Positions 1-49,026 of a stretch of DNA of 49,026 nt are shown here, one piece after another (the first letter of the stretch is position 1; each line of letters opens with the position of its first letter). Origin of the DNA: Microcaldota archaeon (GTDB lineage Archaea > Micrarchaeota > Micrarchaeia > Micrarchaeales > Micrarchaeaceae). The stretch is from assembly GCA_021817565.1 (NCBI GenBank), contig JAKAUP010000001.1, forward strand, positions 1 to 49,026. The letters run 5' to 3'. The translations under genes were made by a program, and so were the position numbers. A model generated the notes under the pieces. The model ran no database searches, was not told where the DNA came from, and worked only from the letters and a program-made list of their open reading frames with translations.

Positions 1-458
1 CAGCTTTCGCTCACGCTACTTGTTCGCTATCGGTCTGCAACCAATATTTAGGGTTGGAGGTTAATTCCCCCATATTCACTCCCGCTACTCGGAGGGAGCT
101 ACTCTCTTGCAGCAAGTCCATCATGTTACATCTACGAGGCTGTCACTCTCTTTGGCGGTCCTTTCCAGAACCTTCGATTCGCACTTTGGATCAGCACTGC
201 CCCACATCTCCACATCTTTTGCAAGACGGGATTCAGTTCGCCCTGTGCGGCTTTCACTCGCATTACTAACCGCATCGCAATTGCTTTCTTTTCCTGCGGG
301 TACTAAGATCTTTCAGTTCCCCGCGTCAGCATACGTATTGCTACGTACAATTCGGCAATCCCAGGTTCAAAGCCCGACTTGCGGCTACCCTGGGCTTATC
401 GCAGCTTGCCACGGCCTTCATCGCTGTTGCAGCCAAGCCATCCACTAGGTGGTCTTAA
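1..458 (-). rRNA. rrl: 23S ribosomal RNA, 5' part (runs off the window)
   Basis: Read on the minus strand, this stretch begins with the typical archaeal 23S 5' end (CACCTAGTGGATGG at about 454-440) and continues with conserved domain I blocks such as GAACTGAAAGATCTTAGTACC and GGTTCTGGAAAGGACC. The gene is cut by the window edge, so only about the first 450 nucleotides are present. The mature 5' end is placed within a few bases. No 16S or tRNA-Ala lies just upstream (459-686), and a TATA box in that gap could drive 23S on its own. Short open frames inside this region are not genes. Confidence 0.95.
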
Positions 459-617
459 TTTGTACAGAATATCTTCCCCTCAAATCAATCTCAAAAACAT
501 GAGATATCACAGATGGTAATCTCTAGAATCTGTATTTTCACAAAGCGTTAGCTTTCAAATACGTGTGCCTGTAAAGACTAACACGCCATAGAGATACCGT
601 GAATATTTTACTCTGAA

Positions 618-631
618 AGGTTTATATACTT
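618..631. promoter_or_regulatory. TATA box region between the 23S rRNA and the DUF1059 gene
   Basis: AAGGTTTATATACTTT reads as a TATA element on both strands. On the minus strand (AAAGTATATAAACC) it would start transcription near 595, giving a leader of about 135 nucleotides before 23S. On the plus strand it would start near 648, ahead of the small gene at 687. Spacing fits archaeal promoters in both directions; this is not proof that both are used. Confidence 0.55.
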
Positions 632-686
632 TTCCCAGTTGCGCACCATATTTATTCTTTTATTGGAAAATAGGTATGGTGGTGAG

Positions 687-866
687 ATGCCAAAAGAATT
701 CAAATGCAGAGACATAGGAATGAATTGCAGTTTCAGCGCGAAAGCTGAATCGGAGAAGGAGCTGTTCGAGAAGGTGGCAGAGCATGCAAAGTCGGCCCAC
801 AACATGTCAAAGATCGAGCCAGCAACAGAGAAAAAGATAAAGGCCGCAATAAAGAACAGCAGATAA
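687..866 (+). CDS. DUF1059 family small protein
   Basis: This 59-residue protein matches the DUF1059 pattern: FKCRDIGMNC near the start (Cys7 and Cys14) and a later HAKSAHNM segment with two histidines. The spaced Cys and His residues suggest metal binding, but the family's function is unknown. The ATG at 687 is preferred over the in-frame ATG at 639, because family members start MPxxFxC and GGTGGTGAG sits just before 687. It is a single gene with its own TATA box, followed directly by a hairpin. Confidence 0.75.
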   Translation: MPKEFKCRDIGMNCSFSAKAESEKELFEKVAEHAKSAHNMSKIEPATEKKIKAAIKNSR

Positions 867-874
867 GCATCTTT

Positions 875-893
875 GGGCAGGACGTACCTGCCC
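875..893 (+). terminator. Hairpin after the DUF1059 gene
   Basis: GGGCAGG (875-881) pairs perfectly with CCTGCCC (887-893) across a 5-base loop, and TATTTCTT follows. It begins 8 bases after the DUF1059 stop codon, as expected for a transcription end, though archaeal termination depends more on T-runs than on hairpins. Confidence 0.45.
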
Positions 894-942
894 TATTTCT
901 TACAGAATGAAATGGGATATGCCTCTTATGTCTTATGCTGAA

Positions 943-960
943 CCCTGCAAAAGCGCAGGG
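943..960 (+). terminator. Second short hairpin before the 1027 gene
   Basis: CCCTGC (943-948) and GCAGGG (955-960) form a 6-bp stem with a 6-base loop. It may be a second terminator or part of the leader of the gene at 1027. No clear TATA box was found between it and that gene. Confidence 0.25.
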
Positions 961-1026
961 AACCACTCTTAGTTCCGCCGAGTTTCGCAGAAAACTCTTT
1001 TATTGTTTTCCGCAGAAATAGAAACG

Positions 1027-1467
1027 ATGGAAAAGAGGATATGGTTGACCGAGAGCAGACGTGTCCTAGGGATGGTTGCAGTGCTGATGGGTTCAGATGC
1101 TGAGAATGAGGACACCAATGAAGCAGGCAGCTCACTCTTTCATATTTCAGGGGAATCGGCCGATCCGGAATCGCTTAAGCTGATAGCAGAACTGGACGAT
1201 CACAACTTTAAGCATCTCTTCCGGCCAGTGATTACTGTAGCGAAGATGCGCGTCGCGTCGAATGAGAACACACCGCCCAAAATCCTCGACTTTATTGCTC
1301 GTCAGGTCATAGAAAAGAGGGTCTACAAGAATGACGAGCAGTTGATGCTGGAGACGCTGGACTCACTGTTAGCGAACCCATCCACGCCAAAAGAGACAAA
1401 ACAAACAGTATCAGAATTCCTCCGCAACCGGAACGACCAACAAAACCCAAGCAACTTACTCCGCTAA
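1027..1467 (+). CDS. Uncharacterised helical-repeat-like protein (paralogue of next gene)
   Basis: A 146-residue soluble protein with no signal peptide or membrane segment and no recognised family. The middle carries ITVAKMRVASNENTPPKILD and then LLANPSTPKETKQTVSEFL; the repeated N-x-x-TP-K helix starts recall leucine-rich-repeat-variant or HEAT-like units. The following gene has the same pattern, so the two look like an old tandem duplication. A TTG at 1003 could add 8 residues, but the ATG at 1027 is preferred. The C-terminus is Asn/Gln-rich. Function is unknown; a protein-binding role is only a guess from the repeats. Confidence 0.65.
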   Translation: MEKRIWLTESRRVLGMVAVLMGSDAENEDTNEAGSSLFHISGESADPESLKLIAELDDHNFKHLFRPVITVAKMRVASNENTPPKILDFIARQVIEKRVYKNDEQLMLETLDSLLANPSTPKETKQTVSEFLRNRNDQQNPSNLLR

Positions 1468-1558
1468 CCTGCATTGATGCAAAACGCGCTTTTCTGCACG
1501 CCTCCTGCATATGCACCAAAAGTATTTATATCACTTTTAATAACTATAATATGATTAA

Positions 1559-2140
1559 ATGGCAACTTTGACAAAAGGCAACCAACAGGCGCGTATGTCT
1601 AACGAATCAGACCAGCATTACGAGGCGAGATTGGCAATAGGAACCCTGAAGCATGCAAAAGGGACCCACGATCAAATCAGGCACGCAATGGCTACTTTAT
1701 ACAAGGCATCCAACGCTACGAAGGAAGAGGACGCTGATATAAAAGAAACCCTCCAAATGATTGGGATTTTGGACGAGAAGGAGTTTCCAAACGATCGCGA
1801 CATAAGGGACCAGATAACAGTATCAAAAATGAATGTTGCAAGGAATAAAGAGGCGCATTCGCACACGCTAGACTATATGGCACGGCAGATACTGTTTAAC
1901 GGCGGCCAAAAAGATAAGGACACAAGGAACATTATTCTCGAATACATAATACACAACAAAAATACATCAAACTCGACAATAGTGGATATAATAAAGAATT
2001 ACAAAGATTCAAGAATAGCAGAAGAAGGGGAAGAGGAGCTAAACAAAAGAAAAGCTCAGCACAACGAGTTGGATAAGTTTCTAAGAAAATATGGGCCCCC
2101 GGGTGTTGGGGCAATAATGGCGTTTTTCGGATTTTTCTGA
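1559..2140 (+). CDS. Uncharacterised helical-repeat-like protein with hydrophobic C-terminus
   Basis: A 193-residue protein. It shares with the upstream gene the pattern ITVxKMxVAxN, then LDxxARQ, then an acidic stretch and a second Nxx(S/T)-type helix start. After a charged Lys/Glu-rich segment (about 150-175) it ends in a short hydrophobic tail, GVGAIMAFFGFF, which could touch a membrane. TATTTATA at 1523-1530 places transcription start almost on the ATG at 1559, so the mRNA is probably leaderless or nearly so. Function unknown. Confidence 0.7.
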   Translation: MATLTKGNQQARMSNESDQHYEARLAIGTLKHAKGTHDQIRHAMATLYKASNATKEEDADIKETLQMIGILDEKEFPNDRDIRDQITVSKMNVARNKEAHSHTLDYMARQILFNGGQKDKDTRNIILEYIIHNKNTSNSTIVDIIKNYKDSRIAEEGEEELNKRKAQHNELDKFLRKYGPPGVGAIMAFFGFF

Positions 2141-2267
2141 GCAATCCAGATCACCCTGCCAACATTTCCAACAATTTTTAGCTTAAAGCGAAAACGCAAA
2201 CTTACATAATGGTTAAATATTTTTGGTTTAGTCATATTGCTGAATATCTAAGTCTATTCGTGTTTCT

Positions 2268-3710
2268 ATGAAAAATGAGTACGATGTTATAGTTGCAGGA
2301 GCAGGACTCGCTGGATGTACAGCAGCAGCAGTGGCTGCAAGAAAGGGCAAAAGCGTATTGCTCCTAGACAGAAATGTGAAGACGGAGGTCGGAAAGAAGA
2401 CAAACTGGGGCTGGACATGCGGGGATGCGGTCGCAGCATCGCATCTTGACTTCGTCGAGAAAAACACAGGCATAAAATTCTCCTCCCCGGAACTGGACAA
2501 GAAGGTTAACGGCGTCTATGCGCTCTCCCCTGACCTTGGGGCAAAGTATATGTTTGACGGTCTCGGATATGTGCTCGACAGACCAGAATTCGAGGCAAAA
2601 CTGCTTGAAATCGCAATAAAGAGCGGCGCTGAATATGTGCAACAGTTTGAAGTGGAGGGCCCGCTCCTAGAGGATAAGAAGATCGTCGGGATATTCGGCA
2701 GGGACAGCAAGAAGGAAAGGAAGGAATACAAGGCAAAGCTCGTAATTGACTCACTTGGAATAGCAACCGTACTTAGGAGAAGACTTCCAAACAACGAATA
2801 CGTGCAAAAGGAGGTAGACATAGATGACGTCGAATCCACAGGAAGATACATCATGGAGTTCGACGCTCCTGAGGATTACGATCTGCGCTATTATGATCCG
2901 GACAATGCGCTCATACACCTTAACCAGTATATGTCTCCGGGCGGTTACTGTTGGGTATTCCCTAAGAGCGGGGACAAGGTAAATGTCGGCCTGGGCGTGC
3001 AAAGGCGAAGCCTCCAGATACGCAACGAGAAGCTCAAAAAGAAAGACTCGCTGCAGAAGCTTATAGACGAGTACGTGAAGTGGAATCCTGTGCTCAAGAA
3101 CGTCAGGATATTCAACAAGAACAATAACGGAAAGGGAATATGGTCGGTCGCAGTCAGGCGTCAGATAGAGTGCCTTGTGTACGACGGTTACATGGGTGCA
3201 GGAGACAGTATGGTCATGCCTAATCCGCTAAGCGCTGGTGGAATAGGCCCGGCTCTCATATCCGGAATACTCGCCGGCAAGAATGCGGTGGAGGCAATCG
3301 AGGCAAACGATACTTCGGTAAGCGGCCTATGGAAATACAACGTCGAATTCAACCGCGAATATGGGAAGAAGACCGCAGGGCTGGAGGTTTTGAGGATATA
3401 CCTGCAGTCGCTCAACAACGACGTCATTAACTACGGGATAAGAACATTCCTTACTGCTGACGAGGCAAATGAGCTGACGCTCGGAAAGATACCGGAGCTC
3501 AGCCTTTCCACAAAGTTCAAGCTGGCGCTCAAAGGAGCAACCAACATAAACGCATTCAGGAATCTTGCATACTCTGTAAACAAGATGAAGGAGATGAACG
3601 AGATATACTCCAGATATCCGGAGACGCCCGCAGAGTACCACAAGTGGGTAACCGGCGTAAGGAAGGAAATGGAAGTTGTTAAGGAGAGGTTCAAGCCAAA
3701 TCCTATATAA
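2268..3710 (+). CDS. Geranylgeranyl reductase family FAD-dependent oxidoreductase
   Basis: This 480-residue flavoprotein reduces the double bonds of geranylgeranyl chains, the step that saturates archaeal ether lipids; some relatives act on polyprenyl carriers instead. The N-terminal Rossmann motif VAGAGLAG (residues 9-16) binds FAD, LLLDR follows, and the family block GDSMVMPNPLSAGGIGPAL contacts the flavin (about 315-335). Length fits the family. TTAAATAT at 2213-2220 gives a leader of about 25 bases to the ATG at 2268. rpoK begins 8 bases after the stop, so both may be on one transcript. The exact lipid substrate cannot be read from the sequence. Confidence 0.88.
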   Translation: MKNEYDVIVAGAGLAGCTAAAVAARKGKSVLLLDRNVKTEVGKKTNWGWTCGDAVAASHLDFVEKNTGIKFSSPELDKKVNGVYALSPDLGAKYMFDGLGYVLDRPEFEAKLLEIAIKSGAEYVQQFEVEGPLLEDKKIVGIFGRDSKKERKEYKAKLVIDSLGIATVLRRRLPNNEYVQKEVDIDDVESTGRYIMEFDAPEDYDLRYYDPDNALIHLNQYMSPGGYCWVFPKSGDKVNVGLGVQRRSLQIRNEKLKKKDSLQKLIDEYVKWNPVLKNVRIFNKNNNGKGIWSVAVRRQIECLVYDGYMGAGDSMVMPNPLSAGGIGPALISGILAGKNAVEAIEANDTSVSGLWKYNVEFNREYGKKTAGLEVLRIYLQSLNNDVINYGIRTFLTADEANELTLGKIPELSLSTKFKLALKGATNINAFRNLAYSVNKMKEMNEIYSRYPETPAEYHKWVTGVRKEMEVVKERFKPNPI

Positions 3711-3718
3711 GTGGTTGA

Positions 3719-3925
3719 GTGGAATACACAAAATTCGAGAAAGCGCGCATAATAGGTGCAAGGGCGCTGCAATTGGCATACGGTGCACCGCCGATAATAA
3801 AGGTACCGAAGGGAGTTACTGACCCGATAGACCTAGCTGAGCTTGAGTACGAGAAGGACGTAATACCAATAACAGTAATAAGGGAACAGGCAGACGCCCA
3901 GCCAAAGCATTCAAAGAAGAGGTAA
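3719..3925 (+). CDS. rpoK: DNA-directed RNA polymerase subunit K (Rpo6)
   Basis: This 68-residue protein is the archaeal counterpart of eukaryotic Rpb6 and bacterial omega, which helps assemble RNA polymerase. It carries the family signature FEKARIIGARALQLAYGAPP followed by DPIDLAELE and IPITVIRE. The start is GTG at 3719; no in-frame ATG exists upstream. It follows geranylgeranyl reductase by 8 bases and ends just before the 3' end of the convergent phosphoesterase gene. In many archaea rpoK sits near ribosomal genes, so this position is relocated. Confidence 0.93.
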   Translation: MEYTKFEKARIIGARALQLAYGAPPIIKVPKGVTDPIDLAELEYEKDVIPITVIREQADAQPKHSKKR

Positions 3926-3933
3926 AAGAAGTC

Positions 3934-4692
3934 CTACGCTATCTCATCTACGGCCCCATAATAGCTTCCGCTTACCCCAAATACCCGTGCTTTGCCGTAA
4001 GAGAATACTCCGTTCTTGAGCAGTGGGTTCATCCCTTCCCTTCCACTCCTTCCCTTATCCATACCAACAGGAGTTCCTGTTATAAGTTCGTTGAAAGCTG
4101 GCATCACAACCAGCTCCTCTGCGCCAATGCTCCCATATATGCCTTTGCTGTTACCTCTCTCAGCTATGAGCCATGCCTTTTCAGTGTATCTAGCCCCGTT
4201 CTTGTCAGAGACGCTTACCGCAACATGGCTGTGCCCCGATACTATCGTCCTTTTCTTTATCGCGTCATCAGAAGCCCACTTGTTTCCATGCAGGAATGCA
4301 AAATTGCGTGTCGTAAACTCGTCCATAACCTCCATTCCTATTATCTCGTCAAGATGCGCATCGTGGTTGCCCCTAAGCACAACAACATCCATTCCCTCAA
4401 TCTTCGCGAAGAAGCTCTTCAAGCTCCTTCTCTCGTGCGCTTCTGGGTAGAGTACGCTTTCCTTTATGTCTCCCAGAAGGATAGTTCTCCTTGTATTGAA
4501 TCTGCCCGCAATCTCGAGCAGCTTCTCCGCCATTCGTATCTCGTTCCCATATATGTTTATCCCATTATCCCTGAACCGCCTTTCCACGCCTACATGGAGG
4601 TCGCCCACAACCAGGTATCTCTTTCCATCCTCGACTATCAGCGCCGGCTCATTATAAACGAACTTCAGGTCTGCATTATCCCCAGTTATCAT
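3934..4692 (-). CDS. Archaeal metallophosphoesterase (MJ0037/TIGR00024-type)
   Basis: A 252-residue calcineurin-like phosphoesterase of the archaeal SbcD-related group, whose substrate is unknown. Metal-binding motifs appear in order: GDLHVG (about residue 30), LLGDIKES, RGNHDAH, HGN and SGHSHVA. GDIKES replaces the GDxKH usual in this group. The C-terminal third is less conserved. The ATG at 4692 has GGAGAGG just upstream and fits a TATA box at 4727-4739; an earlier in-frame ATG at 4749 would overlap the divergent promoter. The protein looks cytoplasmic. Confidence 0.8.
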   Translation of the reverse strand: MITGDNADLKFVYNEPALIVEDGKRYLVVGDLHVGVERRFRDNGINIYGNEIRMAEKLLEIAGRFNTRRTILLGDIKESVLYPEAHERRSLKSFFAKIEGMDVVVLRGNHDAHLDEIIGMEVMDEFTTRNFAFLHGNKWASDDAIKKRTIVSGHSHVAVSVSDKNGARYTEKAWLIAERGNSKGIYGSIGAEELVVMPAFNELITGTPVGMDKGRSGREGMNPLLKNGVFSYGKARVFGVSGSYYGAVDEIA

Positions 4693-4726
4693 TTCCCTCT
4701 CCTCTCTTATCTTCTGATACGGGAGG

Positions 4727-4739
4727 TTTATTATTTTAT
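4727..4739. promoter_or_regulatory. Divergent TATA-like element
   Basis: TTTATTATTTTAT lies between two divergent genes. Its centre is about 25 bases from the ATG at 4757 on the plus strand (leaderless) and about 26 bases from a start near 4706 on the minus strand, just ahead of the ATG at 4692. One AT-rich box may therefore serve both directions. Confidence 0.45.
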
Positions 4740-4756
4740 GCGTGGGCAATTACATT

Positions 4757-5827
4757 ATGCCTAACTCATCCCCGGTCATCGGCAAGATATTCGGAATACC
4801 GATACAACTGCACTGGACATTTGTCATACTGCTGATATTCTCCCTGATATCGCCAGTGCTTTTCGCATACATAGTGCTCCTTTTCGCCTTTGTTACGATA
4901 CACGAGATTGCGCATTCAGTCACGGCTAAGCGCAATGGGGTTCAGGTAAAACGGATCGTACTCTACCCCCTCGGGGGAGGTTCCCTCATAGACATGAACA
5001 AGATGAGCCCTGACCTTGAGTTCAAGATATCTATAGTCGGACCTCTATCAAACATACTGATGGCTGGTTTGTTGGGCATCCTCGTAATATTCCTGCCAGC
5101 CGGATACATAAGCTCTTTCGTGCAGCTTCTGTTTCTTGTCAATATACTGCTCGGAGTGCTTAACATACTCCCCGCCTTCCCATTGGACGGCGGTAGGATA
5201 TTAAGGAGCTTCCTGCAGTCAAGATACAAGCGATTCAGGGATCAGTTTACTGCAACCATGTTCGTTTCAAAAGTAAGCAGCGTATTTGCGGGGGGATCAT
5301 TCCTTTTTGCCATAATCTACCTTTTTATTCCAGGGTATACGGAATCATACCGGATTCTACTTTCGATATCATTTCTGATTGTAGCATTCTACATATACGC
5401 AGGCAACCGCTCAGAGATATATTCATCGTATGTGAACAGGCTTGCGGCTCGCGTCGAGATGAAGGACATCATAAGCCATGAATATGCGGTTGTAAAACCA
5501 TCATCCTCAATATCGACGCTGCACAAGTATGCCAGGGAAGGGGTGCTGAAACCAGTCATATACAGGGATAAAGAGAGGTATTTCATGGTAACGCGCGTGC
5601 AACTGAACATATCCCAAAGGCCTCCCAAAAATGCCCCGAAAGTATCAGATTTCGGGATAGAAATACCATCGTTGAGCTACAAATCCACAGCAAAGGATGT
5701 GCTCAACCAGATATGGCTGGAACAGTCGCCAGGTGCAGTAATAAGGCGAGGCAACGCGATTATCGGGATTGTGACAAGGCAGCATCTTGAATACGTCATA
5801 GCCCTCCATTCATCGCAAAAGATATAA
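4757..5827 (+). CDS. Site-2 protease family zinc metalloprotease (M50)
   Basis: A 356-residue membrane protease that cuts substrates within or near the membrane. HEIAH (His49, Glu50, His53) holds the zinc and catalytic Glu; the third ligand is in NILPAFPLDGG (Asp144). Around them are about six hydrophobic segments between residues 18 and 215. The C-terminal region (about 225-356) resembles a degenerate CBS-type cytosolic domain, common in archaeal and bacterial S2P proteins and possibly nucleotide-sensing. ATG at 4757 is chosen because GTG 4742 would lie before the predicted transcription start. SMC follows 39 bases later. Confidence 0.88.
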   Translation: MPNSSPVIGKIFGIPIQLHWTFVILLIFSLISPVLFAYIVLLFAFVTIHEIAHSVTAKRNGVQVKRIVLYPLGGGSLIDMNKMSPDLEFKISIVGPLSNILMAGLLGILVIFLPAGYISSFVQLLFLVNILLGVLNILPAFPLDGGRILRSFLQSRYKRFRDQFTATMFVSKVSSVFAGGSFLFAIIYLFIPGYTESYRILLSISFLIVAFYIYAGNRSEIYSSYVNRLAARVEMKDIISHEYAVVKPSSSISTLHKYAREGVLKPVIYRDKERYFMVTRVQLNISQRPPKNAPKVSDFGIEIPSLSYKSTAKDVLNQIWLEQSPGAVIRRGNAIIGIVTRQHLEYVIALHSSQKI

Positions 5828-5866
5828 AAGTTCGAGAATAATCAATAATGCGATTGGTGCTTCAGT

Positions 5867-8800
5867 ATGCCTCACATAGACCAGGTCACTATACACAATA
5901 TCAAGTCCTTCAGGCATTCAGTCATACGCTTCGGGAAGGGTTTTAACTGCATAGTAGGGCCCAACGGCTCGGGAAAGTCAAGCATATGCGATGCGCTCCT
6001 GTTTGCGCTTGGCGAATCATCGCTGAAGAGGCTGCGCATACAGTCAGTGCAGGAGCTCATCAACACCTCAGACAGCAAGAAAGGAAAGCCGAAATCAGGA
6101 AAGAAGGGAGCAATCAAGGCCTACTCAAGCATACATGTATCGGGCGTAGACCTTACTGTAGCACGCGCAATACGCGAAGGAAACAAGGTCTTATACAGGC
6201 TGAACGGAAAGCGCGTCACAAGGCAGGAGATGATTGAACAACTAAAGCACAGCAATACATATGTCACAGAGGCAAACACGATAACGCAGGATGAGATTGG
6301 GAAGATCATGCACATGAGCAAGAAGGAGATGCGCTCGCTGATTGACATACCTGCAGGCATAAAGGAATTCGACGAAAAGAAGATGTCGGCAATGTCGGAA
6401 CTCTCAAAGGTTGAAGAAAAGATATCGAACGCGCGTTCGATACTTTCGGAGAGGGCAGGATTTCTCAAAGAGCTCAAAAAAGAGAAGGAGGCGGCGGAGA
6501 AGTACACACATCTTAGGGATTCTATCAGATCGATAAATTATACAATCCTCCTATCGAGAGAGAAGGCGCTATCGGGAGAGTACGAAAAGGTATCAGCAAA
6601 GATGGGGCAATCTGAAAAGAAGATAGCGGACTGCTCCAAAGAGATAAGGGAGAAAGAGGGAAGGATATCCGAGCTATCCGAAGAGCGCATCAAGACATCC
6701 GGGTTGCTCAACAGCCACTCCATCGAGCTGAGCAGGCAGAACAGGGAGATAGAATCAGTATCAAGAGAGGTGGCGGTCCTGGATTCGAAGATCGAGTCTG
6801 CAGCCCATGCAAAAAGGAACAACTCAGAACGCCTGTCAGCGCTCAAGGCGGACCGCGATTTAACGCTTGCGAAGATAAAAGAAAAAGCCGCGCTGCTCAA
6901 GGAATCAGAAGCGGAAGCATTGAAGCTACAGGGAACGCTCGACAGGGCAAAAGCGGCAAGTGTACAGAAAAGCACGGACATATCCGAAAAGTACGAGAAG
7001 AACAGAAAAGAGATAGAATCGCTGCGCATCAAGGCCGCAAAAATCTCATCAGAGATTGAGGAGAAACGGATAAGGCTTGGCACAGAAGAGCATAACTTAA
7101 GCTCCCTAAATGATGAACTCGCTTCGGCAAAGGATGCACTGCACCAGTCAAGATCATTGTATGATCAGCCAGGGTTGGAGAAAAGGAAAACGGCAGTCGA
7201 GCAGATCAAGAAAAAGGTATCGGAGCTATCCGCCAACATCAACCGCATCGACTCGGACCGTTTGAAGCTGGATTCTAAGATCATAGAGCACAGGGAGTCG
7301 ATTGCGGTGCGCGGTGGAGACCTGGAAAGGACAACACAGCTGCTCAAATCAAACTTCAAGGGCGTGCTGGGAAGAGTGTACGAACTATGCAGTTACGAAG
7401 AGAAATACGCACAGGCAATAAGCGCAGCTTGCGGAAGCCGCCTAAACTATGTTGTTGTCGACACGATTGATACAGCATCAAAATCGATTGCGCTTCTCAA
7501 GAAGAACGGACTTGCCCGCACCTCGTTCATACCAATTTCCGACATAAGGGAGCCGAAGGGGCAGGGCAAGGCGCCCGGAAATCCGCTTATAAACGTCGTA
7601 TCATTCGATAGGGGCGTATCAAAGGCGATGAGCTTCGTATTTGCAAATACGAACATAGTCGAAACCATAGAGGAAGCAAAGAGGGCCGGAATCGGGAATT
7701 CAAGGTATGTCACGCTTACAGGGGAACTTGTGGAGCAGTCAGGCGTTGTAAGCGGAGGCCAGACAAAGGCGTACCAGCCGGTCGGCCACCTGTATTCAGA
7801 GCTCGAAAAGCTCTCAAAGGAGAAAGAGAAAAAGATTGCCGAGCAGCAGCAAATAAGGGACGAAATAGAGAAGCTTCGCCATGAGCTCTCGGCTGCAGAA
7901 CGCGCACTGATGGAAGCTGAATACACTGCGCATAGCTCAATCGAAACCTCAAGGCAGAATGAAAAGCGCGTAAGCGAACTGGAAAAGCGGATCGAAGAAG
8001 GCCGCGCCACTTTCGATTCGCTCACAAAGGCGCTGGAAGAGAAGATCGCAGAGCGCGGTTTGCTTAACGGACGCTCGACAGAACTGGAATCAGAAAACGA
8101 ATCGCTTTACTCGCTTCTATTCAAGTCAAATTCGCAAAAGGAAGGCAAGCAGAAGGCGGAAGATGCAGCTGCCATCGCTTCAATGCTTGAGAAGAAGAAA
8201 GTTGAGATTGCATCCCTCTCCAAGGAAGTGCAGATGCTTGATGATTCGAAAGCGCGCATATACGGAGAGATAACAAAGCTTGAATCCGAGATAAAGTCGC
8301 TTTCGGCAGAGGCAGAAAAAATGCTGGAATCGAGACGCGCATTGGACTCGAAGCGTTCTCTGATGGAAGAAAAGGTAAAGGGCTTCGATTCTGATTCAGC
8401 ACAGCTCTACGAAAAGATATCCTCAATAGACAAAAAGATAAGCGAAGAGGGGTCCAAGAAGGGGGAGCTGCAGCGCCTCATCGAATCATATACGCGCGAA
8501 CTTACCGAGTCAAAGATTTCGGGGTCTCAGATCAGCACAAGGCTCGGCGACATACGCGCAGAGCTTTCGGAGTACAAGGAGGAAAAGGTAACTGAGGGAG
8601 AGATCCAGTCCCTGGAGGGAAGACTGGACGAGCAGAAGAAAGAGCTGGAATCGCTTGGAAATGTCAACATGATGGCCCCACAGATGTACGCGGAGAAAGG
8701 TAAGGAGGTAGCGGAGGCGGAATCGAAGATATCGACGCTGGAGAGCGAGAAGAATTCGGTGCTTAACATGATATCCGAGATAGAATCTAGGAAGCTATCG

Positions 8801-9262
8801 GTATTCAAGGACACCTTTGATTCGATCAACGCCAATTTCCATAATCTCTACTCAAAGATAGGGAAGGAGGGGGAGAGCGCATACCTTGTGTTGAGCGATC
8901 CTACGAGCCCGTTCGAGTCGTATCTCTCAATAGAAGTGGACGATGGGCGCGTAAAGGAGCGCATGGAGCGCAAATCAGGCGGGGAACGGTCGCTTCTAAT
9001 AATAATGCTTGTGCTATCAATAATGATGAGGAACACCATGTCATTCTACATATTCGACGAGATAGATGCGTCGCTTGACAAGCAGAACTCAAAGAAGCTT
9101 TCGCTGCTGCTGAAGCAGATGGGGGAGCGCTCTCAGTTCATAGTCGTAAGCCACAACGACGTAATGATATCCGGGGCGGATACTGTCATAGGCGTAACCA
9201 GGAACGAAGAGGGTTCTAAGGCGCTCGGTATAGAGATGGCGCAGCACGCAGTGCAGAACTGA
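5867..9262 (+). CDS. smc: Chromosome segregation protein SMC
   Basis: A 1131-residue SMC ATPase that organises and segregates DNA. The N-terminal head has Walker A GPNGSGKSS (31-39). Two long coiled-coil arms flank a hinge (about 490-635) containing GSRLNYVVVD and VVSGGQ. The C-terminal head has the signature SGGERS (about 1037) and Walker B FYIFDEIDASLD (about 1060). The signature lacks the usual leading Leu (RKSGGE rather than LSGGE). Length is normal for archaeal SMC. scpA and scpB are not adjacent. The signal peptidase gene starts 4 bases after the stop, so the two are probably co-transcribed. Confidence 0.96.
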   Translation: MPHIDQVTIHNIKSFRHSVIRFGKGFNCIVGPNGSGKSSICDALLFALGESSLKRLRIQSVQELINTSDSKKGKPKSGKKGAIKAYSSIHVSGVDLTVARAIREGNKVLYRLNGKRVTRQEMIEQLKHSNTYVTEANTITQDEIGKIMHMSKKEMRSLIDIPAGIKEFDEKKMSAMSELSKVEEKISNARSILSERAGFLKELKKEKEAAEKYTHLRDSIRSINYTILLSREKALSGEYEKVSAKMGQSEKKIADCSKEIREKEGRISELSEERIKTSGLLNSHSIELSRQNREIESVSREVAVLDSKIESAAHAKRNNSERLSALKADRDLTLAKIKEKAALLKESEAEALKLQGTLDRAKAASVQKSTDISEKYEKNRKEIESLRIKAAKISSEIEEKRIRLGTEEHNLSSLNDELASAKDALHQSRSLYDQPGLEKRKTAVEQIKKKVSELSANINRIDSDRLKLDSKIIEHRESIAVRGGDLERTTQLLKSNFKGVLGRVYELCSYEEKYAQAISAACGSRLNYVVVDTIDTASKSIALLKKNGLARTSFIPISDIREPKGQGKAPGNPLINVVSFDRGVSKAMSFVFANTNIVETIEEAKRAGIGNSRYVTLTGELVEQSGVVSGGQTKAYQPVGHLYSELEKLSKEKEKKIAEQQQIRDEIEKLRHELSAAERALMEAEYTAHSSIETSRQNEKRVSELEKRIEEGRATFDSLTKALEEKIAERGLLNGRSTELESENESLYSLLFKSNSQKEGKQKAEDAAAIASMLEKKKVEIASLSKEVQMLDDSKARIYGEITKLESEIKSLSAEAEKMLESRRALDSKRSLMEEKVKGFDSDSAQLYEKISSIDKKISEEGSKKGELQRLIESYTRELTESKISGSQISTRLGDIRAELSEYKEEKVTEGEIQSLEGRLDEQKKELESLGNVNMMAPQMYAEKGKEVAEAESKISTLESEKNSVLNMISEIESRKLSVFKDTFDSINANFHNLYSKIGKEGESAYLVLSDPTSPFESYLSIEVDDGRVKERMERKSGGERSLLIIMLVLSIMMRNTMSFYIFDEIDASLDKQNSKKLSLLLKQMGERSQFIVVSHNDVMISGADTVIGVTRNEEGSKALGIEMAQHAVQN

Positions 9263-9266
9263 TATC

Positions 9267-10283
9267 ATGGCAAAGAAACGAAAAAGAAATGAAGCAGACC
9301 ATAGAAGGGAAGAGAAGCAGCAGGCTGCGCCCAGCCCATCAAAGCAAGCCCGCCAGCTCATACCGGTTTGGCCGCTTTACATACTTCTTGTCGTACTGGC
9401 AGCGCTCTACATATTTGTAAGGTTCACTGGACCGCTGCTCCTTGTGATCCTTGTAATAATAATCCTATTTGAGATAATAAACATGCTGGGCAGCGGCGGC
9501 GGAAAGCGCGCTCTGGCCGAACTCGGATCAGTGGTGCTCGTTATTGCAGCCATATGGCTGGTGCTGGTGTTTGCGCTAGGCAACACATCACCCGTGGATG
9601 TTGTGCCTAGCTGCTCAATGCTTCCCGCATTGCACGTCGGCGACCTCATATTCGTGAGGAACGTGCCTCCAACGCAAATACGCGCACCGATAGTCCAGGT
9701 AAACGCATCGCGCGCCTCGCTCTTCATAAAGAACCTTACGTCCAACACATACGAGTGCGTCGCTTTCAATCCATCAAACCCGTCAACAGTATCGCAGTAC
9801 GTTCTTCCAGGATACTCTGTTGGGCTTTATACGTATAACAAGGAGACTGGGCGTGGGTACCTCAATCCATCGCAGCAAGGTCTTATAAGATTCAACTGCG
9901 GCTCAGAGCCGGTTGCGTACTCAAACGGGAGCATGGTGGAAGAGGCGACACTCACGTCAATTTCCATAAACAACCGCACGATATACCCAAACCTGAACAA
10001 TAGCATCATAGTATACCGCACTGTAAAGAACGACAGTTTCTACAATGACGGAGACACATACATAGTGCACAGGGCATATGCCATACTGGACGCGCAAGGC
10101 GAATATTATGTGCTTACAAAAGGGGACAACAATCCGGGGCTTGATGTGCAATACATGAACGCTCCGCCCAACGCATCCCAGATACAGGGGAAGGTGCTGT
10201 TCTCCATACCATATGTAGGGTATGTAAAACTTGCGCTGAGCGGAGTAAATCCTGGATCGGGATGCAACCAGCATTTCGTCTAG
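9267..10283 (+). CDS. Signal peptidase I-like protease (S26B type)
   Basis: This 338-residue membrane protein probably removes signal peptides from exported proteins. After a charged cytoplasmic N-terminus (1-30) there are three hydrophobic segments (about 32-105). Box B is SCSMLPALHVGDLIFV near residue 115 with the catalytic Ser. VHRAY (about 265) provides His in place of Lys, as in archaeal and eukaryotic SEC11-type enzymes, and TKGDNN (about 284) provides Asp. About 140 residues separate the Ser and His boxes, far more than in typical SEC11-like enzymes; this extra outer region has Cys and many N-x-S/T sites. It overlaps nothing and directly follows smc. Confidence 0.85.
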   Translation: MAKKRKRNEADHRREEKQQAAPSPSKQARQLIPVWPLYILLVVLAALYIFVRFTGPLLLVILVIIILFEIINMLGSGGGKRALAELGSVVLVIAAIWLVLVFALGNTSPVDVVPSCSMLPALHVGDLIFVRNVPPTQIRAPIVQVNASRASLFIKNLTSNTYECVAFNPSNPSTVSQYVLPGYSVGLYTYNKETGRGYLNPSQQGLIRFNCGSEPVAYSNGSMVEEATLTSISINNRTIYPNLNNSIIVYRTVKNDSFYNDGDTYIVHRAYAILDAQGEYYVLTKGDNNPGLDVQYMNAPPNASQIQGKVLFSIPYVGYVKLALSGVNPGSGCNQHFV

Positions 10284-10318
10284 TACCGTCTCGTTTATCT
10301 GTGCAACCCCGACTCGAA

Positions 10319-10330
10319 ATATATATAAAC
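10319..10330 (+). promoter_or_regulatory. TATA box of the eL30-uS12-uS7-EF-2 operon
   Basis: AATATATATAAAC is the only strong TATA element ahead of the ribosomal cluster. It predicts transcription start near 10350 and a leader of about 88 bases, long for this genome. The leader holds a small hairpin (ATGCG at 10389-10393 with a downstream CGCAT), which could matter for autoregulation, though this is speculative. Confidence 0.6.
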
Positions 10331-10437
10331 CCTTCTGAGAAATAAAGAATGTGTTTTATACTTTTATCTCCTTGTAAAAAGAGGGATAATGCGTGCTAAG
10401 CGCATGCATTTGCAAAAGCATGGAAAATGTGATCTGA

Positions 10438-10737
10438 ATGGCAAATATTGTGAACGACATAAGACTCGCAGTAGAGAGCGGAGAAACGGCAATCGGTCTT
10501 CGCAACGCATCGCGCGCTGTCGTATCAAGCAGGGCCAAGCTTATCATCATTTCATCAAAACTTGACCAGTCATCCGCAGAGGACATAAAGCATATCGCAT
10601 CCATATCTAAGGTCCCTGTCGTGGTATACGATGCCGATTCGATGGGATTGGGAACAGTGTGCGGAAAGCCGTACTCTGTTTCAGCATTGGCTGTGATAAA
10701 TCCCGGAAATTCAAGAATACTAGAGGAGAAATATTAA
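10438..10737 (+). CDS. rpl30e: 50S ribosomal protein eL30 (L30e)
   Basis: This 99-residue protein is ribosomal protein eL30, found in archaea and eukaryotes. The fold is shown by the DIRLAVESGETAIGLRNASR start, the IISSKLDQSS segment and PVVVYDADSMGLGTVCGKP. It opens the translation operon with uS12, uS7 and EF-2. In many archaea nusA lies between eL30 and uS12 and rpoA2 lies before eL30; neither is here. uS12 starts 9 bases after the stop. Confidence 0.93.
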   Translation: MANIVNDIRLAVESGETAIGLRNASRAVVSSRAKLIIISSKLDQSSAEDIKHIASISKVPVVVYDADSMGLGTVCGKPYSVSALAVINPGNSRILEEKY

Positions 10738-10746
10738 GTGATATTT

Positions 10747-11175
10747 ATGCCAAACGGTGAATTTGCTGCGCGCAAGCTTCTCAGGCAGAGGAAGCACCAG
10801 CGCCTGCTCAAGAAATCATTCAAGAGAGACTATTTCAAGCTCAAGCAGAAGTATGATCCTCTGGGCGTCGTTCCAAGGGCAAAGGGAATAGTGCTAAAGA
10901 CATTTGCTGTTGAACAGAAGCAACCGAGCTCAGGACAGATTAAGTGCGTCAGAGTCCAGCTCATAAAGAACTCAAAGGTGGTCGGAGCGTTTGTTCCGGG
11001 AAACCATGGCATAGAGCAGATTGCGGAGCACGACGAGGTAACAATAGAGGGGCTTGGCGGTTCCCAGAGGGGGCAGATGGGTCACATCCCAGGGATGCGG
11101 TACAAGGTCGTAGAGGTAAACGGGACCAACCTCAGGAAGATACTTGAGGGGAAGCGCGAGAAGCCTAAGAGATGA
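10747..11175 (+). CDS. rps12: 30S ribosomal protein uS12
   Basis: A 142-residue uS12, the decoding-centre protein of the small subunit. Recognisable blocks are GEFAARKLL, DPLGVVPRAKGIVLKT, KQPSSGQIKCVRVQLIKN and the PGNHGIEQIAEHDEV segment. The ATG at 10747 (MPNGEFAARK) matches archaeal family starts better than the GTG at 10738. Its stop codon overlaps the ATG of rps7 (ATGA), which indicates translational coupling. Confidence 0.95.
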   Translation: MPNGEFAARKLLRQRKHQRLLKKSFKRDYFKLKQKYDPLGVVPRAKGIVLKTFAVEQKQPSSGQIKCVRVQLIKNSKVVGAFVPGNHGIEQIAEHDEVTIEGLGGSQRGQMGHIPGMRYKVVEVNGTNLRKILEGKREKPKR

Positions 11176-11870
11176 TTAATATGCAGGAACGCACCACAAC
11201 CACAAAGAGGCGCAGGGCTCCGCCGCCGGTATCATCCAGGCCCGTAAAGAACTATTCGGAGTTCAACAACCAGCTCCTTTTCGGAAAGTATACTTATTCT
11301 GAGGTACAAGTGAGGGATCCAAGCCTCAAGAGCTACATAAACCTCAAGCCAGTAGTTTACCCAATGACATACAGAAACAACAGCAAGAAGATGTTCTCAA
11401 AGGCAGACATCAACATAATAGAGAGGCTTGTAAATTCACTCATGCGCGGAGGCACGGGGAAGAAGGTCGGCGGGCATGTTATAAGGACAGAAGGACGCCT
11501 CCAAGGCAAGAAGATGAAGACCATCCACATCGTAAGCGATGCATTCGAGATAGTCGCGAAAAGGACCAACTCGAACCCGATACAAGTGCTAGTTTTTGCG
11601 CTTGAGAACAGCGCTCCTATCGAGGATACGACTAGGGTTAGGCAGGGAGGTACGGTATCAACAATATCGGTTGACATGAGCGCAAGCAGAAGGCTTGACA
11701 TCGCACTTAAGAACATAGCTCTCGCATCCATAATCGGAGCCTTCAACAAGAAAAAGAGAATAGCAGAGGCGCTCGCAGACGAGATAATGATGGCTGGGCG
11801 GAACGACGTGAACAGCTATGCGATAAGGATAAAGAACGAGAAGGACAGAATGGCTAAGAGCGCAAGATAG
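11172..11870 (+). CDS. rps7: 30S ribosomal protein uS7
   Basis: uS7 of 232 residues (229 if the ATG at 11181 is used), the protein that nucleates assembly of the 30S head. RRGG-type archaeal features include LMRGGTGKKVGGHVIRT, NPIQVLVFALENSAP and the RQGGTVSTISVDMSASRRLD block. The first ATG overlaps the uS12 stop. The N-terminal 30 residues are basic and proline-rich, an extension seen in archaeal S7 proteins. EF-2 begins 11 bases downstream. Confidence 0.95.
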   Translation: MINMQERTTTTKRRRAPPPVSSRPVKNYSEFNNQLLFGKYTYSEVQVRDPSLKSYINLKPVVYPMTYRNNSKKMFSKADINIIERLVNSLMRGGTGKKVGGHVIRTEGRLQGKKMKTIHIVSDAFEIVAKRTNSNPIQVLVFALENSAPIEDTTRVRQGGTVSTISVDMSASRRLDIALKNIALASIIGAFNKKKRIAEALADEIMMAGRNDVNSYAIRIKNEKDRMAKSAR

Positions 11871-11881
11871 CGGCGGTGCTT

Positions 11882-14074
11882 ATGGTAAGAAAGGAGTACG
11901 TTGTTGGAGAGATAACAAAGATAATGAGCAAGAGCGCAAGCATCAGGAACGTCGCAATCATAGCGCATGTGCACCACGGAAAGACCGCACTGACCGACTC
12001 GCTCCTCTCGCGCGCAGGCCTCATATCCCCGTCCATTGCAGGCGACGTGCTATACACAAACTACGAAGCCATCGAAAAGGAGCGGAAGATGACTATAAAA
12101 TCCGCAAACATATCATTGGGGTTCGACTACAAAGAGGAGCCATACATAATAAACCTGATAGACACGCCAGGCCACGTAGACTTCGGAGGGCATGTCACCC
12201 GTTCCATGAGGGCGGTTGACGGAGTGGTGCTGGTAGTAGATCCTGTAGAGGGCATCATGCCTCAGACAGAGACAGTCCTGAGGCAGGCGATGAAGGAAAA
12301 GGCAAAGCCAGTGCTCTTTGTCAACAAAGTGGACCGCCTCCTCAATGAACTGAGGCTCACAAAGGAGCAGACATTCGAGCGCCTTTTCAAGCTGGTAAAT
12401 GAGGTCAACGAACTGATAGAGAAGTACGCTCCGGAAGAGTTCGTATCTAAATGGAAACTGAGCGTGGAAAACGGGAGTGTTGCATTTGGCTCTGCAGTCA
12501 AGCGTTGGGCGATATCAAAACCCATCACAGACAAATACAAGACTACATTCAAGGAGATATTCGAGCTTACCGAAAAGGGGGACGAAAAGACGCTCCAGCA
12601 GGTCGCGCCGATAGACGAGTGCGCGCTTATCATGATGATAGAGCACCTCCCTTCGCCCGACATAGCGCAAATGTACAGGATACCGCAGATATGGCACGGC
12701 GACCTTGAAAGCGAGGATGGGAAGGCGATGATGTCCTGCGACATAACCGCAAAGACGAACATGATTGTGTTTAACATAATGAACGACCCGCACAGCGGTG
12801 CTGTGCCTGTAGCAAGGGTATTTTCAGGCGTCGTAGAGAAGGGGAAGGAGGTAAGGATATCAGGAAGTCAGTTTACCACAAAAGTGCAGCAGATCGGGAT
12901 ATACATGGGTCCGGACAGGGTAAACGTGGAAAAGGTCCCGGCAGGAAACATAGTGGCGCTTGTAGGCATGAAGGAGGCGAACGTCGGAGACACAATCAGC
13001 GAGAACATGATAGAGCCTTTTGACAGGATAACGCACCACTCAAAACCAGTAGTTACAAAGGCGATAGAGGCAAAGGACAGCAGGGATACGGCAAAGCTGA
13101 TAAACGCGTTCCGCGATCTAACAAAGAGCGATCCGACAGTTGTTGCAGAGATAAACCAGGAAACTGGCGAGCATCTTGTCAGCGGAATGGGCGAACTTCA
13201 GCTTGAAACTATAGAGACGAAGATTAAGGACGACTTCAAGGTGCCGATAATAACAAGCCCTCCAATCATCATATACCGCGAAACAATAAACTCGAAAGTT
13301 GGGCCTATCGAGGGTAAGACGCCAAACAGGCACACCAAGTTCTACATAACGGTAGAGCCGATATCCCAGGAGATACAGGATGCGATAGACGATGGGGAGA
13401 TAAAGGAGGGAAAGCCGAAAGGAATAGGCTTTGTTGAGAACATGGTAAAGTACGGACTGGACAGGCAGATTGCAAAAAACACGGTTTTCATATCAAACAA
13501 GTCGCTGCTTGTGGACATGACACACGGAGTCCAGTACATGAACGAGGTAATGGAGCTGCTGATAAACGGGTTTGAATCAGCGGTAAGGGACGGTCCGCTT
13601 GCAAGGGAAAAGGTCGCCGGCCTGCTTGTGTCGATAGTTGACGCGACCATACACGAGGATCCTGTGCATAGAGGACCGGCGCAGATAATACCGGCAATCA
13701 GGAACGCGATATATGCGGGCATGCTAACAGCCGGCGTAACCCTCCAGGAACCGAAGCAGATATTCACGATACATATATCGCAGGACTACATGTCCTCCAT
13801 GATCACCTTCCTCCAAAGCAAGAGGGGGCAGGTGCAGGAGGTGCTGCAGGACCGCGAAGAGATAACAATAAAGGCGAAGCTGCCTGTGGCGGAGACGCTC
13901 AAGGGATTTTCCAACGACATAAGGAGCCTTACGCAGGGAAGGGCGATTTGGTACCAGGAATATGCGGGATACGAGAAGATGCCGCCAGAACTCCAGAACA
14001 AGGTAGTCAGGGAGATAAGGGAAAGGAAGGGTGTACCGCCGGAGCCGCCGAAGGCGAGCGATTTCCTGCTCTGA
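11882..14074 (+). CDS. fusA: Translation elongation factor EF-2
   Basis: A 730-residue EF-2, the GTPase that drives ribosomal translocation. G3 DTPGHVDF and G4 NKVDR are canonical. G1 reads AHVHHGKTAL (residues 28-37), with His31 where EF-2 normally has Asp (VDHGKTTL), and G2 reads ERKMTIK, where ERGITIK is usual; Thr71 is kept. The diphthamide His is present as VHRGPAQIIP (His596), and the ligase Dph6 is encoded at 21958-22617. The ATG at 11882 fits archaeal starts; a GTG at 11876 is two codons earlier. It closes the ribosomal operon. Confidence 0.95.
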   Translation: MVRKEYVVGEITKIMSKSASIRNVAIIAHVHHGKTALTDSLLSRAGLISPSIAGDVLYTNYEAIEKERKMTIKSANISLGFDYKEEPYIINLIDTPGHVDFGGHVTRSMRAVDGVVLVVDPVEGIMPQTETVLRQAMKEKAKPVLFVNKVDRLLNELRLTKEQTFERLFKLVNEVNELIEKYAPEEFVSKWKLSVENGSVAFGSAVKRWAISKPITDKYKTTFKEIFELTEKGDEKTLQQVAPIDECALIMMIEHLPSPDIAQMYRIPQIWHGDLESEDGKAMMSCDITAKTNMIVFNIMNDPHSGAVPVARVFSGVVEKGKEVRISGSQFTTKVQQIGIYMGPDRVNVEKVPAGNIVALVGMKEANVGDTISENMIEPFDRITHHSKPVVTKAIEAKDSRDTAKLINAFRDLTKSDPTVVAEINQETGEHLVSGMGELQLETIETKIKDDFKVPIITSPPIIIYRETINSKVGPIEGKTPNRHTKFYITVEPISQEIQDAIDDGEIKEGKPKGIGFVENMVKYGLDRQIAKNTVFISNKSLLVDMTHGVQYMNEVMELLINGFESAVRDGPLAREKVAGLLVSIVDATIHEDPVHRGPAQIIPAIRNAIYAGMLTAGVTLQEPKQIFTIHISQDYMSSMITFLQSKRGQVQEVLQDREEITIKAKLPVAETLKGFSNDIRSLTQGRAIWYQEYAGYEKMPPELQNKVVREIRERKGVPPEPPKASDFLL

Positions 14075-14123
14075 ACCAGACCTGAACGCAACTCTTATTA
14101 ATCATCAACTCCAAAACATACAT

Positions 14124-14681
14124 ATGACAGCATTGAGCGCAACTAAAAATAGAAAATTGTACATATTCGACGTAGACGGGACGCTGGTCAATAGTTATCC
14201 AAGCCTATCTCATGCGTGGGAGCTCATTTTTAATAAGAAGATAAACGATAAGGATTTGGACTTGTTGGACTCCTCGATTAAAAGAAAACTGTACCACCTT
14301 GCATACGTGGAGCTTGAGGGAGAGATAAGACCGAATCCGATTGTGATAGATATGCTCAGAAGCGCAAAAGAGGAAGGGGGGACGGTGGCTGTTGTCACAG
14401 GCAGGCACACGGATGATAGGCTCAACGTAACTAAACAAACGCTGAAAAGGCTCGAGGTTGATTACGACATGATATTTACAAACTCCACGACTGCTGGCGC
14501 GTCAGACTTCAAGGCTGCATGTGCGCGCACACTCGCCTCAAAGCTCGGGGCGGAGAGTGTGGATGCGTACGACGATGTGGAAAAGGCGTTGCATAAAATG
14601 GCTGATGCACTCAGCGGCTTAACAACATTCAAGTCGCACTTGGTGAAGGATGGGATTCCAACTGACATGCTCAGAATCTAG
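14124..14681 (+). CDS. HAD family hydrolase
   Basis: A 185-residue haloacid-dehalogenase-superfamily protein, probably a small-molecule phosphatase. Motif I is FDVDGTLV (Asp16, Asp18), motif II is VVTGRHTDD, motif III Lys is in SDFKAAC, and motif IV is AYDDVEKA. A short helical cap lies between motifs I and II. The ATG at 14124 is preferred: CTTATTAAT at 14092-14100 is a TATA-like box that would make it leaderless, while the longer frame to 14031 overlaps EF-2. Substrate unknown. Confidence 0.8.
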   Translation: MTALSATKNRKLYIFDVDGTLVNSYPSLSHAWELIFNKKINDKDLDLLDSSIKRKLYHLAYVELEGEIRPNPIVIDMLRSAKEEGGTVAVVTGRHTDDRLNVTKQTLKRLEVDYDMIFTNSTTAGASDFKAACARTLASKLGAESVDAYDDVEKALHKMADALSGLTTFKSHLVKDGIPTDMLRI

Positions 14682-14809
14682 CGCCTCTTCCTCATCGGTT
14701 CAACCATGCCTATCATCGAGTCTATCACGAAGCTCCTTATCTCGCGCTCAGATGCGGATAGCGCCCTCACCATTACATAATACGTAAATATGTAAGATAG
14801 TTTCTCCAT
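14678..14809 (-). CDS. Candidate small protein of 43 residues
   Basis: A minus-strand frame of 43 codons whose stop overlaps that of the HAD gene by 4 bases. The product starts MEKLSYIFTYYVMVRALS and continues with SEREIRSFVIDSMIGM and a basic end. The composition looks like a real small helical protein, with a hydrophobic start, an amphipathic helix and a basic end. A TATTT-type element near 14822-14828 is only weakly placed as a promoter. No family is recognised, and conservation elsewhere would be needed to confirm it. Confidence 0.4.
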   Translation of the reverse strand: MEKLSYIFTYYVMVRALSASEREIRSFVIDSMIGMVEPMRKRR

Positions 14810-14913
14810 AAAGGAATCCCAAATAAAAGCGATAAATTACTTTCGGCGTAAAGCGCCAAAACATCCATTTTTTAATCTGATCGCCAAATCCTATTAGGCA
14901 ACCAGGTATTGAC

Positions 14914-16209
14914 GTGTTTGGACTGGAAAAGGACAAGGCTAACAGGTGGATGTATTCCGTGCTTCCTTATCAGATAGCCTATGGTCCGATATCCACGCTG
15001 ATCATCCTATACATACTCGACCTTCACGGAACGGTAATCGACGCGTCGTATGCTATAACGCTCGGCTACGCGGTCTCAGTACCGGCATCGATACTCTGGG
15101 GGTACACGATTGACAGGATCAACAAGCGGCGCAGTTTTATACTTCTATCATATGCAGGTCTGCTTCTCTCGCTTGTATTGCTCTTCTATTTCAGGTCAGT
15201 CATCGCAGCCATACTCATATACGGACTCATGTCATTCATGGTAGCGGCAAACGCAACGCCGATAAACCTCCTTGTCATGGAGAGCAACGATGAAAGCGCG
15301 TGGGAAAAGAGCTTCTCAAAGCTGCAGATGTTATCAAGCCTGGGTGGAACACTCGGCCTGCTTTTCGCGTTCTTTGTGACCGGTTTGCTCCCGATAACTT
15401 ACCTAATACTCCTACTTGTGCCTTTCTGCGTTGCAGCAATGCTTCTGACAGCGTTCATAAACGAGGCGAGAGTGGAAAAAGTCAGAAGATCAATTGTTTC
15501 ATCTTCAATAGCATTCGCGAGCAGGATGATATCAAAGCCCCTCTTCTTTCTCAGGCTTCCTCCCTTCAGCATGGCCAAAAACTTTGTCAAAAGCCTAAAG
15601 TTTGGGAATATGAAGCGGAACTACATGAACACGCTCTACCTTGCGATACTGATATTCTACATTGGCGGATCAATATTCAATACCGCATACCCTGCCGGCT
15701 TGAAAGAGGCAGGGCTTACAACCTACTCCATATTCGGGATAATATTTGCTGGTTATGTCATGCAGACCATATTCTTCCAGCTCACCCCAAGGGTTGCGCC
15801 GAAAAAGAACCGGGTTGACCTTGCGACAGAATCGCTCGTAATACGAAGCATAGGATACTTCCTAATAAGCATGATATTCGTGTTGTTCAGACAGCACATG
15901 GGCGTGATTGCCAACATAATATTCTACTCTATAGCAGCAGGCATATCCTACTCGATATTCTACACCATACTGAATGTGCTGCTATTTGAGGCGATAGGGA
16001 AGGAGAAACGGGGGAGGAAACTCGGTTTGTACAGCAGTTTGGTAGGCATCGGGGCTATATCCGGGTCGCTGCTTGCCGGTTACCTGTCTTTCTACATAAG
16101 CTACTGGTTTGCCTTCTTGGTTGCTGGCATTCTTACCTTGTATGCCGCGCACATCCTCCAGGGATTGAACAGCATAGGGAACAAGGCGCAGACGCAGTCG
16201 CAAACCTAA
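14914..16209 (+). CDS. Major facilitator superfamily-like transporter
   Basis: A 431-residue membrane protein with about 12 hydrophobic segments and a basic central cytoplasmic loop (about 190-240), the plan of an MFS permease. The loop after the second helix reads WGYTIDRINKRRS, matching the MFS motif A pattern of G-x-x-x-D-R-x-x-R-R. The substrate cannot be told. The GTG at 14914 is the most upstream sensible start, with TTTTTTAAT at 14869-14877 as a possible TATA box. The winged-helix membrane gene follows after 28 bases. Confidence 0.8.
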   Translation: MFGLEKDKANRWMYSVLPYQIAYGPISTLIILYILDLHGTVIDASYAITLGYAVSVPASILWGYTIDRINKRRSFILLSYAGLLLSLVLLFYFRSVIAAILIYGLMSFMVAANATPINLLVMESNDESAWEKSFSKLQMLSSLGGTLGLLFAFFVTGLLPITYLILLLVPFCVAAMLLTAFINEARVEKVRRSIVSSSIAFASRMISKPLFFLRLPPFSMAKNFVKSLKFGNMKRNYMNTLYLAILIFYIGGSIFNTAYPAGLKEAGLTTYSIFGIIFAGYVMQTIFFQLTPRVAPKKNRVDLATESLVIRSIGYFLISMIFVLFRQHMGVIANIIFYSIAAGISYSIFYTILNVLLFEAIGKEKRGRKLGLYSSLVGIGAISGSLLAGYLSFYISYWFAFLVAGILTLYAAHILQGLNSIGNKAQTQSQT

Positions 16210-16237
16210 CAGTTTCTCTACCTTATAAATAGTTTTT

Positions 16238-16969
16238 GTGCATACAGATACTGATTTTACGGGCAAGGCATTCGAGACAAAACGTGATATATTAAACATG
16301 CTAAAAGAGAGGAAGATGACGGTATCGGAGATAAGCAACGAGACTGGCCTTTCAAAGGCGACAATAAGCCAACACATGAAGGAACTTGTTGAAGATGGGA
16401 AGATAACACCTGAAGAGAACAGCCACTTCAAGAGGACAAAATATTTCAGGATAAGAAAGGATGAAGGGAGCATACTGGCTGGCGCTTCAAAATACATAAT
16501 TGTAGCCGTAATAATAGTGGCGCTCGCCTCAGTAGGCGCAATATCGCTGCGTTTGAACACAACACCCATACCACCAACCCCGACAACCGGGAACGCATCG
16601 ACAACGGTTTCAGTACAGCCTTCCTCAGGTATCACCCAGGATTGCATAATGCTGCCCATATATAGTACAGCAAACTACTCCTCGCTAAACAGGGTGGTGG
16701 GTATGATAGCGCAAGGCAGTTACTGTTACCTGGGATATGTCAACCTTACCTCAAATACAATATCAATCGGAAGTGGGGTAAGTTACTCGTCCAGCAACGG
16801 AACCATCCAAGTTCAAAGCCTATCGTACGTTTATGTGCTAAACGCCACTGACCGTGCAAACCTTGTAAACAGGTACGCGCAAGGAAACTGCCTGGCGGGC
16901 AACGCACTCAGGTTCTTCGGGATAAACGAGACAATAAAGGTACAATGCAAGGCGATGATATACAACTAA
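16238..16969 (+). CDS. Membrane-anchored winged-helix protein with outer domain
   Basis: A 243-residue protein. Residues about 10-75 form an ArsR/MarR-like winged helix (VSEISNETGLSKATISQHMK, then EDGKITPEE and a KYFRI wing). A single membrane segment follows (about 83-105), then a Thr/Pro-rich linker and an outer domain of about 130 residues with four Cys and several N-x-S/T sites. This layout suggests a one-component sensor: outside signal, DNA-binding inside. The start is uncertain: GTG 16238 lies only 7 bases past a TATAAAT box at 16223-16231, so either that box is unused or translation starts later, for example at ATG 16298. Confidence 0.7.
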   Translation: MHTDTDFTGKAFETKRDILNMLKERKMTVSEISNETGLSKATISQHMKELVEDGKITPEENSHFKRTKYFRIRKDEGSILAGASKYIIVAVIIVALASVGAISLRLNTTPIPPTPTTGNASTTVSVQPSSGITQDCIMLPIYSTANYSSLNRVVGMIAQGSYCYLGYVNLTSNTISIGSGVSYSSSNGTIQVQSLSYVYVLNATDRANLVNRYAQGNCLAGNALRFFGINETIKVQCKAMIYN

Positions 16970-16985
16970 TTAGGCATCACCGATC

Positions 16986-17840
16986 CTACTTTATGCCAGC
17001 AGTGCCATTAACTATTTCTGAGATAATCTTGATGCTATCCCTTATTTTTTCGTTGTCGATTGAATACCAAGGCCCAGGGTACATGAACCCATAAAGCTCG
17101 CGTCTTGATATAAGCTTAGGAAAGAGGTCATACTCTATAGATAGATCATTAACCCTAAAATAATCAAAGACCTTTGGACTGAATACATAGCAGCCCGTGC
17201 TGGCAAGGCCTATGCCGTGCTTCCCCAACTTCCCAAACTCGAGGATTCTGATTCCTTCCATCCTTGTCGCGCTGGTCCTTTTTACAGAGGTTTCAGAGAC
17301 AATGAGGGATATTGTGGCAGTGGCGCCTGTCTGAATATGCTGCTCGTACATGCTTTCCATGTCCATCCTGAAGAACTGATCCGCATTTAAGACAAAAAAT
17401 GGTTCTGTGGGAACCATACCAGAGAAGGCATTATGCACAGCCCCGAAAGTTCCAAGCGGTCTTTTCTCATAGGCGTAGTCGATCTTCACCCCGAACGCGG
17501 CTCCGTCTTTGAAATACTCCTCCACAATCCTGTCATCACCTTTATCCTGCAGCGCAACTATAATGTTCCTTACTGCATTCCTCTTAAGTTCAAGTATGGT
17601 GTGCTGCATCATGGGAACACCGTTTATGGGTATCATGCATTTCGGCAAGCGTTTGCCGTTTAGACTGACATCTGGTCCGCCGGCCAAGAGCACCGCGCTC
17701 TTCGACTGGTTTATCATCATCGATGCTTCGATGATCCTCTCTATCGCGTGAGACCTGTTCCTTATCGAAACTCCATCTATTGTCCTGTCCACGCTCTCCA
17801 GGATCCTAGAGTCCAGCGTGAGGGATATGCGCTTCTTCAT
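16986..17840 (-). CDS. Nucleotidyltransferase fused to an N-terminal ribbon-helix-helix domain
   Basis: A 284-residue protein. Residues 1-43 match a ribbon-helix-helix (CopG-like) DNA-binding domain: RISLTLDSRILESVD, then NRSHAIERII. From residue 48 it is a sugar-phosphate nucleotidyltransferase with LLAGG, LPKCMIPINGVPM and the metal-binding NADQF motif. The usual GxGxRL part of the first loop is altered (PDVSLNGKRL). Such enzymes activate sugars as NDP-sugars. The fusion suggests either DNA-linked self-regulation or RHH used only for dimerisation. It is divergent from another nucleotidyltransferase, and the 64-72 base gap holds both promoters. Confidence 0.82.
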   Translation of the reverse strand: MKKRISLTLDSRILESVDRTIDGVSIRNRSHAIERIIEASMMINQSKSAVLLAGGPDVSLNGKRLPKCMIPINGVPMMQHTILELKRNAVRNIIVALQDKGDDRIVEEYFKDGAAFGVKIDYAYEKRPLGTFGAVHNAFSGMVPTEPFFVLNADQFFRMDMESMYEQHIQTGATATISLIVSETSVKRTSATRMEGIRILEFGKLGKHGIGLASTGCYVFSPKVFDYFRVNDLSIEYDLFPKLISRRELYGFMYPGPWYSIDNEKIRDSIKIISEIVNGTAGIK

Positions 17841-17873
17841 AAAATCGTATTACTTTATCATATTATTAAATAA

Positions 17874-17889
17874 GGTTTATAAACATATT
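17874..17889. promoter_or_regulatory. TATA box between two nucleotidyltransferase genes
   Basis: GGTTTATAAACATATTTAAA holds two overlapping TATA-like boxes. The first predicts plus-strand transcription start near 17902, a few bases before the ATG at 17914. AT-rich sequence at 17850-17870 can serve the minus-strand gene. If the RHH protein binds DNA, this gap is the obvious place to test. Confidence 0.5.
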
Positions 17890-17913
17890 TAAAGAATCAC
17901 TTATGTGTTTTAT

Positions 17914-18978
17914 ATGGAACACCAGAATTTAGATTTGGGGAAAGATAGGGATCGAGAAATTACAGGAATCATACTTGCGGGAGGCAGTGGGAAGCGCCTG
18001 ATGCCTCTAACTGCCGACATACCAAAGCCGCTGGTAGAGATAAAGCCAGGGTATACGATAATGGACAAACAACTTATTGACATGAGAAATTCCGGGATAA
18101 AAAAAGTAGTCGCCCTAGTAAAACATAAGCATGAGAAGATAAGAGAAAGGTACGGGAGCTCATGGAATGGGTTGGAAATACTCTACGTTGTAGATAGAGG
18201 TGAACAGGCCGGTACATGGGGCGCAATACGGAACGCAATAATATCGCTTAATCTGAAGGGCTCCGCACTCATAATGAATGGTGACGTAGTTACAGACATA
18301 CCCATAAACGAGATAATAAAGAAAGGCGGGTTTACAATCCTGGGAATACCTATGGTGAGCAGTTATGGCATAATAGACGTAGCCGGAGATAAAGTTTCAA
18401 GATTCACTGAGAAGCCGATTCTTCCATACTACATAAATGGCGGGGTATACTTTATAGATGACATAAAGGAACTCGCTTCTTACGGGGAGACGTTGCATGA
18501 AAGCCAGAACAGCATAGAGTACCACATATTTCCTCTCATCTCACAGGATTCAAAGCTAAACGTCTACAAAGAGGACAATATCAGGGATATCACATGGAAG
18601 GCGGTAGACAGCATAAAGGACCTTGAAGAAGTACACAATTTATACAAGAACAGAACCGACAAGCCATGGGGATACGAGTTGCTTGTAGCCTACACAGAAC
18701 ATTACCTTCAGAAGAAGCTTTTCATAAAGAAGGGACACAGGACGAGCATGCACTACCACGATAAGAAGATGGAAACGCTGCACATAGTATATGGAACAGT
18801 AAAACTGGATCTCGAAGGCGGAAAGTTCGAGATACTGAAACCAGGGAACAGCAGAACCATCTCTCCAAAGGAGGTGCACAGCATATATGCTCTCGAAACA
18901 TGTCTGATAGACGAGTCTTCGACACCGTATCTTGACGACACAATAAGGGTCAAGGACTTTTACGCCGTGAGGCAGTAG
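17914..18978 (+). CDS. Sugar nucleotidyltransferase with C-terminal cupin domain
   Basis: A 354-residue two-domain enzyme. The N-terminal 230 residues are a sugar-phosphate nucleotidyltransferase: LAGGSGKRLMPLT near residue 22, IPKPLVEI, and NGDVVTD for the metal. The C-terminal 115 residues are a cupin: PWGYELL, then KKGHRTSMHYHDKK and the closing EVHSIYA, like the isomerase half of ManC (mannose-1-P guanylyltransferase/mannose-6-P isomerase). It probably makes an activated sugar for glycans or glycolipids. GTG 17905 would add three residues; ATG 17914 suits the TATA box. Its end overlaps the convergent nadM gene by 29 bases. Confidence 0.8.
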   Translation: MEHQNLDLGKDRDREITGIILAGGSGKRLMPLTADIPKPLVEIKPGYTIMDKQLIDMRNSGIKKVVALVKHKHEKIRERYGSSWNGLEILYVVDRGEQAGTWGAIRNAIISLNLKGSALIMNGDVVTDIPINEIIKKGGFTILGIPMVSSYGIIDVAGDKVSRFTEKPILPYYINGGVYFIDDIKELASYGETLHESQNSIEYHIFPLISQDSKLNVYKEDNIRDITWKAVDSIKDLEEVHNLYKNRTDKPWGYELLVAYTEHYLQKKLFIKKGHRTSMHYHDKKMETLHIVYGTVKLDLEGGKFEILKPGNSRTISPKEVHSIYALETCLIDESSTPYLDDTIRVKDFYAVRQ

Positions 18979-19465
18979 TCCTTATCCTTTTCAATGCGCT
19001 TACAGGTATGCTTACGGGGAGCCTTTCCGCATATTCCCTACCATTTCTTATTCTCTCCCTTATCAGTCTTCCGGATAGTCTGCTCCTTCTCTCCCAAGAA
19101 GGCTTGAATACCTTAACGCCCTCGGTCGTCATTACCTTTATCACCCACGGGTTTCTAGAAAATATCACATCAAGCCCCTTCACCCTCTTCATGAGATACC
19201 CGCTCCAATCGCTGTCGTCCTTAAAGTCTGGTATAAGGATGAGGCGAGCTTTTATCCTATGGGCGGATAGCGCCTTCATAACAATCTTTTTTCTCTGTGC
19301 TGCAGATAAAGGGTTCTCGTAAGTGTCAGAGAGCTGGGAGCTACCTATACCCACATACAAAATCCTGCAGAGCGATGCCGCCTCTCTTATCGCATGCAGG
19401 TGCCCGATGTGGAATGGCTGAAACCTGCCTATGAATAGACCAACGCCAAATTTTTTGTTGCGCAG
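18950..19465 (-). CDS. nadM: Nicotinamide-nucleotide adenylyltransferase, probable CTG start
   Basis: NadM joins NMN and ATP to give NAD. The reading frame encodes GLFIGRFQPFHIGHLHAI (nucleotide-binding HxGH), GIGSSQLS, FSRNPW and LSGRLIRERIRNG, all typical of archaeal NadM. Between the upstream in-frame stop (19481-19483) and the GRFQPFH motif there is no ATG, GTG or TTG. The best candidate is CTG at 19465, preceded by AGGTAAT (near AGGTGAT) at spacing normal for a ribosome-binding site. A standard gene caller would begin at TTG 19360 and lose the catalytic motif. The 171-residue length is normal. Confidence 0.8.
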   Translation of the reverse strand: MRNKKFGVGLFIGRFQPFHIGHLHAIREAASLCRILYVGIGSSQLSDTYENPLSAAQRKKIVMKALSAHRIKARLILIPDFKDDSDWSGYLMKRVKGLDVIFSRNPWVIKVMTTEGVKVFKPSWERRSRLSGRLIRERIRNGREYAERLPVSIPVSALKRIRTTASRRKSP

Positions 19466-19473
19466 AGGATTAC

Positions 19474-19581
19474 CTACTTCTCATATTTGACCAAGTTAAC
19501 ATTTTTAATCTCTTTGAAGTAAGGTATAACGTCTACGGCCAACACAGCGCACCTCACTGTTACCAGCCATATCCCTCTCAT
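19474..19581 (-). CDS. Candidate 35-residue protein upstream of nadM
   Basis: A minus-strand frame of 35 codons from the ATG at 19581, ending in a TAG that lies inside the proposed nadM ribosome-binding site. The product runs MRGIWLVTVRCAVL and ends NVNLVKYEK. The same frame stays open upstream and would add a CDCTCNQF segment, but no start codon is present there. It could be a coupled leader peptide for nadM, a shortened metal-binding protein, or chance. No family recognised. Confidence 0.3.
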   Translation of the reverse strand: MRGIWLVTVRCAVLAVDVIPYFKEIKNVNLVKYEK

Positions 19582-19721
19582 AGTGTCTGTCTTATGGATA
19601 GCGGCGAATTGGTTACATGTGCAATCGCATATCCTACCAAGAAAGAACTAGGCTAAGCAACATAAATCATATTCGTGTAAAGCCAATTGTCAACTCCATA
19701 AAGAGTTGTAAGGCGGTTTTT

Positions 19722-20333
19722 CTAAGGCGCGTATACCACATCCGGTCTTCCATTCTGTATTCTTACACTGGTTCCTACATTTAGTATATGGTAGAGGTGC
19801 TTTGCAGCTTTGAGCGGAAGCTCAACGCAACCAAGGCTCTGCGGCCATCCGTAACCCTTTCTGGGAAAGGCGTGTATCGCATCCCCATAATGGAAGAAGT
19901 TCACATACTTTACCCCCGGGTCGTTATACCACATCCCTGTTGCGGGGTTATAACCGCTCATAGTCATAGACCTTTCCTTCTTGTATACATGGAAGGTGCC
20001 GTCGGGAGTCGGGCTTTGTGGTATGCCTGTGTTTGCATTTGTCTCAAATACAACAAGATTGTAGTATACGAGGTAAAGGCGCTCAGGTAGCTTCTTCGAG
20101 ATGACCACATATATGCCACTCATCCCATTCTCGGATATTACGCTGCCCAGAGGCACGCTGTTCTCCTTTCTCAGCAAGTTCCTCCCATTTAGTATATCCC
20201 TCTGATCAGGGGATTTGAGGCTTGATACGAGAACGCGGTTTGGTGCATCGTTTCTGATCTGCGGTGCAGCAATTGCAGAGGAAAGGCACAGCGCAGCCGC
20301 AAAGACTGTTGCGACGCCTGCATTTTTCTGCAT
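19722..20333 (-). CDS. Secreted L,D-transpeptidase-like (YkuD fold) protein
   Basis: A 203-residue exported protein. MQKNAGVATVFAAALCLSSA is a signal peptide with likely cleavage after SAIAA. The rest resembles the YkuD catalytic domain: TPDGTFHVYKKE, then IHAFPRKG (His154) and SLGCVEL (Cys169), then a closing GTSVRI strand. In bacteria YkuD enzymes cross-link peptidoglycan; the usual SxGC(I/V)R(M/L) has Arg where this protein has Glu. Archaea normally lack murein, so the substrate may be different or imported. GCTTATTTATAG at 20356-20367 makes the ATG at 20333 leaderless; an upstream in-frame ATG at 20426 is disfavoured. Confidence 0.8.
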   Translation of the reverse strand: MQKNAGVATVFAAALCLSSAIAAPQIRNDAPNRVLVSSLKSPDQRDILNGRNLLRKENSVPLGSVISENGMSGIYVVISKKLPERLYLVYYNLVVFETNANTGIPQSPTPDGTFHVYKKERSMTMSGYNPATGMWYNDPGVKYVNFFHYGDAIHAFPRKGYGWPQSLGCVELPLKAAKHLYHILNVGTSVRIQNGRPDVVYAP

Positions 20334-20355
20334 GTATTGATATGCACGCTCAACT

Positions 20356-20367
20356 ATAAATAAGCTA
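20356..20367 (-). promoter_or_regulatory. TATA box of the L,D-transpeptidase-like gene
   Basis: On the minus strand CTTATTTATAG sits about 26 bases before 20337, giving a transcript that starts nearly at the ATG at 20333. This decides the start codon and places the signal peptide at the true N-terminus. Confidence 0.55.
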
Positions 20368-20480
20368 TTATCTAATCTCGCTTCTTCGGGCATCTCAAGC
20401 GTAAGAAGCTTTGAAATGTACCTCAAGTAAAGAAGTTTGGATAGGCATTCATAAGCTGCAGCGTAAAGGTACTGAACATG

Positions 20481-20642
20481 CTATTTGATGTTCATTAAGC
20501 TCCGCTTGAATCTTTCTACGCTGTCCATGTCTATGCACTCCAACTCTGTATACAGCTCGTCGTTCTTGGTGCTTATGTAGATTATAGTGGTTTCTGGGTT
20601 CGAATACTTTGCTATGCTTGCGGTGTAATCGAGCACTTCCAT
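20481..20642 (-). CDS. Small uncharacterised protein (53 residues)
   Basis: A 53-residue protein starting MEVLDYTASIAKY and with a strand-like TTIIYISTKN, then an acidic LYTELECIDMD and a short basic helix. It is hydrophilic and soluble-looking. The start at 20642 is 20 bases past the end of tRNA-Val; a longer frame would run through the tRNA and is rejected. With the aminotransferase and tRNA-Val it may be on one transcript. TTTTAAAATTAAA between the tRNA and this gene could instead be a promoter or a T-run. Function unknown. Confidence 0.6.
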   Translation of the reverse strand: MEVLDYTASIAKYSNPETTIIYISTKNDELYTELECIDMDSVERFKRSLMNIK

Positions 20643-20662
20643 TGTCTCTTTAATTTTAAAAG

Positions 20663-20734
20663 TGGGCCCGCGGAGAATCGAACTCCGATCCTCAGCGTGT
20701 AAAGCTGACGTCTTGGCCATTGGACTACGAGCCC
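20663..20734 (-). tRNA. tRNA-Val (anticodon UAC)
   Basis: A 72-base cloverleaf on the minus strand. The acceptor GGGCTCG pairs with CGGGCCC; the anticodon stem TCAGC/GCTGA encloses TTTACAC, giving anticodon TAC; the T-arm is CGGAG-TTCGATT-CTCCG. No CCA is encoded and no intron is visible. The first base directly follows the stop codon of the aminotransferase gene, so there is no room for a separate promoter and the tRNA is probably cut from an mRNA. Confidence 0.95.
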
Positions 20735-21946
20735 TCATCTTTTGTTCTTCCTGCAGAAATCGTTTATCTTAAGTATCGCATCCTCTAAAATATCTTTCGG
20801 CGCGAGCGAGACTATCCTAAAGTGGTCAGGCGCCCCAAAGCCTGAACCCTCTCTAACCCAGACTCCCTTATCCTTCATAAGCCTGTATACAAAATCCTTG
20901 TCGCTCTTTATTTTCAACATATCAAACCTTATCTTCGGGAAAAGGTAGAAGGCTGCGTGCGGCTTAACTGTCTTGACGTATTCGTTCTCAGAAAGAAGCT
21001 TGAAAGAGAACATTACCCTTTTTTCTATCTCCTTCGCTATCCTCCGTGTCTCAACATTGTGCACTCTCTGGTTGTTCATCGCGTCTGCTATCGCATATTG
21101 TGCCGTGGTATTTACGCACAGCCTTGTGAGTGCGTAATCGATAAGCTTGTTTTTTACCTCAATCGATTTCTTGTCTTTTCCCGGGGTTATAAGGAAACCT
21201 ATCCTGAAACCTGTCGCGTCAAAATTCTTGGACGCTCCGTTCATTATCATGTGCGGAACTCCCTTCGCAACTTCAGATATGCTGGTGTAACGTACATTGC
21301 CGAATACCATCTCGTCGTATATCTCATCGCTTATGATAAATATCCCATGTTCGTTTGCCGTATCCACAAGCTCTTTCAACACCCTTCTCGGCAGCACGGT
21401 CCCAGTCGGGTTGTTTGGGTTTGTGACCATCATATACTTCGGCAGCTTCCTGAGCTTTGATATACCTTTTCTTACAGCGTCTATCTCTATGCTCCAATCA
21501 TTGTCCTCGTTGTAATCCTGCGTTATAACTTTTCCCTCATTCATATTCACGTACACAGGGTACTGCATGTAGTATGGCCTGAAAAGCATCACATTGTCGC
21601 CTCTGTCAACAAACGCGCTGTTTATCATGGATATGCCTTCCGAAAGTCCGTGCGTTACAACCACAGAGTCGCGGTCGAAATCCGCATTGTACATCCTCCT
21701 ATATCTCTTTATTACAGCATCCTTCAGATCCGCAAGTCCGTCTCCTTTAGTATAGAAAGTCTTGCCATCCTTCAGCGCTTTTATATACGAATTTATCACG
21801 TAATCCGGGGTCTTGAAGTACTTTACCGGATCTCCGCTGTCAAGGCTAGTTATCCTTTCTCCCTCCTTTGCGAGCAGGTCCGCATATCTCCCCTCCTCAG
21901 AGAATATGCTGTCAGCAAACTTGCTTCTTTTAGACAGGATTCCCAT
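20735..21946 (-). CDS. Class I/II PLP-dependent aminotransferase
   Basis: A 403-residue enzyme of fold type I, closest in pattern to archaeal alanine/aspartate aminotransferases (AlaT-like). The PLP Lys is in NGASKNFDATGFRIGF (Lys240); TNPNNPTGTV and IISDEIYDEM are the typical Asn and Asp/Tyr cofactor contacts, and FRIVSLA near the end carries the substrate-carboxylate Arg. The stop codon abuts tRNA-Val. Dph6 lies 11 bases upstream on the same strand, so the two genes are likely co-transcribed. Specificity cannot be decided. Confidence 0.88.
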   Translation of the reverse strand: MGILSKRSKFADSIFSEEGRYADLLAKEGERITSLDSGDPVKYFKTPDYVINSYIKALKDGKTFYTKGDGLADLKDAVIKRYRRMYNADFDRDSVVVTHGLSEGISMINSAFVDRGDNVMLFRPYYMQYPVYVNMNEGKVITQDYNEDNDWSIEIDAVRKGISKLRKLPKYMMVTNPNNPTGTVLPRRVLKELVDTANEHGIFIISDEIYDEMVFGNVRYTSISEVAKGVPHMIMNGASKNFDATGFRIGFLITPGKDKKSIEVKNKLIDYALTRLCVNTTAQYAIADAMNNQRVHNVETRRIAKEIEKRVMFSFKLLSENEYVKTVKPHAAFYLFPKIRFDMLKIKSDKDFVYRLMKDKGVWVREGSGFGAPDHFRIVSLAPKDILEDAILKINDFCRKNKR

Positions 21947-21957
21947 ACTACCAACAA

Positions 21958-22617
21958 CTATACTAATTTAGCACTCTCTATTATAAAAGTACCGAAATTC
22001 CCTTCCTTCTCAATCCTGCTCCTCTCAATCATTATCTTTCTGCGGAACATCGGCGCGTTCAAGACAAAGCTTTCCGCCTCCCCTCCCTCAAAACACATGT
22101 TTATCCCGTACTTCCTGTTTAGTTCCTTCAGCCTACCTATCATATCATGGTCAATCTTTTTCCCAAGAAAACTCCTGTCCATCCCTTCCGCAGCAACTCT
22201 AGTTATTATCGCATCGTACTTTTCAGCCAATGTGGTGAGCTCAGAAACAGGATCAATCCCCCAAAGCGGGGAGACATGCGTTATTGCAAGCCTCTTGCAG
22301 ATCGCATTTATCCTGTCCCTCTGGTATGTACTAGCTACCGCCCCGGTTATCAATACGGTTGTATTGTTCTCTATCAGTCCCCTTTCCAAATCTGCCAATT
22401 CCTCTTCTTTGTTGCCTTCGGTATCAACAAAAGTGTGTTTTATCCCAATTGACTCGGCCTGCATAGGACAGAGTCCGATGTTTGGTTTGTGGAACATGAA
22501 GCTGTTCTCGTTTACCGATCTCATTGTGAGAAGCAGTTCAGCCTTCATGCCGCTTTCAGCCGCCATATGCAGCGCTAGCGTAGAATCCTTACCTCCGCTG
22601 AAGAGCGCCGTTATCAA
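21958..22617 (-). CDS. dph6: Diphthine--ammonia ligase (Dph6)
   Basis: A 219-residue ATP pyrophosphatase-type enzyme that performs the last amidation in diphthamide synthesis on EF-2. The PP-loop SGGKDSTLAL is at residues 7-16; ITGAVASTYQRDR and SPLWGIDP match the Dph6/MJ0570 group, and the C-terminus has the CFEGGEAESFVL block. The start is TTG at 22617 with GGTG a few bases upstream; an ATG at 22628 is out of frame and stops quickly. Its substrate EF-2 with the modified His is at 11882-14074. It appears to head a unit with the aminotransferase. Confidence 0.88.
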   Translation of the reverse strand: MITALFSGGKDSTLALHMAAESGMKAELLLTMRSVNENSFMFHKPNIGLCPMQAESIGIKHTFVDTEGNKEEELADLERGLIENNTTVLITGAVASTYQRDRINAICKRLAITHVSPLWGIDPVSELTTLAEKYDAIITRVAAEGMDRSFLGKKIDHDMIGRLKELNRKYGINMCFEGGEAESFVLNAPMFRRKIMIERSRIEKEGNFGTFIIESAKLV

Positions 22618-22728
22618 GAGAACACCATAAGTAAAGGATTATCCAAAAACATTATTAATACTCATTCCCATTTACTATCGTACCATTTTAACGGTGTTTT
22701 TATAGTTGGCGAAACAGATATCTCATGG

Positions 22729-24534
22729 ATGACTGGGGGTAAGCAGGGAAGCGGGATAGACGTTGCTTTGGGGCTCTTCTCCAGGATTATGATAAGATAT
22801 GGATACCACATATATGGATATAGGGAATACCATTCCAACATAATGGGGGCACACAGCTATTTTATAGTAAGGACCACCGAGACGGAGAAGAACTCCTTAG
22901 GGAGCAAGGTAAATCTTGCGGTATTCTTCGATAAAGAATCAGTATTCGGTGAGAAAAACAGGCACGGAGAGCTCATACACAACGGTCACATAAACGATGT
23001 TTTGCCAGGCGGAACGCTGGTCATAGACAGTTCATTCGACAAGTCAGGCATAACAAGAAACGATATCAACATAATACAGGTTGACAGCACAAAGATCATA
23101 TACGCAGTTGCAGCAAGGTTCAAGAAGGGGCCAGGGGAACTTGCAATAACGCGCAACGTCATATCTGTAGCTTCATCCGCATACCTTATGGGAATAGACC
23201 CTGATGTGCTTATGGATATGATTAAGGAGGAGTTCAAGAACAAGCCAGTAACAGTTATAGAGACAGACTCAGAGATTGCAAAGGAGACGATGGGCTACAT
23301 GTCCTCCCAAGGCATAAAACCGATAATGCAGCTCCAGAAGAGGGAATACAAAGGAAGGAGTATGTACACAGAGGGATTTACCGCAGCTGCACTGGGCAAG
23401 GCGATAGCAGGATGCAAGATACAGATTTACTATCCGATTACCCCTGCAAGCGATGAGAGCATATTCATAGAGTCACATCCAGAGTTCGGTATAAGGGTGG
23501 TGCAGCCGGAAAGCGAACTAGCAGTCATATGCATGGTCAACGGCGCAGCAATCGCAGGTACGCGTGCTGCAACCTCCACTTCCGGCCCGGGACTCTCGCT
23601 GATGACAGAGGCGATAACATACGCAGGGATAACGGAGACGCCGATAGTTGTTGTGAATCACCAGAGGGGTTCGCCAGCAACAGGCCAGCCCACAAGGACA
23701 GAACAGGGAGATCTATCATTCGTAATTAGCCAGGGGCATGGAGATTATGGCAAGGTTGTGGTTGCACCAGGAACGGTAAACCAGTATATAGAGATGGTAG
23801 CAAACGCATTCAATTATGCGGAGAGGTACCAACTGCCTGTGATTGTGCTCGGCGAGAAGGCAATTGCGCAGGCATCCATATCTATGGATGCGGATTTTGT
23901 AAGATCTTTTAAGGAGTCGTACAGGGTTGACAGGGGAAAACTGAACATGGGAAAGGTGGAGTTGAAGGAGGGAGAGGACTATAAGCGCTTCAAGTTCTCC
24001 CCAGACAACATATCAGAGAGGATAATTCCTGGAAATCCTTCTGCAGTGATGTGGCTGACCGGGGACGAGCATGATGAATACGGGCACCCGTACGAGGAGC
24101 CAAAGAACAGGACTGCAATGATGGACAAGAGATACAAGAAGGACGAACTCATACTTAAGGAACTAAAGCAAAGCGAGAAGTACGATCTGTTTGGGGACCC
24201 TTCAAAGGCCGAGATACTTGTGGTAAGCTGGGGAGGAGCTACTGGAAGCATACTTGACTGCCTGGAAAGTAGTAAAGCAGCTTTCCTTCAGGTAAAGCTT
24301 ATATATCCGCTTCCGAACGAGATAGATAAAATCATAAGAAGCGCGAAGAGGGTTGTGTGCATAGAGGGGAACATATCGGGCCAGCTCCGTTCGTACATCG
24401 CCTCAAAGACAGGCGTACTTATAGATAACCAGATACTGAAGTACAATGGGAGGCCGATGAAGCATGACGAGGTTCTTGCTGCAATAGAGAGAGTAAAGAA
24501 AGGGGAGAAAAAGGTTGTTTTGAATGACGATTAG
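22729..24534 (+). CDS. 2-oxoacid:ferredoxin oxidoreductase, fused gamma-alpha subunit
   Basis: A 601-residue subunit of an enzyme that decarboxylates a 2-oxoacid with CoA and passes electrons to ferredoxin. Residues about 1-185 are the gamma domain (GGKQGSGID near the start); from about 210 is the alpha pyrimidine-binding domain with YPITPASDES (235-244), the motif of Sulfolobus-type two-subunit enzymes, and TSTSGPGLSLM. Pyruvate and 2-oxoglutarate forms cannot be told apart; Sulfolobus enzymes accept both. GTTTTTATAG at about 22695-22704 is a TATA box that makes the ATG leaderless. The beta gene overlaps by 11 bases. Confidence 0.93.
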   Translation: MTGGKQGSGIDVALGLFSRIMIRYGYHIYGYREYHSNIMGAHSYFIVRTTETEKNSLGSKVNLAVFFDKESVFGEKNRHGELIHNGHINDVLPGGTLVIDSSFDKSGITRNDINIIQVDSTKIIYAVAARFKKGPGELAITRNVISVASSAYLMGIDPDVLMDMIKEEFKNKPVTVIETDSEIAKETMGYMSSQGIKPIMQLQKREYKGRSMYTEGFTAAALGKAIAGCKIQIYYPITPASDESIFIESHPEFGIRVVQPESELAVICMVNGAAIAGTRAATSTSGPGLSLMTEAITYAGITETPIVVVNHQRGSPATGQPTRTEQGDLSFVISQGHGDYGKVVVAPGTVNQYIEMVANAFNYAERYQLPVIVLGEKAIAQASISMDADFVRSFKESYRVDRGKLNMGKVELKEGEDYKRFKFSPDNISERIIPGNPSAVMWLTGDEHDEYGHPYEEPKNRTAMMDKRYKKDELILKELKQSEKYDLFGDPSKAEILVVSWGGATGSILDCLESSKAAFLQVKLIYPLPNEIDKIIRSAKRVVCIEGNISGQLRSYIASKTGVLIDNQILKYNGRPMKHDEVLAAIERVKKGEKKVVLNDD

Positions 24535-25447
24535 CCTAAAGGATCTTGATCCGCACGAGATGAATGACTGGTGCCCGGGATGCGGGGACAACGGGATACT
24601 TGCAGGAGTAAAGAACACGATAGTGAACCTTGGGATAGATCCGCACAAGATGGTCGTTGTATCTGGAATAGGTTGCTCGTCAAAACTCCCGAACTTCATA
24701 AATACGAACGGGGTGCATACGCTGCACGGAAGGGCGATTCCGTTCGCAGAAGGGATCAAACTGGCCAATCCGGAACTCACTGTCATTATAGACAGTGGAG
24801 ACGGAGATACATACGGCATCGGGGCGGGGCATTTCATAAGCGCAGGAAGGAGAAATTTAGACATAAAGCTATTTGTGCACGATAACGGCGTTTACTCACT
24901 AACAAAAGGGCAGGCAAGCCCGACCCTTCCGGAAAACAGGAAGGTAAAAGGAATACCTGCACCTAACATCAACGGCGCGATAAACCCATTGGAACTGGCG
25001 CTCTTCTCAGGATACACATTCATCGCAAGGACAACAAGCTACAACATAAAGGAGATGGTGGACCTGATGTCAAAGGCGATAAGGCACAAAGGGCTTGCGC
25101 TTGTCGACATACTCCAAGGTTGTCCAACATACAACCCGGAATTCACATCCTCGCAGTGGTTCATGCAGCACACTAAGCCGTTGCCGGAAACGTACGATCC
25201 GGTTGTAAAAAATCCATCTGACATTTCTGAGGCCAATCAGAAGAAGAGGGATGCGCTCTCAATGATGATGGGGGATGACGACATGAACATACATACGGGT
25301 CTCTTCTTCCAGTGGGAGAATCCGGACACGTTCGAGAGCAGGCTGGAAGCCAGGCACATACCTGCAGCGATAAGCGAGCAGATAGCAGACAAGGACAACA
25401 AGAGCACCATAGACCTGGAGAAGACGCTCAGCTCGCTTATAGTATGA
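24524..25447 (+). CDS. 2-oxoacid:ferredoxin oxidoreductase, beta subunit
   Basis: A 307-residue thiamine-diphosphate subunit. DWCPGCGDNG (Cys17, Cys20) begins the iron-sulfur ligands, GIGCSS gives another Cys, and GDGDTYGIGAGHFISAGRRN (about 90) is the TPP/Mg site. YSLTKGQASPT and DILQGCPTYN are standard beta-subunit blocks, with the last Cys for the cluster. Its start overlaps the alpha gene end by 11 bases, so the two are translated together. No separate delta ferredoxin subunit is nearby, consistent with the two-subunit type. Confidence 0.94.
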   Translation: MTISLKDLDPHEMNDWCPGCGDNGILAGVKNTIVNLGIDPHKMVVVSGIGCSSKLPNFINTNGVHTLHGRAIPFAEGIKLANPELTVIIDSGDGDTYGIGAGHFISAGRRNLDIKLFVHDNGVYSLTKGQASPTLPENRKVKGIPAPNINGAINPLELALFSGYTFIARTTSYNIKEMVDLMSKAIRHKGLALVDILQGCPTYNPEFTSSQWFMQHTKPLPETYDPVVKNPSDISEANQKKRDALSMMMGDDDMNIHTGLFFQWENPDTFESRLEARHIPAAISEQIADKDNKSTIDLEKTLSSLIV

Positions 25448-25471
25448 ATGATGGAAGAAGGGACTGCTCAA

Positions 25472-25828
25472 TCAGAACTTGCAGTCCCTGTAAGTGAGTA
25501 GTTCGCCGTATTTAGGTTCAAGTCTCTTGAGGGTTTTTTCGAAATTCTCGGGCTTCCTATCAGATACGAACCCCACTCTTATCCTTACCCCAGCACGGTT
25601 TTTCTCGGTATATACCTGTTCTACGGCATCATGCTGCAGCATTACAGCATTCGCAAGTTCGGCAGAGCAGTCGGCGCAACCAGGAGAGAAGAAAAAATAC
25701 TGGTGGTACCTCTTTTTCCCCATCCTAACTGTTCCGTTCTTAAGGAAACTCCTCGTGTTAGGATCAGTCCTTATCTTGTACTCTATGTACTGCTTAAGGA
25801 ATAATTCCTTGTTTTTGTCGAATTCCAT
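25472..25828 (-). CDS. Uncharacterised small protein with a CxxC motif
   Basis: A 118-residue protein that could have a thioredoxin-like or metal-binding core: FFFSPGCADCSAEL places Cys51 and Cys54 after a beta strand, as in a redox CxxC, and one more Cys is near the C-terminus. It has no signal peptide. The ATG at 25828 is preceded by GGTGATGG; the frame stays open to 25945, but that added stretch does not look like protein sequence. It is convergent with the oxidoreductase beta gene (24 bases between stops). Family not recognised. Confidence 0.55.
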   Translation of the reverse strand: MEFDKNKELFLKQYIEYKIRTDPNTRSFLKNGTVRMGKKRYHQYFFFSPGCADCSAELANAVMLQHDAVEQVYTEKNRAGVRIRVGFVSDRKPENFEKTLKRLEPKYGELLTYRDCKF

Positions 25829-25969
25829 CCCATCACCATAATTAGAAGTTAGAAATGGTGTGTCTGGCTGCAGGGAAGTGGTGTGGAAAAATAGTATAAT
25901 ACGAAATTGCAGCCATCCCAACCGCATAATATAATGAAGAACCATCTATATAAACATAAACCAGTTATA

Positions 25970-26107
25970 GTTAGCTAACAGGGTTTAAAAAGGTAAAAAA
26001 TTGGTTAAAATACAATAAAATATATAGTTAACTTAATATTTTATCCCTATGGTTAAAAATAAATAAAATAAAGTTAAAATAATATAAACTTTAATATTAA
26101 CTTAATA
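25970..26107. repeat. AT-rich region with repeated TTAACTTAATA and GTTAAAA elements
   Basis: A non-coding stretch of very high AT content. The 11-mer TTAACTTAATA occurs at 26028-26038 and 26097-26107; GGTTAAAA recurs at 26003 and 26051 and AGTTAAAAT once more; a 10-bp palindrome GTTAGCTAAC is at 25970-25979. It could be a protein-binding array, a duplex-unwinding element or neutral low-complexity DNA. No Orc1/Cdc6 gene is in this window, so an origin claim is not supported. Confidence 0.5.
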
Positions 26108-26223
26108 ATAAGGCTGTGGCAACACGAATAATTGCAGCAAACTAGATTACCTATTTAAATAATAAAAAACAACCAGAACAAAAAGCATTTAAAAGTATCC
26201 AGATTATACTACGTGGTGAAAGT

Positions 26224-26274
26224 ATGTACAAAGACGACGATATTGGTGCCCCGATGGGCGGAGATTTAGAGTAA
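26224..26274 (+). CDS. Candidate 16-codon minigene
   Basis: A free-standing frame reading MYKDDDIGAPMGGDLE. It has unusual support for its size: CATTTAAAAGTA at about 26187-26198 is a TATA box at the right distance, GGTGAAAGT is a good ribosome-binding site just before the ATG, and a TAA stop is followed by AT-rich sequence. It could be a leader or signalling peptide, or a decoy. The peptide is acidic with no membrane segment. Not recognised. Confidence 0.4.
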   Translation: MYKDDDIGAPMGGDLE

Positions 26275-26304
26275 TATTAAATTGAAATTTTTACTACATA
26301 AAAA

Positions 26305-27663
26305 TTAATCTATCGATTCTCTTTCTACAAAGGTCTGTATTTCCCCTGCAGACATATTGTAATGTTTCAACAAAAGTTTATATCTATACATATTTCTGTA
26401 GTCTATTCTCCGATTTATAACTTCGCCTATTAGAATATCCGTAACTATTGTAGTACTTATATTCTTGGATCCTGTTAATTTCATCAGTGCACTTTCCGTG
26501 CTTCCCAATTCGTCATCGTATATAGCTGTCCAAAATATCATCTCATTTCCTGATTCATTTATCATAAAAAATCTATTTGTCCATCTATTATACGTCGATA
26601 AGTACAACAAAAAGTTCTTCCTTCTATTTTCAAAATCTCTAATGTCCTCTATAACTAACCTTATAATTGCGACATACTTTATTTGCGGATTTTTCATAGA
26701 GGCAGAAATACTATATATACTACCTCTTTCAATTAATTTATCCAATGCCTTTCTGGAGCTACCTTTAGCTAATCCATACTCTTTATCTATTTCATCAAAA
26801 TGCACTCTGCTATTCTTACTCAAAGACCGTACAACCGCATACTCACTTCTCGATATCTGGCTCTCTTTAATTCTGGGCTGTTCCTTTGTTCTTTTCCATA
26901 CTCGCTTTTCAACAAAATCCGTAAAGAAAATATCTCTTATCCTTAAAGTTGTCCCAGAAACATAAATTGCTTCAAACTTCCCTCTATATTTCATAAAAGT
27001 ATCGCTAATTTGAACCCGATACACCCATTTGTTAAACTCATATGCATTATCAAAAAGTGCATATATCCCTAAATCACAGTTCCCTCTGCCCAAAAAAACA
27101 AGCTGCACATGTGGATCCTTTTCAAAGAAATTTATCAACTCATCTCGTGTTGGCTGCACCCCGTAGAACTTCGCCATAACAAAATAACAATTTGCGACTC
27201 CCAACTTTTCCGGATACAAGATTGCTGTGTAAAAAAGTCCAAGCTTCTTTTCTAATACCTTTAACCTTTTGGCTACGCCCTGAGGCGTCATCCCTACCTT
27301 CTCTGCTATCTTTCCAAGCGTCGCTCTCCCATCCGACCCCAAAATATTCAGTATCTCTTTATCCTTCCTGTATACTTCCTCCTTTTCTGCCATCCTGTGC
27401 TCTACTGTCTGCTGCCTTATATAATTATCAAGATTCTTTATCCCTTCAAGCCTCTTTTTCCTGTGTGGCTCCACGTACTTTCCATCATCCTCTATCTTTC
27501 CCATGTACAAGGTGTACGTCCTAACCTTCTTCAAAGCCTTGTCCCACTCTGACCTTTCCTCGTATAAGTAGAAACCTCCATTTATCCTTTTTACAGTCAA
27601 CTTCAGCTTTCTTTCCCTGTTTAACTCATCAAGCCTTTCCCTTACCTTTTCCGGAATCTCCAT
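26305..27663 (-). CDS. Large Lrp-like transcription regulator with two winged helices
   Basis: A 452-residue protein. The N-terminal ~85 residues, with NGGFYLYEERSEWDKALKKV and TLYMGKIEDDG, resemble the N-terminal region of some archaeal transposases. Then an Lrp/AsnC-like helix-turn-helix (LGKIAEKVGMTPQGVAKRLK, about 115-135) with a ligand-domain-like stretch, and a second winged helix (about 285-325) with another such stretch. It is clearly AT-richer than its neighbours and ends beside the AT-rich repeat region, consistent with transfer. Minus-strand TATA at about 27692-27703 suits its ATG at 27663. Targets unknown. Confidence 0.72.
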   Translation of the reverse strand: MEIPEKVRERLDELNRERKLKLTVKRINGGFYLYEERSEWDKALKKVRTYTLYMGKIEDDGKYVEPHRKKRLEGIKNLDNYIRQQTVEHRMAEKEEVYRKDKEILNILGSDGRATLGKIAEKVGMTPQGVAKRLKVLEKKLGLFYTAILYPEKLGVANCYFVMAKFYGVQPTRDELINFFEKDPHVQLVFLGRGNCDLGIYALFDNAYEFNKWVYRVQISDTFMKYRGKFEAIYVSGTTLRIRDIFFTDFVEKRVWKRTKEQPRIKESQISRSEYAVVRSLSKNSRVHFDEIDKEYGLAKGSSRKALDKLIERGSIYSISASMKNPQIKYVAIIRLVIEDIRDFENRRKNFLLYLSTYNRWTNRFFMINESGNEMIFWTAIYDDELGSTESALMKLTGSKNISTTIVTDILIGEVINRRIDYRNMYRYKLLLKHYNMSAGEIQTFVERESID

Positions 27664-27699
27664 TATTTACCAATCCAAATATTTTTTGCAAGGCAAAAT

Positions 27700-28350
27700 T
27701 TAATTATTGCTGTGTAACACCGTACTCGACTTGCATATCCTGTTGAGCACACACTCTCCGCACAGCTTCTTCCTTGCAGTGCACGTATCCCTTCCTAAGG
27801 CTATGAATAAATGGGTAACATCCCCCCAATCTTTCCTTTCCACAACTTTCATCATATCCTCCTCTATTATCCTGGGATTTCTTGATCTTGAGATTCCAAG
27901 CCTGTTCGCGACAGTTATGCAATGCGTGTCTATCGCTATCCCCTCGCTCTTTCCAAACGCGTTGTAGAGCACCACATTCGCAGTTTTTCTTCCTACCCCT
28001 GGTATCCTTACAAGCAGGTCCATCGATTCCGGTACCCTTCCCTTAAACTCTCCAGTTATCATCTTCGCCGCCCTTACAATATTCTTTGATTTCGACCTGT
28101 AAAGGCCTATGCTTCTTGTATATCGATACAGATCTGAAGGCCTCAACTCCGCAAAACTCTTTACCGATCTGTACCTTTTGAACATACGCGGGGTTATCTT
28201 ATTTACCGATGCATCTGTTGCCTGCGCCGATAGTATTGTGGATACAAGCAACTCCCACGCGTTCCTATGCTTCAACGATGTGTGCATCTCCTTTCCGTAC
28301 CTTCTTTTGAGCAGTTTTATTACCTCCCTTACATATTCCTTCTTATCCAT
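27700..28350 (-). CDS. nth: Endonuclease III (DNA glycosylase/AP lyase)
   Basis: A 216-residue HhH-GPD base-excision repair enzyme that removes oxidised pyrimidines. The helix-hairpin-helix RIPGVGRKTANVVL includes the catalytic Lys, and IDTHCITVANRLG has the catalytic Asp. The four Cys CxxxxxxCxxCxxxxxC iron-sulfur cluster is intact near the C-terminus (CTARKKLCGECVLNRIC). Length is normal. It is divergent from the EndoQ gene with 51 bases between start codons, and the Lrp-like gene follows 36 bases downstream. Confidence 0.95.
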   Translation of the reverse strand: MDKKEYVREVIKLLKRRYGKEMHTSLKHRNAWELLVSTILSAQATDASVNKITPRMFKRYRSVKSFAELRPSDLYRYTRSIGLYRSKSKNIVRAAKMITGEFKGRVPESMDLLVRIPGVGRKTANVVLYNAFGKSEGIAIDTHCITVANRLGISRSRNPRIIEEDMMKVVERKDWGDVTHLFIALGRDTCTARKKLCGECVLNRICKSSTVLHSNN

Positions 28351-28401
28351 AAGGGAAGATTGTACGGAAAAGGATTTATTCTGTCATTCCCAAACCAATT
28401 C

Positions 28402-29652
28402 ATGGTAATAGCAGACCTGCACATACACTCAAGGTACGCAATGGCATGCAGCGAGAACATAACGATAAGGAGTATTGCGGAAACCGCTGTTACGAAGGGC
28501 ATAGATATAGTAGGGACAGGCGACATACTGCACAAAGATTGGCTTGATGAGGCTCGCAAAGAACTTACTGCCTCTTCTGATGGAATATTTCATACAAGTT
28601 ACAATGAGACATTATTCATCCCTAGCTCAGAGATATCGACTGTTTTCTCAGATTCGGGCAAGACAAGAAAGGTGCATCACTGCATTCTCCTTCCAAACCT
28701 CGAATCTGCTGATCTTCTCAGGGACCGACTCTCTAAATATGGGAACCTTGACTCTGACGGCCGCCCCACCCTTATGATGGACGCCCCGCATTTCGTGGAA
28801 GAACTTTTCTCAGTTGAACCCAACGCCTTCATCTTTCCTGCACATATCTGGACCCCATATTTCGGTGCACTTGGGAGCATGTCAGGATATGACTCGGTAA
28901 GGGACACATACAAGGACCAGTACTATAGGATAAAAGCGATAGAGACTGGCCTGAGTAGCGATCCTCCTATGAACTGGCTTGTCTCAGGGCTTGATGATTA
29001 CGCTCTGCTCTCAAACAGCGATATGCATTCGCTTATGAACATGGGCAGAGAGGCGAACGTTTTTGATATACAAAAGGATAAGATATCATACAAAACACTT
29101 ATCAACGGTATCTCATCCAAGGAGGGCAAAAGACTCTCACGTACAATAGAGTTCTTCCCGGAGGAGGGGAAGTACCATTACGATGGGCATCGGGAATGCA
29201 AGGTATCAGTCGATCCCATGAATGAGATCTCAAGCATTTGCAGAGTATGCGGGAAACCTCTTGTAAAAGGGGTGCTTCACAGGGTCAAAGAGCTTTCAGA
29301 CAGAGAGTTAGGTTACGTTCCAAAAGGTGCAGTTCCATATACGCACATAGTGCCTCTAAGGGATCTCATCGCGAGCGTACTCTCGAAGGGCAAGTACACG
29401 AAGTCTGTTATGCTGGAATACGAAACGCTCACAAAGCGCTTTGGCAGCGAATTCTCCGTACTTATCGATGCAGATATAAACGAGATATCTGGAATTTCCG
29501 GGGATAGGGTCGCTGCTGCGGTGGAATCGGTAAGGAATGGGAAGGTGCATATAGTGCCCGGATACGCTGGCGTATTCGGCGAGGTCTCGTTTGAGGAGAT
29601 GGCAGCCAACCCCACTTCCAAAACCACAGGACAAAAATCTCTTCTTTCCTGA
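28402..29652 (+). CDS. Endonuclease Q-type PHP domain DNA repair nuclease
   Basis: A 416-residue protein of the TIGR00375/EndoQ family, which nicks DNA 5' of deaminated bases (uracil, hypoxanthine) and abasic sites. The PHP domain begins ADLHIHSRYA and includes GTGDILH, PAHIWTPYFG and SNSDMHS metal motifs. A zinc finger follows at CRVCGKPLVKGVLHRV (a CxxC plus HxECxx upstream), then helix-hairpin-helix-like ISGISGDRVA near the C-terminus. GGATTTATTC at about 28372-28381 makes the ATG at 28402 nearly leaderless. Confidence 0.88.
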   Translation: MVIADLHIHSRYAMACSENITIRSIAETAVTKGIDIVGTGDILHKDWLDEARKELTASSDGIFHTSYNETLFIPSSEISTVFSDSGKTRKVHHCILLPNLESADLLRDRLSKYGNLDSDGRPTLMMDAPHFVEELFSVEPNAFIFPAHIWTPYFGALGSMSGYDSVRDTYKDQYYRIKAIETGLSSDPPMNWLVSGLDDYALLSNSDMHSLMNMGREANVFDIQKDKISYKTLINGISSKEGKRLSRTIEFFPEEGKYHYDGHRECKVSVDPMNEISSICRVCGKPLVKGVLHRVKELSDRELGYVPKGAVPYTHIVPLRDLIASVLSKGKYTKSVMLEYETLTKRFGSEFSVLIDADINEISGISGDRVAAAVESVRNGKVHIVPGYAGVFGEVSFEEMAANPTSKTTGQKSLLS

Positions 29653-29710
29653 ATCTTCCTCAAAAACCAAAAGTTTAATTATTTCATGTGTCATATATTA
29701 TTGTCTATTT

Positions 29711-29725
29711 TTAGATAAAATCTAA
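29711..29725. promoter_or_regulatory. 15-bp palindrome over the peroxiredoxin transcription start
   Basis: TTAGAT-AAA-ATCTAA is a perfect inverted repeat. A TATA-like CATATATTAT lies at 29692-29701, predicting transcription start near 29722, inside the palindrome, and the ATG is at 29738. A regulator bound here would block initiation, fitting a redox-responsive repressor. No regulator is identified. Confidence 0.4.
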
Positions 29726-29737
29726 GGACGTGATAAT

Positions 29738-30334
29738 ATGCAGAGTTTAATAAGCATCGGAAAAGAGGCACCTGAATTCAGGTCAAAGGCGTACTTCCCG
29801 AAGGAGGACAGCATACGCGAGATAAGGCTTCCAGAGAAGGATGGAAAGTGGAAGATACTTACATTCTACCCCGGCGACTTTACATTCGTATGCGCCACAG
29901 ACATAGAGGCATTCATGTCGATGAAGCAGATGTTCGAGAAGGCGGGCGCGGAGATATATGCAATCAGCACCGATAGCGTATTCTCCCACAAGGGCTGGGC
30001 ACAGACATCCCCAAGGGTAAGCAAGAGCACCATACCCATGATTGAAGACCATAGGAAGGAAATAACCTCTGCTTATGGATTCCTCAACGAAGAGAGCGGC
30101 TCATCTAGGCGCGGTACAACCATAATAGATCCAGATGGTAAGGTGCAGTACTACTCCATCTTCAACGACGCGCTAGGGAAGGACGCGGAGCACATATACA
30201 CCGCTCTCATGGCTCTGAAGAAGATAAGGGAGACAAAGGCGGACGAGGGTCACATATGCGCCATACCTGCGAACTGGAGGGTCGGAAATGAAGTGCTTAA
30301 CGTGGATACAGTGAAGGATATAGGGAAGCTCTGA
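29738..30334 (+). CDS. 2-Cys peroxiredoxin (AhpC/Prx1 type)
   Basis: A 198-residue thiol peroxidase that reduces hydrogen and organic peroxides. The peroxidatic Cys is in DFTFVCATDIEAF (Cys52; the usual VCPTE has Pro to Ala and Glu to Asp changes). The resolving Cys is in HICAIPANW (Cys174). Length and order are as expected for AhpC-type proteins. It has its own TATA box, and a palindrome sits over its transcription start. A second, PrxQ-type enzyme is at 44690-45145. Confidence 0.92.
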   Translation: MQSLISIGKEAPEFRSKAYFPKEDSIREIRLPEKDGKWKILTFYPGDFTFVCATDIEAFMSMKQMFEKAGAEIYAISTDSVFSHKGWAQTSPRVSKSTIPMIEDHRKEITSAYGFLNEESGSSRRGTTIIDPDGKVQYYSIFNDALGKDAEHIYTALMALKKIRETKADEGHICAIPANWRVGNEVLNVDTVKDIGKL

Positions 30335-30411
30335 TTGCGTGTGCCATGAGCCATCAGTCTTTATATACCTTACTGAACTAATACATCAAATCAACAGTCA
30401 GTCGTGTCTTT

Positions 30412-30819
30412 ATGGAGAATAAGAAACTACTTGCAGTGGTCAGAGTGAGGGGCACGGTAGGTGTTAGGAAGGACATAGCCGAGACTCTCAAGAGACTAAG
30501 GCTAAATAAGGTAAACAACTGCATCATCATGAAACCAGATGAATCATACATAGGTATGCTGAACAGTTGCGTTAATTACGTGACTTACGGCGAGATAGAA
30601 GAGCAGACGCTTGAGAGCCTGCTTAAGAAGAATGGGATAGATTCGGACTACAAGTCCATAATGGAAAAGGGAATCAACAAGGAGATGCGCAGCAAGTTTC
30701 CATTCAGGCTCCATCCTCCGAGAAAAGGATACAAGAGCGTAAAGAGAAGCGTGAAGAACGGCGGTTCGCTCGGTTACATGGGTCCGGAAATAAACTCACT
30801 GATAAAAAGGATGGTTTAA
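30412..30819 (+). CDS. rpl30: 50S ribosomal protein uL30
   Basis: A 135-residue archaeal uL30 with the start LLAVVRVRGTVGVRKDIAET, then LRLNKVNNCIIM and RLHPPRKGYKSVKRS, as in the long archaeal form. CTTTATATACC at 30359-30368 is its TATA box. The uL15 ATG overlaps its stop (TAATG). In most archaea uL30-uL15-secY form the end of the spc operon; here only the first two remain, followed by a glycosyltransferase. Confidence 0.94.
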   Translation: MENKKLLAVVRVRGTVGVRKDIAETLKRLRLNKVNNCIIMKPDESYIGMLNSCVNYVTYGEIEEQTLESLLKKNGIDSDYKSIMEKGINKEMRSKFPFRLHPPRKGYKSVKRSVKNGGSLGYMGPEINSLIKRMV

Positions 30820-31214
30820 TGGTTGTTAGAAGGGCAAAAAGGAGTAGAAAGCTTCACAGGACAAGAGTATGGGGCGTAGGCAACAAGAAGAATGCAAGGG
30901 GAAAAGGCACCCGCGGAGGCGTAGGCAAGGCAGGATGGAGGAAATCCAAGTTCACGCAGATGACTGCAAAGCGTCCAGAAGAGATAAGACAGAGAGGATT
31001 CTTCAGGTACGGGAAGCCCAAAAAGCTTGAGATAACCCTGAATGAGATAAACAAATTGGCCGGAAACGGGTCAAAGGAGATCCAGCTAAAAGGATATACA
31101 GTATTGAGCAACGGCCAGATAGGCGAAGCGCTCACAATCAAAGCAAAGAGGTTCTCAGCCAAGGCGGTAGAGAAGATAAATGCCGCAGGAGGGAATGCGG
31201 TAAAGGAGGAATAA
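30819..31214 (+). CDS. rpl15: 50S ribosomal protein uL15
   Basis: A 131-residue uL15. The N-terminal half has the basic glycine-rich loop with KRSRKLHRTRVWG, NARGKGTRGGVGKAGW and FFRYGKPKK; the C-terminal half has ITLNEINKLA and IKAKRFSAKAVEKI. It starts on the last base of the uL30 stop, so the pair is translationally coupled. The glycosyltransferase ATG follows 6 bases after the stop. Confidence 0.93.
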   Translation: MVVRRAKRSRKLHRTRVWGVGNKKNARGKGTRGGVGKAGWRKSKFTQMTAKRPEEIRQRGFFRYGKPKKLEITLNEINKLAGNGSKEIQLKGYTVLSNGQIGEALTIKAKRFSAKAVEKINAAGGNAVKEE

Positions 31215-31220
31215 GGGAAA

Positions 31221-32402
31221 ATGCGGGCCAAAAAGTTAAGGATCTCTTTCTACACTGATACATATTTACCTGCAGTGGACGGAGTGGTAAGGTCGATCAG
31301 CGATTTCAAGCGCGAGCTGGAGGAAAGAGGGAATACGGTATACCTCATAACGAGCGGTAACGCAGAGACAAAAAGGATTGCGTCACGCGAGAAGAATGTA
31401 ATAGTCACTCCGAGCATCAAGTTCAAGAAATACCCGCAGTACAGCCTCTCCATACTTCCCTTTATGGAGATAGCGAAGACGAGAAACGCGGATGCGGACA
31501 TAGTGCACGTGCACACCCCGTTTGTGATGGGTATATACGGAATCATGTCTGGCAGGATGAGGAGCGTCCCAGTCATATGGACCTTCCACACGATGTTTAC
31601 TAACAGGGATGCGATAAACCAGTACGCGCCCGGCAACACGATGTTCAAGAAGCTGGTAATGAAGCATTCTTGGTCGTACGTCAAGTTCATAGCCAACAGG
31701 TGTGATGCCGTGATAGCCCCCACGGAGACCATAAGGAAGAAGCTTTATGGGGCGGGCATAAGGAATGTGGTCGTGGTGCCTAATGGTGTAAACCTCAAGA
31801 GGTTCAAGCGCGAAAAGAGCACCGCATTGAGGCGGAAACTGCTCAAGGGTGACAAGTGGATGGTGCTATATGTAGGCCGCCTAAGCAAGGAGAAGAACAT
31901 AGATACGCTTATCTCCGCCGCCAAGATACTGAAGGAAAAGCGGATAAAGTTTGTGATTGTGGGCGACGGACCATACGCAGCGCATGTGAAAAACAGGGTT
32001 TTGAAGTTAGGTCTTGAGGACAGGTTCGTATTTGCAGGGAAGATAACCAAGGGCCTTGTAAGATATTACAATGCCGCAGACCTTCTCTGTCTCCCATCCA
32101 CTTTCGAGACGCAGGGTATAGTCTGCATAGAGTCTATGGCGTGCGGCACCCCGGTTGTGGGCGCGGATTACCTAGCGCTGAAGGAGATAATAAGGAACGG
32201 AAAAAACGGGGAGAAATTCAGGCCAAAAGACCCAAAGGACTGTGCAAGGAAAATAGAGAAGGTTATAAATAATGTGCGGTCATATAGGGATTGTGAGTCC
32301 ACAGCCAACAGATATTCAATAAAAGTGGCTACAGACCAACTCTTATCATTGTATGGCGACCTGATAGAGAAGAGGTCTAGGAACAAAACGAAAGGGCGAT
32401 GA
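31221..32402 (+). CDS. GT4 family glycosyltransferase
   Basis: A 393-residue retaining glycosyltransferase of the GT-B fold. N-terminal FYTDTYLPAVDGVVRSI and VHVHTPFVMG, then LYVGRLSKEKNID, FVIVGDGPYAAHV and the donor-binding EX7E motif ETQGIVCIESMACGTPVVG. The pattern resembles lipid glycosyltransferases of the diglucosyl-diacylglycerol synthase type and mannosyltransferases. It probably works at the membrane inner face on lipids or lipid-linked glycans; substrate is inference. It follows uL15 by 6 bases, and the coiled-coil gene follows closely. Confidence 0.88.
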   Translation: MRAKKLRISFYTDTYLPAVDGVVRSISDFKRELEERGNTVYLITSGNAETKRIASREKNVIVTPSIKFKKYPQYSLSILPFMEIAKTRNADADIVHVHTPFVMGIYGIMSGRMRSVPVIWTFHTMFTNRDAINQYAPGNTMFKKLVMKHSWSYVKFIANRCDAVIAPTETIRKKLYGAGIRNVVVVPNGVNLKRFKREKSTALRRKLLKGDKWMVLYVGRLSKEKNIDTLISAAKILKEKRIKFVIVGDGPYAAHVKNRVLKLGLEDRFVFAGKITKGLVRYYNAADLLCLPSTFETQGIVCIESMACGTPVVGADYLALKEIIRNGKNGEKFRPKDPKDCARKIEKVINNVRSYRDCESTANRYSIKVATDQLLSLYGDLIEKRSRNKTKGR

Positions 32403-32403
32403 A

Positions 32404-33201
32404 CTGTCAGAAGAAAGCAAGAATGAGAAAGGGACACAAGGAGAGCACAACCCACCAAAAAGCGAAGCCGTTATCAACCCTGAAAGGGGAGTAGAAAATG
32501 CTAGTAGAGAGCGTAGCCACGAAAGGAGCAGCCATGCAAACAGCGATGGGAAGATATCGCTGGGAGAGATAGTGAGGAACTCAAACAATCCAGAGGCGAA
32601 GAAGCTGAAGGACGAGATAGACATGATGCGCAAGAAGCGCGACAAGCTTGTCGCGGACATGAGGGCATGCAGAAGGTCCATAAACTACAAGGGCGACGAA
32701 TATGCTGCACTTACAAAGTTTCTGGAGAACGAATCGAACAAGCCCAACCAGGCGGAGATAACGAAGCTCAAGAAGATGAAGAACAGGCTTGAATTCAAGC
32801 TATCGACAGAGCCGAGGATGAGCCTTGAAACAGAACGCGACCTTATACGGAGGATAGAGGAAGTGGGAAACGAACTAAGGACGATGCTTAGGTATTCCAA
32901 CCTGGAAAGGAAGCAGAAGCTGCTGAAGGGAGACCTAGACAGATACTCCTCTAGGATAGAAGAGATATCGAAGGAACTGGATAGCATGAACAAAACGTTT
33001 GACTCGATGTACGCTGAACTGAAAAAGGCTCTTGGGATAAAGGAGGAAACACAAAGGAGCAGGCAGCAGGAGAAGGCACGTCAGCAATCCCAAGAGAGAA
33101 GGAGGGTACAACCCGCGCAGCAGGAAATAAACCTGGAGGACATAGCAGTGATAAAGAGAAAGCCTGCTAAGTCCCAAAACAACGAAGTAGGAAAGGAATG
33201 A
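32404..33201 (+). CDS. Coiled-coil protein, possible CTG start
   Basis: From GTG 32572 the product is 209 residues, with long heptad-rich helices (about 10-150 of that form) and a Gln/Arg-rich C-terminal tail. It resembles archaeal coiled-coil proteins of unknown role. The same frame is open back to 32368 without a stop and reads as hydrophilic protein (SEESKNEKG, SHERSSHANSDGKISLGE), but no ATG, GTG or TTG occurs before 32572. CTG at 32404, one base after the glycosyltransferase stop, follows AAAGGGCGAT, a fair ribosome-binding site. Coordinates assume that start; GTG 32572 with GGGAGAG just upstream is the conventional choice. Confidence 0.65.
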   Translation: MSEESKNEKGTQGEHNPPKSEAVINPERGVENASRERSHERSSHANSDGKISLGEIVRNSNNPEAKKLKDEIDMMRKKRDKLVADMRACRRSINYKGDEYAALTKFLENESNKPNQAEITKLKKMKNRLEFKLSTEPRMSLETERDLIRRIEEVGNELRTMLRYSNLERKQKLLKGDLDRYSSRIEEISKELDSMNKTFDSMYAELKKALGIKEETQRSRQQEKARQQSQERRRVQPAQQEINLEDIAVIKRKPAKSQNNEVGKE

Positions 33202-33298
33202 TATAAGAAAAAAGAGAGATGCTTGTAGGATAAGATATAGCCGTGCATCTGTAGTGAGGTATAAACAAAAAAAGAAGAACAAAAAGAGATTGATATAT

Positions 33299-34816
33299 AT
33301 GGAAATAACATTTTTAGGAGCAGTCAATGAAGTAGGGAGGAGCTGCTTCCTAATAGAATCAAAGAGAACGAAGATACTCCTGGATGCAGGAGTAAAGCTG
33401 GGCGAGCCGATAGCCTACCCAGTAATAAAGGACGAGATTATACCGGAGATAGACGGAATAGTGATAAGCCACGCCCACCTTGACCACTGTGGTTTTCTCC
33501 CCCACATATACAGCAAGGGGTATTCCGGTTCGGTTTTTGCAACAAAGCCGACGATAGAGCTGATGCAGGTGCTGCTAAGCGACTATATACGCGTTTCAGA
33601 GGCAAAAGGATTGCAGAAGAACGTTGTGGGACGCATTATAAAGAACTCGCGCATGCTTGAATATAAGCAGGAAATACGCATAAAAGATCTGACAATCAGC
33701 CTTATACCTGCAGGACACATACTCGGAAGCGCTCTCATAAAGGTAAGCGACGGCCACGAATCCGTGATATACACCGGAGACATAAATCTGTCAAGAACCA
33801 GGCTCCTAAACCCGGCAGATCTAAGGCAGCTGGAGGCGGACGCGCTGATCATGGAGAGCACGAACGGCGGAAAGGAGGACATAATGAAGGCAGAGAAGGA
33901 GAGAGAGAACGAGATAGTGGGTATAATAAACAGGTCAATCCTGGCGGGGGGCAAGGTGCTCATACCTAGCTTCGCAACCGGGAGGGCGCAGGAGGTTTTG
34001 CTGATACTTGACGATTATATGCGTTCCGGAAGGATACCGAAAGTGCCGATATACATGGACGGTATGATAAACAAGATGCTCAGGATACACAGGCATAACG
34101 TGGTATACTGCAGGAAGGAGCTGCAGATGAAGATATTGATGAGCGATTCGGATCCGTTCAAGAGCGAGAACTTCTTTGAGGTAAAAGGGAAAGCAGAGAG
34201 GAACAAGATAGCCAGTTCGGACCAGAGCTCGATAGTGGTCACAACGAGCGGAATGCTGAATGGCGGACCAGTGCTCTTCTACATAACAAAGTTTGCAAAG
34301 GATTCACTGAATGTTATGGTATTCGTGGGATATCAGGCGGAAGGAACGTTGGGGAGGCAGATAAAGGAGGGAGAAAGGGACGTAGAGATAGACGGTAAAA
34401 GGATACATATAAGTATGGACGTAAAGTATGTGAGGATATCTGGCCATGCGGATAGGGCTCAGCTCGAGATAATACCGGACAGGATATCAAGGGTAAAGAA
34501 GATATTCGTGGTACACGGAGATCCGGAAAGGTCTGAGTCGATTAGAGAGTTCCTTTCAAAGAGGTACTACGCGATTATACCGAAGCTGGGTTCAAGGCAC
34601 ATGGTGAAGGAATACCAGAGCCATCATCAGAAAGCGGAAGAAACGCACCACCAACACAATACAAACAGGCACACTGCCCAATATGGGCAGCACAGTGCAA
34701 GGAATAAAGAGGCGGAGGAGAGGAGAAGTCAGCAGGAACATCCATACAAGTCAAACGAGGGATACCACCCTCATTTTGAAGAAAAAGGGATGAACAGGGA
34801 GAATACTGAAGCCTAA
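33299..34816 (+). CDS. Beta-CASP metallo-beta-lactamase RNase (aCPSF2-like)
   Basis: A 505-residue ribonuclease. SHAHLDHCG gives the metallo-beta-lactamase zinc site, PAGHILGSAL and YTGDINLSRT follow, and the beta-CASP motifs are present (PSFATGRAQE, TTSGMLNGGP, ISGHADRAQL). There are no N-terminal KH domains, as in archaeal CPSF2-type enzymes, which process or degrade RNA. The C-terminal ~65 residues are an unusual His/Gln/Glu-rich tail, absent from typical relatives. ATG 33299 begins MEITFLGA, matching family starts; a Lys-rich 15-residue extension upstream is rejected. Confidence 0.88.
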   Translation: MEITFLGAVNEVGRSCFLIESKRTKILLDAGVKLGEPIAYPVIKDEIIPEIDGIVISHAHLDHCGFLPHIYSKGYSGSVFATKPTIELMQVLLSDYIRVSEAKGLQKNVVGRIIKNSRMLEYKQEIRIKDLTISLIPAGHILGSALIKVSDGHESVIYTGDINLSRTRLLNPADLRQLEADALIMESTNGGKEDIMKAEKERENEIVGIINRSILAGGKVLIPSFATGRAQEVLLILDDYMRSGRIPKVPIYMDGMINKMLRIHRHNVVYCRKELQMKILMSDSDPFKSENFFEVKGKAERNKIASSDQSSIVVTTSGMLNGGPVLFYITKFAKDSLNVMVFVGYQAEGTLGRQIKEGERDVEIDGKRIHISMDVKYVRISGHADRAQLEIIPDRISRVKKIFVVHGDPERSESIREFLSKRYYAIIPKLGSRHMVKEYQSHHQKAEETHHQHNTNRHTAQYGQHSARNKEAEERRSQQEHPYKSNEGYHPHFEEKGMNRENTEA

Positions 34817-34887
34817 GGGAAGTGATAGGCAATGGCATACGCACGCAGAGAAGATTTAAATAGGGTTCAGAATAAATCCCTAAAGGT

Positions 34888-35244
34888 ATGCGTATGGCAA
34901 AGAAAAACCCTAAGATGAGCAGGAAGGAGATAAAGGATGAAATGGAGGCAATAAAAAAGCTCAAAAATGTTGCATCGATACTGAACGCGGATGAGATGGA
35001 GAATGCGTTCCTTCTTGGCACAAGCAGCGCAACAGAGAGCATGGATGACAGCGTAGCTGGCAATGTTCTCAACAACCTACACGGAAAGAATATAGGTGTG
35101 GAAAGGCTGGAGAGGATGGAAGCGGAGGCGGAAAAGAGGACGGCACGAGGCAGGAAGAAGAAGCAAAACAAAAAGAAGAACGGAAAAGCCAAAAAAGAGA
35201 AGCCAAAGGGAAAGAACACAGTAAGAAAAGTGAGAAGAAAATAG
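34888..35244 (+). CDS. Small Lys-rich protein
   Basis: A 118-residue protein with a helical, partly acidic first half (KEIKDEMEAIKKLKNVA) and a C-terminal third dominated by Lys and Arg, likely to bind nucleic acid. GATTTAAATAG at 34853-34863 is a TATA box placing transcription start about at the ATG (34888, or 34894 with AAAGGT upstream). The stop is 7 bases before tRNA-Ala, so gene and tRNA may be on one transcript. No family is recognised. Confidence 0.7.
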   Translation: MRMAKKNPKMSRKEIKDEMEAIKKLKNVASILNADEMENAFLLGTSSATESMDDSVAGNVLNNLHGKNIGVERLERMEAEAEKRTARGRKKKQNKKKNGKAKKEKPKGKNTVRKVRRK

Positions 35245-35251
35245 AGGGGAA

Positions 35252-35323
35252 GGGCTCATAGCTCAGGAGTAGAGCGCCCGCTTTGCAAGCGGGAGGCCGC
35301 GGGTGCGAATCCCGCTGAGTCCA
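35252..35323 (+). tRNA. tRNA-Ala (anticodon UGC)
   Basis: A 72-base cloverleaf. The acceptor GGGCTCA pairs with TGAGTCC (one G-U); the anticodon stem CCCGC/GCGGG encloses TTTGCAA with anticodon TGC; the T-arm is CGGG-TGCGAAT-CCCG. No CCA and no intron. It lies only 7 bases after a protein stop codon, with no visible promoter of its own, and is followed by the vapBC control region. Confidence 0.95.
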
Positions 35324-35350
35324 CTAAGTCCATCATATCTCGAGTGCGAC

Positions 35351-35432
35351 TTACCAATAATGCGAATAATAGTATTTGTTGGTAAATTTTATACCAAGGT
35401 TTAAATATGTTTATTCACATAATAATTATGTG
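35351..35432 (+). promoter_or_regulatory. vapBC promoter with inverted repeats
   Basis: TTACCAA (35351-35357), TTGGTAA (35379-35385) and TACCAA (35392-35397) form two inverted-repeat pairs ending at a TATA box, TTTAAATA (35400-35407). Between TATA and ATG is a perfect palindrome, CACATAAT-A-ATTATGTG (35416-35432). Such sites are typical operators for toxin-antitoxin autoregulation by VapB. The function is inferred from placement. Confidence 0.5.
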
Positions 35433-35440
35433 ATGATTAT

Positions 35441-35683
35441 ATGCCAAACATAACTTTAGTCGTAAGTGAAGAACTTAAGAGAGATATGGAAAAACATCCA
35501 TCCATTAAATGGTCAAGTGCTGTAAGGAACATAATAGAGCAAAAGCTGGCGGATTTCAAAGAGTTGGAAAAATTAGCGGAAAAGAGCAAGTTTACCATTA
35601 AGGACTGGAAGCTTATAGAAAAGAAGTTATCGAAGAGCATGGCAAAGCACGCAAAGGCGCTTCTTGATGAGAGTAACAGTTGA
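35441..35683 (+). CDS. vapB: VapB-type antitoxin
   Basis: An 80-residue antitoxin. PNITLVVSEELKRDMEKHP and WSSAVRNIIEQKL form a ribbon-helix-helix-like DNA-binding start, followed by a helical, charged C-terminus expected to wrap the toxin. It overlaps the toxin gene by 17 bases. The palindromes just upstream are its likely target. Confidence 0.8.
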   Translation: MPNITLVVSEELKRDMEKHPSIKWSSAVRNIIEQKLADFKELEKLAEKSKFTIKDWKLIEKKLSKSMAKHAKALLDESNS

Positions 35684-36077
35684 TGCGAATATCCTGTTTG
35701 CCTGTTTGATAAAAGATTCGGCGACCAGGCGTATAGTCCTCAACCCTACACTTACACTTTTTGCCCCAGAATTCATTAAGGATGAACTGGCAATCCACAT
35801 TATAGAAATCAGGGATAAGTCGGGTATGAATGACGAGGAGCTATTACGCATGGTTCAGAAGGTATTCGCTCAGATAACATTTGTGCCTGACAAAGACCTT
35901 AAACCATTTTTATATCCGGCTGCCAGCCTGATTGCAGACCCAAAAGATTGGCTGTATCTTGCCTGTGCATTGTGTGAGGATACAGTAATATGGAGCAATG
36001 ATAATGATTTTGGTCCACAGAAGAGGATTAGAGTCCTTAAGACAAAAGAACTTGTGTCGATTGTCGGTTCGCTGTAA
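35667..36077 (+). CDS. vapC: VapC-type PIN domain toxin
   Basis: A 136-residue PIN domain RNase. Acidic residues fall where metal ligands are expected: TVDANI (Asp6), FIKDEL, DPKDWLYLACAL and WSNDNDFG. VapC toxins cleave tRNA or rRNA and are held inactive by VapB. The ATG at 35667 sits inside the end of vapB. The pair follows tRNA-Ala and is AT-richer than its surroundings, which fits the mobile habit of toxin-antitoxin modules. Confidence 0.85.
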   Translation: MRVTVDANILFACLIKDSATRRIVLNPTLTLFAPEFIKDELAIHIIEIRDKSGMNDEELLRMVQKVFAQITFVPDKDLKPFLYPAASLIADPKDWLYLACALCEDTVIWSNDNDFGPQKRIRVLKTKELVSIVGSL

Positions 36078-36209
36078 GCAGTAGATATACCGCAAATTAT
36101 TCAGGTACAGCAGAAAGAAAATCAATAAATAAAGCTGATCTCCGCTCATTTTAATCTGGTAAAAGAGCCCCGCTGAAAAGCATATTAAATCTGGAGTAGA
36201 ATGTACATT

Positions 36210-37307
36210 ATGCATGACTTAATGGAAGTAGAACGCAAGCTCTCCAAGTTGCACAGGTATTCCGAACAAGAAATAAGGGAGATAATCCCAAAACTTGAAA
36301 AGATAAACGAACTGAGATTAGAGAAGGGTGCGAAGATACTTGCCCATTACTACCAGATACCTCCTATACAGCTGATAGCTGACAAGACCGGCGACTCCCT
36401 TGAATTGGCAAGGTATGCCCGCGATAAATGCGGCGGAGAACTTGTAGTTTCATCAACCGTATACTTCATGGCGGAGATGACAAAAATACTCAGCCCTTCA
36501 AGCAAGGTTGTGATACCTGACACAATGGCAAGCTGTTCAATAGCAGAAGGCATGAATGCAGAAACGGTAAAGAGGATAAGAAAAGAATACCCATCAAGTT
36601 CAATAGTGGCATACATCAACACAAGCGCAGCCGCGAAGGCTGAGGTTGATGCAGTGTGCACCTCCGCAAACGCCGGCACAATAATGGAAAGGATAGACGG
36701 CGACCCAGTAATCATGCTACCAGATTACCTCTTCGCAAAAAACATATTCAACCAGTCAAAGGAAAAACTCCCTGTTCGCAGGTATCTTGCCTATAAGAAG
36801 ATACATGGTTCAGAAATAGTACTGGAGGACTTGAGCACAGGAGATGAATCTAGAATAACTACACATGCAGAATTACCAATGCTCGACGAAGGCACATGCA
36901 TTGTCCACAAGAAATTCACCCCTTTTGACATATATCAGTACAGGAAGGAAGGAGTTGTTGATACAGTACTTGCGCATCCTGAGGTTAGACCGGAAGTGGC
37001 TGAACTAGCAGATGTTGTCGGCGGAACTGGGCGGATGATAAAATACCTAAAAGAAAGGCCCGAAGCGAAAAGAGTGCTTTTCATAACAGAATGCGATATG
37101 GCTGCTCCTTTAAGGGAGGAATTCCCCGACCGCGAATTTTTTACAAGCTGCAGGCTGTGCGACTATATGCGCAGGAACAACCTAGACAACTTGACAAGGG
37201 CGCTTGATAAAGAGATTGAAGAGGTAACAGTCGAAACGAGCATTGCAATACGCGCGCTTCGCTCCATGGAAAGGATGTTCGAGCTCTCTGTTGCAGGGAA
37301 GGCATAA
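36210..37307 (+). CDS. nadA: Quinolinate synthase A
   Basis: A 365-residue [4Fe-4S] enzyme that condenses iminoaspartate with dihydroxyacetone phosphate to give quinolinate for NAD. AHYYQIPPIQ, GDSLELAR and the three cluster Cys (MASCSIAEG, AVCTSANAG, FFTSCRLCDYM) are visible, as is HPEVRPEV. CATATTAAAT at 36181-36190 is a TATA box that fits ATG 36210 better than ATG 36201. No NadB or aspartate dehydrogenase is next to it. It works in the same pathway as NadM at 18950-19465. Confidence 0.95.
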   Translation: MHDLMEVERKLSKLHRYSEQEIREIIPKLEKINELRLEKGAKILAHYYQIPPIQLIADKTGDSLELARYARDKCGGELVVSSTVYFMAEMTKILSPSSKVVIPDTMASCSIAEGMNAETVKRIRKEYPSSSIVAYINTSAAAKAEVDAVCTSANAGTIMERIDGDPVIMLPDYLFAKNIFNQSKEKLPVRRYLAYKKIHGSEIVLEDLSTGDESRITTHAELPMLDEGTCIVHKKFTPFDIYQYRKEGVVDTVLAHPEVRPEVAELADVVGGTGRMIKYLKERPEAKRVLFITECDMAAPLREEFPDREFFTSCRLCDYMRRNNLDNLTRALDKEIEEVTVETSIAIRALRSMERMFELSVAGKA

Positions 37308-37334
37308 ATATGATTCTACTTCCAAAATGGTTTT

Positions 37335-37640
37335 ATGGTCGACTTGAGAAAGATAGAAAGGAAGAAGTTGGCCAAGGCCGAATTCTATAAAAGGCTACTG
37401 GACAGAATGGCATACATATCGCTGATTGCAGACATATCCATAGCTGTTGCGACCCTGATATCGATACACATCTACTCAGCGCATGCGGTTCTCACATGGC
37501 TAAACTACGCGCTTACGATAATAGTTGTAGTTACTGTGTTTGTATTCCTCCTATTTGCCTTTGAGTCTAGGTATCATATAAAAATACTGGGACTTATAGG
37601 GAAAGTGGGCAGAAACGCAAGAAGAAACATAAAGAAATGA
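37335..37640 (+). CDS. Small membrane protein, two membrane segments
   Basis: A 101-residue protein with a basic N-terminus (MVDLRKIERKKLAK), two hydrophobic segments (about 27-48 and 57-77) and a basic C-terminus (GRNARRNIKK). Both ends are probably cytoplasmic. It follows nadA by 27 bases and is convergent with the DUF1634 gene (4 bases between stops). No family recognised; function unknown. Confidence 0.6.
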   Translation: MVDLRKIERKKLAKAEFYKRLLDRMAYISLIADISIAVATLISIHIYSAHAVLTWLNYALTIIVVVTVFVFLLFAFESRYHIKILGLIGKVGRNARRNIKK

Positions 37641-37644
37641 GGAT

Positions 37645-38025
37645 TCAGTGCAAGAGCCTGGGTATCAACAGTATCGCAACCATCAGGTCTGTAAAGACGA
37701 TTGTCGTTATAATAAAGTAAACCGGCTCCCTATTCCAGGCGAATATAACAACCGAAGTGAATACTCTTGCAACTGGTGTCATTATCAGCACGATTATTCC
37801 GAGGAACAGGAAACCTATTCCATTAAGGCGCAGGATCTCATGGAGGATCGTTGAGAAGGAGAAACTAACCCCGAGGCCAGGTGCGGCGTTTTGCTGGCCA
37901 TTTGCCCCCAAATCAGCCAGTTGGCCGGTAATAATCAGGAGCAGTATGCCAAATATCATAAGCGCCGCACTCAGTACCACCCCAAATTTTAACACACTCT
38001 CTACATTTTTCTCAAGTTCAACCAT
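37645..38025 (-). CDS. DUF1634 family membrane protein
   Basis: A 126-residue protein with three hydrophobic segments (about 12-33, 68-90 and 103-123), like the DUF1634 family, which is repeatedly found beside TSUP transporters. The ATG directly follows the TGA of the TSUP gene on the same strand, so the two are translated together. It is probably a transporter partner; its role is not known. Confidence 0.75.
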   Translation of the reverse strand: MVELEKNVESVLKFGVVLSAALMIFGILLLIITGQLADLGANGQQNAAPGLGVSFSFSTILHEILRLNGIGFLFLGIIVLIMTPVARVFTSVVIFAWNREPVYFIITTIVFTDLMVAILLIPRLLH

Positions 38026-38880
38026 TCAATGCACCAACACTCCGTGGAAGATCATCTCTATTCCTGCAATCGCAAGCACAAGCATGAAAAACAGCCTTAT
38101 CCTGTTTGTTTTTATCCTGTCCAAAACGTGCGAGCCGTAGAACGAGCCTCCCAACACGCCTATTACAACCGGCGCTATTATTACCGGCTGTATGTATCCC
38201 AACGCCCAGTAAACGCCTGTGCTTGCAGCTGCAGTGACGCCTATCATAAAGTTGCTTGTGGAGGTAGTGACCTTTATTGGAAGTTTCATGCCCCAATCCA
38301 TTCCGATTGCCTTCAGCGTTCCTGAACCTATGCCCAACAATCCGGATACTATTCCGGCAACGCTCATCACTGCCTCCCCGAACCACCATCTTACTCCATT
38401 ATACTTGACCTCCTTTTTACTTGCAAGATCGTAGTAGCTTCCTCTCAATCCGAAAAGTTTCGTGCTCCAATCATCCTTGTAACGCTTAGATGCCTTCTCC
38501 CTGAATCTTGAGAAGGCAGGTATTATGGAAAATATGAGCACAAATCCAAAAATTATGAAGATGATCTCAGGAAGGCCCTTGGAGTATATGAAAGCTGCAA
38601 TGAGCGAGCCGACTATTGCTCCAAGTGTCGTGGCTATCTCAAGCGACATCCCAATCCTTATGTTCGCAATCTTTTCTTTCACGAAGTTTGTCGCAGAGCC
38701 GCTGGAGGTCGCTATGGTGGCGACAAGGCTGGCTCCAGCAGCGTACTGTATGGGCAAACCTAGAAGTATCGTAAGCGCCGGTACAACTACTATTCCCCCT
38801 CCCAGCCCACTTAAAGAACCTACTAATCCTGCTGCAAATCCTATAATGATAAGCACCAGAAGATAAAGCAAGGTTATCAA
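38026..38880 (-). CDS. TSUP family (TauE/SafE) anion exporter
   Basis: A 284-residue permease with about eight hydrophobic segments. The two repeated family motifs are GLVGSLSGLGGGIVVVPALT near the start and GIVSGLLGIGSGTLKAIGMD in the middle. TSUP proteins move sulfite, sulfoacetate, taurine-derived or other small anions. The start is TTG at 38880 with GGTGAA just upstream; no in-frame ATG is near. A TATA-like run at about 38905-38920 lies in the right place. It heads the two-gene unit with DUF1634. Confidence 0.85.
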   Translation of the reverse strand: MITLLYLLVLIIIGFAAGLVGSLSGLGGGIVVVPALTILLGLPIQYAAGASLVATIATSSGSATNFVKEKIANIRIGMSLEIATTLGAIVGSLIAAFIYSKGLPEIIFIIFGFVLIFSIIPAFSRFREKASKRYKDDWSTKLFGLRGSYYDLASKKEVKYNGVRWWFGEAVMSVAGIVSGLLGIGSGTLKAIGMDWGMKLPIKVTTSTSNFMIGVTAAASTGVYWALGYIQPVIIAPVVIGVLGGSFYGSHVLDRIKTNRIRLFFMLVLAIAGIEMIFHGVLVH

Positions 38881-38992
38881 TGGTTCACCAAACTCCTTTT
38901 CTTTCTCTTATTTTTATATTTTTGTACTTTTGGAGCAGCTTAAAAAGGTATAAAAAAGAGTATGTGTTATACATAAAAGTTTATGTGGTATT

Positions 38993-39697
38993 ATGAGCAA
39001 TCCGAATGGCACCATCGGTATGCCTGCGATAATAGGCGTTGTAGTTATTATAATCCTGGTAATCGGGATTTCTGTAGTGCTGTTTTTATATAAGAGCCCA
39101 ACTGCCAGCCTGCCTAAGACCACAACAATCACACCAAGCCAGATAACTGGCATATCTACGCAAACATCTGTTCCACAGTCCCAATCTTCAAACAAATCGG
39201 TATGCGTGGGATGCCTTACAGAGCAGCAGTATGCCTCACTTCTGCATAACTCAACTTATTCGTATCTGTCAATATCGAAAAGCTACGGAACTAGCAGCAC
39301 AGCTACAAATAACTCTGAAACAGATTTTATTAGAAACATAAGAAGCGCATGGTTCGTATCATATGTCCCAAACCCAAACAATGAATCAAGCAACAGTACA
39401 CCTGTGCTTTCTGGGGAGTTAGTATATATAATGAATGATACACCGCATTTCTACTCTGTCAAGCTCTCAAACATGTCCGCAAGCGCATTTGCGATGAACG
39501 ATATAAACAGGTCTTTCGAAGGTATGGAATACACATACATGGGTTCTAATTATTCAAATACGTCGCTTGCCGCGCTAAACGGCGTATCATTCCTTGCCTA
39601 TTCAGGTAACTACCTAATAACATTCACAGCATCGGGCGCATACGTTCCAGAGAACCAGATTGTCTCATACATAGCAAATGATCTTAAACTATCCTAA
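38993..39697 (+). CDS. Membrane-anchored outer protein, paralogue A
   Basis: A 234-residue protein with one N-terminal membrane anchor (about 8-32), a Thr/Ser-rich linker, and an outer domain beginning VCVGCLTEQQYASLL and ending IVSYIANDLKLS. It has many N-x-S/T sites. The next gene is a paralogue with the same plan. The CxxCLT motif suggests a metal site or disulfide. GTATAAAAAAG at about 38949-38959 is a TATA box. Family not recognised. Confidence 0.7.
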   Translation: MSNPNGTIGMPAIIGVVVIIILVIGISVVLFLYKSPTASLPKTTTITPSQITGISTQTSVPQSQSSNKSVCVGCLTEQQYASLLHNSTYSYLSISKSYGTSSTATNNSETDFIRNIRSAWFVSYVPNPNNESSNSTPVLSGELVYIMNDTPHFYSVKLSNMSASAFAMNDINRSFEGMEYTYMGSNYSNTSLAALNGVSFLAYSGNYLITFTASGAYVPENQIVSYIANDLKLS

Positions 39698-39759
39698 GTC
39701 AAAGCGAACGCATAAAAAGAATGAAGAACAGAACAAAAAACAAAATATTGGGTTTTACT

Positions 39760-40506
39760 ATGACGCGAAACATTAAAGGAGGAATGAGCACCCCTATGGT
39801 GATAGGGATTGTAGTTGTCATGATACTGGTTATTGGCGTGGCAGTTGTCCTATTCCAGCATGGCGCAACGAGCACCACAACCCCAGTACATTCTGGCGGT
39901 GCCCAGTCAGGGCAGAAAAGCACAATTTCATCCCAATCCACCATAACCCCAGCCGGTACGTCGGAACTCTGTACCGAATGCCTCACAAAGCAGCAGTTCA
40001 GTTCGCTTATCGGGAATTCAACAGGCACATACAACGCTTCTCCTCAGAATATAGGTTTGGAATACGGTACATCGGTAAACGCATCGCTAAAGGCAGCGGG
40101 CGAAACATCAAACCCCGCATTTAACCAGAGTGAAAACACAAAAAGCTTATGGATTGCAGGATATACAGTATACAACCAAAGCAAAGACCCTGTAATGGTG
40201 GCTGGCGAATCTGTGTCTATTGTGAACAACGCCCCATACTTCTACAAAGAAAGCCTGAAGAGCCTACATCTGAACGATTCCTCGCTCTATTCCACAGAGG
40301 CGGTAAACCAATCATACGAAGGCATGGTGTACACGTATGTGGGATTAAATTCCTCATTGACCGTAAATGGCACAACATACGATACGAGCACATCAACGTT
40401 TATCGGATATTCCGGAAACTACCTGGTGGGGAGCTCATCAACCAACAGCTACATGCCAGCGAATTCGCTGATCGCATACATAGCGCAGGATCTGAAGCTT
40501 TCATGA
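39760..40506 (+). CDS. Membrane-anchored outer protein, paralogue B
   Basis: A 248-residue paralogue of the previous gene: N-terminal membrane segment (about 11-34), Thr/Ser-rich linker, then LCTECLTKQQFSSLI, SYEGMVYTYVGLN and LIAYIAQDLKLS, each matching the first protein. Start choice is open between ATG 39721, 39760 and 39784; 39760 is chosen as a compromise, while 39784 has AAAGGAGG but very tight spacing. A strong hairpin follows the stop. Confidence 0.65.
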   Translation: MTRNIKGGMSTPMVIGIVVVMILVIGVAVVLFQHGATSTTTPVHSGGAQSGQKSTISSQSTITPAGTSELCTECLTKQQFSSLIGNSTGTYNASPQNIGLEYGTSVNASLKAAGETSNPAFNQSENTKSLWIAGYTVYNQSKDPVMVAGESVSIVNNAPYFYKESLKSLHLNDSSLYSTEAVNQSYEGMVYTYVGLNSSLTVNGTTYDTSTSTFIGYSGNYLVGSSSTNSYMPANSLIAYIAQDLKLS

Positions 40507-40515
40507 TCCCGAAAG

Positions 40516-40536
40516 GATTGGGTTTTTAACCCAATC
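40516..40536 (+). terminator. Perfect 9-bp hairpin after paralogue B
   Basis: GATTGGGTT (40516-40524), loop TTT, AACCCAATC (40528-40536). It begins 10 bases after the stop of the paralogue gene and lies 14 bases before the permease ATG, so it can be a terminator, or an operator of the permease gene. Confidence 0.5.
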
Positions 40537-40550
40537 TGATTAGATATTTT

Positions 40551-41801
40551 ATGCTGTCCATAATATCCATCCCTTTATCGGTTATCATACTTCTCGGAGT
40601 TTTTATCCTGGTCGCGTTCAGGCAAAAGACAAAGCTTAAGATATGGCAGATTGTGCTTGCGGGGGCTGCGCTCGTGCTCATTACCGGTCAGATAGGCCCA
40701 GCAATCGCCATTTCTTACATAAATTACACAGTTATCATTTTCCTTATCTGCATATTCATAGTCGGTGGAGCACTTACTGAGAGCGGATACATACAGAACT
40801 TATCCTCCAGGATATTCAGGTCCGCAAAATCCATAGACGCGCTGGTCATATCAGTGATCTTTTTCATGGGCATCACTTCAATGTTTCTGCTGAACGATAC
40901 GATGGCCGTCATAGGTGTCCCGGTTGTTATGCTCTTTGCAACTAGGGAGCACATCAATCCCAAGCTTATGCTATTCGCCCTTATGTTCTCAATCACCATA
41001 GGCAGCATAGCAAGCCCGATAGGGAGCCCGCAGAACATTCTCATAGCATCAAGCAGGTCCATACACAGCCCGTTCCTTGTCTTTTTTGAATATCTTCTCA
41101 TCCCAACCATGGTCTCCCTGCTCTTCCTTTACTTTGTACTAAGGATTTTGTATAGGGATGAATTTAACAGAAGACCCATGCACCACGAACATCCCGCCGT
41201 AAAGGACAAGAAGCTTGCCAAACTCTCGAAGATTTCCCTATCAATAATACTCATCTTCGTGGTTATGGAGATCATTCTCCCATTGTTGGGCATGCCAGAG
41301 CCAAGCATAGCGGTCATAGCGGTGGCGGCCAGCCTTCCGATAATCATATTCAGCAAAAAACGCTTCCAGATAATAAGAGGAATAGACTGGTCAACCATAC
41401 TTCTCTTCATATCCTTGTTTGTGCTTGTGGGGAGCGTCTGGATATCCGGATTTATCCAGAATACGGTGCTCAAGTTGGGCGTGGACGTATTCTCAGTCCC
41501 CACAATAATAATATCGAATGTGATAGGTAGCCAGTTCATATCAAATGTCCCAATGGTGCTGCTTTACCTGAAGCTGATAGAGTATTCAAGCGTCTCGGCA
41601 GTTGCACTGGTGGCTCTTGCAGCAGGCAGCACAATAGCAGGCAACCTCACAATAATGGGTGCTGCAAGCAACATAATAGCCATACAAGGCGCGGAAAAAA
41701 GATACAAGCAAACGATATCTTTCTTCGAGTTCTTGAAGATAGGCGTGCTGGTTACACTAGTAAACATACTCGTATACTGGTTCTTCCTTGTGCTGATATA
41801 A
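40551..41801 (+). CDS. ArsB/NhaD-type permease
   Basis: A 416-residue transporter with about 11 hydrophobic segments from the ion transporter superfamily that includes ArsB, NhaD and SLC13 anion carriers. Family landmarks are FLLNDTMAVIGVPVV, the re-entrant SPIGSPQNIL and the matching second half ISNVPMVLL and GNLTIMGAASNIIA. The ion (arsenite, sodium or a dicarboxylate) is not decided. It starts 14 bases after a strong hairpin and ends 3 bases from the convergent aspS. Confidence 0.85.
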   Translation: MLSIISIPLSVIILLGVFILVAFRQKTKLKIWQIVLAGAALVLITGQIGPAIAISYINYTVIIFLICIFIVGGALTESGYIQNLSSRIFRSAKSIDALVISVIFFMGITSMFLLNDTMAVIGVPVVMLFATREHINPKLMLFALMFSITIGSIASPIGSPQNILIASSRSIHSPFLVFFEYLLIPTMVSLLFLYFVLRILYRDEFNRRPMHHEHPAVKDKKLAKLSKISLSIILIFVVMEIILPLLGMPEPSIAVIAVAASLPIIIFSKKRFQIIRGIDWSTILLFISLFVLVGSVWISGFIQNTVLKLGVDVFSVPTIIISNVIGSQFISNVPMVLLYLKLIEYSSVSAVALVALAAGSTIAGNLTIMGAASNIIAIQGAEKRYKQTISFFEFLKIGVLVTLVNILVYWFFLVLI

Positions 41802-41804
41802 TCC

Positions 41805-43097
41805 CTAAGGCACCAGTCTCTTCCTGTCCCGAGGGAATAGAGAACATTCCCTTATGTTCTTTGCGCCGGTTATCTGCATAGTAAGCCTCTCAAGGCCTAT
41901 GCTCCATCCGGCATGGGGCGGTGCGCCGCATCTAAACGCGTCTACGTAAAACTGGAAAAGCTTCATGTCCATTCCCCTCTCCTTGATTACACTTATAAGA
42001 AGTTCCGGGTCGTTTATTCTCTGCGCCCCGCTTGATATCTCAACGCCTTTGTAGATATAATCGTAGCTTTCCGAAAGCTCTGGCTCGCCAATCTTCGGCA
42101 TTGAGTAAAAGGCGCGCACCTTTGTCGGATAGTCTCTTACAATAACCGCATCTCCGTAAATCTTCGATATCTCTGTCTCCGCTTCCCTGGTTAGATCTTC
42201 ACCGAACTCTATATTTATGCCTCTTGAAGCGGTTTTTTCTATAACATCCTTGTACCTCACAACCTTTGCTTCCGGTACAGAGAGTTTGGCGCCAAGCAGA
42301 TCAAGGTCCTTTCCGTTCTTCTTCAACACCTCCTCTACCATATGCTTCACTGTAAGTGTGAGCATGCGTATCGCATCATCCGCATCCGCGAATCCCATCT
42401 CAACATCCATTTGCGTTATCTCAGTGAGATGCGATACCGTGTTCGATTTCTCAGCCCTAAATACCGGCATCACCATGCAAACCTTTTCGATACCGCCTAT
42501 TACAGCCAGCTGCTTGTAAAGCTGCGGCGATTGCGCCAGGAATGCATCCCTCTCAAAATACCTTACCTTGAAAACCTCCGCCCCTCCCTCACTCGCATCC
42601 TCTATGATTGTGGGCGTGCGAATCTGCCTGAAGCCGTTCGTTTCGGTTATCCTTCCAAATGAGTTGAGTATTGTCGACTGTATGTTGAATATTGCGCTTG
42701 GTTCCTTCCTCCTGAGGTCTATATACCTGTTGTCCAATCTTACATCTATCTCGACAGGGACCTTTCCAGTAATCTCAAAAGGTATGTTTTTTGATAGCGG
42801 GTTTAGGTTCCTAACCTCCTTTGCGATTATCTCATAGCCAGATCTTGATTCCTTGCTGAGCGAGACAATCCCCTTTACGCTTATCACACTTTCTTTTGGC
42901 AGTGACATTCCCTCTACAACAGCATCCGGCGTAACTCCCCTCTTTCCTATGACCTGCACAGTTCCTCTCACGTCCCTAAGTATCAGGAAGGTTACCTTTG
43001 AGGTTTCCCTTATCTCATTTACCCATCCGGCAAGCACGACCTCCTCCCCATCCATGGACGGGTCTATCTCGTCAGTATAATGGTCTCTTATGGACAT
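41805..43097 (-). CDS. aspS: Aspartyl-tRNA synthetase (archaeal type)
   Basis: A 430-residue class IIb synthetase that charges tRNA-Asp. The N-terminal OB fold reads VVLAGWVNEIRETSKV; class II motif 2 (FRAEKSNTVSHLTEITQMD) and motif 3 (GWSIGLERLTM) are present. The residue after GWV, Trp26 in discriminating Thermococcus AspRS and His in nondiscriminating enzymes, is Asn here, so tRNA-Asn mischarging cannot be ruled in or out. ATG 43097 aligns with family starts; a TATA-like box at 43104-43112 is too close to be its promoter. Confidence 0.94.
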   Translation of the reverse strand: MSIRDHYTDEIDPSMDGEEVVLAGWVNEIRETSKVTFLILRDVRGTVQVIGKRGVTPDAVVEGMSLPKESVISVKGIVSLSKESRSGYEIIAKEVRNLNPLSKNIPFEITGKVPVEIDVRLDNRYIDLRRKEPSAIFNIQSTILNSFGRITETNGFRQIRTPTIIEDASEGGAEVFKVRYFERDAFLAQSPQLYKQLAVIGGIEKVCMVMPVFRAEKSNTVSHLTEITQMDVEMGFADADDAIRMLTLTVKHMVEEVLKKNGKDLDLLGAKLSVPEAKVVRYKDVIEKTASRGINIEFGEDLTREAETEISKIYGDAVIVRDYPTKVRAFYSMPKIGEPELSESYDYIYKGVEISSGAQRINDPELLISVIKERGMDMKLFQFYVDAFRCGAPPHAGWSIGLERLTMQITGAKNIRECSLFPRDRKRLVP

Positions 43098-43159
43098 GCG
43101 TATCTATTTAAAGGATGGGCGTAATTCTATTAAGCTTTTGATTTCCCGTTGCCGCATAG

Positions 43160-43170
43160 CATATTTAAAA
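43160..43170 (+). promoter_or_regulatory. TATA box of the Hsp20-like gene
   Basis: CATATTTAAAA lies in the aspS/Hsp20-like intergenic region and predicts transcription start near 43191, giving a 28-base leader with GGGGAGAGGTG before the ATG at 43219. Confidence 0.55.
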
Positions 43171-43218
43171 TCCTTGTCTTATAATACTGACGTAATTGGT
43201 CTGGGGAGAGGTGTATGT

Positions 43219-43737
43219 ATGGTTGGTTCTGAAAGTAATTCTGAAGAAGAGGAGATAAGCAGGTTTGCCGAAGAGATGATGGATAGTGCAATAAAGAAAA
43301 TTCCTAGGGTGAAAACACGCCTAAGGCCCACAAAGATAAGATTCAGCATACAGTTCGGCGAGAATGGCAGCAGCATAACCTATGTTGCAAGGCTGAATAA
43401 CGGAAAGCGCGCCAAAATCGGGGCGTTCAAGACAGTTGATGAGTACAAGAAGGAACAGGCGCTGCATGTGGATACAATAAGGAAAAAGGCAGGGGTTACG
43501 GTGCTTGTGGAGCTCAAAGAACCAGAGAAAAAGGTAAACGTGCTAGTTTCCGGAACGACGATGGTGTTGGAGATTGGATCAAGGACGGAAAGGATAACGC
43601 TTCCTGGGGAAGTTGATGCGGTGCGCAGCAAAGCGCTTATAAATAACAACGTCCTTGAAGTAAATCTACCTTATGGTAAAACAGAGAGAGTAACAAAAAT
43701 CAAAATGGTTGATAGAAATGCAAAAAAAAGTCGCTAA
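43219..43737 (+). CDS. Hsp20/CS-domain-like protein
   Basis: A 172-residue protein. After an acidic start (ESNSEEEEISRF) and a basic segment, the C-terminal half (about 85-165) resembles a small-heat-shock or CS beta-sandwich: VTVLVELKEPEKKVNVLVSG, ITLPGEVDAVRSKALINNNV and LEVNLPYGK. It might act as a chaperone or protein adaptor. The ATG at 43219 has GAGAGGTG upstream. The frame continues after its TAA as a strongly basic 32-codon stretch (see separate entry). Confidence 0.75.
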   Translation: MVGSESNSEEEEISRFAEEMMDSAIKKIPRVKTRLRPTKIRFSIQFGENGSSITYVARLNNGKRAKIGAFKTVDEYKKEQALHVDTIRKKAGVTVLVELKEPEKKVNVLVSGTTMVLEIGSRTERITLPGEVDAVRSKALINNNVLEVNLPYGKTERVTKIKMVDRNAKKSR

Positions 43738-43836
43738 GAAAAACAGGAAGCTCGGGAAAAAGTACCGCAACAGGAAGAAGATAAACAGGCTCAAGAAGGA
43801 GCACAAGAAAAGGATGAAAAAGGTACTCGCAAGATA
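43718..43836 (+). other. Basic coding-like stretch after the Hsp20-like stop, possible frameshifted or read-through product
   Basis: In the frame of the Hsp20-like gene, directly after its TAA (43735-43737), 32 codons read as a Lys/Arg-rich protein (YRNRKKINRLKKEHKKRMKK) ending at TAG 43834-43836. No start codon exists in that frame. An ATG at 43718 lies one frame away and would reach it by a -1 shift near the A-rich 43736-43742. Options are read-through, programmed frameshift, a sequencing indel in a run of A, or chance. No firm gene is claimed. Confidence 0.35.
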
Positions 43837-43850
43837 GGCAGGATGGTTCC

Positions 43851-44687
43851 ATGCCCCATACTCTTCTAAGGGAGGCAGGATTCTCCGGCACATTCTATCC
43901 ATCTTCTCCTAACAATCTTTCCAAATCGATATCGGAGATGCTCGGCTATGCAAGGATACCTGATGGGATAGACTCTGGCTCGGCATACATATCGCCGCAT
44001 GCAGGTTACAAATATTCTGGAACTGTTGCCGCAAGAACCTACAAGGCGATATCCCAAAATAAGAGTATAGGGAAGGATACAACATTTCTCATTATAGGAC
44101 CAAATCATATAGGGTTAGGCTCGGCAGTATCCGTTTCAATGGCAAGATGGAGAACCCCGATTGGGGATGTGGAAAACGATACAGCGCTCTCTAACGAGAT
44201 ATGCAAGCATAGTGGAATAGAACAGGATGAGATTGCGCACGTAGACGAGCATTCAATAGAGGTTCAGTTGCCGTTCCTGAAATCGGTCGCCCCTGGATCT
44301 AAAGCGTGTTTCATATCAATGATGGAGCAGGAAATGGAGACTTCTGTAATGCTGGAGAGCGCAATATCGGAGGCGGCTGAAAGGCTGGGGAGGGAGGTGG
44401 TGGTCATTGCGAGCTCTGACTTTGACCACTATGAACCAGAAAAAACAGCACAGACAAAGGATATGCAGGTACTGCGCCATATAATAAGCATGAATCCGGT
44501 AGAGTTCAACTACGACTTAAAAAAACTGAATGACAGCATATGCGGCTACGGGCCGATAACCGTAGCAATGCTGTTTGCCAAGCGGAATGGCTGCACCAAA
44601 GGCGAGATACTGTATTACGCCAACTCCGGATTAGTAACAGGAGACAAGAAGAGCGTAGTATCATACGTATCGGCAGTGATGCGCTAA
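43851..44687 (+). CDS. AmmeMemoRadiSam system protein B (MEMO1 family)
   Basis: A 278-residue protein of the MEMO family, related to class III nonhaem dioxygenases. Metal-site residues fall in SPHAGYKYSG, GPNHIG, EHSIEVQLPFL, SSDFDHYEP and the Cys of CGYGPITVAM. In prokaryotes the family is often near a radical-SAM and AMMECR1 protein; neither is here. Human MEMO1 binds copper or iron and works in signalling, but the archaeal role is unknown. The start is 14 bases after the basic stretch described above. Confidence 0.88.
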   Translation: MPHTLLREAGFSGTFYPSSPNNLSKSISEMLGYARIPDGIDSGSAYISPHAGYKYSGTVAARTYKAISQNKSIGKDTTFLIIGPNHIGLGSAVSVSMARWRTPIGDVENDTALSNEICKHSGIEQDEIAHVDEHSIEVQLPFLKSVAPGSKACFISMMEQEMETSVMLESAISEAAERLGREVVVIASSDFDHYEPEKTAQTKDMQVLRHIISMNPVEFNYDLKKLNDSICGYGPITVAMLFAKRNGCTKGEILYYANSGLVTGDKKSVVSYVSAVMR

Positions 44688-44689
44688 CC

Positions 44690-45145
44690 CTACTTCTTCG
44701 AAGAAAGGAATTCGAGTACCTCGTCCGCATGGCCGGAAGGGTTAACCTTGAGGAATACCTTAGCTATCCTCCCTTTCTGATCTATTATGAAGGTATTACG
44801 GATTGTTCCCATACCGAAGATGCCTCTGTCCCCATAAGACTCGTAAGCTTTTATGGTGTCGCTTGCGGTGTCTGAGAGAAGCAAAAATCTCAATTCAAGC
44901 TTGTCCTTGAACTTACCGTGTGACTTCAAGTCATCGTTGCTTATGCCTACAACATCCCCTCCTAGTTTCCTTATCTTATCTATGCTGTCGTTGAACTTCT
45001 TCGCCTCAATAGTGCATCCGGGCGTATTATCCCTGGGGTAAAAATAGAGAACCAGGTATTTGCCTGCAAAATCGGAGAGAGAATGTTTCTTTCCATCAGA
45101 TCCTTCCAAATTGAAATCCGGAGCCTTAGAGCCTTCCTTTATCAT
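44690..45145 (-). CDS. Peroxiredoxin, PrxQ/BCP type
   Basis: A 151-residue thiol peroxidase. KAPDFNLEGSDGK opens the fold, the peroxidatic Cys is in DNTPGCTIEAKKF, and GMGTIRNTFIIDQKG is typical of BCP proteins. The position five residues after that Cys, Cys in 2-Cys BCPs, is Ala or Lys here (CTIEAK), so it is a 1-Cys form. GGTGG precedes the ATG, and a TATA box lies at 45176-45184. It is divergent from the next gene. Confidence 0.93.
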   Translation of the reverse strand: MIKEGSKAPDFNLEGSDGKKHSLSDFAGKYLVLYFYPRDNTPGCTIEAKKFNDSIDKIRKLGGDVVGISNDDLKSHGKFKDKLELRFLLLSDTASDTIKAYESYGDRGIFGMGTIRNTFIIDQKGRIAKVFLKVNPSGHADEVLEFLSSKK

Positions 45146-45175
45146 ATTTCCACCTATTGCTTATGTTGGGCAAGG

Positions 45176-45184
45176 GATATAAAG
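45176..45184. promoter_or_regulatory. TATA element between divergent prxQ and the 45205 gene
   Basis: GATATAAAG serves as TATA on the plus strand, placing transcription start at about the ATG at 45205, and as CTTTATATC on the minus strand, with start near 45155 before the prxQ ATG at 45145. One box may drive both genes. Confidence 0.5.
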
Positions 45185-45204
45185 ATGAACCAGGAATTAT
45201 TTAC

Positions 45205-45870
45205 ATGCGCTTCAATATTTTCGGGAAGAAGGGGCAGTCAATAGAGATATCGGGTATCAATCTCTACTGGAAGGGATCGATGCATACGCTGAATGGAGTA
45301 AGCGCAAAGCAGGGAGAGTTTGAGGTTGTAATCCCATTTAGAAACAAGAAGGATGAATCGCTTTCGTTCCTAAAGAGGAAGAAGAAGGCAGCGGAGAGGC
45401 TGGAGAGGATAACGGCCGACAAGCCCTTCACAATCCTAGAAATAAGCCCAACGCTACCGCTTGAGATTGAAGAGGGAGAATCAAAAGAGATAAGGATAAA
45501 GTTGAAAGGGCCGGATTTTGGATATTCAGGCATATTGACGCTAAAGATGTACGGTCCAGAAGAAGAGAGGATACACCTCGAGATACCTGAAGTATTCTTG
45601 AAAAGAGGGGAAAGAAAGGTAAAGGTAAACGAGCACGGAGAGGTTTACAACCTCCTCAAGAACCAGGTATTTGAGGTATCGGTGCAGATGTACAAGCTGC
45701 TCACACTGCACGATATGGTAAATGTGGTAAAGCTCAACGCACCATTCGAATTCGAAGGAACCGAGCCAAAACTGCCATTTGAGCTTGCGGACCCAAGCAG
45801 TTTTCTTGTGACCTTCATGATAAAGGCGCCTGATTTTGATTATTCGGGACCGTTGGAGATAGAAGTATAA
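45205..45870 (+). CDS. Uncharacterised beta-rich protein with two similar halves
   Basis: A 221-residue soluble protein without signal peptide. It starts MRFNIFGKKGQSIEISG and holds the phrase KGPDFGYSGILTLKM, echoed by KAPDFDYSGPLEIEV at the C-terminus, so the beta-rich protein has two related halves. The ATG at 45205 is chosen because the TATA box at 45176-45184 makes it leaderless; the in-frame ATG at 45157 lies before that box. It is convergent with rfcS (3 bases). Function not recognised. Confidence 0.68.
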   Translation: MRFNIFGKKGQSIEISGINLYWKGSMHTLNGVSAKQGEFEVVIPFRNKKDESLSFLKRKKKAAERLERITADKPFTILEISPTLPLEIEEGESKEIRIKLKGPDFGYSGILTLKMYGPEEERIHLEIPEVFLKRGERKVKVNEHGEVYNLLKNQVFEVSVQMYKLLTLHDMVNVVKLNAPFEFEGTEPKLPFELADPSSFLVTFMIKAPDFDYSGPLEIEV

Positions 45871-45873
45871 GGC

Positions 45874-46839
45874 TCATCTTCTGTGCTGCTCTGCAGCTAT
45901 CTTGGCAAGCATAGCCTCAAGCTGTATGCGTTCGTTCGCCCCCTCAACAATCCTGAAGTTCGCCTCGCCTATGCCCATTATTATATCAAGTTTTTTCCTC
46001 TCATCTATCTGCATTATCTGAACCTCTTTGTAGCACTGCGTAAGTATATCCTCACCATTCAGCCCCTGCTTCAAGAAGAGCCCGTTCAACTCTATTCTGG
46101 ACTTCTCAAAGTCGCCGCGTACAGCATACATGAGCATCGTGGATATATCCTTTGGTCTGGCTCTTGCGGCTATCTCATAAACAGCGCTTTCAGTTATATG
46201 ACTGTTCTCCATGGCGACACTCTGCATCGTGTTGGTAAGTTTACGCATGTCCCCATCCCCTACATATACGAGCGCATCCACTGCCTTCTGGTCTATGCTG
46301 AGCTTTTCCGCATCAGCAATCCTCTTGATATAGGCAGCCATGTCATCCTCGGTAAGGTGCTTGAACCTGAACACTACGCATCTGCTCTGTATAGGCTCGA
46401 TTATCTTGCTGGCATAGTTGGCGCTGAGTATGAAACGCGTCTCGGAAGAGAACTGCTCCATGGTCCTTCTGAGCGCATGCTGCGCCTCAGAGGTGAGCGC
46501 ATCCGCCTCGTCCAGGAATATTATCTTCACAGGAACCTTCGAAATGGATATGGTTTTTGCGAACTCCTTAACCTCTCCTCGTATCACATCTATGCCACGG
46601 GCGTCGCTCGCGTTAAGCTCCTTGAAGGCGAATCCCATCTCATCCCCATAAAGCTCGCGCGCCATAGCTATTGCACAGGTGGTCTTGCCTATGCCTGCAG
46701 GTCCAGCAAAGATCATGTTAGGGAAATTATGGTTCTTAACAAAGGACCGGATTCGCGAGACTATCTGCTGCTGGCCTATAACCTCATCAAGTTTTGAGGG
46801 TCTGTACTTTTCGGTCCAAGGAATGTCTGGGAGCTGCAT
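45874..46839 (-). CDS. rfcS: Replication factor C small subunit
   Basis: A 321-residue clamp-loader subunit that places PCNA on DNA. WTEKYRPSKLDEVIGQ is the RFC box II region, FAGPAGIGKTTCAIAMA is Walker A, IIFLDEADALT is Walker B and QSRCVVFRF is the SRC arginine-finger motif. ATG 46839 (MQLPDIPWTEKY) is typical; an earlier TTG/GTG region at 46860 is disfavoured. GGAATATATTC at 46869-46879 is its TATA box. rfcL is not adjacent. Confidence 0.95.
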   Translation of the reverse strand: MQLPDIPWTEKYRPSKLDEVIGQQQIVSRIRSFVKNHNFPNMIFAGPAGIGKTTCAIAMARELYGDEMGFAFKELNASDARGIDVIRGEVKEFAKTISISKVPVKIIFLDEADALTSEAQHALRRTMEQFSSETRFILSANYASKIIEPIQSRCVVFRFKHLTEDDMAAYIKRIADAEKLSIDQKAVDALVYVGDGDMRKLTNTMQSVAMENSHITESAVYEIAARARPKDISTMLMYAVRGDFEKSRIELNGLFLKQGLNGEDILTQCYKEVQIMQIDERKKLDIIMGIGEANFRIVEGANERIQLEAMLAKIAAEQHRR

Positions 46840-46888
46840 ATAAACCACTAAAACAAGCACTGATTACATGAATATATTCCAAGAAAAG

Positions 46889-46898
46889 GTATTTATTG
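46889..46898 (+). promoter_or_regulatory. TATA box of tRNA-Pro
   Basis: GTATTTATTG is about 25-30 bases before the first base of tRNA-Pro at 46922. Unlike the other two tRNAs in this window, this one has space for its own promoter. Confidence 0.5.
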
Positions 46899-46921
46899 TA
46901 ATCCCCGCAAAACATCAAGGT

Positions 46922-46994
46922 GGGGAGCTACGCTAACCTGGTAGACTGCTAGCTTTGGGAGCTAGTAATCGGAGTTCAAATCTCCGGCTCCCCA
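46922..46994 (+). tRNA. tRNA-Pro (anticodon UGG)
   Basis: A 73-base cloverleaf. GGGGAGC pairs with GCTCCCC; the anticodon stem CTAGC/GCTAG encloses TTTGGGA, giving TGG; the T-arm is CGGAG-TTCAAAT-CTCCG. No CCA and no intron. The AT-rich CYTH-kinase gene begins about 205 bases downstream. Confidence 0.95.
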
Positions 46995-47199
46995 ATCTTT
47001 TCGGGGGGTTATATATAAGTCATAGATTTTGCACCCTCTCCTTAGACTATGTGCATGGTCAATAACCTAATGTAATTTATCATGATGGCAAAAGCTAGAA
47101 AAACTTAAATATATGGCTCACATAAAATAGTTTGGCGTATTAGAAAAGGCCAGATTTTGTAAGTTAAGCGGTTGGAAATTAGAGTAAAAGAGGTTTATA

Positions 47200-48888
47200 A
47201 TGGAAGTTAAAAAATCTAAAATGAACAAAGAGGTAGAAAGGAAGTTCATAATAGAAAGTATCCCTAAAGACCTAGATAAATTCAAACACTACAATATATT
47301 GCAGGGGTACATAACATCATCTGAAAGTAGCGATGTAAGGGTAAGGAGGGAAGGTGGCACATACTTAATTACTGTGAAAAGAGGTTCCGGTATAGAAAGG
47401 AATGAGACTGAAGTAAAACTGTCTGAAGAGCAATTTAATGAACTTTGGAATGCAGTAGAAAACAAAATAGAAAAAACAAGATATGAAATACCTATAGACC
47501 GGTTTACCTCATATATTGATATTTATCATGATAAATTGGAAGGTCTCGTGGTCGGCGAGGTCGAATTCATTTCTTTGCAAGAGGCTCGATCCTTCAAGGC
47601 TCCGGAGTGGTTTGGCGCAGATGTTACGGATATCGAATACTACAAAAACAAGAACCTAGGAAAGTTAAGTGACCTCAACGCACAAAGACTATTGAGGGGA
47701 ATCATAGAAACCCCACTATACTCACTTAATCTTGGGATAGAACAGATACTTAAAGAAATCGAACGCCTATCAAACAACTCGACAGCACCTATAGTGGTTG
47801 AAATAGCCGGCGGGTCAGCTTCAGGGAAGTCAAGTGCAGTGGCCGGAAAAATAGCCACAGCGCTAGGAGATAAGGTAATAAAACTATCAATGGATGATTA
47901 CTACTTGGGTCAAAGCTACATTAATCGTAAAAAGGACGAAGGGATAAAGATCAATTGGGACCAGCCAGAAGCCATAGATATAAAGTCACTCGAAAGGGAT
48001 ATATCATTGCTAAAGGAAGGCAAGCCAATTTCCAAACCAGTTTACGATTTCAAGAGCGGCGAAACAGTATCTCATGAGAATATAGACCCCGCTGGAAAGA
48101 AGGTTATACTTTTAGAAGGACTGTTTTCCCTATATAACGGCCTAAGCGGCATCGGGAATCTAAAGGTGTTTATTGACGTCGCTTTGCACGATAGGATAAT
48201 CAGGCGCATAATCAGAGACGCAGATAGAGCATCATGGCGCTTTTCCGAGATGTTGCACTATATGCTTACAGTAGTAGAACCTATGTACAACAAGTACATA
48301 GAACCGCAGAAATACAATGCGGACATGGTCATATCAAATCCATATGTTCCAATGATTGAGGCGGCAAAGATAAAGACAGAGGAGAAACAAATAAAGTACA
48401 GGCTTGGAGAGAATGTGTTAACAGTGGCAGACAAGTTGGAACGATTGGGCGCCGACAGGCTTGGCGACTCAGAACAATATGACTACTATTTTACAAGACC
48501 AGACAGCAACTTAAAGAAAAGCGACGAAATAGTTAAGGTGCGAAAAGAAAACGGCGCAATACTGTTTGAATACAAGGGGCCAAAGCAACAGAGTGGAAGC
48601 AGGAAAAAGATGGTATTTGAGATAGATGAGGACACCTTAGCACTTATGCTCTCATACTATCAGCTCTCTCTCACAATAAAAAAGCACCGCACAATATACC
48701 GGTTTTTGGGAGCAACATTGTCGCTTGACAAAGACGTTACTGTACAAAATGGAATCAGAGAAGGACCAAAGAACCTCGGGAACTTCGTAGAGGTAAGGGA
48801 AAATACTGAGACAGAAACCCTTAGCAAGCTTGAAGATATGCTTGGTTTAAAAGATAACTTTTCAGAAGTTTATTCAAGAATGGAATAG
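47200..48888 (+). CDS. CYTH-uridine kinase-like-CYTH three-domain fusion
   Basis: A 562-residue protein. The first CYTH domain (about 8-165) has the ExExK signature EVERK (residues 11-15) and acidic and basic tunnel residues (VRVRREGG, ITVKRG, GEVEF). The middle (about 197-400) is a uridine kinase/phosphoribulokinase-like P-loop kinase: GGSASGKSS (204-212), DDYYLGQ and LLEGLFSLY. The C-terminal region (about 408-562) is a second CYTH-like domain, with VKVRKENGAILFEYKG, SRKKMVFEI, KKHRTIYRF and FVEVREN. CYTH proteins act on triphosphates. ATG 47200 is taken; ATG 47221 is also possible. It is AT-rich and follows tRNA-Pro. Confidence 0.9.
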   Translation: MEVKKSKMNKEVERKFIIESIPKDLDKFKHYNILQGYITSSESSDVRVRREGGTYLITVKRGSGIERNETEVKLSEEQFNELWNAVENKIEKTRYEIPIDRFTSYIDIYHDKLEGLVVGEVEFISLQEARSFKAPEWFGADVTDIEYYKNKNLGKLSDLNAQRLLRGIIETPLYSLNLGIEQILKEIERLSNNSTAPIVVEIAGGSASGKSSAVAGKIATALGDKVIKLSMDDYYLGQSYINRKKDEGIKINWDQPEAIDIKSLERDISLLKEGKPISKPVYDFKSGETVSHENIDPAGKKVILLEGLFSLYNGLSGIGNLKVFIDVALHDRIIRRIIRDADRASWRFSEMLHYMLTVVEPMYNKYIEPQKYNADMVISNPYVPMIEAAKIKTEEKQIKYRLGENVLTVADKLERLGADRLGDSEQYDYYFTRPDSNLKKSDEIVKVRKENGAILFEYKGPKQQSGSRKKMVFEIDEDTLALMLSYYQLSLTIKKHRTIYRFLGATLSLDKDVTVQNGIREGPKNLGNFVEVRENTETETLSKLEDMLGLKDNFSEVYSRME

Positions 48889-49026
48889 GGCATTGTTAAA
48901 ATATACGCAGTTAATATCTCCCATAATTAAAAAAAGAACGCAATAGCGGCTCGAAAAGTCGCTTCCGTTCACGAATAGAGTGTCATTTAGATGCCTTTGG
49001 TCAAATTCCGCCGTACTAGATAAAAA

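Follow-up and report, generated by a model that had tools for sequence, protein, structure and literature searches.

The gene and its domain architecture

The window (the whole stretch of 49,026 nucleotides that was analyzed, from an archaeon of the Micrarchaeota) carries an open reading frame at 47200–48888 on the forward strand, which starts with ATG, contains no internal stops and encodes 562 amino acids. An earlier note on this DNA had proposed that two CYTH domains surround a PRK/uridine kinase (UK)-type kinase in the encoded protein. Analysis by Pfam, AlphaFold and Foldseek confirms this domain plan, and Pfam, PDB sequence and Foldseek matches were obtained for all parts. The N-terminal CYTH domain (N-CYTH), of the NeuTTM/inorganic-triphosphatase type, covers residues 9–157 (47224–47670). 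It is followed by the PRK/uridine-kinase-like P-loop kinase domain (residues 195–382; 47782–48345) and by a C-terminal CYTH domain (C-CYTH; residues 393–550; 48376–48849) with an SaTTM-like tunnel that has lost metal ligands; all three lie on the forward strand.

Pfam matched all three domains. The PRK match spans residues 199–379 (E 1e-26, whole protein). The C-CYTH match spans residues 398–539, with an E-value of 5.5e-17 for the whole protein and 3.7e-13 for the C-terminal part alone, and its PF01928 score of 50.1 bits against a cut-off of 23.2 places it in the CYTH superfamily. With the first 193 residues as a separate query, residues 9–123 matched the same family at 1.1e-5 (25.8 bits against 23.2). 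Among PDB sequences, the N-terminal part matched NeuTTM (NE1496; 2fbl/3typ) at about 5e-25, the middle and C-terminal parts together matched Arabidopsis TTM1 (7z66) at 4e-24, and the C-terminal part alone matched SaTTM (7ns8) at 1.4e-9. Profiles of the two CYTH domains match each other weakly (hhalign probability 60.6, E 8e-5).

Structure prediction of the whole chain from a 45-row alignment gave a confident AlphaFold model (mean pLDDT 89.6, pTM 0.76) in which the N- and C-terminal domains are beta-rich. When this chain was compared with the PDB by Foldseek, the kinase plus TTM module of TTM1 ranked first (3e-23), in line with the kinship to the plant TTM1/TTM2 pair that had been supposed. Uridine kinases, NE1496 and SaTTM ranked lower. 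The NE1496 match (2e-13, TMt 0.74) assigns the tunnel fold to N-CYTH, and SaTTM was matched at 3e-11 (TMt 0.77). The genome to which the window belongs is 775 kb in size and 97% complete; the gene occurs there once, and a search of this genome gave no further close match to CYTH or UK.

Catalytic motifs of the N-terminal CYTH domain

In alignments with NeuTTM, the ExExK motif (E11-V-E13-R-K15; 47230–47244, forward) and the ExE motif (E120-V-E122; 47557–47565, forward) of N-CYTH are intact, and R47-x-R49, K60 and K92-x-R94 are also retained, so that the ExExK, RxR, Lys and ExE elements of the NeuTTM type are all present. NeuTTM is a known inorganic triphosphatase (PMC3440374). Neither ExExK-position motif in the protein is preceded by the HF of the class IV adenylyl cyclase (CyaB) signature, and the NCBIfam cyaB score was 40.9 bits against a cut-off of 57.95; on both counts, a CyaB identity was rejected.

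The three-domain relative in genome G025 has lost the catalytic motifs of its N-CYTH, which is therefore dead. Triphosphatase activity is therefore not essential to the three-domain plan. Several relatives are without an N-CYTH.

The kinase domain differs from canonical uridine kinases

The kinase domain contains a Walker A motif (GGSASGKS, residues 204–211; 47809–47832, forward), of which G204, S208, G209 and K210 are invariant, and a catalytic aspartate, D232 (47893–47895, forward), that is kept throughout the family. The Walker A lysine K210 is accompanied by D232 (UCK2 D62), D254 (D84), R336 (R166) and R339 (R169). Thus, the Walker A motif and catalytic Asp of Udk/UCK enzymes are both found, and the succession of a UK domain and a CYTH domain on one chain is that of TTM1/TTM2-type proteins.

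The nucleoside-binding set H/Y117, R174, R176 and Q/R184 is not found in the kinase domain. The positions of UCK2 H117, R174, R176 and Q184 are occupied by G287, A344, W346 and Y354, and these positions are altered in nearly all members of the family, whereas nearly all canonical sequences in the alignment keep them. The domain also misses both NCBIfam uridine-kinase cut-offs (udk, 129 against 220 bits; PRK05480, 138 against 180 bits). In the kinase tree, the UK-CYTH kinases and TTM1 are split from Udk, human UCK2 and TthCK at 88/91, in a tree in which TTM1 forms a long branch and the bootstrap had not converged. With the nucleoside-reading residues replaced and the scores below threshold, uridine kinase as the specific identity is not supported.

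These observations bear on the idea that a true uridine/cytidine kinase passes its product to the triphosphatase (channelling). The PRK/UK fold, Walker A motif, catalytic Asp and D84 would suit such an enzyme, as would the pyrimidine-salvage context of relatives. Nevertheless, the family-wide absence of the nucleoside-reading residues of UCK/Udk and the low udk and PRK05480 scores argue against it. Furthermore, the kinase and CYTH chemistry cannot be chained directly because CYTH domains do not act on nucleoside monophosphates. We regard channelling as doubtful.

The C-terminal CYTH domain keeps the tunnel but not all metal ligands

In C-CYTH, the ExExK motif is replaced by ExQxK (E395-K-Q397-I-K399; 48382–48396, forward) and the ExE motif by E531-V-R533 (48790–48798, forward). 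Mapping onto SaTTM gave E5 as E395, E7 as Q397, K9 as K399, R56 as K446, R58 as R448, K69 as K459, K110 as K495, R112 as R497, E135 as E531 and E137 as R533. In the SaTTM structures, metals 1 and 2 are both coordinated by E7, metal 2 also by E5 and E137, and metal 1 also by E135 (PMC8233210). Two of the four metal ligands, and with them the ExExK and ExE sets of an active TTM, are thus missing from C-CYTH, while the basic phosphate-gripping residues are kept.

This pattern is shared by the family. At the position of E7, 19 of 20 relatives have Gln and one has Tyr; the second Glu of ExE (E137) is absent in 20 of 20, and E135 is mostly kept. The positions of K9, R58, K69, K110 and R112 are each retained in 19 or 20 of the 20 relatives. 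Because it is held over sequences that are only 33–41% identical, the pattern reflects conservation rather than decay. The idea of two triphosphatases on one chain is not supported by this comparison, since only N-CYTH has the motifs and C-CYTH lacks two metal ligands; to judge by its residues, C-CYTH resembles a tunnel conserved for binding more than it does a triphosphatase. Retention of E395 and E531 may allow some metal binding and hydrolysis.

The corresponding motif is also broken in plant TTM1/2, where it reads TYILK (PMC9582125). These proteins prefer PPi, and W/YxRxR is the motif of their CYTH group, cluster 7 (PMC8233210). The W/YxRxR motif is absent from C-CYTH, which has I444-V-K446-V-R448 instead; W or Y is found in none of the 20 relatives, and all 20 have I, L, V, Q, G, S or T at SaTTM position 54.

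The tRNA-Pro locus

A tRNA-Pro(TGG) at 46921–46995 (forward), confirmed as real, lies upstream of the gene. In congener G001, whose RFC is 86% identical, nucleotide similarity runs from the upstream genes through RFC to tRNA-Pro and stops at the 3′ end of the tRNA, beyond which CYTH-UK-CYTH is absent. The spot after tRNA-Pro is therefore variable, which would suit the suggestion of a gene acquired after this tRNA. The case for a recent foreign acquisition is mixed, however. In G007, which belongs to another genus of the family, the same RFC/tRNA-Pro block is followed at a distance of 4.3 kb by a CYTH-UK-CYTH gene. The tRNA end is not repeated past the gene in the window, where 138 bp remain before the contig ends, and the family has a pool of this gene of its own. 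The gene had also been described as AT-rich. Its GC content is mildly low (40.3% against 46.1% for the remainder), but inside the 37–51% spread of the window's genes.

The lowest GC content among the window's genes that were checked, 37.1%, was that of a 452-amino acid reading frame at 26305–27663 (reverse). Directly after tRNA-Pro in G001 there is a fragmentary CYTH unlike those of the window's protein, its reading frame broken into pieces in three frames (L281:5900–6600, forward). At the syntenic locus of G006 (L282:496–2898, reverse), a long reading frame is enclosed by two tRNA-Pro(TGG) genes that are separated by about 2.3 kb.

Distribution and history

Among 301 Micrarchaeota genomes, the three-domain plan occurs in the window's genome, G012, G016, G258, G241, G245, G007, G025, G257 (gene truncated at the edge of its contig) and G247 (where C-CYTH lies in a different frame); these about ten carriers all belong to one family. 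UK-CYTH without N-CYTH is found in G039, G027, G225, G002 and G167, and CYTH genes that stand alone are frequent. One of the latter is located directly upstream of the UK-CYTH gene of G167, on the same strand and unfused. Among 380 Patescibacteria, UK-CYTH occurs in G301 (Saccharibacteria), G650, G320 and G569, and the order and class of G569 include two full three-domain proteins, in G1288 (640 amino acids) and G1305 (587 amino acids). The plan therefore spans archaeal and bacterial lineages, both with very small genomes. The scan of genome contigs used one P-loop pattern, and the range given here, with carriers among the matches listed, is a minimum. Sampling of 301 Chloroflexota and 300 Bacillota genomes, with no positive control, gave no UK-CYTH at 1e-52 or better; the two matches in the Bacillota sample were both plain kinases. 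A virus-borne gene was rejected, as the three-domain protein had no relative in IMG/VR and a profile scan gave one plain kinase only.

The earlier note had found the plan unfamiliar, and none of the openly accessible papers searched describes a kinase flanked by CYTH domains on both sides, or the ExQxK class. UK-CYTH is already known from plants; what appears to be new here is the kinase between two CYTH domains.

The recurrence also bears on a possible artefact, i.e., a chimeric reading frame produced by misassembly, or a decaying pseudogene. The contig end only 138 bp past the gene might raise this suspicion, but the plan is shared by about a dozen independent genomes, which rules out chance fusion or misassembly, and the fold is confidently predicted. 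All three domains are under purifying selection, with an overall dN/dS of about 0.06 for the relatives in G258 and G016, a value that is indicative only because dS is saturated in two domains. The probability left for an artefact is negligible. With a layout that recurs in tiny bacteria, the protein looks like a real molecular machine, not a chance fusion.

Three- and two-domain proteins are intermixed in the trees. A single clade of three-domain forms was rejected with the UK-CYTH part (AU p 0.0025) and was borderline with N-CYTH (p 0.0435), in trees that contain long branches. Judged by these sequences, gain or loss of N-CYTH has taken place repeatedly. Such gain or loss, the many partners to which CYTH domains are fused in the same lineages and the two adjacent unfused genes in G167 would fit independent modules that are tethered in reduced genomes but functionally uncoupled, with fusion or loss of N-CYTH being neutral. 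Yet the order CYTH-UK-CYTH recurs in two phyla from different domains of life, and the UK-CYTH pair persists over wide divergence with a conserved C-CYTH pattern. We consider uncoupled modules unlikely.

As a separate observation, loci L014 and L036 (G018 and G265) contain a NeuTTM-type CYTH gene beside a second CYTH gene on the opposite strand.

Neighbors and fusions of relatives

A single 903-amino acid reading frame in Patescibacteria genome G569 (L163:1692–4400, forward) encodes UK-CYTH-UPRTase-cytidylate kinase. In the sister genomes G302 and G650, a dCTP-deaminase-like gene lies about 20 bp downstream of UK-CYTH. In Micrarchaeota genome G054 (L159:7982–9199, reverse), a UK-like kinase is fused to NUDIX, another phosphoanhydride hydrolase, at the place where CYTH would be. 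These few cases suggest a role in pyrimidine nucleotide metabolism, a link that is made by a single fusion and two sister genomes among mostly heterogeneous neighbors. A conserved operon was rejected: neighbors vary by genome, except for local synteny among close relatives and the dCTP deaminase in the two sister genomes. With the G569 protein as a single-sequence query, which is weak evidence, no UPRTase or cytidylate-kinase match was obtained in the window's genome.

The G569 fusion is relevant to the main rival of the reading we prefer, namely that C-CYTH acts as a TTM1-like pyrophosphatase. In that case, N-CYTH and C-CYTH would remove PPPi and then PPi, pulling a PPi-releasing nucleotide reaction forward, and the kinase would supply nucleotides. 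Plant TTM1/2 hydrolyze PPi despite their broken ExExK (PMC8233210), the N- and C-domains would act one after the other, and the UPRTase in G569 is a PPi-releasing enzyme. On the other hand, C-CYTH lacks the W/YxRxR of the TTM1/2 cluster, and there is a single UPRTase fusion; the nearest order-mate of G569 that has the gene carries N-CYTH instead. We rate this TTM1-like reading as possible but rather improbable, and channelling and uncoupled modules as less likely still.

Other CYTH fusions were noted in the same phyla. In Patescibacteria G532 and G676 (L168:2629–6207 and L169:2924–6946, both forward), a class I tRNA synthetase, apparently isoleucyl, contains a CYTH-like insert at about residues 255–434, in the region of the editing domain, in which the Lys of ExExK is lost. 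Pfam alone did not call this insert, and BLAST with the window's N-CYTH found it at 1e-20 or better. The L169 synthetase has a His_Phos_1 insert as well (residues 688–851). In six further Patescibacteria loci (L166, L167, L174, L175, L176 and L178), a NeuTTM-type CYTH and a P-loop domain are fused in either order, the latter being AAA_28 (Pfam) in L166 and L174, and L170 and L171, also from Patescibacteria, encode HD-CYTH fusions. A long protein of Micrarchaeota G055 (L015:1456–3489, reverse) combines a B12-binding domain with a C-terminal CYTH-like domain.

Proposed working of the protein

The best-supported reading, which we hold tentatively and as somewhat short of probable, combines a non-canonical kinase with a triphosphatase that is active and with a degenerate tunnel that grips phosphate as a sensor or holder for the kinase. 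From the observed architecture, recurrence, motif states and context we infer the activities, their coupling and the sensing role. Three phosphoryl-handling modules would thus be present on one polypeptide. N-CYTH probably works as an inorganic triphosphatase that depends on Mg2+, converts PPPi to PPi and Pi and perhaps also acts on short polyphosphate. The middle domain is predicted to be an ATP-dependent kinase that belongs to the TTM1-type branch within the PRK/UK family. Its substrate is probably a noncanonical (pyrimidine) nucleoside or another sugar-like compound in nucleotide salvage, with a specificity unlike that of a canonical uridine/cytidine kinase.

The C-CYTH tunnel, which in most relatives is linked to the kinase, would still grip a tri- or pyrophosphate chain despite the loss of the glutamate common to the two metal sites and of the final ligand of metal 2. 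Judged solely by this motif loss, it is most likely a module that senses a ligand or holds a product (NTP, PPPi or PPi) and tunes the activity of the kinase. By analogy with what is reported for plant TTM1/2, it would have at most residual pyrophosphatase activity.

A more far-reaching proposal, which we consider a minor possibility, is that the CYTH domain linked to the UK senses triphosphate in its tunnel without hydrolyzing it and gates the kinase allosterically, and that the signal is reset by the triphosphatase activity of N-CYTH in the same protein. If true, the tunnel fold would gain a signaling role besides hydrolysis and cyclase activity, and the sensing tunnel would be common to ultra-small archaea and bacteria, with a broken-motif form in plant TTM1/TTM2. 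The function of the kinase half of TTM1/TTM2 and the reason for their broken CYTH motif are unexplained in the literature searched. The UK-CYTH pair in minimal archaea and bacteria, with its conserved retention of basic residues and loss of metal ligands, the further fusions to UPRTase/cytidylate kinase or NUDIX, and the second, intact CYTH on one chain with it, makes this question testable with small soluble proteins, and the concrete lead is a phosphate-sensing tunnel that tunes pyrimidine nucleotide salvage.

Comparison with known systems

The protein can be related to four known systems. N-CYTH is 35% identical to NeuTTM (NE1496; 2fbl, 3typ) in the Foldseek alignment and keeps every catalytic motif, whereas NeuTTM is a single-domain protein. 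C-CYTH has the fold of the archaeal triphosphatase SaTTM (Saci_0718; 7ns8–7nsf) and all its basic phosphate-binding positions except R56 (K446), but differs by the replacement of E7 with Q397 and of E137 with R533, and by being joined to a kinase. With UCK2 and the Thermus thermophilus kinase 3asy, the middle domain shares the fold, Walker A motif, catalytic Asp, D84, R166 and R169, while H117, R174, R176 and Q184 are replaced and the clade appears to be separate.

The likeness to Arabidopsis TTM1/TTM2 (7z66, 7z67), cluster 7 of the SaTTM paper, extends over two domains. In both cases the kinase precedes a CYTH domain on one chain, the kinases share YDFKS and PMY..(F/Y)IEP, and the alignment spans the kinase and part of the CYTH domain. 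The ExExK of the CYTH domain is broken in both, as TYILK there and as ExQxK here. The plant proteins, however, are without the N-terminal CYTH domain.
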